Source: a virus | DNA length: 32,012 bases | Direction: 5' to 3' (one strand) | Virus record (IMG/VR): IMGVR_UViG_3300025000_000306 | Span: 1-32,012 of that record | Program-made: the position numbers and the translations under genes | Notes under the pieces: model-generated | The model's database searches: none | What the model saw: the letters and a program-made list of their open reading frames with translations, nothing else | Told to the model about the DNA's origin: nothing | Shown: positions 1-32,012 of the stretch, one piece after another | How positions within the stretch are numbered: the stretch's first letter is position 1 | Layout: the number at the start of each line of letters is the position of its first letter

Positions 1-221
1 CCATGCCCAACACTGGTAAAAGTATCTGTGTCAACATCAACGGCACTTACAACCACTTCTGTGTTTGTGCTATGGGTGTATGTTGCCACTGGTGTACTTA
101 AATACCGCGCAATATTAGCCAAGGAATCTGCGTTACCCTTAACTGTTTCGGTAGTTCTGCCTACTCCTGCAATGGATTCTAATAGAGTATTAATCAAAGC
201 AATTCCTTTTTTAAGTTTCAT
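1..221 (-). CDS. Phage structural protein, partial (C-terminus off window)
   Basis: An open minus-strand frame starts at ATG 221 after an AGGCGGG ribosome site and runs off the window, so 73 residues are visible. It begins MKLKKGIALI and continues with a Thr/Val-rich stretch of alternating hydrophobic residues that looks beta-stranded. It follows the 237-584 gene by 15 bases and belongs to the distal end of the tail operon. I do not recognise a family. A tail-associated structural role is inferred only from position. Confidence 0.7.
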   Translation of the reverse strand, partial: MKLKKGIALINTLLESIAGVGRTTETVKGNADSLANIARYLSTPVATYTHSTNTEVVVSAVDVDTDTFTSVGH

Positions 222-236
222 CGTTATACACCCGCC

Positions 237-584
237 TTAATCAAAATAGCTTACACTAATTAAACCACTGGATAAACCTGTACGGATCGCTTTAAAGTTA
301 ACAAGCTCCTCGGCAGATTCAAGTTCGATGGTATCACCAATATCAGCTACATGACCAATAGTTGTTGTAGGGGCTCCACCGTCAACCCTGTACCTTATCT
401 GCGCTGTTTCTACCGAAATAATAGCTTTTTTAGAAGCATCGTATGTTGCAACTGTTAAACCTTTACCGCCTACTGTATTATCAATCGTAACCTGCTCAAA
501 GGCATACGGTGTAGATGTCAATTTATCTTCGATACATTCAATTGATAATTTTAAACCATCTGCGATTTCATCCATAATAGCCAT
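237..584 (-). CDS. Hypothetical phage structural protein (115 aa)
   Basis: A good ribosome site (AGGAGGAC) lies 7 bases before the ATG. The N-terminus (MAIMDEIADGLKLSIECIED) is helical. The rest is beta-rich, and the C-terminal FKAIRTGLSSGLISVSYF resembles the closing strands of many phage fibre or decoration modules. No enzyme motif is seen. It sits downstream of the tail fibre and two small accessory genes, so it is probably a virion or host-interaction protein. The function is not assigned. Confidence 0.75.
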   Translation of the reverse strand: MAIMDEIADGLKLSIECIEDKLTSTPYAFEQVTIDNTVGGKGLTVATYDASKKAIISVETAQIRYRVDGGAPTTTIGHVADIGDTIELESAEELVNFKAIRTGLSSGLISVSYFD

Positions 585-608
585 TTTAAAGTCCTCCTAT
601 AATATTTT

Positions 609-752
609 TTATATTCCTAATAGAATTTCTGCCTTCTCTTCAACTGTTAAGGCTGTATATTCCTCTATAATATCCTCTGTTGTCCTGCTCTCCGCTGTCA
701 TTCGAGACGTAATAACTCTGCGGAATATGTTTAGTTTCCATACGATCATCAT
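609..752 (-). CDS. Small tail-operon protein, XkdX-like position (47 aa)
   Basis: The frame starts at ATG 752 (a second ATG follows at 749), behind a strong AGGAGG site inside the end of the preceding gene. Start and preceding stop overlap as ATGA. The product begins MMIVWKLNIFRRVITSRM and ends in an acidic helix (TALTVEEKAEILLGI). Very short proteins of this size directly after tail-fibre accessory genes are common in Firmicute phages (the XkdX family), but a family match is not certain. Position and ribosome site make it a likely real gene. Confidence 0.65.
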   Translation of the reverse strand: MMIVWKLNIFRRVITSRMTAESRTTEDIIEEYTALTVEEKAEILLGI

Positions 753-1018
753 ACGGCACCTCCTAATATAGCAGCTATAGCCATTTCGAGATCCGCTATA
801 CGTTGCTCTAATTCGCTAGTAGTATTAGGAGGCTCTATCTCAGGTGGATTAGGGTTATCAATAAAAACGCCATCTTCAGTATATACCTTCCCAAGCAAAT
901 CATAATCTACGTTTTCAAGATATATCATGTTATCCGCTATAACCTCCCCAGCTAAAACAGACACAGCTACAACTTCTTTTGTCTCCGTGTTAATTTGAGC
1001 ATAGATAAAATTACTCAT
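749..1018 (-). CDS. Tail-fibre accessory protein with C-terminal coiled coil (89 aa)
   Basis: I chose ATG 1018, because AAGGAGG lies at the right distance, over an in-frame TTG two codons upstream. The product has a beta-rich first half (FIYAQINTETKEVVAVSVLA), a Pro-rich linker (NPNPPEIEPPN) and a short C-terminal heptad helix (ELEQRIADLEMAIAAIL). This layout is typical of the small proteins following receptor-binding tail fibres in clostridial and bacillus phages, some of which act as fibre chaperones. It starts 11 bases after the fibre stop codon, so it is translationally close to it. The exact role is unknown. Confidence 0.75.
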   Translation of the reverse strand: MSNFIYAQINTETKEVVAVSVLAGEVIADNMIYLENVDYDLLGKVYTEDGVFIDNPNPPEIEPPNTTSELEQRIADLEMAIAAILGGAV

Positions 1019-1029
1019 AAACAACCTCC

Positions 1030-2343
1030 TTAATCAAATTCAACTACATAATAATAAGCAGTTATTCTGTCTGCGCTGCTATTTTTTGTAATTCTCAAAG
1101 TAGTGCTATTTAGCATATAAGCTCCAAAGCTTGTATTATAAGATGCTTCGTCTTCTGTATCGCTTGCAGTTGTAAAACATTGCATAAATATCATAGTCTT
1201 TGACAGATTAACTGCTGGAATTGTTATATCTTTATAATAAGGAGTGCCACTAGTAAATCCGCTAGTACTTACCTCTCCTCTGTTTAGTGATTTTATACCA
1301 TTAAATTCTATAACTTGCCAATAAACTTCAAGAGTACCAGAATAAGCCCCCATAGTATACGTATGTAAGCTAGTAGAAGAAGCTAAGTACCCAAAAGCAG
1401 TTGTCATATTTAAACGGTCGACACTAGCACCATATTTATAGCATAAGACAATACTTTTATTCACATCAACTGCAGATATAATCGCTGCTTCATTATCATA
1501 CGAACCGTATGGCGTATAGCTAATACCAGTTTGAATACTCTTAATGGGAGAGTGGTTCCCCGTTAGTTTTATGCCGTTAACATACGCTGTTTTCCCTAGC
1601 ACTATATCGCTTGATATTGCATCGGCATCTGCTGTAAATGTACCCGTCAACCCTCTGATTGTTTTTGTCGCCCTAATATTTTCTGCTGTATCATTAGCAT
1701 CTGTATGTGTTACATAATCATTTGTTCCATCTCTAAATCCTTCCGAAGCTCTTAACTTAACAGTAGTACCGCTCCGTGTTTGTGCTAAAGCCGCTGTATC
1801 GCCTGCTCTATCAGGCATTGTACCTGTTATAGTAGCACCGTTTACCCGTCCCTTTTTGCCTATAAGCACGGTTGCAGCCGTTATAGGTACTGATGCCTCT
1901 GTGTCATAATTGCCGGTAATTCCGCCTACTACTGCTCCATGCTTTAAGACACTTGCTATGAGATTTGTTATTACTGCTTTTACCTTTCCAAGTCCATTAT
2001 GATACCCTGCGGCTATAGTGTACTCTTGACCTTCTGTAGTAAGATTTTGAGTTCCCACGCTGCCTCTGTCCGGCATGGAGCCTGTACCTTTAGCACCTGC
2101 CCTATAAAATGTTTTTGTTGCCAACACTTCTGCATCCACGGCTGTGGCATCGTCTGAAATATCAGCTATATGCCCTGCTAATTGGGCATATGTCTCACTA
2201 CCAGTCGCAGTCTGCCCCATAGCAGTTATAGCAGCTGCAACTGCTGCCTTACCTGCTGTGACATTGGCATCTGCCGTTGCAATTCTACCCTCAAGATCAT
2301 TTAAATTTGTAGGATTAATCGGGGTTGATTCAGTCCAGTTCAA
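1030..2343 (-). CDS. Tail fibre / receptor-binding protein
   Basis: This 437-residue protein uses a TTG start; AAGGAGGG precedes it by 6 bases, and the nearby ATG (2348) runs into a stop after two codons. The N-terminal helix (WTESTPINPTNLNDLEGRI) is the usual phage anchor for trimeric fibres. Residues about 75-270 carry repeated units in which a Gly-Lys-x-x-x-x-Asn-Gly stretch is followed by a turn such as ITGTMPDRAG, GTGSMPDRGS, LTGTFTADAD or LTGNHSP, which suggests a beta-helical or repeated-turn shaft. The last 170 residues are a different, aromatic-rich beta domain likely to bind the host surface. It follows the hub gene directly and should sit at the tail tip. Confidence 0.85.
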   Translation of the reverse strand: MNWTESTPINPTNLNDLEGRIATADANVTAGKAAVAAAITAMGQTATGSETYAQLAGHIADISDDATAVDAEVLATKTFYRAGAKGTGSMPDRGSVGTQNLTTEGQEYTIAAGYHNGLGKVKAVITNLIASVLKHGAVVGGITGNYDTEASVPITAATVLIGKKGRVNGATITGTMPDRAGDTAALAQTRSGTTVKLRASEGFRDGTNDYVTHTDANDTAENIRATKTIRGLTGTFTADADAISSDIVLGKTAYVNGIKLTGNHSPIKSIQTGISYTPYGSYDNEAAIISAVDVNKSIVLCYKYGASVDRLNMTTAFGYLASSTSLHTYTMGAYSGTLEVYWQVIEFNGIKSLNRGEVSTSGFTSGTPYYKDITIPAVNLSKTMIFMQCFTTASDTEDEASYNTSFGAYMLNSTTLRITKNSSADRITAYYYVVEFD

Positions 2344-2355
2344 AACATTCCCTCC

Positions 2356-4140
2356 TTATAACGAATGAGACAGATACTGCTCCACATCATCATTTAAACC
2401 CTGCCAGTATGCTACAGTCAGCGCTTTGGTTCCTGTCATCGGTACAAAGTTCCGTGTGTCTGTTTTAAGTAGCTCAATAACTTCAAACTGATTCTTTTCA
2501 TGTGAGTAAACCTGCTCATCCACCATTATGCCTGAGCCGTTTGCAGTACTTGCAAATACACCGCCGTACCATCTTACCTTTGCTATTTGTACATTCGCCT
2601 CAAAAGACAGCAGCATGACAATTGATTCTATCTCAGCAGTGTCAGCTCCCGTCTGTTTTGTTATAGGTTTTCGGATGATAACCTGGTCAGATCCATCAAG
2701 CAATTCAATATACTTTACTCTGTCTTCGGTCTCAAACATCGGGAACAAAGTATCAGAAGGGAATAAAGTATCAGAAGCATAGATCTCTTTAAATATGTTC
2801 GGGCTGTTAGCTTCCAACCATGTTTTTGAGAATTCCTGCAGGAGCGTTAACATTTCATCTTCGCCAATATTCTCCCGGATCGTAAAGTCAAGACGGCTTG
2901 TAGCAATCTTATAAAACATTTTTGTCCATGATCCATAAACAGGTCCTTCAACTGCTGTTATTGAATAATAATAGATATTGTCAATCACTTCCACATTCAC
3001 AGACTCAATTAAAGCATCAACAAACACATTATGATCAGTAAAACTAATAGGTAATAATTGGCCTGGCTTAAGACCTTTACGTGTAGTTTTAGCCTTGATT
3101 CTATAATCTATAGTGCCATACTTTTCAAGGCGTTTGTTTGCGATCTGGAATGCCGATTCCCTCGTTGTCGTTGCTGGTTCATCGTCAACAGCTTCCACAT
3201 AGCCAGTACCGGCTCCCTCAATTGCTTTTAATGCATCGATAGCATCCGGGTTATATGTAAGAGCAACAATATCAAAATAACCTTGTGATATTATTTCTAT
3301 TTCATCGCTAGAGGTTAAAACTGTTTCGCTGGAATCTTGGTTAACTATTTTATCATTTTTGGACCAATAATATTTCTTTTCGCTTTCTATACCTCTGATG
3401 CCGACATCTGTAGTTGCTATAGCTACGCCATTTATTTTTATCGTAGGTTCTTTTGCAATAGGGAAAGGTACCGTCCAGGATCTCGCCTTGCCATCTCCTA
3501 AATGTTTTTCTGAGTACGGATCTGTTATATCTCTTACACCTTTTATATACTGCCTGTTACGATATTTTGGATTACCTTTTTCAACTTTAATTGAGTCTTT
3601 TACACAGTCTGCCTCTGTCAATGTAAACGGAGCTGCATATGTCGACCGGTCAATAAAGTATAGCCGTTTAATATCATCCAGGTACCATGTAAAGCCTGTT
3701 TTCTCAGCCATAGAGTCCAAAGACTGAGTAATGTAAATATAGTTAAAAACTGCTTCGGTGATTAATGGTCCATCCTGTATCTCTCCGACAGTAACTCCCT
3801 CTGCAGCAAGATAATTTGTAACTATATCTCTTACAATATCTCCTGCAAGTTCGTTCTCGTATGACTTTGCAATTATGCGCTTATCAGTGAGGTAATGCCA
3901 ATCTATGCATTTAATTTCATGAGAAAACGACAATCCATCTCTCTTTTTAAAAGGTAATTCGATTACTCCAGCAAATATTGAATCAGAATCAGAATCATAT
4001 ATTGCTACCGGCTGTCCTTTTGAAAATTCTCCATTATATTGCTGAACAATAAAAGTAGCAATCGACCTTTCTTCAATTGCTCCACCTATGTATAAACTAT
4101 TTTTTGATATAGCAACCTGATTGCCTGATATTGTAATCAC
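2356..4140 (-). CDS. Tail hub / baseplate protein (Dit-Tal, gp27-like)
   Basis: The protein has 594 residues and a GTG start just after the tape-measure stop. The first 200 residues (ISGNQVAISKNSLYIGG, GQPVAIYDSDSDSIFAGVIE, DIVTNYLAAEGVTVG) look like the gp27/Tal hub fold of siphovirus tails. A central region (QYIKGVRDITDPYSEKHLGD, KYYWSKNDK) and KAKTTRKGLKPGQLLPISF match siphovirus hub proteins. The C-terminal 170 residues probably carry or contact the fibre. Gene order tape measure - hub - fibre supports the call. An 18-bp tandem duplication (2741-2776) encodes a doubled SDTLFP motif near residue 460. Confidence 0.8.
   Translation of the reverse strand: MITISGNQVAISKNSLYIGGAIEERSIATFIVQQYNGEFSKGQPVAIYDSDSDSIFAGVIELPFKKRDGLSFSHEIKCIDWHYLTDKRIIAKSYENELAGDIVRDIVTNYLAAEGVTVGEIQDGPLITEAVFNYIYITQSLDSMAEKTGFTWYLDDIKRLYFIDRSTYAAPFTLTEADCVKDSIKVEKGNPKYRNRQYIKGVRDITDPYSEKHLGDGKARSWTVPFPIAKEPTIKINGVAIATTDVGIRGIESEKKYYWSKNDKIVNQDSSETVLTSSDEIEIISQGYFDIVALTYNPDAIDALKAIEGAGTGYVEAVDDEPATTTRESAFQIANKRLEKYGTIDYRIKAKTTRKGLKPGQLLPISFTDHNVFVDALIESVNVEVIDNIYYYSITAVEGPVYGSWTKMFYKIATSRLDFTIRENIGEDEMLTLLQEFSKTWLEANSPNIFKEIYASDTLFPSDTLFPMFETEDRVKYIELLDGSDQVIIRKPITKQTGADTAEIESIVMLLSFEANVQIAKVRWYGGVFASTANGSGIMVDEQVYSHEKNQFEVIELLKTDTRNFVPMTGTKALTVAYWQGLNDDVEQYLSHSL
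2741..2776 (-). repeat. 18-bp tandem duplication inside hub gene
   Basis: Two adjacent 18-base units (2741-2758 and 2759-2776, plus strand gggaayaaagtatcagaa) differ at one base. They encode SDTLFP twice in a row. The unit is in frame, so the protein stays intact. Confidence 0.9.
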
Positions 4141-4143
4141 TGT

Positions 4144-6153
4144 TTACACCGTCCTCAATCCGGTCTTCATTCTTATGATTTCTACAAGTTGTTCACCTAG
4201 TTCTCCTATGGCCTGCATATTGAGCAGGGAAGGGTAGTTGACATTAATAAATATACTTGGATTATCCGAAGATTGACCAACTAAATGAGTATTAACAGGC
4301 ATTGAAGATGAATTTGAAACAGGCTTCTGGATGTTATTCTGATCACCTGTAATCCTCAAATTAAGCTTTTCCATTGCTGCATCTATCTCATCCATACTAT
4401 CTGTGACACCTTCAGCCATACCAAAGCCAATCATTTTACCGACCTGGTCGCGCATGACGGAGGACGGGGAGTGGATGCCGAGAAGGTTTTTTGCTGCATC
4501 AAGAGCATTTTTAGCTGCATTGACTACTGCATTAGCCAAATTTTTTGCCGCATTTTTTACACCTTCAACAATGCCATTAAGGATATTCATACCAAGTTCT
4601 CCCCAATTAATACCAGCAAGAGCTTTTCCTATTGCATCAAATAATTTCGGCACAACCATTAGTAACTGAGGGATTGCACCTACTATTCCTGCCGCCAAGG
4701 CTAAAATTATTTCCACAGAAGTTTTTATAAATAAGGGAAGGTTTTCATAAAATGTTGTGATTAATGCAGTTATTATTTCTATTGTGGCATCAATTAAAAG
4801 CGGTAAGTTATCTATTAATACAGTAACAATAGTCATTATAATCTGAGGCAGCTTCTCAACAAGCTTGGGAAGGGCATCAATTAAACCTTTGGCAAATACA
4901 GTTATTAAATCTATGGCAAGAAATATAAAATCCGGAAGCTTATCAAGAATGCCATCTATGATAGCGAATAGTATTTCTATTCCCGCTTTCATAATCATTG
5001 GCAAATTGTTAGAAAGATGGTTTATTAACTGTAATATTATTGTCAATGCAGTGTCAATAAGTTGCGGGAGGGCATCTGCTATTCCAAGGATAAGAATGGT
5101 TAAAGCTTCCATACCGGCTTCAATTAACTGATAGCTATTATCGTTCAATACATTTATCAATGTATTAAGTATCTGCAATGAGGTATCAATAATAGTAGGC
5201 AGAATGCTTGGCGTTGCCTCAGTTATGGCGGTTGCTATTCCACCGATTAATGTGGCCACCATTGGAGCTGCCTCGGTTATCATTCCAGACACTTTTCCTA
5301 TTACATCATTTAAACCATCAGCAATAGATTGGCCGACACTAGCCCAGTCACCGGTCTTAAAACCATCATTGACTGCTTTGAAAATTCCAAGAAAAGCGGG
5401 AAGGAAAGTCTGCCCAATTGATGTTGCAGTTGATTCTATTTGCATCTGCATTACACGTAGCTGATTTGGGAATGATGTTTCCAGAGTACGTCCGAAGTCT
5501 CCTTGTGCAGTTGCCGTTGCCTGCATTAAATATTGGTATCTTAGTGTTGTTTGCTCAGCCTGTGACATTTCGCTGTATGACTTTTTAATTCCATTTGCTA
5601 AAGCAAAAGCCTCCATATTTGCCACAGACATGTTGATACCAAGTGCTTTTAACGGTTCTGTTTCTCCAGCTATACCAGCACGTATCTTTCCCCAGGCTTC
5701 GTCATGTCCAAGATTATAGAAGGATGACATGTCACCGGTTAATTGCACCAAAGACTCAGCCATACTTGCAGATGCATCTTCGGTTAATCCGGAAGATTTA
5801 AGCATGGCACCCATGGAGCCGACAAACTTGACAGCATTAGTTTCAGATATGCCTGCTGTTTCTGATATGGTTTTACTCCATGACAATACAGAATCCTTAG
5901 ATACTTTGAAAGTTTCGTTAACAACATTCTGAGCCTCGGAAAGATCGGAAGCCTTTTCTGCAAGCTTAAATGCTCCAGCCGTAGCAGCACCAAAGCCTGT
6001 TACCATGGCTGCACCTACAGTCAATGCAACCTTTCCAATCTTGCCTAATGTCTCACCAACATTTAAGCCTTTTCTATCTATACTATCAAGTTGTTTTTCT
6101 GAATTGTCTGCACCTTTTAGAAGGACAGATCCGAACAGCTGAAATATTTCCAT
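4144..6153 (-). CDS. Tape measure protein
   Basis: The protein has 669 residues and sets tail length. Residues about 30-55 are a hydrophobic Gly/Ala helix (IGKVALTVGAAMVTGFGAAT). Residues about 60-230 match the conserved tape-measure domain (LSEAQNVVNETFKVSKDSV, GDMSSFYNLG, AGETEPLKALGINMS). Residues about 290-530 are repeats of roughly 33 residues with hydrophobic helices and an LP motif (ADALPQLIDTALTIIL, LPDFIFLAIDLITVF). The end (LGIHSPSSVMRDQVGKMIGF) is the classic C-terminal motif. By the usual 0.15 nm per residue the tail would be about 100 nm. The ATG lies 4 bases after the stop of the frameshifted chaperone, so translation is probably coupled. Confidence 0.95.
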   Translation of the reverse strand: MEIFQLFGSVLLKGADNSEKQLDSIDRKGLNVGETLGKIGKVALTVGAAMVTGFGAATAGAFKLAEKASDLSEAQNVVNETFKVSKDSVLSWSKTISETAGISETNAVKFVGSMGAMLKSSGLTEDASASMAESLVQLTGDMSSFYNLGHDEAWGKIRAGIAGETEPLKALGINMSVANMEAFALANGIKKSYSEMSQAEQTTLRYQYLMQATATAQGDFGRTLETSFPNQLRVMQMQIESTATSIGQTFLPAFLGIFKAVNDGFKTGDWASVGQSIADGLNDVIGKVSGMITEAAPMVATLIGGIATAITEATPSILPTIIDTSLQILNTLINVLNDNSYQLIEAGMEALTILILGIADALPQLIDTALTIILQLINHLSNNLPMIMKAGIEILFAIIDGILDKLPDFIFLAIDLITVFAKGLIDALPKLVEKLPQIIMTIVTVLIDNLPLLIDATIEIITALITTFYENLPLFIKTSVEIILALAAGIVGAIPQLLMVVPKLFDAIGKALAGINWGELGMNILNGIVEGVKNAAKNLANAVVNAAKNALDAAKNLLGIHSPSSVMRDQVGKMIGFGMAEGVTDSMDEIDAAMEKLNLRITGDQNNIQKPVSNSSSMPVNTHLVGQSSDNPSIFINVNYPSLLNMQAIGELGEQLVEIIRMKTGLRTV

Positions 6154-6157
6154 ACTA

Positions 6158-6813
6158 TCACCGTTTCATAGCTTTCTGATGCCGTGCTTTTGATTCTTCC
6201 GCATTTTTTATGATATCGTCATACTCATCATCCGAAATTTCATCATTAACCGGCATATCTTTTTTAATGTATGTTTCAAAATTTTGAAGACTGGAATTGG
6301 GAATAAATTGAGAAGCATGATATAAAACTAACCACTTTTCCCATGCCTTTCGTTCTATTTCGCTGCTTCGCGAATGTACTAACAGCTTTGTTAATATCTG
6401 CGGCTTCTGGCGCTTAAGGTATTCGTAATTATAATTGCTGTGTAAAAGAGTGAGAGCGCGCTCCCACCCTATTTCACAGCTAACTTGAAAAAACGCATCA
6501 ATTCCGTGTCCTGCAGCAAAGTTTTAAAAAGATTAATTGTTATATTGATAGGCTGAGACTTAACTTCATTAACCGATTTGTCTTGAACTACTGCAATGAT
6601 ATCAAACACTTCGGTTTTTACCTTGCTAGTGTTTTTCAAAATATGCATAACAAAATCAAAGCCTTTTTCATCCATGATTTTATTTACTTTATCCTTATCT
6701 TCAGTATTGATAAGCTCTTTATTTTGGAGAATATACCCTTTCATATCAAGCTTCTCAATTATAGATACTGCATACGGCAGAATGTCAAAAGCCTTTTCTG
6801 TACTTATTATCAT
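6158..6813 (-). CDS. Tail assembly chaperone G-T fusion made by -1 frameshift
   Basis: The long form joins the first 109 residues of the 6469-6813 frame to 109 residues read in the -1 frame (6487 to 6158). The shift point is the perfect slippery heptamer T TTT TTC on the minus strand (plus 6487-6493), with the zero-frame codons TTT and TTC. The -1 frame is open to a TGA 4 bases before the tape-measure ATG and has no credible start or ribosome site of its own. It has ordinary protein-like content (ERALTLLHSNYNYEYLKRQK, AWEKWLVLYHAS) and an acidic then basic end. Known siphovirus chaperones (lambda G/GT) sit in exactly this place, between tail tube and tape measure. Expression is inferred. Confidence 0.85.
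6450..6493 (-). promoter_or_regulatory. -1 frameshift site with downstream hairpin
   Basis: The slippery heptamer TTTTTTC (minus strand, 6493-6487) is followed after 19 bases by an 18-base inverted repeat at 6467-6450 (GTGGGAGCGCGCTCTCAC, one G-U pair). The spacer is longer than the usual 5-9 bases, so the hairpin may or may not be the stimulator. The zero-frame stop TAG lies between them. Confidence 0.75.
6469..6813 (-). CDS. Tail assembly chaperone, short form (G-like)
   Basis: The 114-residue product starts at ATG 6813 after GGAGGTG. It is helical and charged (MIISTEKAFDILPYAVSIIE, FDFVMHILKNTSKVKTEVFD). It is the zero-frame product that ends with a TAG a few codons past the slippery site. 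Proteins at this place bind and hold the tape measure while the tube polymerises on it. The family call rests on gene order and the frameshift more than on sequence identity. Confidence 0.8.
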   Translation of the reverse strand: MIISTEKAFDILPYAVSIIEKLDMKGYILQNKELINTEDKDKVNKIMDEKGFDFVMHILKNTSKVKTEVFDIIAVVQDKSVNEVKSQPINITINLFKTLLQDTELMRFFKLAVK

Positions 6814-6828
6814 GAATTACACCTCCGA

Positions 6829-7626
6829 TTAAGTCTCAGCTGTCAAGGATACCCCGACCGCCTCAATACCATCAACCGTAATAGCAGATTGATAAGTAAC
6901 AAATCCGGTCTTTTCAACCTTGTAGCCTTTATTTGTGCCTGTGGGTACAGCAGCGAATACTGCCTGGCCGTTTACATCCGTTTCAACAGTAGCGCCATTA
7001 AATGTGACAAGAGCACCTACGACAGGATTAACACCATCATCTACCGTAAATGTAACTGTATAGCCTGCACCTTTCTGGAGCCAGACCTGGTAAGGATATG
7101 TATCCGGATCTGTTCTGACAAATGTGGCCGGGTCAAAAGTACCGCTGAATTTAACTTCCGGAACAATATCTTCGTTCTTGGTGAATGCTATCACCAATGT
7201 TCCGTCTCCCAGGACATTATAAAGAATTATTACTATATCCTGACCGCTGCGGTTCTGACCTACATAAGCCACATTCGTAATATAGCTGTTTGATAGATCT
7301 ACCATCCTGGTGAGCTTTGAATATGTGGCATCCGTATCAACAAGGCTCATTCCTGCAAAGAATTTCTGTAGATTTGTCTTGTCGATTTTCAAGGCGTTGA
7401 TTTTTAATACCGGTGCCAGTTTGATCAAATCGATTGCTCCTTTAACCGGTCCCAGGTCTCCATCAGCCTCTCTCTGTTTAAACTCGACTCCATCATTGAA
7501 TTCGCCGCCTTTCTTGGTTGCCCCGACTACAGCTTCATCAACTTCGCCATAATTGAAATAGATAGCACCGGGTCCGAGGTACTCGGTCGTTGGCACGCCC
7601 AGCGGTGCATTTGCTTTGACACTCAT
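6829..7626 (-). CDS. Major tail tube protein with C-terminal carboxypeptidase-regulatory/Ig-like domain
   Basis: The protein has 265 residues. Residues 1-185 look like a siphovirus tail tube subunit (PTTEYLGPGAIYFNYGEVDE, DGDLGPVKGAIDLIKLAPVL, LVIAFTKNEDIVPEVKFSGT). Residues about 187-262 form a separate beta domain (VTFTVDDGVNPVVGALVTF, TDVNGQAVFAAVPTGTNKGY) with the T-D-x-N-G-x-A-x-F pattern of carboxypeptidase-regulatory or CnaB-like folds. Such domains decorate the outside of some tails and bind carbohydrate or host surfaces weakly. The gene sits between the tail terminator and the chaperone, as expected for the tube. Confidence 0.88.
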   Translation of the reverse strand: MSVKANAPLGVPTTEYLGPGAIYFNYGEVDEAVVGATKKGGEFNDGVEFKQREADGDLGPVKGAIDLIKLAPVLKINALKIDKTNLQKFFAGMSLVDTDATYSKLTRMVDLSNSYITNVAYVGQNRSGQDIVIILYNVLGDGTLVIAFTKNEDIVPEVKFSGTFDPATFVRTDPDTYPYQVWLQKGAGYTVTFTVDDGVNPVVGALVTFNGATVETDVNGQAVFAAVPTGTNKGYKVEKTGFVTYQSAITVDGIEAVGVSLTAET

Positions 7627-7642
7627 TATGAGTCACGCTCCT

Positions 7643-8023
7643 TTATAAAAATTGTACTTTTACCAAATATCGAATTTCTCTGTGTTGAATATCATCTACC
7701 GGGTCAGGGATAGGAAGAAATGGACTTATTCTTTCCATGGTGTAATAAAAAGCTACTGTGACAATGCTGGTTCCGGTTAACGAATTGTCCAATGTAGAAC
7801 ACATGTCATCAATCCATGTTGAGTCGCTGTTTTTATCCCAGACATGTACCTCCAGGGTAAAATGAATGTTTTGACTATTGTCTTTGTCTCCGTTAAAGCT
7901 TGAAGGCAGCTTATATACTGCATATTTGCAATCTGCATCCTGATCAGCTTTTGCATCATATGTTTTTAAAAACACCGATATCATGTTATATAGACTTTTT
8001 TTAAATGCTGTTATATCAATCAA
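7643..8023 (-). CDS. Tail terminator / tail completion protein
   Basis: This 126-residue product probably uses TTG 8023, overlapping the end of the gp10-like gene by 8 bases; an ATG 14 codons in is the alternative. It reads FKKSLYNMISVFLKTYDAKA, then IHFTLEVHVWDKNSDSTWID, and ends in strands (IRYLVKVQFL). Length and fold order resemble SPP1 gp17 or DUF3168-type tail terminators, which cap the tube and join it to the head. Its place directly before the tube gene fits. The name is by position and pattern. Confidence 0.7.
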   Translation of the reverse strand: MIDITAFKKSLYNMISVFLKTYDAKADQDADCKYAVYKLPSSFNGDKDNSQNIHFTLEVHVWDKNSDSTWIDDMCSTLDNSLTGTSIVTVAFYYTMERISPFLPIPDPVDDIQHREIRYLVKVQFL

Positions 8024-8342
8024 TTTTCATCATCTCACTTGCCAGCTTTTTTATTCTGTCAATATTGTCCTCTGCAGCCGGTGTAAGATGTGGCTGCGCT
8101 TCTTGTTTGCTGGTACCCTTTTCAACATATACCGCATAATCTACAGGCGTACCAATGCTTACAGATCGGTCATCAGAATTCATTTTATGTGTATAGCTAT
8201 TTCTAAGATTACCAGACAGTACAGGAGTCCTGACAATTACTTCACCTTCTATAAATACACCAATGGCTTCCAGTGTTCTTTCTTCAGCTTCCGATAAAGC
8301 ATTCTTGGCTTTATCGATAAACGACTTATAATTTTCACTCAT
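8016..8342 (-). CDS. HK97 gp10-like head-tail / neck protein
   Basis: The 108-residue protein starts at ATG 8342 after GGAGC. The motif region VRTPVLSGNLRNSYTHKMNS and VDYAVYVEKGTSKQEAQPHL is the hallmark of the HK97 gp10-like family (R-T-P-V-x-S-G-x-L-R-x-S and Y-A-x-x-V-E-x-G-T). These proteins act at the neck where the finished tail meets the capsid connector. It overlaps the 8339-8659 gene by 4 bases (ATGA), which indicates coupled translation. Confidence 0.92.
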   Translation of the reverse strand: MSENYKSFIDKAKNALSEAEERTLEAIGVFIEGEVIVRTPVLSGNLRNSYTHKMNSDDRSVSIGTPVDYAVYVEKGTSKQEAQPHLTPAAEDNIDRIKKLASEMMKID

Positions 8343-8659
8343 GTAATCAGCTCCATGTCTATATGCAGAAACTCGTGCATCTGCATTGGGTCGTTAATAA
8401 ATTTAATTTCATAATCATGGCCGCTGTCGGTTATCCTGTCAGTCTGAAGTATGCTGGTGTCATAATCGCAGTATAAACGATGTGTAGCAAACAATGTTTT
8501 TTTATCAGCCGAGAGCCTTTCATCACCCTGCAGGGGACGTATGCATCCATCAATTGTTTTAAATAAGCTCCATGATTCAGAGTAGCCGCCCATACCATTA
8601 GGGGTTTTAGTTTTTCGCATAACTTGCTTGCCAGGTGTATAAAACCTTCTCATGTTCAT
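8339..8659 (-). CDS. Head-tail joining / head closure protein (SPP1 gp16-like)
   Basis: The 106-residue protein has a small beta-barrel pattern. GKQVMRKTKTPNGMGGYSES and the central FATHRLYCDYDTSIL followed by DRITDSGHDYEIKFINDP fit the phage head-tail joining family that includes SPP1 gp16. This stopper closes the portal channel after packaging. Four-base overlaps with both neighbours tie it into the connector set. Confidence 0.88.
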   Translation of the reverse strand: MNMRRFYTPGKQVMRKTKTPNGMGGYSESWSLFKTIDGCIRPLQGDERLSADKKTLFATHRLYCDYDTSILQTDRITDSGHDYEIKFINDPMQMHEFLHIDMELIT

Positions 8660-8982
8660 ACAAACTTCACATACTTTCTTATCCCGCTTATTATTGATTT
8701 GGGATACTTTCCGGAAGCATCCTCGTATGTAACTGAGTAATCACCCAGACTTTCAGCTTTCACACCTGCAGTTTTCTTTGACATTTGAAATTCAATCATC
8801 CTGATGGCAGTCAGCTCCGCTCCGGCAGGGTAGAGGATATTTCCCTCACCATCAGTATCAAAAGCTTTATTCCGTATCGCAAGATAATCAGCTTCAGCCA
8901 TTGGTATCAACTCAGTGATCAGTGCATCTTTATCAGTTATTTGCAATATTGTTTTAACCTTTGCAACTGTTGTTATCGCCAT
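8656..8982 (-). CDS. Head-tail connector, gp6/gp15-like adaptor
   Basis: The 108-residue helical protein starts with VAKVKTILQITDKDALITEL and contains IPMAEADYLAIRNKAF, the usual start of the gp6-like connector family (SPP1 gp15, HK97 gp6). That adaptor forms a ring under the portal. The start codon follows a GAGG site. The second half (FQMSKKTAGVKAESLGDYSV) has the conserved Ser-Glu-Ser-x-Gly-like turn of the family. Confidence 0.88.
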   Translation of the reverse strand: MAITTVAKVKTILQITDKDALITELIPMAEADYLAIRNKAFDTDGEGNILYPAGAELTAIRMIEFQMSKKTAGVKAESLGDYSVTYEDASGKYPKSIISGIRKYVKFV

Positions 8983-8985
8983 GGG

Positions 8986-9174
8986 TCATCCCTCCAGATC
9001 GGCCAGGGCTTTCAAAATTTCCTCTTTCTTTTTGCCTTTTACATCTATACCTTTTTCAGCAGCATACTTTTTGAGTTCCGGCCACCCCAATTCTGCATAA
9101 GGTACTATTACGTCTTGAACCTGGTTGTTTTTCTGGATATTCCGTCTCGTTCTTTGAAATCCAGTCGCGCTCAT
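8986..9174 (-). CDS. HeH/LEM-domain small protein
   Basis: The 62-residue protein ends in GWPELKKYAAEKGIDVKGK and KKEEILKAL, a helix-extended-loop-helix (HeH/LEM, SAP-like) fold often found in short proteins between capsid and connector genes of Firmicute phages. The family can bind nucleic acid or act as an assembly adaptor. The start ATG follows AGGAAGGTG. It lies 3 bases upstream of the connector gene. Confidence 0.8.
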   Translation of the reverse strand: MSATGFQRTRRNIQKNNQVQDVIVPYAELGWPELKKYAAEKGIDVKGKKKEEILKALADLEG

Positions 9175-9241
9175 TTAATCACCTTCCTGTTGTTAAATTT
9201 GACATATTTACTGAGAATTTAGTGATTGAATATAATAGGTG

Positions 9242-9264
9242 AGAGGGGATTTATATCCCCCTCT
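9242..9264 (-). repeat. Imperfect hairpin between decoration and HeH genes
   Basis: The inverted repeat AGAGGGGAT / ATCCCCCTCT has one bulged base and a four-base loop. No T-run follows on the minus strand, so it is a weak terminator at best. It may stabilise the 3' end of a processed message. Confidence 0.5.
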
Positions 9265-9266
9265 TA

Positions 9267-10241
9267 TTAATAAGAATTGGATTGTATGCGTCTCCAGTTG
9301 GCATCTGTAATAGTATTATCATTAGCAGCTATATAAAAATAGTTTGCATCAAATAACATATCTCCCTTGTCGCCAACAGTCCCGTTAATGCCTCCACTCA
9401 ATGCAACTGCACCACCTGCAAAACTACCGTTTGCCATATTTTCAGCTATTGCAATTGCATTTCCGCTGACTCCTTTTATGTCTGCCGTTAAAACAACAGT
9501 GTCTCCAACACCATCAGCAGCACCTACGCCCTGGGTATCGCTTGCAGTAACAGCAGCTACTAAAGCGGTAACGGCATCGGCCTGGACACAATCAACACCA
9601 GCTACGGTTGTGCCCAAAGTACCAGCATCAAACACGTTAGATCCAGCAGTAAATGTTTCTGTACTATCAATCAGATCACCAGCTACGCCACCAACCAAAG
9701 CTGTGATAACACAATCATTTACAGCAAAAGCGGCTGCGGTAACTAATGGATGTGCAGTGTTAATACCATCGGTACCATTTATAGCGGCTACGGTTGCAAG
9801 TTTAGCAGCTGCAAGATCAACACCAATATCAATTTCACCTTCTCCGTTGGCGGTACCTATGGGTACAAAGGTATAGACAGTTGTACCGATTGTCATTGTG
9901 TCACCAGCTGTAGGCTGCGTGTCCATGGTCAAAGTGCCAGCTGATTTAGTAGATGCTGCCTCGATATCCACCGCAATAGTACTACCGGCAGTCAGTGACT
10001 GTGCTACATCTGCACAGAATTCATAAACATCATCACCAATGGTCATGGTTTCGCCATCAATGACAACACCTGCAATTGTCAGTGTCTTGGTTGCTGCAAC
10101 AGCATTGACCGGAGTACCTTCAGTTATAGGCTCTGAAACGCCTTGTAAACCTGCCAGCAATCCATCAATGGCATTGTTTATTGCCTTATATACACTGTCG
10201 AATATCCTTTTCATTGGCTTTTCATTAAAAATATCGCCCAT
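9267..10241 (-). CDS. Capsid decoration / head fibre-like protein with repeated beta domains
   Basis: The 324-residue protein is rich in Ala, Thr, Gly and Val. The N-terminal 35 residues are helical (FDSVYKAINNAIDGLLAGLQ). A module built around T-M-T-I-G-(D/T)-x-V-Y-x-F occurs twice (near residues 66-75 and 113-124). Between them and beyond are turns such as LVGGVAGDLIDSTETF and GVSGNAIAIAENM, which look like diverged copies of one unit. The end (GDMLFDANYFYIAANDN, WRRI) is a closing motif found in many virion surface proteins. It lies directly after the capsid gene behind a strong hairpin, which fits a decoration protein made in an amount different from capsid. Confidence 0.75.
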   Translation of the reverse strand: MGDIFNEKPMKRIFDSVYKAINNAIDGLLAGLQGVSEPITEGTPVNAVAATKTLTIAGVVIDGETMTIGDDVYEFCADVAQSLTAGSTIAVDIEAASTKSAGTLTMDTQPTAGDTMTIGTTVYTFVPIGTANGEGEIDIGVDLAAAKLATVAAINGTDGINTAHPLVTAAAFAVNDCVITALVGGVAGDLIDSTETFTAGSNVFDAGTLGTTVAGVDCVQADAVTALVAAVTASDTQGVGAADGVGDTVVLTADIKGVSGNAIAIAENMANGSFAGGAVALSGGINGTVGDKGDMLFDANYFYIAANDNTITDANWRRIQSNSY

Positions 10242-10262
10242 ATCTTCTCCATTCCTTTTTGA

Positions 10263-10298
10263 ATAAAACAGGCGTCAAAATATAGACGCCTGTTTTAT
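10263..10298 (-). terminator. Strong hairpin after major capsid gene (attenuator or terminator)
   Basis: A perfect 14-bp inverted repeat (ATAAAACAGGCGTC and its complement) flanks an 8-base AT loop. It ends in TTTTAT on both strands, so it can act as an intrinsic terminator for the capsid message or as a 3' stabiliser. It lies inside the late operon, so read-through must occur for the tail genes. Confidence 0.85.
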
Positions 10299-10321
10299 CG
10301 AATTTTGATTTTTATAAATAA

Positions 10322-11317
10322 TTAACCGTTGGTGATCAGCTCGACTATTCTGATATTTTTGCTTTCATAAACACGATCCCAGTTTGCAGCCAATGCCAGC
10401 TCAGTGTTTGATGGAGAAGCTTTGGTTACGGTATTATTAGTAAATTTAATACCTCTGGGATGGAGTATGAAGTGTCTCCTTGATATCAGTATGTCGGTAC
10501 CACCGCCGCCAAGAGCATCCCTATCTGTTTCAGTAGGTACTTTGGCAGCTCCTTCACCACGTGCTACAGCACCGCGCCCAAATAGGTAAGACGTATACTT
10601 ATATCCGCTTTGTCCGGCTGCAGCCCTGGGACATGAATCATCAACTATAACAGTTTTTCCGAGATACAGACCGAAACCGATATCCTGTTCGTTGTCAGGA
10701 AGGAACTCAATGAGGTTTTTCTTTTGCAACCTGGAATAAGGAATAGAGTGCATTGCTATAGCTGTGAGCTTACCAGCTGCATCACCAAGCAATGTAGCTG
10801 CATCGATAACAGAATCAGATCCAATAAGGTTTGCATCTAAAGCATTGTTACCATCGGCAATAGCTATATCCTTGATATGATCTCCTGCGTCATTTGCAAG
10901 ATTATCAGCAAAGATACCGGCAAGTATTTTTATTAATATTGTCTGTTCTTTCCTTCCCCAGAATTCAGCTACCAGATCACCAATAGCTTTCATCGGATCA
11001 TCTCCGCTCAAAGCCTCAGCCAGATCTGTTACACCCCAGGCTTTTCCTCTCATTAATAGAGCTGCCTGATCCTGACCTGTAGTGATATTTGCAAGCCCAA
11101 GATCATCATCATCATCAAGCAGATCATCATCACCTGTAAGGTCATTGTAAAAAGGCAAATTGATTATTACGCCGCCACTTCTGGCAAGTGTGTCCATCTG
11201 CGGATCAAGTACAACAATACCACTACGAACTAATGCAGACAACGCTGCAGTCCTTTGAATTACATAAGGGTTAAAAACGTCAGGAACTATAATATCAGCT
11301 ATTTTGGTTGGTGCCAT
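10322..11317 (-). CDS. Major capsid protein
   Basis: I place the start at ATG 11317, because GGAGG lies 8 bases upstream; an in-frame TTG further up overlaps that site. The 331-residue product has the HK97-fold pattern of Mu/SPP1-type capsids: an N-terminal arm (DVFNPYVIQRTAALSALVRS), an acidic loop (TGDDDLLDDDDDLG), then ITTGQDQAALLMRGKAWGVT and a spine helix (GDLVAEFWGRKEQTILIKIL). The C-terminal domain holds ISRRHFILHPRGIKFTNNT. It follows the scaffold and precedes a decoration gene. High expression is likely. Confidence 0.93.
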   Translation of the reverse strand: MAPTKIADIIVPDVFNPYVIQRTAALSALVRSGIVVLDPQMDTLARSGGVIINLPFYNDLTGDDDLLDDDDDLGLANITTGQDQAALLMRGKAWGVTDLAEALSGDDPMKAIGDLVAEFWGRKEQTILIKILAGIFADNLANDAGDHIKDIAIADGNNALDANLIGSDSVIDAATLLGDAAGKLTAIAMHSIPYSRLQKKNLIEFLPDNEQDIGFGLYLGKTVIVDDSCPRAAAGQSGYKYTSYLFGRGAVARGEGAAKVPTETDRDALGGGGTDILISRRHFILHPRGIKFTNNTVTKASPSNTELALAANWDRVYESKNIRIVELITNG

Positions 11318-11383
11318 GTTATCATCCTCCAAACATATTTTTAGTGTTTTGATATTTCTACTTCAAGGGAAATTATTGTGTTT

Positions 11384-12007
11384 TTATGCCTGTTCTCTAA
11401 GTGTCTTTGCAAGCTCGGGGTTTTCCTTCAAAATCTTTGCTTGCATGGTCAGATTAAAGGTTTCCTTTTTCCAAGGATTTATGCCGCCATTAAAATTGTT
11501 GTTCTTACGCGGATCTCTGCCGTTTTCCTTGAACTTTGCTTCGACAGCTGCCTGGATGGTAGTCTGCCAAACTGATTCAAGCTTTGCTATGTTTTCATCT
11601 GTCATTGCTTCATCGTCTCCCAGAAAGTGATCCGCAAAGTCAAGCGGAATACCCTTTTCTGTTAGTACAGTGATAGCTCTGTTCTTCAGGCCGGTTCGTT
11701 GTGCGTTCTTTTTAGTATCGTTCAGCTCCATCTCAAGTTTCCGGATGCGCTTCTGATCCTCAGTCTCTTCCGGATGACGTTTTGCAATCTCTGCTTCTAC
11801 CAATGCATTGAGATTATTGGTTTTCCAGGTGTCAAGAGACTTAGTAAAATGTGCATCCTTTTCACTTTGCATTATCCTTTTGCCTTCTTCGGTCTCAGCA
11901 AGAAAGCTTTTCACTCTATCGGTTGTCACGAAACCCCCGATAAATTTAATGACCTCTTCACTGTCCTTATTGGCTTCAAGATATGCATTTATTTCTTTTA
12001 TGTCCAT
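11384..12007 (-). CDS. Capsid scaffold protein (DUF4355-like)
   Basis: The 207-residue protein is charged and mostly helical. Its core is a coiled coil (HPEETEDQKRIRKLEMELND) followed by KKNAQRTGLKNRAITVLTEK and GIPLDFADHFLGDDEAMTDE, which match the scaffold family found before capsid genes in Firmicute phages. The Asn/Arg/Asp-rich linker (NGRDPRKNNNFNGG) precedes a short C-terminal capsid-binding helix (MQAKILKENPELAKTL). Scaffolds guide procapsid assembly and then leave or are degraded. Confidence 0.9.
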   Translation of the reverse strand: MDIKEINAYLEANKDSEEVIKFIGGFVTTDRVKSFLAETEEGKRIMQSEKDAHFTKSLDTWKTNNLNALVEAEIAKRHPEETEDQKRIRKLEMELNDTKKNAQRTGLKNRAITVLTEKGIPLDFADHFLGDDEAMTDENIAKLESVWQTTIQAAVEAKFKENGRDPRKNNNFNGGINPWKKETFNLTMQAKILKENPELAKTLREQA

Positions 12008-12066
12008 AAAGAACTCCTCTCCTGCCGATCTATACCGGCAAATAATTTATTTTAAAGCTTTTTGCC

Positions 12067-12987
12067 TTAAAAACCTAAACGGTTATCCTTCCATGACTTA
12101 TAATCAGAGTAGGGGATAATACCATCTTCACGAGATCGGCGCAGCTCAGGAGCATAACCTTCTATTTCAGCTCTGACAGTACACCTGCAATTTATATCTT
12201 CAGCTGCTATACCAAACAATCCGGGAGCTTTTGCACTCATACCGCGTATATAGAATAATTCATCCATACCGACCTTTTGACCATCCAGTGCTGCATGCGT
12301 ATCTCTGACAGCTGCATCCAACGATGCAACCCAGACCTTGACCATCTTTACCCCTTTACTTTGAGCATGATCCATTGATGCAAGCCTACCTTCAGTTTGT
12401 ACCCGGTGTGATTCTGTCCGTGCAACCCTTAATGCTTTTGCTGCATCACCTTCAAAGGTATCCTTCATACGCCGGGCAATTTTAGGATAGGATTCTCCCA
12501 GGATAAGTCCCTGGGTGATCTGCTGCCTGACATTGGTTATTATGTTATTTCTGTTTTTGATAAGTACATCGTCAAGCTTAAGGCCGGAAAGAGGATTCTG
12601 AATACTGGCCTCTATTACTTTTGGATTTATCATTCCATAAGAAAGTTTAGCTTGAGCTTCAAATTCCAGAGCGTGAGCGGTTCTATAATACGATTCCTGA
12701 TATACGTCACCAGATAATGTTCTAATGGCTTTTGCATTTTCTCCTGTAAGGCCATACAGCTCATCACGAATCTCTTTTTCTAGATTTACTAGACGGTTGT
12801 ATTTAGCCATATCTGCATATGTCAAAACTCCATCAGTACTATATTTCTCAAAAATGAATGCCATTTTACTTCTTACCGAGTTTAAAGACTCCGAATAAGC
12901 CTTGATAATGTTTTTCCTTGTTGAATTTGTTATTCTGTCAATTGCCTTGTCAGCTGCATTAAAGTTTTTATCCAGGCTCATCTTCAT
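12067..12987 (-). CDS. Minor head protein, Mu F / SPP1 gp7 family
   Basis: The 306-residue protein starts at ATG 12987 or 12981 (GGGAAG upstream; an in-frame GTG at 12990 is less likely). The long N-terminal helical region ends at about residue 170. After it comes the Mu F-like head morphogenesis domain: ALRVARTESHRVQTEGRL, VWVASLDAAVRDTHAALDGQ and the C-terminal NCRCTV motif. This protein attaches to the portal inside the capsid and may enter the host with the DNA. It overlaps the HExxH gene by 20 bases. Confidence 0.92.
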   Translation of the reverse strand: MKMSLDKNFNAADKAIDRITNSTRKNIIKAYSESLNSVRSKMAFIFEKYSTDGVLTYADMAKYNRLVNLEKEIRDELYGLTGENAKAIRTLSGDVYQESYYRTAHALEFEAQAKLSYGMINPKVIEASIQNPLSGLKLDDVLIKNRNNIITNVRQQITQGLILGESYPKIARRMKDTFEGDAAKALRVARTESHRVQTEGRLASMDHAQSKGVKMVKVWVASLDAAVRDTHAALDGQKVGMDELFYIRGMSAKAPGLFGIAAEDINCRCTVRAEIEGYAPELRRSREDGIIPYSDYKSWKDNRLGF

Positions 12988-13297
12988 CACTTCCCAGATA
13001 TTTGATTAAATCCGGATTGTCTTTAAAAACATGATACAGATTTTCTGATAGGGAAGTAATGATCTCTTCATCTTCCCTGAAGGACTTATTACCAATCATA
13101 TAACCTATGCCATGCAGAATTTCATGCAGTAACGAAACTTTTTTATTAGCATTATCAAGCTTTTCATAGACATATATACTGTTTTCTTCATAGATTATTT
13201 CAGCATAAACGTCTTGACCTCGTTTATTACATTTCTTTTCGTCTTCTGTTATTTTGTATTTTCTCCAGCCGATTTTTATAGACTCAGGCATTTTCAT
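12968..13297 (-). CDS. HExxH-motif protein, putative phage metallopeptidase
   Basis: I chose ATG 13297 because GGAGG lies 9 bases upstream. The 109-residue product overlaps the portal gene end by 14 bases. Residues 58-62 are HEILH inside a hydrophobic helix (VSLLHEILHGIGYMIGN), the zinc-binding consensus of gluzincin-type peptidases. An acidic helix follows (FREDEEIITSLSENL), where a third ligand Glu could lie. The N-terminal half is a small beta sheet (IGWRKYKITEDE, AEIIYEENSIYVYEKL). The size and fold recall the ImmA/IrrE class and short phage peptidases. Sitting between portal and minor head genes it could process head proteins, but the substrate is unknown. Confidence 0.75.
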   Translation of the reverse strand: MKMPESIKIGWRKYKITEDEKKCNKRGQDVYAEIIYEENSIYVYEKLDNANKKVSLLHEILHGIGYMIGNKSFREDEEIITSLSENLYHVFKDNPDLIKYLGSDEDEPG

Positions 13298-14702
13298 TGT
13301 CTTCATCCTCCAAATCATTATCCGGATCATCATCCAGATCCACTTTATCTATATTCTCTCGCTCCATAAGCTGCATTTCATATTCTACATCATCTACAAA
13401 GCTTAAAAGTGATAACCTGGTGCGCTCTGATATATTCCCTTTGAGCTGTGTTGTAGTCTGAGCTTCATCAAGCAAGTTAAGAGGGAAGTTACGCTTAAAA
13501 GTAAAAAAGATATTGGTATAGTCAATAGATATGCCTTTTTTAAGCCATGCTGTTGAAAGTATCCTATATTGGTTTCTTAATGCTGCAGCAAATTTCCTTT
13601 CAGCAGTAATACATTTGCTTTCCAGACCAAACAGCTTAAACTTCATAGCAATGCCTGTTATAGTACCACCGAATGCTTCATCCCCAAAATTGACTGACTT
13701 TGCAAACTTGAGTATATTTTCTTCAAGCCTGTTGAGATGATTTTCGATTATGACATCATTTATTGTCTTGGTAAGAAACTCTGCGCTGCAGTTTTCTTCC
13801 AGGCCGAAAGCTCCTGTTCTTTTAGCTGCATTTATTGTATCTTCATCCGGATCCATTCCAATAAATATCATGTATGCAAGTCTGAATTGCTCAAGCTCAC
13901 TGTTTATATCACTGAGAGTATTATCGTATCCATCAATCAGGTTTAAAACCTTTTCAGCATCTCCCTGAAGCTCCTCGTTGTTTGGAAAGCATATCAAAGG
14001 TACATCGTCAAACAGATGTGGCTTTGGATTTACCGGCTCCATATCGTCAAGCTCATATTCACCTTTGTCATTCATGATATAGAAGGTGACATTCTGGGAA
14101 TCATACCATTCTACCCGCGTTCTTTGAACAGTATTATTATTCTGAATTACAGAAATGGTATAATACCTTAAAGCATATTGAGCTTCACTAATAGAACCAT
14201 CATTTATGAATATTGTTTCCCAGGGATCAATATCAATGACTTTTTCCATTGCGTTTTTGTCAATGTATAACAACCTGGAGCCATAACCGCATATGGCAGC
14301 TTTTTTGGCAGTCTCTGAATCCAGATCTTCAATGTTACATCTGATGTTAAAGTTACTAATCTGTTTTGTATGTTTAAGATATAGCTGCTCATTAAGCGTC
14401 TTTCCATCTGGCATATACATATTACGATCAAGGCCGTATGATATTGGCTTTCCGGCAAAATACCCGATCTTTGTATCTATAATATCACCAAAAAAGTCAT
14501 TGTTAAGCTTATTATTAACTTTGTTCTTATCATCAAACGTTCTTGAGAAGACAGGGACTCCTGCTGTAGTTGCCTTATATCGTTCATACAAATTGTACAT
14601 TTTAGCATGCCTGGTGGCATGATCTGATATTAGATCTTTTATGATGTCGCTGGTAATGTTCTGGCTTATGGCCAGCAAATTCCGAATAACAGTAATATCC
14701 AT
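13284..14702 (-). CDS. Portal protein (SPP1 gp6-like)
   Basis: The start is ATG 14702, with AAGAGGTG upstream; an in-frame GTG at 14711 lies inside that site. The 472-residue product has RHAKMYNLYERYKATTAGVP, IIDTKIGYFAGKPISYGLD and DSETAKKAAICGYGSRLLYI, all marks of the SPP1 gp6/phi29-like portal family. The stem helices and NDEELQ-type wing follow, ending with an acidic tail (DLDDDPDNDLEDEDNENA). The dodecameric ring is the entry gate for DNA and the anchor for the terminase. It lies 17 bases downstream of the terminase gene. Confidence 0.93.
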   Translation of the reverse strand: MDITVIRNLLAISQNITSDIIKDLISDHATRHAKMYNLYERYKATTAGVPVFSRTFDDKNKVNNKLNNDFFGDIIDTKIGYFAGKPISYGLDRNMYMPDGKTLNEQLYLKHTKQISNFNIRCNIEDLDSETAKKAAICGYGSRLLYIDKNAMEKVIDIDPWETIFINDGSISEAQYALRYYTISVIQNNNTVQRTRVEWYDSQNVTFYIMNDKGEYELDDMEPVNPKPHLFDDVPLICFPNNEELQGDAEKVLNLIDGYDNTLSDINSELEQFRLAYMIFIGMDPDEDTINAAKRTGAFGLEENCSAEFLTKTINDVIIENHLNRLEENILKFAKSVNFGDEAFGGTITGIAMKFKLFGLESKCITAERKFAAALRNQYRILSTAWLKKGISIDYTNIFFTFKRNFPLNLLDEAQTTTQLKGNISERTRLSLLSFVDDVEYEMQLMERENIDKVDLDDDPDNDLEDEDNENA

Positions 14703-14719
14703 GATTTGCACCTCTTATA

Positions 14720-16231
14720 CTAATATAGGGATTTGCATGCCCTGACTTTTTTCCGGTTTTTGTTTTCCATCTTTTCGACCAAGCCTGTCAAAGCATCTGG
14801 AGCACAGTCATGTTTGTTTTTGCCTTTAGCCTGGTATGTGATTAAGGCCTCATAAAACTTAGGCCATTTGATATGCCAATTAATAGGGAAGTACACATGC
14901 TCCATTACATTTGTTGCAGTTGAACGTATCCTCGAATTTTTGTTAAGGTTTTGGTGGAACCATTTAATAATAACTTTTCTGGTCTTATACTTTTGCAGTA
15001 AAATACGTTGCACGTTCCTTGCGAATCCTCGGCCACCATTGTTGCTTTCCACCCATGCCGTATTTACTTTATTAACATATAAAAGCTTTGCGGTCTCAGG
15101 CTCTGTTACTTCCATTTGCTGATCACTGTAGGATACATCAATAAGGTATGCATCACCGTTATATAACAAAGCTACCGGTGTGCATGTATAATCAGCTCCT
15201 GTGTCGGCTGTATCTGTATAACTGATAATTTCATCAAAAATCAGGTTGCCTTTATCATCCCTGGGTAAATCTTCATAAGTTTTAAGTTCAGAATATAAAC
15301 GTCCCTGAACGTCCATAGGCTCTTGCTGATAGTTGGCAAGAAATATTGCAGCTGACATCAATGCTTTTTTTGCTTTATACGATTTAAAGGAAAATACCTC
15401 TGGACAAAGCATTTCTCCAGTTTCTTCATTAAGGCATGCCTTAAGCTTCAGCTCATACCATTCATTTGCTTCAGCTTCTTTTTCCAGCCTGCCGCAAATA
15501 TCTTTTGATGTCCACCTGGTCATGATCACGATCTGCATTGCATCTTCTTCAAGCCTGGATAAAAAAGTATCAGTGTACCATAACCACTGATTTTCAAGGA
15601 GATTCTCATTATGAGCTTCAGCCGCAGTTTTTAACTGATCATCAATGATTCCGATATTACAGCCTACACCGGTTACAGTTCCATTAAAAGATGTTGCCAG
15701 ATAGTTAAAAAACTGTCCTTCCAATGCCCACAGCTGGACTGCTGCATCACCTTGTTTTATCCTGGTGTCCGGGAATATGTCATTAAATACGACTCTTTTA
15801 TCATCAATACGAGTCTCATCAATACCATCTCTGACGGCTTTTCCGAATCTTCCGGAAAGGGTTTCATTATATGATGTTGTTATTATACGGTTCTCGTTAT
15901 TTTTACCAAGACACCACTGGGAAAACAGGGTAGCAGTGAATGACTTATAATGCCTGGGAGGAACATTTAATTTCATTTTCCTACAGACTTCAAAGCCATA
16001 TAAAGGCACTGTCGTTTCAACGATCTTCCAGGACTCATCCGGATGAAACCGAATTATCCTTTTCTCATACAGAGCTTGAAAGGTATCACAAATTTCCTTT
16101 TGATATGGCCTGCTATCTTTAAAGTGCTTCGGGTGTCGTATTTTACAATATTCCCAAAAGCTATCACGGGCTATTATGTATTCTTTTTTAATGCCGAAAT
16201 CATTTTCGACTAAGCTTGCAATAATGCCCAT
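14720..16231 (-). CDS. terL: Terminase large subunit
   Basis: The 503-residue protein has an N-terminal ATPase with a Walker A-like VPPRHYKS (residues 90-97) and Walker B IGIIDD (193-198). TRWTSKDICGRL (238-249) is the usual coupling region. The RNase H-like nuclease domain shows SYTDTADTGAD (337-347) with Asp340 and a late HDCAPDALTG (474-483) with catalytic Asp475/Asp479. The family packages DNA into the procapsid, by a headful mechanism in Mu-type phages. It is the first gene behind the 400-base leader and probably heads the head-tail message. Confidence 0.95.
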   Translation of the reverse strand: MGIIASLVENDFGIKKEYIIARDSFWEYCKIRHPKHFKDSRPYQKEICDTFQALYEKRIIRFHPDESWKIVETTVPLYGFEVCRKMKLNVPPRHYKSFTATLFSQWCLGKNNENRIITTSYNETLSGRFGKAVRDGIDETRIDDKRVVFNDIFPDTRIKQGDAAVQLWALEGQFFNYLATSFNGTVTGVGCNIGIIDDQLKTAAEAHNENLLENQWLWYTDTFLSRLEEDAMQIVIMTRWTSKDICGRLEKEAEANEWYELKLKACLNEETGEMLCPEVFSFKSYKAKKALMSAAIFLANYQQEPMDVQGRLYSELKTYEDLPRDDKGNLIFDEIISYTDTADTGADYTCTPVALLYNGDAYLIDVSYSDQQMEVTEPETAKLLYVNKVNTAWVESNNGGRGFARNVQRILLQKYKTRKVIIKWFHQNLNKNSRIRSTATNVMEHVYFPINWHIKWPKFYEALITYQAKGKNKHDCAPDALTGLVEKMENKNRKKVRACKSLY

Positions 16232-16248
16232 TTTTTCACCAACTTAAA

Positions 16249-16268
16249 ATAAGGCCTAAATGCCTTAT
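16249..16268 (-). terminator. Hairpin with short T-tract just upstream of terL
   Basis: The minus strand reads ATAAGGC, a 6-base loop, GCCTTAT and then TTT. The 7-bp stem followed by U residues is terminator-like but short. It ends 17 bases before the terL start, so it could stop unmodified polymerase or hide the weak ribosome site. Confidence 0.5.
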
Positions 16269-16323
16269 CCTTATTTTTGTGCCCGTTTATATTACCATGC
16301 CACTAAAAATCGCTTTAATGTCC

Positions 16324-16341
16324 GTTATAACGCGTTGTAAC
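16324..16341. promoter_or_regulatory. 18-bp near-perfect palindrome, candidate operator
   Basis: The minus strand reads GTTACAACGCGTTATAAC; 16 of 18 positions obey dyad symmetry. The half site GTTRTAAC recurs in the transposition end at 31554-31562 and 31644-31651. A dimeric regulator or the transposase machinery could bind it; this is inference. Confidence 0.4.
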
Positions 16342-16393
16342 AATATGCTAATATCAATATAGAAGAGGGGATAACAATATTTTTGCTTAATAC

Positions 16394-16415
16394 CAGAATT
16401 GCCCGGCCAATTCTG
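16394..16415 (-). ncRNA. Perfect 8-bp hairpin in the terL leader, candidate LoaP-type recognition element
   Basis: The minus strand forms CAGAATTG, loop GCCGGG, CAATTCTG. No T-run follows on this strand, so it is not a terminator for the late message. LoaP-type proteins are known to recognise an RNA hairpin in the leader of their target operon, which makes this a candidate; nothing in the sequence proves it. Confidence 0.4.
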
Positions 16416-16630
16416 TTTTATCTTCAGTAAATTTGAGTTGCTTTTACTTTCTATCACCAATAGCCATTTTTATTAAGTTGCGGGAATGCCATATCCGGGA
16501 TCAAGCATCCCATTTTTTATTTGGTTTCGAAATTAAATAAAGGCAGGCTTCGCCATTTGACTCTTTTAAGCCAAATAACTTATCCCGCCTTATGACCTCT
16601 TTACCATTGCATACGACGAATCAGTATGTA

Positions 16631-17140
16631 TCAGGTTCCGATTTTATTGATTACATCAACACCCAGCTCCACGATCCGAGGCTCACCCATCAAAGTGATG
16701 TTTACTTTTGCTCTGAATCTTCTGGGATCAATCTTAACTATCTGGCCTTCAAGTCCCTGGAGGGGACCTGATACTATCGTTATTTTGCCGCCTTCATAAA
16801 ACACTTCCGATATACCGAGTGGGTCACCGTCCCCGGAGAGCCTGTAAACAATTTGCATTTCATCTTCAGGTATTGGCTCTGGACCTTTTTCATTATCAAG
16901 TATCCGTATTACTGAAGGTGTTCCAGTTAGCTTATAAAACATTGCTGCATCCATGAATACCTTTACAAACACATACCCCGGAATAAGAGTCCTGGTTACT
17001 TGTTTCCACACGCCATCATTTCTTTCACGAAGGATTCTTTGTGGAACCAGTGCTTTAATATCCGGAAGATCTCTCAACAGGATATTTTTTACTTCTACCT
17101 CTTTACCGGTTTTCACATGGAGTACATACCATTTACCCAT
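16631..17140 (-). CDS. NusG-family specialised elongation factor (LoaP-like)
   Basis: The 169-residue protein has the two NusG domains. Residues 1-about 105 are the NGN domain (KWYVLHVKTGKEVEVKNILL, TLIPGYVFVKVFMD, PSVIRIL). Residues 116-142 start the KOW domain (GGKITIVSGPLQGLEGQIVK) and lead to a C-terminal barrel. The YVLHVKTGKE start and the lack of extra acidic inserts resemble LoaP/UpxY-type paralogues rather than housekeeping NusG. These paralogues bind RNA polymerase and help it read through terminators in one long operon. The gene overlaps the small terminase gene by 8 bases and precedes the 400-base leader and the late operon, so a late antitermination role is likely. Confidence 0.88.
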   Translation of the reverse strand: MGKWYVLHVKTGKEVEVKNILLRDLPDIKALVPQRILRERNDGVWKQVTRTLIPGYVFVKVFMDAAMFYKLTGTPSVIRILDNEKGPEPIPEDEMQIVYRLSGDGDPLGISEVFYEGGKITIVSGPLQGLEGQIVKIDPRRFRAKVNITLMGEPRIVELGVDVINKIGT

Positions 17141-17723
17141 TTGCTTCCTTCTCCAGCTTCTGAGCTATCTTGTCATCAACCTTGTTTGCAAAGCTCACCA
17201 TCATTTCAAAAAGTTCTGGATTGTTTTTCAATTCCACCCTCATTTCCTGCTTAACTTCTTCCAAAGCTTTCTTGTATATCTTATTGAAGTCCTTTTTAAA
17301 CTTCTCTTTATATACAGCGCTTCTCTGGATCGCAACCATGAGCTTGACCGCCTTGTCGATAGGAAGGTTTTCAATATCATCTTCAGCCGTTGCCATTCTC
17401 TGAACCAATTGATCAACAAACATGGCAGCTGCTATTTCTGTACCCTCAATATCCTGGTTATCCTTAACGGCCAAAAGCAGTGCTTCAGTTCTAAGCCTGG
17501 CTTCCTTCAATCGTTTAACAACTGAATTGTTACGTATGGCATACCTGCTAATAGATGACTTACTTATCGGGTATCCCATATTGGTTATATCTTCAGCTAT
17601 CTCAGTATATTTAAGATAGTTTTCACCGGTAGCAGCCAGCATCTGATCAAGCTTTTTTCGAATGTCATCCGGCAGCTCATCAACTTTTGAACAAACCCTT
17701 GTCCGTTCTCTTTGGGTACCCAT
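17133..17723 (-). CDS. Small terminase-type DNA-binding protein, Mu gp27 / DUF3486 family
   Basis: The ATG at 17723 shares one base with the upstream stop (TGATG). The 196-residue product begins RERTRVCSKVDELPDDIRKK and reads LDQMLAATGE, MGYPISKSSISRYA, the typical DUF3486 (Mu gp27) helix-turn-helix region. The rest is a helical coiled-coil-like domain (EKFKKDFNKIYKKALEEVKQ). Mu gp27 is regarded as the small terminase subunit that selects the packaging site near the phage end. Its position two genes before terL agrees. Confidence 0.9.
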   Translation of the reverse strand: MGTQRERTRVCSKVDELPDDIRKKLDQMLAATGENYLKYTEIAEDITNMGYPISKSSISRYAIRNNSVVKRLKEARLRTEALLLAVKDNQDIEGTEIAAAMFVDQLVQRMATAEDDIENLPIDKAVKLMVAIQRSAVYKEKFKKDFNKIYKKALEEVKQEMRVELKNNPELFEMMVSFANKVDDKIAQKLEKEANG

Positions 17724-18010
17724 CAAAATCCAACTCCCGGATCATCGGTTGTACCCTCGCAAACATCCTGACCTTTATCAGTTATTTTTATGACTATGTC
17801 ATCATGTATTTGCTCATCCGGGTTCAACTCGCGAATGTATTCTCTTTCCTTCAGGTAATCTATCTGCTTATCAACTTCAATGGCAGAATAATTAGCCTGG
17901 AATGCCCGCTTAACAGTAGTAACAAGTAAAACCCCTTTAACTGATTCATAAAGGGAAGTAAGAATTAGCGCTCTGAGCCTTTTGATTTCAATAATCTTTA
18001 AGCTGTCCAT
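17723..18010 (-). CDS. Winged-helix-like protein at Mu gp26 position
   Basis: I chose ATG 18010, 8 bases after GAGGAG; an in-frame upstream ATG would overlap the previous gene by 29 bases. The 95-residue product reads EIKRLRALILTSLYESVKGV, then KQIDYLKEREYIRE and DIVIKITDKGQDVCEG. This is the pattern of a winged helix ending in a beta wing, as in the VpaChn25_0724-type phage family found beside Mu gp25/gp27 homologues. It may work with the small terminase or as a regulator. The function is not established. Confidence 0.75.
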   Translation of the reverse strand: MDSLKIIEIKRLRALILTSLYESVKGVLLVTTVKRAFQANYSAIEVDKQIDYLKEREYIRELNPDEQIHDDIVIKITDKGQDVCEGTTDDPGVGF

Positions 18011-18014
18011 GAAT

Positions 18015-18398
18015 TCACTCCTCTTTTTTTGTAATATGTTCATTCAGATGGTCATTGTACTTATTAATCTTCTGGTCCACATCCTTAAAAAATCCATCAA
18101 GCTTGTAGTCCAATTTCACATTGATTTTCTCAAACCCTTGTTCCATGCTTGTACTGACTTTTTCAATTCTGGCTTCCAAGCTTGCCTGTGCTCTCAACTG
18201 GTCTTCTCTGGTTGTGTACATAAGAGGCATTTTTTCTTTAAAATCACTGAAGGATTTTTCAATTGCTGATATCCTGCACCTATTGTCTGTATCCGCATCT
18301 TCAAGCTTTTTGAATTTATCCTTAAGAAAAAAGCCGATAATTGCAATCACCAAACCTGTGATAATCTGGAGTACTGCAGTAAGATTAATTCCGTTCAT
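18015..18398 (-). CDS. Membrane-anchored coiled-coil protein (Mu gp25 / DUF2730-like)
   Basis: The 127-residue product starts after GAGGT and has a transmembrane helix at residues 6-25 (LTAVLQIITGLVIAIIGFFL). After it comes a long charged coiled coil (KFKKLEDADTDNRCRISAIE, EARIEKVSTSMEQGFEKINV). The layout and place before the gp26/gp27-like genes match the Mu gp25 (DUF2730) group. A lysis-accessory role (hemolysin XhlA-like or spanin-like) is an alternative because the architecture is similar. It is the first gene downstream of the terminator/promoter element. Confidence 0.72.
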   Translation of the reverse strand: MNGINLTAVLQIITGLVIAIIGFFLKDKFKKLEDADTDNRCRISAIEKSFSDFKEKMPLMYTTREDQLRAQASLEARIEKVSTSMEQGFEKINVKLDYKLDGFFKDVDQKINKYNDHLNEHITKKEE

Positions 18399-18429
18399 GT
18401 ATTTACCTCACACTTTTGAGTAAAATAAA

Positions 18430-18458
18430 AAATCCAAGCATTTAGTATACTTGGATTT
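18430..18458 (-). terminator. Intrinsic terminator directly after mor
   Basis: The minus strand reads AAATCCAAG, an 11-base loop, CTTGGATTT, followed by TTTATTTTA. The 9-bp perfect stem with T-rich tail is a clear intrinsic terminator ending the early/middle message. The loop contains TATACT. Confidence 0.88.
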
Positions 18459-18474
18459 TAATTCATTTCATGAA
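18444..18474 (-). promoter_or_regulatory. Candidate Mor-dependent middle/late promoter embedded in the terminator loop
   Basis: The -10-like TATACT (18449-18444) sits in the loop of the terminator. No -35 hexamer lies at the right distance. Instead a perfect 8-bp palindrome TTCATGAA (18467-18474) is centred about 32 bases before the expected start, where an activator such as Mor binds. RNA starting near 18437 would lack the 5' arm of the hairpin and escape it. A 16-bp palindrome (18496-18511, AATTAAATATTTAATT) lies upstream. Confidence 0.5.
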
Positions 18475-18509
18475 AAATATCTTTTTAAGTATTTAAATTA
18501 AATATTTAA

Positions 18510-18827
18510 TTAATCTTTGCTGAATAGTGTGGCTTGCCCATCCATTGGTCGATTACGCCTGTTGTCTATAATATCATCACATATATATCTAATCATGATA
18601 CCTGTGAGGTTATATTTTTTCGCAAGCTCATCATAATTATAGCCATTGAATTCCTCTCTGATCTTTCGATCTCTCAGAGGGCGTTCAACAGATTCTGCCT
18701 TATGGAAATATACATACTGGCCGCCAAATAGTTTTGCAATCTTAATCGTATTATCGAGTCCAATTTCATTCATTATCTGGCAGTATATTTCCGGAAGATC
18801 ATCTTTCTTCAGTTCCTGCAAATTCAT
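18510..18827 (-). CDS. mor: Mor-family transcription activator
   Basis: The 105-residue protein shows the Mor/C family core: EIYCQIMNEIGLDNTIKIAK, LFGGQYVYFHKAESVERPLR, then the helix-turn-helix GYNYDELAKKYNLTGIMIRY. In Mu, Mor dimers activate the middle promoter; here no separate C gene is seen, so one protein may do both jobs. I chose ATG 18827. A TTG at 18836 is possible, while GTG codons at 18845/18848 lie at or before the predicted start of transcription. It is the last gene before the terminator. Confidence 0.9.
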   Translation of the reverse strand: MNLQELKKDDLPEIYCQIMNEIGLDNTIKIAKLFGGQYVYFHKAESVERPLRDRKIREEFNGYNYDELAKKYNLTGIMIRYICDDIIDNRRNRPMDGQATLFSKD

Positions 18828-18850
18828 TTTACTCAATGACCTCACCACCT

Positions 18851-18879
18851 TTTATATCTTATTTTTAATCTCATGTCAA
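18851..18879 (-). promoter_or_regulatory. Consensus promoter upstream of mor
   Basis: On the minus strand TTGACA (18879-18874) is followed by 17 bases and TATAAA (18856-18851). Transcription would start near 18844 and give mor a very short leader. This would let mor be made independently of the long early transcript. Confidence 0.7.
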
Positions 18880-18884
18880 TCCTG

Positions 18885-19223
18885 TTATTTTTGACAAGTT
18901 CCTTGCGAATTTCTCAAAATCTGATTTATTGTCCTTATCTCTTTGCTTCTGGCATTCATATACATCTCCCGAAGAGCTTCAATTTTCTTGTGATACTCTT
19001 CATCCAGCCGATACATCCTTACCATGAGAGTATTAATTTCATTCTTCGCTTCGTGGAGCTGTTGAGCTAGATCACCTAATACACCATCCATCAATAATAT
19101 TAATTCATCTTTATTGACTGAAGCTGGGGATTCATCCTCCAGAAGGATACTGACAGTAGAATTGGATTTTGCTCTTATTTGCACAACAGCTCCACGATAT
19201 ACGCCAAACTCCATTGGCATCAT
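18885..19223 (-). CDS. Coiled-coil hypothetical protein (112 aa)
   Basis: The start ATG 19223 shares TGATG with the stop of the upstream gene. Residues 1-45 are a small beta domain (GVYRGAVVQIRAKSNSTVSI, VNKDELILLM). Residues 46-105 are a coiled coil (LGDLAQQLHEAKNEINTLMV, YHKKIEALREMYMNARSKEI). No known family is recognised. It is the last gene before the mor promoter. Confidence 0.75.
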   Translation of the reverse strand: MMPMEFGVYRGAVVQIRAKSNSTVSILLEDESPASVNKDELILLMDGVLGDLAQQLHEAKNEINTLMVRMYRLDEEYHKKIEALREMYMNARSKEIRTINQILRNSQGTCQK

Positions 19224-19432
19224 CACCCTTCAAGCTCTTTTTGTATTTCTAACCTCAAATCGGCAATTCGCAATGCCGATTTTTCAGCCTTACCATAGCC
19301 AATAGGTTTTTTGAAACTGAAGCATTCGCCATTAATTACCCATATCTTGCGCTTTATCTTTTTCACAGGGCAATACTTGTTTGAACATATACCTCTTAGC
19401 TTCAGGGAACCACACTCACAAAATTCAGCCAT
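19223..19432 (-). CDS. Small zinc-ribbon-like protein (69 aa)
   Basis: The protein starts MAEFCECGSLKLRGICSNKYCP, with Cys at 5, 7, 16 and 21, which is a plausible single zinc site. The rest is basic and helical (KAEKSALRIADLRLEIQKEL). It has a GAAGG ribosome site. The next two upstream genes but one are also Cys-rich. The role is unknown; nucleic-acid or protein binding is likely for this size and charge. Confidence 0.75.
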   Translation of the reverse strand: MAEFCECGSLKLRGICSNKYCPVKKIKRKIWVINGECFSFKKPIGYGKAEKSALRIADLRLEIQKELEG

Positions 19433-19451
19433 TTGACTTTCCTTCTTTCGT

Positions 19452-19688
19452 TTATTCTTTTTGATACTGTGCTTTTCCCAGCAGCCTTACAATCTCTCTG
19501 GGATCAACTCTGACAGCACCAGCATCTTCCGCTCTTGTTCTTGCCCTGGGTGTTGTTAAATCGTAATGAGGCTGGCCTGGCTTATCCTGGAACCATGACT
19601 TTTTTAATCCTATTTTGTTAGCAAACAGATGCAGCTCCTGGAGGCTGCTGTCTGAAATAAGGTGTCCAAGTTTGTCCATGAAAATCAT
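19452..19688 (-). CDS. DUF4031 family protein
   Basis: The 78-residue protein reads ELHLFANKIGLKKSWFQDK, PGQPHYDLTTPRARTRAEDA and GAVRVDPREIVRLL, the full DUF4031 signature of small phage and bacterial proteins. An AGGAGG site precedes the ATG by 8 bases. The conserved H, W, H-Y-D-L and R residues suggest ligand or nucleic-acid binding, but no activity is known for the family. Confidence 0.85.
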   Translation of the reverse strand: MIFMDKLGHLISDSSLQELHLFANKIGLKKSWFQDKPGQPHYDLTTPRARTRAEDAGAVRVDPREIVRLLGKAQYQKE

Positions 19689-19706
19689 ATAACATCCTCC
19701 TGCGTA

Positions 19707-19964
19707 TCATTTTAGCTTTTTAGCATGGTCAGGGCATAGGTCCATGTGATCAGTTATTTTTGTTGTACACTTGTCGCACATAGGAGTATCACAGGTAATA
19801 GGACTCCTCATCGGAATGCTTAAGTCAATAATGCCATTGATCTTTGGAGGATGACCAGCGTATGCCATTTCACCTATTATTGCATCACACAATACTGTTG
19901 ACTTTCTCTTCTTGCAGATTTTGCACAGTATAGCATTTGTATCAAATTCTTTAACATCACCCAT
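19707..19964 (-). CDS. Cys-rich zinc-finger-like hypothetical protein (85 aa)
   Basis: Two metal-binding patches are visible: CKICKKRKSTVLCD (Cys14, 17 and 26) and a C-terminal set with CDTPMCDKC and LCPDH. These could form a treble-clef or crossed zinc finger. The middle (MAYAGHPPKINGIIDLSIPM) is hydrophobic. The ribosome site is AGGAAAGG. No family is recognised. It belongs to a run of short early genes. Confidence 0.75.
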   Translation of the reverse strand: MGDVKEFDTNAILCKICKKRKSTVLCDAIIGEMAYAGHPPKINGIIDLSIPMRSPITCDTPMCDKCTTKITDHMDLCPDHAKKLK

Positions 19965-19998
19965 TTTTTATGCGACCTTTCCTGATTATGCGAATTAA

Positions 19999-20439
19999 CT
20001 ATTTATTCTCCAAGTGACATTCTCCGCATCTTGTTTTACTGCACAAACCATGTAATTCTTTATTATATAAACTACAAAAACTGATTTCGCCATCTGTTTT
20101 AAATGGGTCATTGCCAACGTTAAGATAACCACAGTCAGAAGCGCAACAACCAGTATCGTTCTTGTCAATCCTTACTGCCGTTAATAACTGTGTTCTGTCT
20201 AAAGACAAAGGTTCAGGCCTTTCTATTTCAATGTGAATATCACCAATCATAATTTTATGCCATGTGCCGTAGTTACAGAGGAATAGAATTTCATTGGTTT
20301 GATAATCTCTTACAACCTCCAAAAAGCCTTCATCCTGCATTTCTTTAATTATTTCATTTGCATTACTATCTTTTATTTGGATACTTCTCTGTTTAAAAAG
20401 GTCTGGCTTACTATTACTTCCAAACATCGACATTGACAT
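19999..20439 (-). CDS. Hypothetical protein with Cys-rich C-terminus (146 aa)
   Basis: I prefer ATG 20439, 8 bases after AAAGGAG, to the upstream ATG 20457, which has no ribosome site. Residues 1-95 form a mixed alpha/beta domain (NANEIIKEMQDEGFLEVVRD, GTWHKIMIGDIHIEIERP). Residues 96-146 have eight Cys (GCCASDCGYLNVG, FCSLYN, LCSKTRCGECH), likely a zinc-binding module. No known family is recognised. Confidence 0.75.
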   Translation of the reverse strand: MSMSMFGSNSKPDLFKQRSIQIKDSNANEIIKEMQDEGFLEVVRDYQTNEILFLCNYGTWHKIMIGDIHIEIERPEPLSLDRTQLLTAVRIDKNDTGCCASDCGYLNVGNDPFKTDGEISFCSLYNKELHGLCSKTRCGECHLENK

Positions 20440-20453
20440 GTAAATTTCTCCTT

Positions 20454-20720
20454 TCATGGTTCATCTGGTATTGGAATAAACCGACACTTATCGTGGGCAA
20501 AGTTGCCAACATACCGCATGGCTATAAGGGCAAGCATTCCATCAGCTATGAATTCATCTGCGTCCTCCTGACCTCTGCCTTCGTTATTTATCAGTAGCAA
20601 CCGTTGCGCTATTGCAGGAAATACCTGTTCGAGATTATCCGCTGCCACCAGCCATCTTTCAGGTGGCAACTGCTGTCCGATTTCGACTTTTAAAACATCA
20701 TTCTCCATATTATTTTGCAT
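20454..20720 (-). CDS. Hypothetical early protein (88 aa)
   Basis: The product reads KVEIGQQLPPERWLVAADNL, EQVFPAIAQRLLLINNEG and DADEFIADGMLALIAMRYVG, and is acidic and mainly helical. The ribosome site AAAGGAA is 4 bases from ATG 20720; an ATG 4 codons later is possible. No family is recognised. A stable hairpin lies just upstream (20734-20764). Confidence 0.65.
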   Translation of the reverse strand: MQNNMENDVLKVEIGQQLPPERWLVAADNLEQVFPAIAQRLLLINNEGRGQEDADEFIADGMLALIAMRYVGNFAHDKCRFIPIPDEP

Positions 20721-20733
20721 TTTCCTTTCTGAT

Positions 20734-20764
20734 GAGGTTAGGTGTAAAATGTTAACCTAACCTC
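20734..20764 (-). promoter_or_regulatory. 10-bp inverted repeat upstream of a small early gene
   Basis: GAGGTTAGGT and ACCTAACCTC flank an 11-base loop. No T-run follows on the minus strand. It could be an operator, an RNA processing site or a translation control hairpin, because it ends 14 bases before a start codon. Confidence 0.55.
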
Positions 20765-20785
20765 GTTCTTCACATAGTTTTTATT

Positions 20786-20893
20786 TCACGTATCAGGTTT
20801 TTCTTCTTCACGGCTACACCGGCTTGAAACTCTACAAGATGAATACACTGTTAATAGTATGAAAAAAATAATTACACCAATTGCCCAAAACAT
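20786..20893 (-). CDS. Small membrane protein (35 aa)
   Basis: An ATG at 20893 follows a strong GGAGG site at the right distance. The product starts MFWAIGVIIFFILLTVYSS, a single transmembrane helix, and ends in a short charged tail (RCSREEEKPDT). It fills the otherwise empty gap between two early genes. The function is unknown; small membrane proteins in early phage operons may alter the host envelope or exclude other phages. Confidence 0.65.
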   Translation of the reverse strand: MFWAIGVIIFFILLTVYSSCRVSSRCSREEEKPDT

Positions 20894-20923
20894 CTTAAAT
20901 AACCTCCTATCTATTTTTTTGTA

Positions 20924-21685
20924 TCAACCTACCAACTGAACTTTTCCGCTTCTTTTAAGCCGTTCCCATTTGTTTTTTACCTGAAGCTGGTTCCTGTTAA
21001 GCGCTTTTGCAATCACTCCGACCGTATCACCTGCAAGCCTCATTAAAATGAGCATTTCCTCTTCACTTTTAGACCAATCTCTTCTAGCTTCAGCCAGTGG
21101 CCGGTATTTGCATCTAATTTGATAAAGTCTGTTTTGAATACTTAGTTCGGTTCTGTTTAGAAATTCGGTGAGCTGCCTGTATGTATAGCGAAATGTTTTT
21201 AGGTATTCGATCATCCTGGAATCATCTTCTGGGGTCCACGGACGCTCCCATCCTTTTTTACCTTTGTCATAGTAATCCAGTTTTCTCATCTTAATTACCC
21301 AGTCAGGTTCTTCTCCAAGTGCACCAGGTTCAAATTTACTGAAATCTATGAAATCCCTATGATCGAATGCCCATTGCCAGAATTCTTTTAGGTTTACCAT
21401 CATTTTTGCAGCTTTCCCAAGAGGTTTAAAAAGTGTAATCGGCAAGCCCTTTTCCCTGATCCAGTAACGGTAGATTGTCTGATCGTTCATTTTAACAGCA
21501 GTTGAGAATTCATAAACCGGTATTCCTTCATGCGCTTGTGTTGATGTAGGGTACCCATTACGATAACGCCAGGCATCGACTGTTCTAATATCTTTGCCAA
21601 GGTTTTTAGCAATAGTTTTAAGGCTTACATTACCGAAAGATTTCTCAAAATACTCAATTTGCTCTTTTGTCCACGGTTTTGGCAA
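20924..21685 (-). CDS. Multi-Myb/SANT-like DNA-binding protein
   Basis: I place the start at TTG 21685, 8 bases after AGGAGG; the GTG at 21694 overlaps that site. The 253-residue protein has three Myb/SANT-like helix-turn-helix repeats: WTKEQIEYFEKSFGNVSLKT (about residues 5-45), WTPEDDSRMIEYLKTFRYTY (about 145-190) and WSKSEEEMLILMRLAGDTVG (about 203-245). Between repeats 1 and 2 is a MerR-like helix-turn-helix (GIPVYEFSTAVKMNDQTIYR) and a Trp-rich linker. Such proteins occur in Firmicute phages without a proven role. It may regulate middle genes or bind phage DNA. Confidence 0.8.
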   Translation of the reverse strand: MPKPWTKEQIEYFEKSFGNVSLKTIAKNLGKDIRTVDAWRYRNGYPTSTQAHEGIPVYEFSTAVKMNDQTIYRYWIREKGLPITLFKPLGKAAKMMVNLKEFWQWAFDHRDFIDFSKFEPGALGEEPDWVIKMRKLDYYDKGKKGWERPWTPEDDSRMIEYLKTFRYTYRQLTEFLNRTELSIQNRLYQIRCKYRPLAEARRDWSKSEEEMLILMRLAGDTVGVIAKALNRNQLQVKNKWERLKRSGKVQLVG

Positions 21686-21700
21686 ATATATCACCTCCTG

Positions 21701-22114
21701 TTACTCTGAACTTTGGCTTCGAAGCTTGATATTGTTGTTTTCCTTTATAAGATTTCTCTTAAGAGAATTAAATGATGTCCATGTCGGCATATAATAGATG
21801 AATACCTTATTGATATCAGTCTTCAATTCTTTTTGAATCCTCTTAGGCAACTTGTTATAAGCCTGTTTTCGCTTCTGAGAATACAATGATTTTGTAACCT
21901 TCCTAAGAAACCTTCTTGATTCCTCACAATCCTTATTCATCCATTCATACTTAAATACCCCATTAACATAGACCATTATAGAGTTCTTGAATTGATTCTC
22001 ACGCTTTAATACTAGGCTTACCTTATATTCATCACATTGCAGTTCAACAACATCCATTATGTGTTTAAGCTTATCTTCAACAACTTTCCAATCCTCTTTA
22101 GTCAAATATTTCAC
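21701..22114 (-). CDS. Conserved basic phage protein, coupled to the radical SAM gene (137 aa)
   Basis: The start is GTG 22114, overlapping the radical SAM stop as GTGA. The 137-residue product is strongly basic: a first alpha/beta part (VVELQCDEYKVSLVLKREN, MVYVNGVFKYEWM) and a Lys/Arg-rich helix pair (RRFLRKVTKSLYSQKRKQAY), ending YYMPTWTSFNSLKRNLIKEN. The W-x-S-F-x-S-L-K-R ending recalls a phage protein family of unknown function. Four-base overlaps link it with the kinase and radical SAM genes, so it may act with them, perhaps on DNA. Confidence 0.75.
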   Translation of the reverse strand: MKYLTKEDWKVVEDKLKHIMDVVELQCDEYKVSLVLKRENQFKNSIMVYVNGVFKYEWMNKDCEESRRFLRKVTKSLYSQKRKQAYNKLPKRIQKELKTDINKVFIYYMPTWTSFNSLKRNLIKENNNIKLRSQSSE

Positions 22115-22653
22115 GCTCCCTTCAGATCAAAAATAAAGAGCTTTTCTTCTTCCGGCAGTTTACAATTATCCAGCCACTTTAGCCGACGTACTACTGACCA
22201 GGCCGAGAAATTAATATTTGAAAAGTCATAGCGTTCATATAGTCTGGTATCAATATCCAACCGAAAGGAAATTCCACTTTGCTGAGGTAGTCTTTCAGAT
22301 AGTAACTTCAATTCCATAACATCTTGATCAGATGCACCGTCATGGATCGTAAAATGAATTCCATTTATGTAAGTGAATAAATCTCTGTACTCTGTCCACA
22401 AATCCTTTTTAAATAAGGCTGTGTACATATATATTTTGCCTTCATAATTAAGCCTTCTACGTAGCACATGAGCAAACAAAATGACTTTATCGGGAATAAG
22501 CATTGGTTCTCCACCAGTTATGATAATTTCTTCATATGACAACAGATCACGAATATTATCCAAAACTTCATGCTGCAGGAAAGCATCATGTGTATTGCTG
22601 CAGCCCTCACAATGCCGATTACATTCTAGTGTTACTATAACCCTCGCTTTCAT
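22111..22653 (-). CDS. Radical SAM protein, short NrdG/QueE-like
   Basis: The 180-residue protein has the CxxxCxxC cluster motif at Cys11, Cys15 and Cys18 (LECNRHCEGCSN), which would bind a 4Fe-4S cluster and S-adenosylmethionine. The SAM-binding GGEP follows at residues 47-50 (IIITGGEPML). A later strand (GIHFTIHDGASDQDV) fits the barrel. The size and C-x-x-C-x-G-C-x-N pattern resemble activating or QueE-like enzymes. No partner ribonucleotide reductase gene or other deazaguanine gene is seen, so the substrate is unknown. It overlaps the guanylate-kinase-like gene upstream by 4 bases. An oxygen-sensitive cluster fits an anaerobic host. Confidence 0.88.
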   Translation of the reverse strand: MKARVIVTLECNRHCEGCSNTHDAFLQHEVLDNIRDLLSYEEIIITGGEPMLIPDKVILFAHVLRRRLNYEGKIYMYTALFKKDLWTEYRDLFTYINGIHFTIHDGASDQDVMELKLLSERLPQQSGISFRLDIDTRLYERYDFSNINFSAWSVVRRLKWLDNCKLPEEEKLFIFDLKGA

Positions 22654-23189
22654 GTATTCCCTCCTGTAGCCCTGATAACTTCCTTGACCTGCTCGATCGT
22701 GTCAGTAATAGAACTATTAGCGTCAACAACCCAGTTGCATCGTATTCTTTTGAATGCATTCCGATCATAACCTACCCGTCTGCCAACGTCTCCTATAGGT
22801 CTGCCCTGATCGGCCATTCTATAAATACGCTCTTCTTTGTCAGCTTTGAGATAAACTATGACAATCTCTGCATCCTTGACCTTGGACAATAACATCTCAA
22901 TTCCATCCGGATCAATAACATAAATACTTGTTCCCAATCCTTTATACTGGTCCCTAATTGCCCAATAGTGATAGTTATCATAGAATTTATAAGCTACTAT
23001 GTATTCTGGAATATCAAAATGCTCCTGCAGGACAGCTCCGGTAACAAATCTGTGACCCCATTCTTCAAGCTTCCTTTGCGGCCTGGTAGTATAGGAATGA
23101 ATTACGTTGTATCCATCTTCTTCAAGTACTTGTGCAATAGTCGTTTTCCCTGATCCGGATTCTCCGACCAGGCATATTATTCTATCCAT
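22650..23189 (-). CDS. Guanylate-kinase-like nucleotide kinase
   Basis: The 179-residue protein has a P-loop GESGSGKT (residues 9-16) and the guanylate-kinase GMP-binding segment SYTTRPQRKLEEWGHRF (Ser32, Arg36, Arg39). It also has the dimeric-kinase pattern TSIYVIDPDGIEML and a lid (IYRMADQGRPIGDVGRR). Guanylate kinase phosphorylates GMP or dGMP; a changed base or another monophosphate is possible in a phage enzyme. The ribosome site is GGAGG. It is the first gene of a three-gene block with 4-base overlaps. Confidence 0.88.
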   Translation of the reverse strand: MDRIICLVGESGSGKTTIAQVLEEDGYNVIHSYTTRPQRKLEEWGHRFVTGAVLQEHFDIPEYIVAYKFYDNYHYWAIRDQYKGLGTSIYVIDPDGIEMLLSKVKDAEIVIVYLKADKEERIYRMADQGRPIGDVGRRVGYDRNAFKRIRCNWVVDANSSITDTIEQVKEVIRATGGNT

Positions 23190-23207
23190 TTGAATACCTC
23201 CATTTTT

Positions 23208-23345
23208 TTACCGTTCTAACCCCATCGATTCATAAATCCTCTGAAATTCCTTTACATACCTTCTGGACTTCGCCCGGCATTTCTTTGATTTTCTATCACG
23301 CCAAACCACCATTAAACACTTAATGTAAAAAACAATCCTCTTCAT
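23208..23345 (-). CDS. Small basic protein (45 aa)
   Basis: The ATG at 23345 overlaps the stop of the upstream gene (ATGA) and follows GAAGGAG by 7 bases. The product is very basic: MKRIVFYIKCLMVVWRDRKS, then RAKSRRYVKEFQRIYESMG. It has a short hydrophobic N-terminus and could be membrane-associated or bind nucleic acid. It fills the gap before the kinase gene. The function is unknown. Confidence 0.6.
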   Translation of the reverse strand: MKRIVFYIKCLMVVWRDRKSKKCRAKSRRYVKEFQRIYESMGLER

Positions 23346-23665
23346 ACTGCAGCTCCTTCTCTACGGTCTTTTAACCTGTCTTTCAGAATGTTTTTAACCG
23401 ATTCACGGTACCGCTGTGGCAGGTTAAATACTGTAACCAATGTTTCACCTGCAAAAATGAACACTTTGTCATTATATATGCGAATGTTATTCGCTTTTTG
23501 GTTGTAGAAGTATTCCGCTGTTATAAACTTGTTAAGAGAGCCGGTAGTCTCAGCATGGGTGATACCTTTGTGAAAAGCATCTTTTGTCAGCTTTTCAACT
23601 GATTTCTTTGGTATTCCGCACCGGCTCCTGACTCGTTTGTTGCCATGATCCGAAATCTTAACCAT
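23342..23665 (-). CDS. Conserved hypothetical early protein (107 aa)
   Basis: I chose ATG 23665, 7 bases after AAGGGGG, over a GTG one codon upstream. The product reads VKISDHGNKRVRSRCGIPKK, then VEKLTKDAFHKGITHAETTG and VFIFAGETLVTVFNLPQRYR. The I-S-x-H-x-x-x-R start and the F-I-F strand pattern recall small RelE/DUF4258-like folds, so an RNA-binding role is possible. I do not assign a function. Confidence 0.7.
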   Translation of the reverse strand: MVKISDHGNKRVRSRCGIPKKSVEKLTKDAFHKGITHAETTGSLNKFITAEYFYNQKANNIRIYNDKVFIFAGETLVTVFNLPQRYRESVKNILKDRLKDRREGAAV

Positions 23666-23684
23666 CACAAAGCCCCCTTGAAAT

Positions 23685-23867
23685 CTAAAAAATAGCCTGA
23701 CTTATAATTAACGATACTGCCAGCAATACTATGGTGAGCTGTAGCCCCTTGGCGCTGTAATATACCTCATCACAAATAATAACCCTGAACCATTTGCTTA
23801 CCCTTGATATAAGAAACATACTGAAAATGATCCAGCTGACACCCAATACCTGAAATACCTCCGACAT
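23685..23867 (-). CDS. Small membrane protein with two transmembrane helices (60 aa)
   Basis: A strong AAGGAGG site precedes the ATG, which directly follows the gemA stop. Helix 1 is about residues 6-22 (QVLGVSWIIFSMFLISR) and helix 2 about 42-58 (LQLTIVLLAVSLIISQA), with a short charged loop between them. No family is recognised. It could be an envelope-directed early protein or a holin-like protein, although holins are normally late. Confidence 0.7.
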   Translation of the reverse strand: MSEVFQVLGVSWIIFSMFLISRVSKWFRVIICDEVYYSAKGLQLTIVLLAVSLIISQAIF

Positions 23868-24386
23868 TTAAACCTCCTTATAACTCCAGCCCAGCTTTAC
23901 TAGATATTTCTTTAATCCTTCAATTGCAATTCTGGCCTTTCCTGGTGTAAGGAACTTCACATCACTGGTGTGATTATACTTTTCCAGCCATCCCCGCAGC
24001 CGGTCATCCAGGGAAGCTTCTCCCGGAACTCTGTTTTTAAGCTCAAACATCATAGCCCTTATAAATTCAAGCTGCTTAAGTGAGGCCATGCCAGGGCGGG
24101 AGGTGAGACCAAAAGCGTATTGATTCCACCGGTCTTTAGATACTGTGTTTTTGGGCTTCTCTTTTATCCTGTCAACACCTTTCATATTGCCTTTGAGCCT
24201 GTCAATAACCTTAATTGCCTCATCACCTGTAAGCTCCGAGATATGTATTTTACCTGTGATTGATTCAACCATTTCATGAAGGGAATCTTTGGTCACCATG
24301 CGGTCAACAATACCTAGTTCCTGTCCAAGTGTATATATGATCTTAACTTGACTCTTGTTTATTTTGTATGTCCTGGCCCCGTACAT
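23868..24386 (-). CDS. gemA: GemA-family regulatory protein
   Basis: The 172-residue protein begins KINKSQVKIIYTLGQELGI and continues DSLHEMVESITGKIHISELT, the DUF1018/GemA family pattern of transposable phages. The later SRPGMASLKQLEFIRAMMFE resembles a duplicated helical motif. In Mu, GemA affects host gene expression through DNA supercoiling. The ribosome site AAGGAGG follows the terminator at 24407-24438. Confidence 0.9.
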   Translation of the reverse strand: MYGARTYKINKSQVKIIYTLGQELGIVDRMVTKDSLHEMVESITGKIHISELTGDEAIKVIDRLKGNMKGVDRIKEKPKNTVSKDRWNQYAFGLTSRPGMASLKQLEFIRAMMFELKNRVPGEASLDDRLRGWLEKYNHTSDVKFLTPGKARIAIEGLKKYLVKLGWSYKEV

Positions 24387-24406
24387 GAAAACCTCCTTTC
24401 TAGTAA

Positions 24407-24438
24407 AAACACAGGGAAGCTTTTGCCTCCCTGTGTTT
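24407..24438 (-). terminator. Intrinsic terminator inside the early operon
   Basis: An 11-bp perfect stem (AAACACAGGGA / TCCCTGTGTTT) with a 10-base loop is followed by TTTTTA on the minus strand. It separates the transposition genes (A, B, gam) from gemA and later genes. Some read-through or antitermination is needed for the downstream genes. Confidence 0.9.
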
Positions 24439-24448
24439 CATAACTTCT

Positions 24449-24685
24449 TTATTCCGCATCTTCCGTTTTATCGGTCTCGAAGACCTTTTCAACCTTGATT
24501 TCCACCATGTAATTATCTTCCTGGCTGAAACATTTGGTGAAAGCTCCTACCCCCTGAAGTACATTATCCAGCTCTGATCCTGAAACCTTTTTAGTAATAT
24601 TAACTGCAATTTCTTCTTTAGGCTGGATGCTCTTCATAACCTTCTGTGGAGTGTTTGCTGCATTAGTTGCCGGTGTATTCCGCAT
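24449..24685 (-). CDS. Hypothetical protein after gam (78 aa)
   Basis: The start ATG 24685 shares TGATG with the gam stop. The product starts with an Asn/Ala/Thr/Pro-rich stretch (RNTPATNAANTPQKVMK), followed by a beta segment (EIAVNITKKVSGSELDNVLQ) and an acidic tail (VEKVFETDKTEDAE). No family is recognised. Coupling to gam suggests a linked role in transposition. Confidence 0.7.
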   Translation of the reverse strand: MRNTPATNAANTPQKVMKSIQPKEEIAVNITKKVSGSELDNVLQGVGAFTKCFSQEDNYMVEIKVEKVFETDKTEDAE

Positions 24686-25173
24686 CAAGTATCAATCCTT
24701 TCTGTATTTACCTCATAATAAAATTTGTCTCCGACCTTTCGTTTAGCTCCGATCTTCAAGAGGGATGCATCATCATACTTTTCAAGCTCTTCTTTATTAA
24801 GCTTTTCGGTTGTGATAATGCAATCTGTCATTCTATTCTGCTTGCAGGCTTCGATTATAGCTTTGATATTCCTGATTGTTATGGTTGCAGCTTTCCTGAA
24901 GCCCACGGTACCATAAAGCATTTTTTTGGATTTTGCAGTAATAAACTCATTTGCATAGCTTTCGGTAAATTCCTGAATATTTGTTTCCAGCTTGGTTTTT
25001 CTTTCCAGTAGGGAAGCGGAATCCCTTTCTGAATCAGCCTTGATTGTGTTGATCCTCTCATTCATATCGTTTTCGATAGTTGAGACTTTTCTGTCGATGT
25101 CACCGATTTCTTTGATCGCCTGGTTGACCTCATCCCAATTCCTGAATACTAACAGACCTTTTTCCTTTGCCAA
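24685..25173 (-). CDS. gam: Mu Gam-like host-nuclease inhibitor
   Basis: The start is TTG 25173 with AAGGAGTGG upstream. The 162-residue protein is a long coiled coil (IKEIGDIDRKVSTIENDMNE) followed by LYGTVGFRKAATITIRNIKA, the typical Gam core, and a C-terminal KIGAKRKVGDKFYYEVNTE. Mu Gam is a Ku-like dimer that binds linear phage DNA ends and protects them from RecBCD-type nucleases. It is in the expected place after B. Confidence 0.93.
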   Translation of the reverse strand: MAKEKGLLVFRNWDEVNQAIKEIGDIDRKVSTIENDMNERINTIKADSERDSASLLERKTKLETNIQEFTESYANEFITAKSKKMLYGTVGFRKAATITIRNIKAIIEACKQNRMTDCIITTEKLNKEELEKYDDASLLKIGAKRKVGDKFYYEVNTERIDT

Positions 25174-25524
25174 TTAAACCACTCCTTCTTCTTGTTTATT
25201 TGTGCTTTCCCTAAAGACATTTATTACATGACCATCATTACATAAAAGCAGCATGCCTTTATTCTTATAAATATCTTGTGCCTGCTCCACGGTCATCGTA
25301 TCTAAGGGAAATGGATTAGATACCCCCTCAAATTCTTCAACGGCTCTTTCTAAAGCCATCAAAGACACTTGCAAATCCTTCATTACCTTCGCTGCATATT
25401 CAGCACATTTCTTTTCAGCAGCTTCTTCAATCCTTGCCACAGCCGTGGCTTTGTCCATAACACCTTCTTCAACACTGTTTATTACCATTAACGCGGTATC
25501 TGTAAATGTTAATTTGCTTTTCAT
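25174..25524 (-). CDS. Hypothetical early protein (116 aa)
   Basis: I chose ATG 25524, behind GGAGG, over an upstream in-frame start that would overlap the preceding gene. The product reads DTALMVINSVEEGVMDKATA, then KKCAEYAAKVMKDLQVSLMA (a long helix) and NKGMLLLCNDGHVINVFRE. It ends one base before the gam start codon. No family is recognised. Confidence 0.75.
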   Translation of the reverse strand: MKSKLTFTDTALMVINSVEEGVMDKATAVARIEEAAEKKCAEYAAKVMKDLQVSLMALERAVEEFEGVSNPFPLDTMTVEQAQDIYKNKGMLLLCNDGHVINVFRESTNKQEEGVV

Positions 25525-25543
25525 GCAATCATCCTCCGTTTTC

Positions 25544-25744
25544 TTATTCAAGCCATTCCATGACTTTCTTCTCAAAATACTGGTCTGAAGCTTCACCATC
25601 CAGGTATCTTTCTACTGTCTGCCGTGATTCTCCGAGTTGTAAAGCTATAACATGAGTGGAAAGCTTGCATCGGTTCATTTCTGATTTCAGTCTAGATCTT
25701 GGTTCCTTAATCATCGTGATTGCTCTCGCAATGGTAGTTGTCAT
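25544..25744 (-). CDS. Small HTH protein next to MuB-like gene (66 aa)
   Basis: The product (SRLKSEMNRCKLSTHVIALQ, GESRQTVERYLDGEASDQYF) has a lambda-repressor-like helix-turn-helix resembling the N-terminal domain of MuB. It starts after AGGAGG, 14 bases downstream of the B-like stop. It may modulate target-site or operator binding. The function is inferred from the fold only. Confidence 0.75.
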   Translation of the reverse strand: MTTTIARAITMIKEPRSRLKSEMNRCKLSTHVIALQLGESRQTVERYLDGEASDQYFEKKVMEWLE

Positions 25745-25758
25745 TTGCTTACCTCCTG

Positions 25759-26718
25759 TTATAGCATCATCATCCTACTTGCCTGCCGAATGATGTCAAG
25801 AGTTATTTCACCATCCCGTGATACAAGTTTGAATATGTTGTCCAGTGTGAAGTCAAGTAACCTAAAGCACCCTGATTTCTGATTTGTGCCTCTTTGAATC
25901 ATTTCTTCCATAGCATCATTTGTGAAATTGTATCCGGATAGATATTCCTCGACTTCCTTCCTGGTCAATCCATTCAGTGGATGCTTGTTTTTTACCCTAT
26001 TGGCAAACCTCGGAAGGTAAACATTCAACATTTTAATCAGATTTGGTTCGCCTGATATAACAATCCCTACTTTTTTCTCAGCATCAATTTCGCTTTTGTC
26101 ATAAATGGATCTCAGTATCTCCATCTTTTTTTGCGTGTGCTTGCTAAGGAGCTTGTCAGCCTCATCGATTATAAGCAGGTAGCCTTCATTTATAATGAAG
26201 AATTCCCGGATGTGTTTAAGCCGTTTTGCAATTGTGCCGTACATTATGGGAAGCCCCAGCCCTTCTTCAATCGCCTCGACCAGGTCCTTACTAGACATGG
26301 TATCGTCACATTCTATGTAGCACACATGATCGGTTTTTGCATACTGCTTAAGAGTATAGGTCTTTCCATAACCAGTCTTTCCGCAGATAACTCCAAGGTC
26401 TCTGTCATCCTGGCATGTTTGGCATAGTCCAATAATTTCTTTGGCATCCCTTGATAAATAAAATTTGGATCTTTCAGCTGTCACTGATAATTGAAACTCT
26501 TCAGGTAGCTCACCTTCAGCCTTAAAAAAACTTATAATTGCTTTTTCAACGTTTTTTGGATTTGTATATTTCCCTGAAAAGTATTGTGATAATGCCGTTC
26601 TTGAATATTTTATCATTTTCCCGAAAGCCTCATTATCAAGATCGTGGCGTCTCATGTATTCCAACGCCAATGTGGATATATCCTTCTTTAATGGATATAC
26701 TTTTGCTGCAGTATTCAT
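25759..26718 (-). CDS. MuB-like AAA+ transposition target protein
   Basis: The 319-residue protein has an N-terminal helix-turn-helix (residues about 14-60, EAFGKMIKYSRTALSQYFSG), Walker A GKTGYGKT (113-120) and Walker B LLIIDEAD (181-188). Sensor-like regions follow (GIVISGEPNLIKML, FANRVKNKHPL). MuB binds DNA as ATP filaments, chooses the target and stimulates the transposase; it also gives target immunity. It follows the A gene by 19 bases in the usual order. Confidence 0.95.
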   Translation of the reverse strand: MNTAAKVYPLKKDISTLALEYMRRHDLDNEAFGKMIKYSRTALSQYFSGKYTNPKNVEKAIISFFKAEGELPEEFQLSVTAERSKFYLSRDAKEIIGLCQTCQDDRDLGVICGKTGYGKTYTLKQYAKTDHVCYIECDDTMSSKDLVEAIEEGLGLPIMYGTIAKRLKHIREFFIINEGYLLIIDEADKLLSKHTQKKMEILRSIYDKSEIDAEKKVGIVISGEPNLIKMLNVYLPRFANRVKNKHPLNGLTRKEVEEYLSGYNFTNDAMEEMIQRGTNQKSGCFRLLDFTLDNIFKLVSRDGEITLDIIRQASRMMML

Positions 26719-26737
26719 ATATCAATACCCCCATTAT

Positions 26738-28819
26738 TTATAAATTTTGTAGTTTTGCAAAAAACTCTTCAGACTTCTTGAGATAATACTCATTAGGTTG
26801 ATATTCATCCTTCGATTTCTTATCCCTGGCTTCATTCCGGTACTGCTTGTCATCAGGCATACTTACAACCTTCGGATTCTTGCCTTTTGTCTCAGGTGTG
26901 ATCACCTTCCGTCCTTCACTCAGATCCACACGTTCTTCATAAGGCATTTGCATATACTTGATTTCACTCATCATGTCCTTGTATTCCTGATGCTGTGACT
27001 TGATATGCTCTACCAATGCCCTCTCATTGGACTTGGGAGATATTTTCAAAAGCTCATAGCATGAAGCATCGCAAATCTTTTTCCCAGCCTTGTCATAGAC
27101 ATGAATTACCGACACATCATCCGGATCGTATTTAACCCTGACATTATCACGCCTGTACTGACTCAATGCAGGATGTGTATAATAGAAGTTCTTGAACATC
27201 TTGATTCCTTCGGGCCTTACAAACCTTATAACCGTTGTCATCAGCAAGCTCTCTGCAAAATCAAGAGGCGGAGCAGGTTTCTCATAACGATCAGCATGGT
27301 TGAATACTTCTATCGGTTTTGGAATAGCTTCACCCTGATCTTTGAGGCCTTCATGTATCCTGGCATGGTATTTGGGAAGCCAAACCTGAAACCTTTGTGC
27401 TAAGCTCTCCATAGACTCAACCAGTCCCTTTTCACCCATCTTTTTAATATTACGCTTGATCTTGGCTTCCGTACTGGAGCCGGTAAGTGTACCTGTATAT
27501 GTATTGCTTTCTTTGGAAAAATCCTCACACACAGTACCAAACATGCGTTCAATCTGAGCTTTGGAAAATGAATGATAAGGCATAGCCCTTATATCATCCT
27601 CTATACCTGCACCACGGAAGAAGCCTTTTACATCTGAGTCCAGAGTAAACTTTTCCGTCCTTGGCCTACCTGTAAGGCACTGTGCTGTAAAATCCTTACC
27701 ATTATCGATGTAAATGTACTTCGGGCAGCCATAAGGGAGCCTGGAATCCTTTTTCTCATATATCATGTTGAGAATGCTTTTTTTGATGACCTGACTATCC
27801 GGTATTTCGCATATTGCCCATCCAACCAGGCAGCGTGATCGCAAGTCTATCCATGCCAAAAGGTGTGGCCGTATATAGTCAACTGTCCCGTTTTTACGTT
27901 TGATTTCTACCCAGCAGTCAAAGGTATGTCCATCACCCATAACCACTTCCATCACCATCAATGCTCCGGTGTCACGCTTCTTCTTGCCCATGTACTTACC
28001 TTGCCATGCCTTTTTGCCTTTTTGAAGCAGATATTCGGCGCTGGACCTCGTTTCAAGCAAGTGTTTTATGTACCTGTCAACTGTATGGTAACTTGGTATA
28101 GAACCCCAGCATTTTTCAGCAGCTTTCTCTTCGAAGCAGCGGTAAATCTTTTTAACCTTCCATTGATTTTCTGATACCAGTTGGTTAAAGCGGAGGTTCT
28201 CAATAAGAGCTTTCATTTCTTCAGTTAAGGAAGGGAAGTTATCCTTTTCTCTGGGATCTCGTGCAAATGCCAACACCTTGAAATATTCATAATTCTTTTC
28301 GGTCTGGCTTCCACACTTTCTTCCAATCTTTTCTGCCCAGGCACAAGCTTTCATATAATCTCTCATCTTGCGGTAAAAACTACCCCATGACATGTTTAGT
28401 TTTTTTGCCATTTTCATTGAGAAATCTGTCTTTTCGTTATGCGGTATATCCTGCAATTCCTCAATATGCTCTGCAATGGTTTTTGAAAGCTCTACCGCCG
28501 TATAATAATGCTTCTTATAATTCTCAATGTACCAGTTAAGATCAATATCAATGTACCAGGGCATTTCCTGTGACTGCTTCTTTCCAAATTCAACAGCCAC
28601 TATTTTTTCTTTTGCCCTGTATTCCTTCCTGGCCTTTGAAGTCAAACAATCAACTGCAATCCATATTCTATCCTTGCCGCCTGATTCCGATGATTCAGTT
28701 ATCAAGTCGAAATCATCAGGATTGCGTTGTATTTTTTTTCTATATGTTTCAAAGCTAATTCCCTCGAGTTTCGCGGCTTCTAATATGGTAACATAGCCTT
28801 TACTTTGCATATCCTGCAT
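26738..28819 (-). CDS. MuA-like DDE transposase
   Basis: The 693-residue protein has an N-terminal DNA-binding part (SKGYVTILEAAKLEGISFET, MuA I-alpha-like winged HTH), further HTH-rich end-binding regions to about residue 260, and an RNase H-like core. The catalytic residues fit Asp296 (VMGDGHTFD), Asp372 (IDNGKDF) and Glu424 (SKAQIERMFGT). The C-terminal part (beta barrel and B-binding tail) starts near residue 530. It cuts and joins phage ends in integration and replicative transposition. The start ATG 28819 follows AAGGAGGGGG. It shares the early operon with B and gam. Confidence 0.96.
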   Translation of the reverse strand: MQDMQSKGYVTILEAAKLEGISFETYRKKIQRNPDDFDLITESSESGGKDRIWIAVDCLTSKARKEYRAKEKIVAVEFGKKQSQEMPWYIDIDLNWYIENYKKHYYTAVELSKTIAEHIEELQDIPHNEKTDFSMKMAKKLNMSWGSFYRKMRDYMKACAWAEKIGRKCGSQTEKNYEYFKVLAFARDPREKDNFPSLTEEMKALIENLRFNQLVSENQWKVKKIYRCFEEKAAEKCWGSIPSYHTVDRYIKHLLETRSSAEYLLQKGKKAWQGKYMGKKKRDTGALMVMEVVMGDGHTFDCWVEIKRKNGTVDYIRPHLLAWIDLRSRCLVGWAICEIPDSQVIKKSILNMIYEKKDSRLPYGCPKYIYIDNGKDFTAQCLTGRPRTEKFTLDSDVKGFFRGAGIEDDIRAMPYHSFSKAQIERMFGTVCEDFSKESNTYTGTLTGSSTEAKIKRNIKKMGEKGLVESMESLAQRFQVWLPKYHARIHEGLKDQGEAIPKPIEVFNHADRYEKPAPPLDFAESLLMTTVIRFVRPEGIKMFKNFYYTHPALSQYRRDNVRVKYDPDDVSVIHVYDKAGKKICDASCYELLKISPKSNERALVEHIKSQHQEYKDMMSEIKYMQMPYEERVDLSEGRKVITPETKGKNPKVVSMPDDKQYRNEARDKKSKDEYQPNEYYLKKSEEFFAKLQNL

Positions 28820-28831
28820 TCAACCCCCTCC

Positions 28832-28861
28832 TTTACATCATCAGATTTTTTGTGCTATAAT
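28832..28861 (+). promoter_or_regulatory. Plus-strand promoter facing away from the transposase gene
   Basis: TTTACA (28832-28837), an 18-base spacer and a perfect TATAAT (28856-28861) lie on the plus strand, opposite to the early operon. The start would be near 28868. Confidence 0.6.
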
Positions 28862-28867
28862 GGGGGA

Positions 28868-28936
28868 GAAGTGAGATAAGAGGGACAGTGTTGAAGAGTA
28901 TCTGTGGTTTGGGACCTGCAGGATGCTCTTTTTATT
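28868..28936 (+). ncRNA. Candidate small RNA antisense to the leader of the transposase gene
   Basis: Between the plus-strand promoter and the end of a T-run (28929-28936) lies a stretch of about 70 bases. Its 3' half folds into a long hairpin: AGAGTATC (28895-28902) pairs with GATGCTCT (28922-28929), with inner pairs TGT/GCA and GGT/ACC around the loop TTGGG and two one-base bulges. TTTTATTT follows. Promoter plus intrinsic terminator with no ribosome-bound frame is the signature of a small RNA. It is antisense to the early mRNA between the 118-aa gene and A. Confidence 0.55.
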
Positions 28937-28985
28937 TCCATCCGCTCTTCTCGCTTCTTTTATGTCTCCACCATTATTCAGCCTG

Positions 28986-29342
28986 TTAAACAGCTGCTTT
29001 TTCTTCAGTAATTGTCTCATTGGTATTTTCATTTGTAATCACTTTCCTTTGCGCTCTGTAATACTCAAGTTGTTTATTAAGATGCTTTTCAGTATCCAGA
29101 AATGCCTTGAACTGACTGTTATACCTAGCAAGGAACTCTTTGGCTTCATTTATCAGCTCAGTTTTCTTTTTGTCTACCATGTCAAGCTGATCATACAAGC
29201 ACAGTTCCATATACCTCATATATGTTTCCTGTGAATCAGTACTTATTCCCTCAAATTCATTTACCAGCTTTGCAATTTCTCCGAAGCCTTCCTTATATTC
29301 ATCAAGTAAAATAAGCTTCTTGTTTTCCAGTACATTTTTCAT
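28986..29342 (-). CDS. Coiled-coil early protein between ner-like gene and transposase (118 aa)
   Basis: The protein is helical and charged: KLILLDEYKEGFGEIAKLVN, MELCLYDQLDMVDKKKTELI, NEAKEFLARYNSQFKAFLDT. It starts after AGGAG and lies 12 bases from the HTH gene. No family is recognised. Its place within the first early genes suggests a role in transposition or host takeover. Confidence 0.75.
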   Translation of the reverse strand: MKNVLENKKLILLDEYKEGFGEIAKLVNEFEGISTDSQETYMRYMELCLYDQLDMVDKKKTELINEAKEFLARYNSQFKAFLDTEKHLNKQLEYYRAQRKVITNENTNETITEEKAAV

Positions 29343-29354
29343 CCAACTCGCTCC

Positions 29355-29576
29355 TTATGCACATTTTGTTAATTTATCCTTGTCCAGCTTAAGTACTTCG
29401 ATTATTCTATCCATATACTTTGCACCGGATCTTTCCCCATAGAGGATATAAGTTATATAGTTGTAGTTGGCACCAATCAGCTGAGACAGCTCTTTTTTGG
29501 TCATATCCAGTTCTATCATCCTCTTCCTGATGATCTTACCTATAGGTGCCAGTTTCTTCTTGCGTCTATTTGCCAT
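29355..29576 (-). CDS. Ner-like HTH regulator (73 aa)
   Basis: After a basic start (MANRRKKKLAP) comes a Cro/C1-type helix-turn-helix at residues about 15-65 (IRKRMIELDMTKKELSQLIG, NYITYILYGERSG). In Mu, the small Ner protein turns down early and repressor promoters after the first burst; the same size, strand and place fit here. GGAGGCG lies 8 bases before the ATG, inside the end of the small frame upstream. Confidence 0.85.
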   Translation of the reverse strand: MANRRKKKLAPIGKIIRKRMIELDMTKKELSQLIGANYNYITYILYGERSGAKYMDRIIEVLKLDKDKLTKCA

Positions 29577-29577
29577 T

Positions 29578-29685
29578 TTAAAACGCCTCCGTTTCCTTAG
29601 TAGTGTTATTTGTATGAAAAGCTTTCTTTGCTTTTACGGCATCCAGTGAGATCCACCGGTGACATGACCGCTTTATGAAAGGCAA
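29578..29685 (-). CDS. Possible small protein with TTG start (35 aa)
   Basis: A TTG at 29685 follows AAGGTGA at a good distance, and the frame ends one base before the Ner-like ATG. The product reads MPFIKRSCHRWISLDAVKAK and then KAFHTNNTTKETEAF. It fills the 126-base gap between two genes. Without homologues its reality is uncertain; the spacing to the next start is its best support. Confidence 0.45.
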   Translation of the reverse strand: MPFIKRSCHRWISLDAVKAKKAFHTNNTTKETEAF

Positions 29686-29702
29686 TTAAATTCACCTTAC
29701 GC

Positions 29703-29996
29703 CTAAGTTTTTGATGTGTAGCCTCTTTTTTCATAATCACTTACAGCTGTTTCAAAATCTGAATGTTCATAATGTCCATTGTTTAAGGTATCAAAGCTTG
29801 AATTGTACATCCATGTTGCATATATATTTCTTTCTTTATTCCAACCGAGTACATCAAATAGGTAATGATCTTCTGGATGATCTGAATGTCTTTGTACTTT
29901 TAACAAAAGGTAACCTAATCTACTGCACTCTGCAAATATTTTAGTATAAACTTCCGGTTGTATAATTAAGCGTTCTTCTGTTTTTAACCTACTCAT
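29703..29996 (-). CDS. First gene of the early operon, hypothetical (97 aa)
   Basis: The product reads RLKTEERLIIQPEVYTKIFA, then SRLGYLLLKVQRHSDHPEDH and NIYATWMYNSSFDTLNNGHY. It is rich in aromatic residues and polar, with a mixed alpha/beta pattern. The ribosome site AGGAGG lies 8 bases from ATG 29996. It is the first frame behind the structured leader. No family is recognised. Confidence 0.75.
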   Translation of the reverse strand: MSRLKTEERLIIQPEVYTKIFAECSRLGYLLLKVQRHSDHPEDHYLFDVLGWNKERNIYATWMYNSSFDTLNNGHYEHSDFETAVSDYEKRGYTSKT

Positions 29997-30044
29997 ATGA
30001 AAACCTCCTGAATATTAATCCATCCTCATATCTGCCCACATTCA

Positions 30045-30399
30045 CCCCGGTATTACACTCCGGCTCCCCGCATCCATGGTGCGGATCAACGCTATTACTG
30101 GTTACCCTGGTCCATACACGCCCGGCTAAAAAATTTGCCTGGCTCGGATGGCATCTTACTAAATAAACTCATGTATTCAGTTGTCAATGGCACAAGCGAG
30201 GGTGCCTGCAAGATCCGATGTTTTGATATGCTTTATTTCCCAAACTTCTCAACATTTCTGTCAATTATGTTTGCCGGGTGCCGCTTCCGCGTGAGCACCT
30301 ATTTTGGGATGAAGCAGATTCTCGTTTACTAGAGAACGCATGTTTTGACTAGATTGAATCACGCTGCCGTGATATATTGTTGATGTTTGATATCACCAC
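30045..30399 (-). ncRNA. Structured early leader RNA, unrecognised class
   Basis: These 355 bases lie between the early promoter and the first early gene, carry no credible gene and are visibly richer in G and C than their surroundings. On the minus strand they form successive helices: ATCACG/CGTGAT with loop GCAG (30358-30373); GTTCTC/GAGAAT (30318-30337); GGTGC/GCACC enclosing CGC-GGAA-GCG, a GNRA tetraloop (30277-30299). A three-way junction is closed by TCGGAT/ATCCGA (30213-30218 with 30144-30149), with arms GGCAC/GTGCC (30189-30206) and ACTGAATA/TATTTAGT (30158-30181). UCCGCA/UGCGGG follows (30067-30085). Three of these helices need G-U pairs that exist only on the minus strand, which sets the RNA orientation. 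Confidence 0.65.
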
Positions 30400-30405
30400 A
30401 TATAT

Positions 30406-30434
30406 ATTATAAGTTTGATTACCGTACTTGTCAA
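30406..30434 (-). promoter_or_regulatory. Early promoter (Pe-like), consensus
   Basis: On the minus strand TTGACA (30434-30429), a 17-base spacer and TATAAT (30411-30406) make a perfect sigma-A promoter. The start of transcription would be near 30399. The first operator-like repeat (30413-30426) lies inside the spacer, so bound repressor would block polymerase. Confidence 0.88.
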
Positions 30435-30489
30435 TAAAAAAGTTTGATTACCGTATAAAATATATAGGTTGGTCTGTTCGATTATCGTA
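30413..30489 (+). promoter_or_regulatory. Three operator-like direct repeats between early promoter and repressor gene
   Basis: GTTTGATTACCGTA occurs at 30413-30426 and 30442-30455, and GTTCGATTATCGTA at 30476-30489. Starts are 29 and 34 bases apart, about three helix turns. They cover the early promoter and the region before the repressor start. They are the likely sites for the repressor and the Ner-like protein. Confidence 0.8.
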
Positions 30490-30503
30490 CAGGGGGAGAG
30501 TTT

Positions 30504-31307
30504 ATGAATACTACATTAGGAACTAGAATTAAAGAAATTCGTAAAGACATGAATTTAACTCAAGATGTGTTTGGTGAAAAAATTGGAATAAAAAAATCAA
30601 GTCTTTCATCAGTTGAAAATGGGACTTCAGGTATTTCTGATGGTGTCTTAAAAAATATTATTAATGAGTTCTGTGTAAATGAGACCTGGCTGAAGGATGG
30701 CATTGGAGAGAAGTATAATGAAAAGCTAAAAAAAGACAAGGAGTTCATGCAGAACGAACTTCATTTCATGACAGAAACAATGCTTGATCAGCAGCAGGCT
30801 TTTTTTGAACGTATCAAGAATTATGCTGAGGATGAAAGGCTGGAAATGATAACAGCTCTTGAGGAAATATATTCGATTTTAAATCCTCCCGATATTAATG
30901 AGGATACATATTTTGAATATTATGAAACAGTATCTGGCATGATGTGTGAAATCAACCGGTACATAAGCTGTTTTAATCCTGATATAAATGCTCCTGCACA
31001 TGTTGTTATCAAATACATAGATGCCATTAAGTCGGATCTAATTAAAATAATTAGACTTCTTGCACCAGATATGTACCTTAGCATGATCGGCGATCCTGCT
31101 AATATCGAATCTGATATTTCATCTGAAGATAAAAGTATTCTGAATTTATATCACAGCTTAGATGAAAAGGCTCAGGAAGAATTAAAAGAGTTGATGGAGT
31201 TCAAAGTAAACCGCTCTAGTGTTTATAAAAGAAACAAAAAATTATCCAACTCAATGCATGGCGAAGAAGCCGCTGTTAGAGAAAATTCTGAAAAGAAAAT
31301 GGCTTAA
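30504..31307 (+). CDS. Phage repressor, XRE family
   Basis: This 267-residue protein is the only sure plus-strand gene. Residues 5-60 are an XRE helix-turn-helix (LGTRIKEIRKDMNLTQDVFG, IKKSSLSSVENGTSGISDGV). Then comes a helical linker, and at 225-250 the motif LNLYHSLDEKAQEELKELME common at the ends of Firmicute phage repressors. No Ser/Lys peptidase pair is seen, so it is probably not cleaved in the SOS response. GGGGGAG lies 6 bases before the ATG. It faces the early operon and should hold the lysogenic state. A weak promoter (TTGTCA...TATAAA, 20-base spacer) precedes it. Confidence 0.9.
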   Translation: MNTTLGTRIKEIRKDMNLTQDVFGEKIGIKKSSLSSVENGTSGISDGVLKNIINEFCVNETWLKDGIGEKYNEKLKKDKEFMQNELHFMTETMLDQQQAFFERIKNYAEDERLEMITALEEIYSILNPPDINEDTYFEYYETVSGMMCEINRYISCFNPDINAPAHVVIKYIDAIKSDLIKIIRLLAPDMYLSMIGDPANIESDISSEDKSILNLYHSLDEKAQEELKELMEFKVNRSSVYKRNKKLSNSMHGEEAAVRENSEKKMA

Positions 31308-31769
31308 TTTTTATGCTTTTTTGGTGTTGTATGATATCAACGTTTCAAAATTACATAAATTAAGGAAGCGATTTTTTTAATTCTGTCCCATTGCTTTATC
31401 AATAATTTAAGTATTTTTTATGCCTTGTAACCGTTGATAATAAGGCATTGGGACAGCTTTTTTTCTATTTTTATTTTTTGTCCCATTGCTTTTCAGTATT
31501 TTCTTGCGTATTTTAGCTCGTTTTTTATGTTTTTAGTAACGTTTTGTCAAAATCGTTGTAACGCCTGTAACATATATAAATTATGCCTTTGGCAACTTTT
31601 CAATACTCTCTTTTTTATGTTTTTGACAGGCTTTTTGAGTTCTGTTACAACAATTCTCAGTCAAGTATGCAATCCTTTCTTATTTTTTTGTATCTATTCT
31701 AACACAAAATCACTGAAATACAGTTATATCAATGCTTTCAAATACTTTGTTATTGTTTTTTATGTTTTT
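31308..31769. repeat. Five TTTTTTATGYYTT repeats, candidate transposase binding sites
   Basis: Three copies share TTTTTTATGTTTTT exactly (31521-31534, 31611-31624, 31756-31769). Two are near-copies (31308-31322, 31414-31427). All have the same orientation. Read on the minus strand, two copies extend to CGTTAC-TAAAAACATAAAAAA and CGGTTAC-AAGGCATAAAAAA, which recalls the general shape of MuA sites. A degenerate copy lies near 31579-31597. Confidence 0.6.
31384..31464 (+). terminator. Long imperfect hairpin with T-run, likely repressor terminator
   Basis: CTGTCCCA-T-TGC with TTTATCAA pairs with TTGATAA and GCA-TTGGGACAG about 45 bases later. One mismatch and a three-base bulge interrupt the arms. 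TTTTTTT follows. A third copy of TGTCCCATTGCTTT lies at 31480-31493, so the motif may also be a protein site. Confidence 0.6.
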
Positions 31770-31810
31770 CAATTATTTTTCTCAAGATATTTGAATAAAT
31801 ATTTCTTGTC

Positions 31811-31860
31811 ATCCCGTGTAATCCCTGTATATACTGGGTTATCCCAAGATATCCCGGGTT
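31811..31860. repeat. 10-bp-phased ATCCC array near the phage end
   Basis: ATCCC starts at 31811, 31821, 31841 and 31851, exactly 10 bases apart, with a degenerate unit (ATACT) at 31831. Each unit is one DNA helix turn, so all copies face the same side. The array lies about 45-95 bases inside the proposed phage end. Confidence 0.85.
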
Positions 31861-31885
31861 AAATTAATTAATTTGTTTTTGATAT

Positions 31886-32011
31886 TTATTTTGAGAAGTC
31901 ACAACCTGCTGAGATATTATGTTCAATCAGCTCTGTTTCCAGAAGTATGTTTTCTTCAACTCCAAGATTCCTTAGAAAGCTTTCAACAATGGAATGCCTT
32001 TTTAGCAGGAA
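31886..32011 (-). pseudogene. Host DtxR/MntR-type metal-dependent repressor, cut by the prophage
   Basis: Read from the window edge, the frame gives LLKRHSIVESFLRNLGVEEN then ETELIEHNIS, the conserved end of the DtxR-family DNA-binding half and start of the metal/dimer domain (R-H-x-x-V-E-x-F-L, I-E-H-x-I-S). Normal family members continue for at least 40 residues, but here the frame changes to GCDFSK and stops at 31886, inside the phage. These proteins sense Fe or Mn and control uptake. The prophage therefore probably removes or alters metal control in this host. The N-terminus is outside the window. Confidence 0.75.
31902..31908. other. Proposed phage-host junction
   Basis: The plus strand reads ...GTCACA followed by ACCTG. 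A Mu-type end would finish with CA at 31902-31903, and the next five bases (ACCTG, 31904-31908) would be the target-site copy. The other copy lies outside the window, so this cannot be confirmed here. Confidence 0.55.
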
Positions 32012-32012
32012 T

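Follow-up and report, generated by a model that had tools for sequence, protein, structure and literature searches.

The stretch 30004..30399, read on the minus strand, belongs to a clostridial Mu-like prophage related to phage Mushu. It forms the untranslated leader of that prophage's lytic early operon, and it plausibly works like an rrn-type (Nus-factor) antitermination leader, a reading that we hold with middling confidence. It had been offered earlier as one option among several, on the strength of six helices, a three-way junction and strand-specific G-U pairs; none of these bears it out, and what argues for it instead is a boxA-like site, the enrichment of such sites in the early leaders of related phages, and one covarying hairpin. 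Comparison with those relatives further indicates that the leader is a real, fast-evolving RNA and that phages of this group have a leader RNA in common.

Results

Gene context and extent of the leader

The window, by which we mean the whole 32-kb virus record analysed here (32,012 nt), has a Mu-like gene order on its minus strand (Table 1). A MuA-type DDE transposase, a MuB-type ATPase, Gam and GemA are present in a single early operon, which lies behind a divergent repressor, and the Pfam matches behind the assignment are Mu-transpos_C, DDE_2, AAA_22, Phage_Mu_Gam, GemA and HTH_3. Among named phages, Faecalibacterium phage Mushu comes closest (MuA 38%). The leader begins at an inferred transcription start about 7 nt past the -10 box of an early promoter that had been called perfect and that does match the consensus at every position, and about 50 relatives have a promoter in the homologous place. 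It ends at the Shine-Dalgarno sequence CAGGAGG (30010-30004), ahead of the ATG of the first early gene. The LPD24-domain protein encoded there has a sole match in the phage collection, Bacillus phage P59 (Herelleviridae), and no homologue among the 391 genomes searched; protein searches that started from the MuA and LPD24 proteins of the window retrieved no close relatives. Two exact copies of the direct repeat TACGGTAATCAAACTT (30455-30440 and 30426-30411, minus strand) overlap the early promoter and are likely operators of the divergent repressor. A third, degenerate copy lies at about 30489-30474 (minus), the repeats surrounding the early -35 box.

Table 1. Features of the early region of the window
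Feature	Position	Strand	Basis
Divergent cI-like repressor, 267 aa	30504-31307	plus	HTH_3
Early promoter TTGACA-17-TATAAT	30434-30406	minus	12/12 consensus match
Untranslated early leader, about 395 nt	30004..30399	minus	sequence; homologous to L036 leader
16-bp imperfect palindrome, then ATATATCAC	30397-30369 (palindrome 30397-30382)	minus	nearly all of 52 leaders
Hairpin TTCTC/GAGAA, lineage-specific	30319..30336	minus	sequence only
Possible outer helix CCCAAA/TTTGGG	30239..30308	minus	sequence only
Hairpin b, GGUGC...GCACC, stem 30299-30277	30303-30272	minus	covariation; covariance model
CGGAT...ATCCG domain (proposed three-way junction)	30217-30145	minus	sequence
Hairpin GGCAC-CCUCGCUU-GUGCC	30206-30189	minus	sequence; shuffle test z = -1.0
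boxA-like site TGCCATTGACAACTGAATA	30192-30174	minus	2 edits from clostridial rRNA boxA
Hairpin CCGCA/TGCGG	30084-30068	minus	sequence
GAGCCG(N7)ATACCG	30066-30048	minus	also in L036; short match, suggestive only
First early gene, LPD24-domain protein, 97 aa	29996-29703	minus	Pfam PF18839, E = 6e-10
Ner-like HTH	29576-29355	minus	Pfam and PHROG matches
ORF of early operon, between Ner-like HTH and MuA	29342-28986	minus	
MuA transposase	28819-26738	minus	Pfam and PHROG matches
MuB-like ATPase	26718-25759	minus	Pfam and PHROG matches

Composition, coding potential and fold

Two claims of the earlier note hold here: the region is richer in G+C than its surroundings, at 30045-30330 (0.479 versus 0.388 elsewhere; 99.4th percentile), and it contains no credible gene. 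A Pfam search of the leader frame pieces tried gave no matches, and the longest stop-free run, 106 codons antisense to the leader (about 30009-30332, plus strand; p = 0.045 against shuffles), has no early start codon and no homologue found by tblastn. No Rfam covariance model reached its gathering score anywhere in the window, the single match of a permissive search was a meaningless chance one outside the leader, and a search for tRNA and tmRNA found none. The leader is therefore unrecognised, as it had been called, so far as Rfam goes, but its boxA part is similar to a known signal. GAGCCG..AATACC, which we took to resemble the 16S 530 loop, was judged a coincidence. Rfam matches do occur in relatives, away from the early leader: a pemK RNA (L014 1650-1729) and a molybdenum-cofactor riboswitch (L024 3702-3824).

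The minimum free energy of 30004-30404 is -110.3, versus -105.7 +/- 6.0 for shuffles (z = -0.78; equalled by 20 of 100), so that the proposed six-helix fold as a whole is no better than shuffled sequence. The opposite strand gives z = -0.35. Scanned in 100-nt windows, either strand goes down to about -2 to -3, the transcribed one only to about -2; the argument from G-U pairs is weak, both strands folding about equally well relative to shuffles. Single hairpins proposed on first reading do occur (30206-30189, 30084-30068 and 30299-30277), and the last is GGTGC..GCACC with an inner GGAA loop. The proposed three-way junction does not go beyond shuffles, and its CGGAT...ATCCG domain is missing from the sister phage L036, with no relative of it detected. 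The candidate CCCAAA/TTTGGG helix would enclose hairpin b and a small AACAT/ATGTT hairpin (30271-30251). With an ordinary fold and no Rfam or protein family match, the structural argument alone is insufficient.

A boxA-like site in the leader

Prompted by the leaders of relatives, a search was made with a boxA consensus drawn solely from clostridial 16S-23S spacers and not fitted to the window, about TG[CT][AT]C[ACT]TTGAAAACTG[AC]A[TC]A, of which GCACATTGAAAACTGAATAG and GTACCTTGAAAACTGAATA are examples. Spacers were fetched directly because searches of clostridial genomes for exact-consensus boxA turned up copies away from recognisable rRNA ends. Seven near-identical GCTCTTTGAAAACTGAACATCAAGTAC... 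copies so placed, in genome G102 (L143, L147-L152), probably belong to a mobile element that is repeated in this genome and has a boxA-like leader. The leader site UGCCAUUGACAACUGAAUA at 30192-30174 stands 2 edits over 20 nt from the consensus (one substitution, one deletion), approximating an exact boxA. Within two edits, both strands of the window hold exactly one site, the one on the transcribed strand in the leader, and the next best matches in the window are four edits away. Among 53 phages, nine boxA sites fall in 26.5 kb of leaders (500 nt each) versus three in the remaining 1325 kb, an enrichment of about 150-fold that is descriptive, the related phages not being independent. Dinucleotide shuffling of the window leader produced a boxA-like site once in 20000.

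Sites of the form [CT]TCTTTGAAAA[CT]TGAA lie in or soon after the leaders of L016 (twice), L047, L052 and L041. The boxA site is located after the Ner gene in L052 and L053, the long leader of L041 carries AGTTCTTTGAAAATTGAATAG, the L036 version, GAACCTTGGCAATTAAATA, is poor, and the majority of relatives' leaders lack boxA. The early leader of L016, about 500 nt (575-1060), contains boxA twice; the roughly 360 nt between the copies are rich in G+C and in purines, appear to be untranslated and have no match in phage or plasmid collections. In the window, the GGCAC/GUGCC hairpin directly precedes and overlaps the boxA-like site, and four of the site's bases, among its first, could pair in that stem. 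As a stable boxB upstream of boxA this hairpin was not supported by the shuffle test (z = -1.0); the segments upstream of other sites gave z = -1.8 to +0.8.

A covarying hairpin shared with related leaders

About 100 related loci were obtained through MuA alignments. Some 50 records yielded an early promoter, and the final set comprises 53 leaders, that of the window among them. DNA homologues of the whole leader were absent from phages, plasmids, 20 related records and 121 related loci. The sister phage L036 (repressor 43% identical, MuA 42%) was recognised only through its start-site motif and alignment. Its leader is shorter, 276 nt, and aligns with that of the window (z = 3.3; none of 300 shuffles as good), with shared blocks at AACAATAT..CACG.CAG, hairpin b, GGCAA..ATA.TGACAG..ATG..GGAAATAA and GAGCCG..ATACCG; the window leader contains additional sequence, of which the 30217-30145 domain is a part. 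In L125 the leader measures about 390 nt and has GAACCTTGAAAAGTAAATATTGTGACA, resembling GAACCTTGGCAATTAAATATAGTGACA of L036. L041, whose MuA is the most similar among the relatives and whose repressor is 32% identical, also has a long leader, which was not accepted as a full homologue, its alignment not being significant (z = 0.66). A MAFFT alignment of three long leaders was misplaced and was excluded from the counts.

Of the checks proposed earlier, the comparison of related leaders gave one hairpin with compensatory changes, hairpin b, and the Rfam search gave no match. In relatives it runs roughly GUGC-UCCYRYCUAANUG-GCAC (L005, L008, L014, L019, L023, L044, L036 and, weakly, L006), and its stem exchanges are U-A/C-G, G-C/A-U and A-U/U-A/C-G. 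Across seven relatives, three of the five pairs change on both sides with 100% of cells paired, and there are nine two-sided changes versus 3.6 in shuffles (none of 500 as good), counts that are not independent events, some phages sharing ancestry. Sliding the partner strand abolishes the signal. A nine-sequence version of the test included the window; a covariance model built without it places its best match on either strand of the window at 30303-30272 (E = 0.029). Hairpin b sits about 100-135 nt after the transcription start. By this comparison, the window leader belongs to a family of clostridial Mu-like phage leaders, defined here by hairpin b.

At the start site, nearly all relatives share a 16-bp imperfect palindrome, a spacer and CATANCACA or a like sequence, a layout conserved across very divergent Mu-like clostridial phages; the window version is GGTGATATCAAACATC..ATATCAC. 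The outer positions of the palindrome served to locate the element in leaders. Because its length is constant and it tolerates non-pairing A-C, A-G and T-T oppositions, it is probably a DNA operator, possibly one bound by the Ner-like protein, and an RNA stem is not our main reading of it.

Discussion

What might explain about 400 untranslated bases ahead of a long early operon? It is in such a position that protection of the elongating polymerase would help, which is why we read the leader as an antitermination leader. NusB-S10 binds boxA RNA and, acting together with NusA and NusG, lets the polymerase withstand Rho over long untranslated RNAs, as known for rRNA, lambda early operons and CRISPR arrays; boxA upstream of long untranslated RNAs, namely rRNA and CRISPR arrays, is reported to raise processivity (PMC12691694, PMC7862264), and boxA also acts in some 5' UTRs (PMC5725501). 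For the window we infer the following course, including any role of hairpin b. The leader would be transcribed from the repressor-controlled early promoter; as the leader emerges from RNA polymerase, host NusB-S10 would load on its boxA, joined by NusA and NusG; the polymerase would become resistant to Rho and weak terminators; and the long untranslated leader and the operon behind it (Ner, MuA, MuB, Gam, GemA and others) would be transcribed. Several observations speak against this reading: the window's boxA is imperfect and its first bases may pair, L036 has a poor version and most relatives' leaders none, no boxB is established beside the site, and neither the leader nor the first early genes have a conspicuous intrinsic terminator on the transcribed strand. 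More tentatively, and with less conviction, clostridial transposable phages may have evolved leaders that mimic rRNA antitermination, using host Nus factors, with conserved hairpins of their own replacing an N protein, and so have made their early operon resistant to termination.

The most serious alternative, unlikely in our estimate, is a fast-evolving leader with no role in elongation, whose hairpins would serve to stabilise the 5' end of the mRNA or to adjust how the first gene is translated, and whose likeness to boxA would be chance or a relic. An overall fold no better than shuffles, leader sequence that is mostly without homologue, and the many relatives with boxA-less leaders of about 80-170 nt would all suit such a leader; the covariation of hairpin b would not, nor would a boxA-like site that is unique in the window, about 150-fold enriched in leaders and matched in one of 20000 shuffles.

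Less probable again is a leader RNA that acts through hairpin b and the adjoining helices, bound by an RNA-binding protein of phage or host or working directly on the polymerase in the manner of put, with boxA secondary. Such an RNA would likewise serve regulation or antitermination, but its type would be an undescribed one. The stem covaries and the loop letters UC...CUAA..G are conserved in relatives, six of which have the hairpin in boxA-less leaders (L005, L008, L014, L019, L023 and L044). The window's own loop, however, is partly divergent and has lost part of this conserved sequence, and only eight or nine phages carry the hairpin.

We consider it very unlikely that the region acts as DNA (an operator, enhancer or transposition site), the palindrome and repeats being repressor or Ner sites and the rest spacer. 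The start-site element, with its constant length and tolerated mismatches, fits this, but it spans only about 30 of 395 bases, hairpin b has true two-sided changes with a conserved loop, and it is the transcribed strand that carries the boxA sites. That the region is what remains of a protein gene, or a fragment captured from the host, as the deviating G+C content and the 106-codon antisense frame might suggest, is scarcely credible, given the lack of family or tblastn support, the homologous leader in L036, and that no similarity of the whole window leader to rRNA spacers was reported.

Openly searchable papers say little about processive antitermination in Gram-positive phages, and a boxA early leader would suggest that non-lambdoid phages make direct use of the machinery of rRNA antitermination and apparently need no N protein for it. 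The 19-nt site and the covarying hairpin are concrete objects for a test, and the clostridial boxA consensus from rRNA spacers can be used to look for similar leaders in other mobile elements.

Among known systems, phage Mu has the same gene order, repressor, early promoter, Ner, MuA and MuB, but was described earlier as having no early leader of such length; many clostridial relatives of the window phage have leaders under 170 nt. The early leader of phage HK022 likewise contains structured RNA, put, for which an action on elongation has been proposed, but put consists of two short hairpins and is Nus-independent, and the likeness is one of description only. In the LoaP systems of Bacillus, too, a leader RNA goes with processive antitermination of long operons in a Gram-positive organism. 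LoaP, a protein of the NusG type, antagonises NusA (PMC12691694); the set of phage proteins examined gave no LoaP-like gene, and LoaP does not use boxA as its signal. The lambda nut/N system shares with the window a boxA in the transcript of a phage early operon and a hairpin nearby. In lambda nut the order is boxA, then boxB, whereas in the window the hairpin adjoining boxA precedes it, and the candidate boxB was not supported. No N-like protein is annotated among the early proteins scanned (Pfam/PHROG), a scan that was not a systematic search for N. As neither a boxB nor an N is established, we class the leader neither with the lambda nut sites nor with an Rfam family, since none of the families matches. 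Nus-dependent non-lambdoid coliphages still rely on an N-like protein and nut sites (PMC11893012). The rrn-type boxA leaders, a class that also covers CRISPR-array leaders and the suhB 5' UTR, differ from the window in that its operon is a protein-coding phage operon, its boxA is two edits off and it has extra hairpins of its own. The resemblance in the sequence feature is approximate, and we liken the leader to this class rather than count it a proven member: the site resembles the clostridial rRNA spacer boxA, and it stands in an untranslated leader soon after the strong promoter of a long transcription unit.
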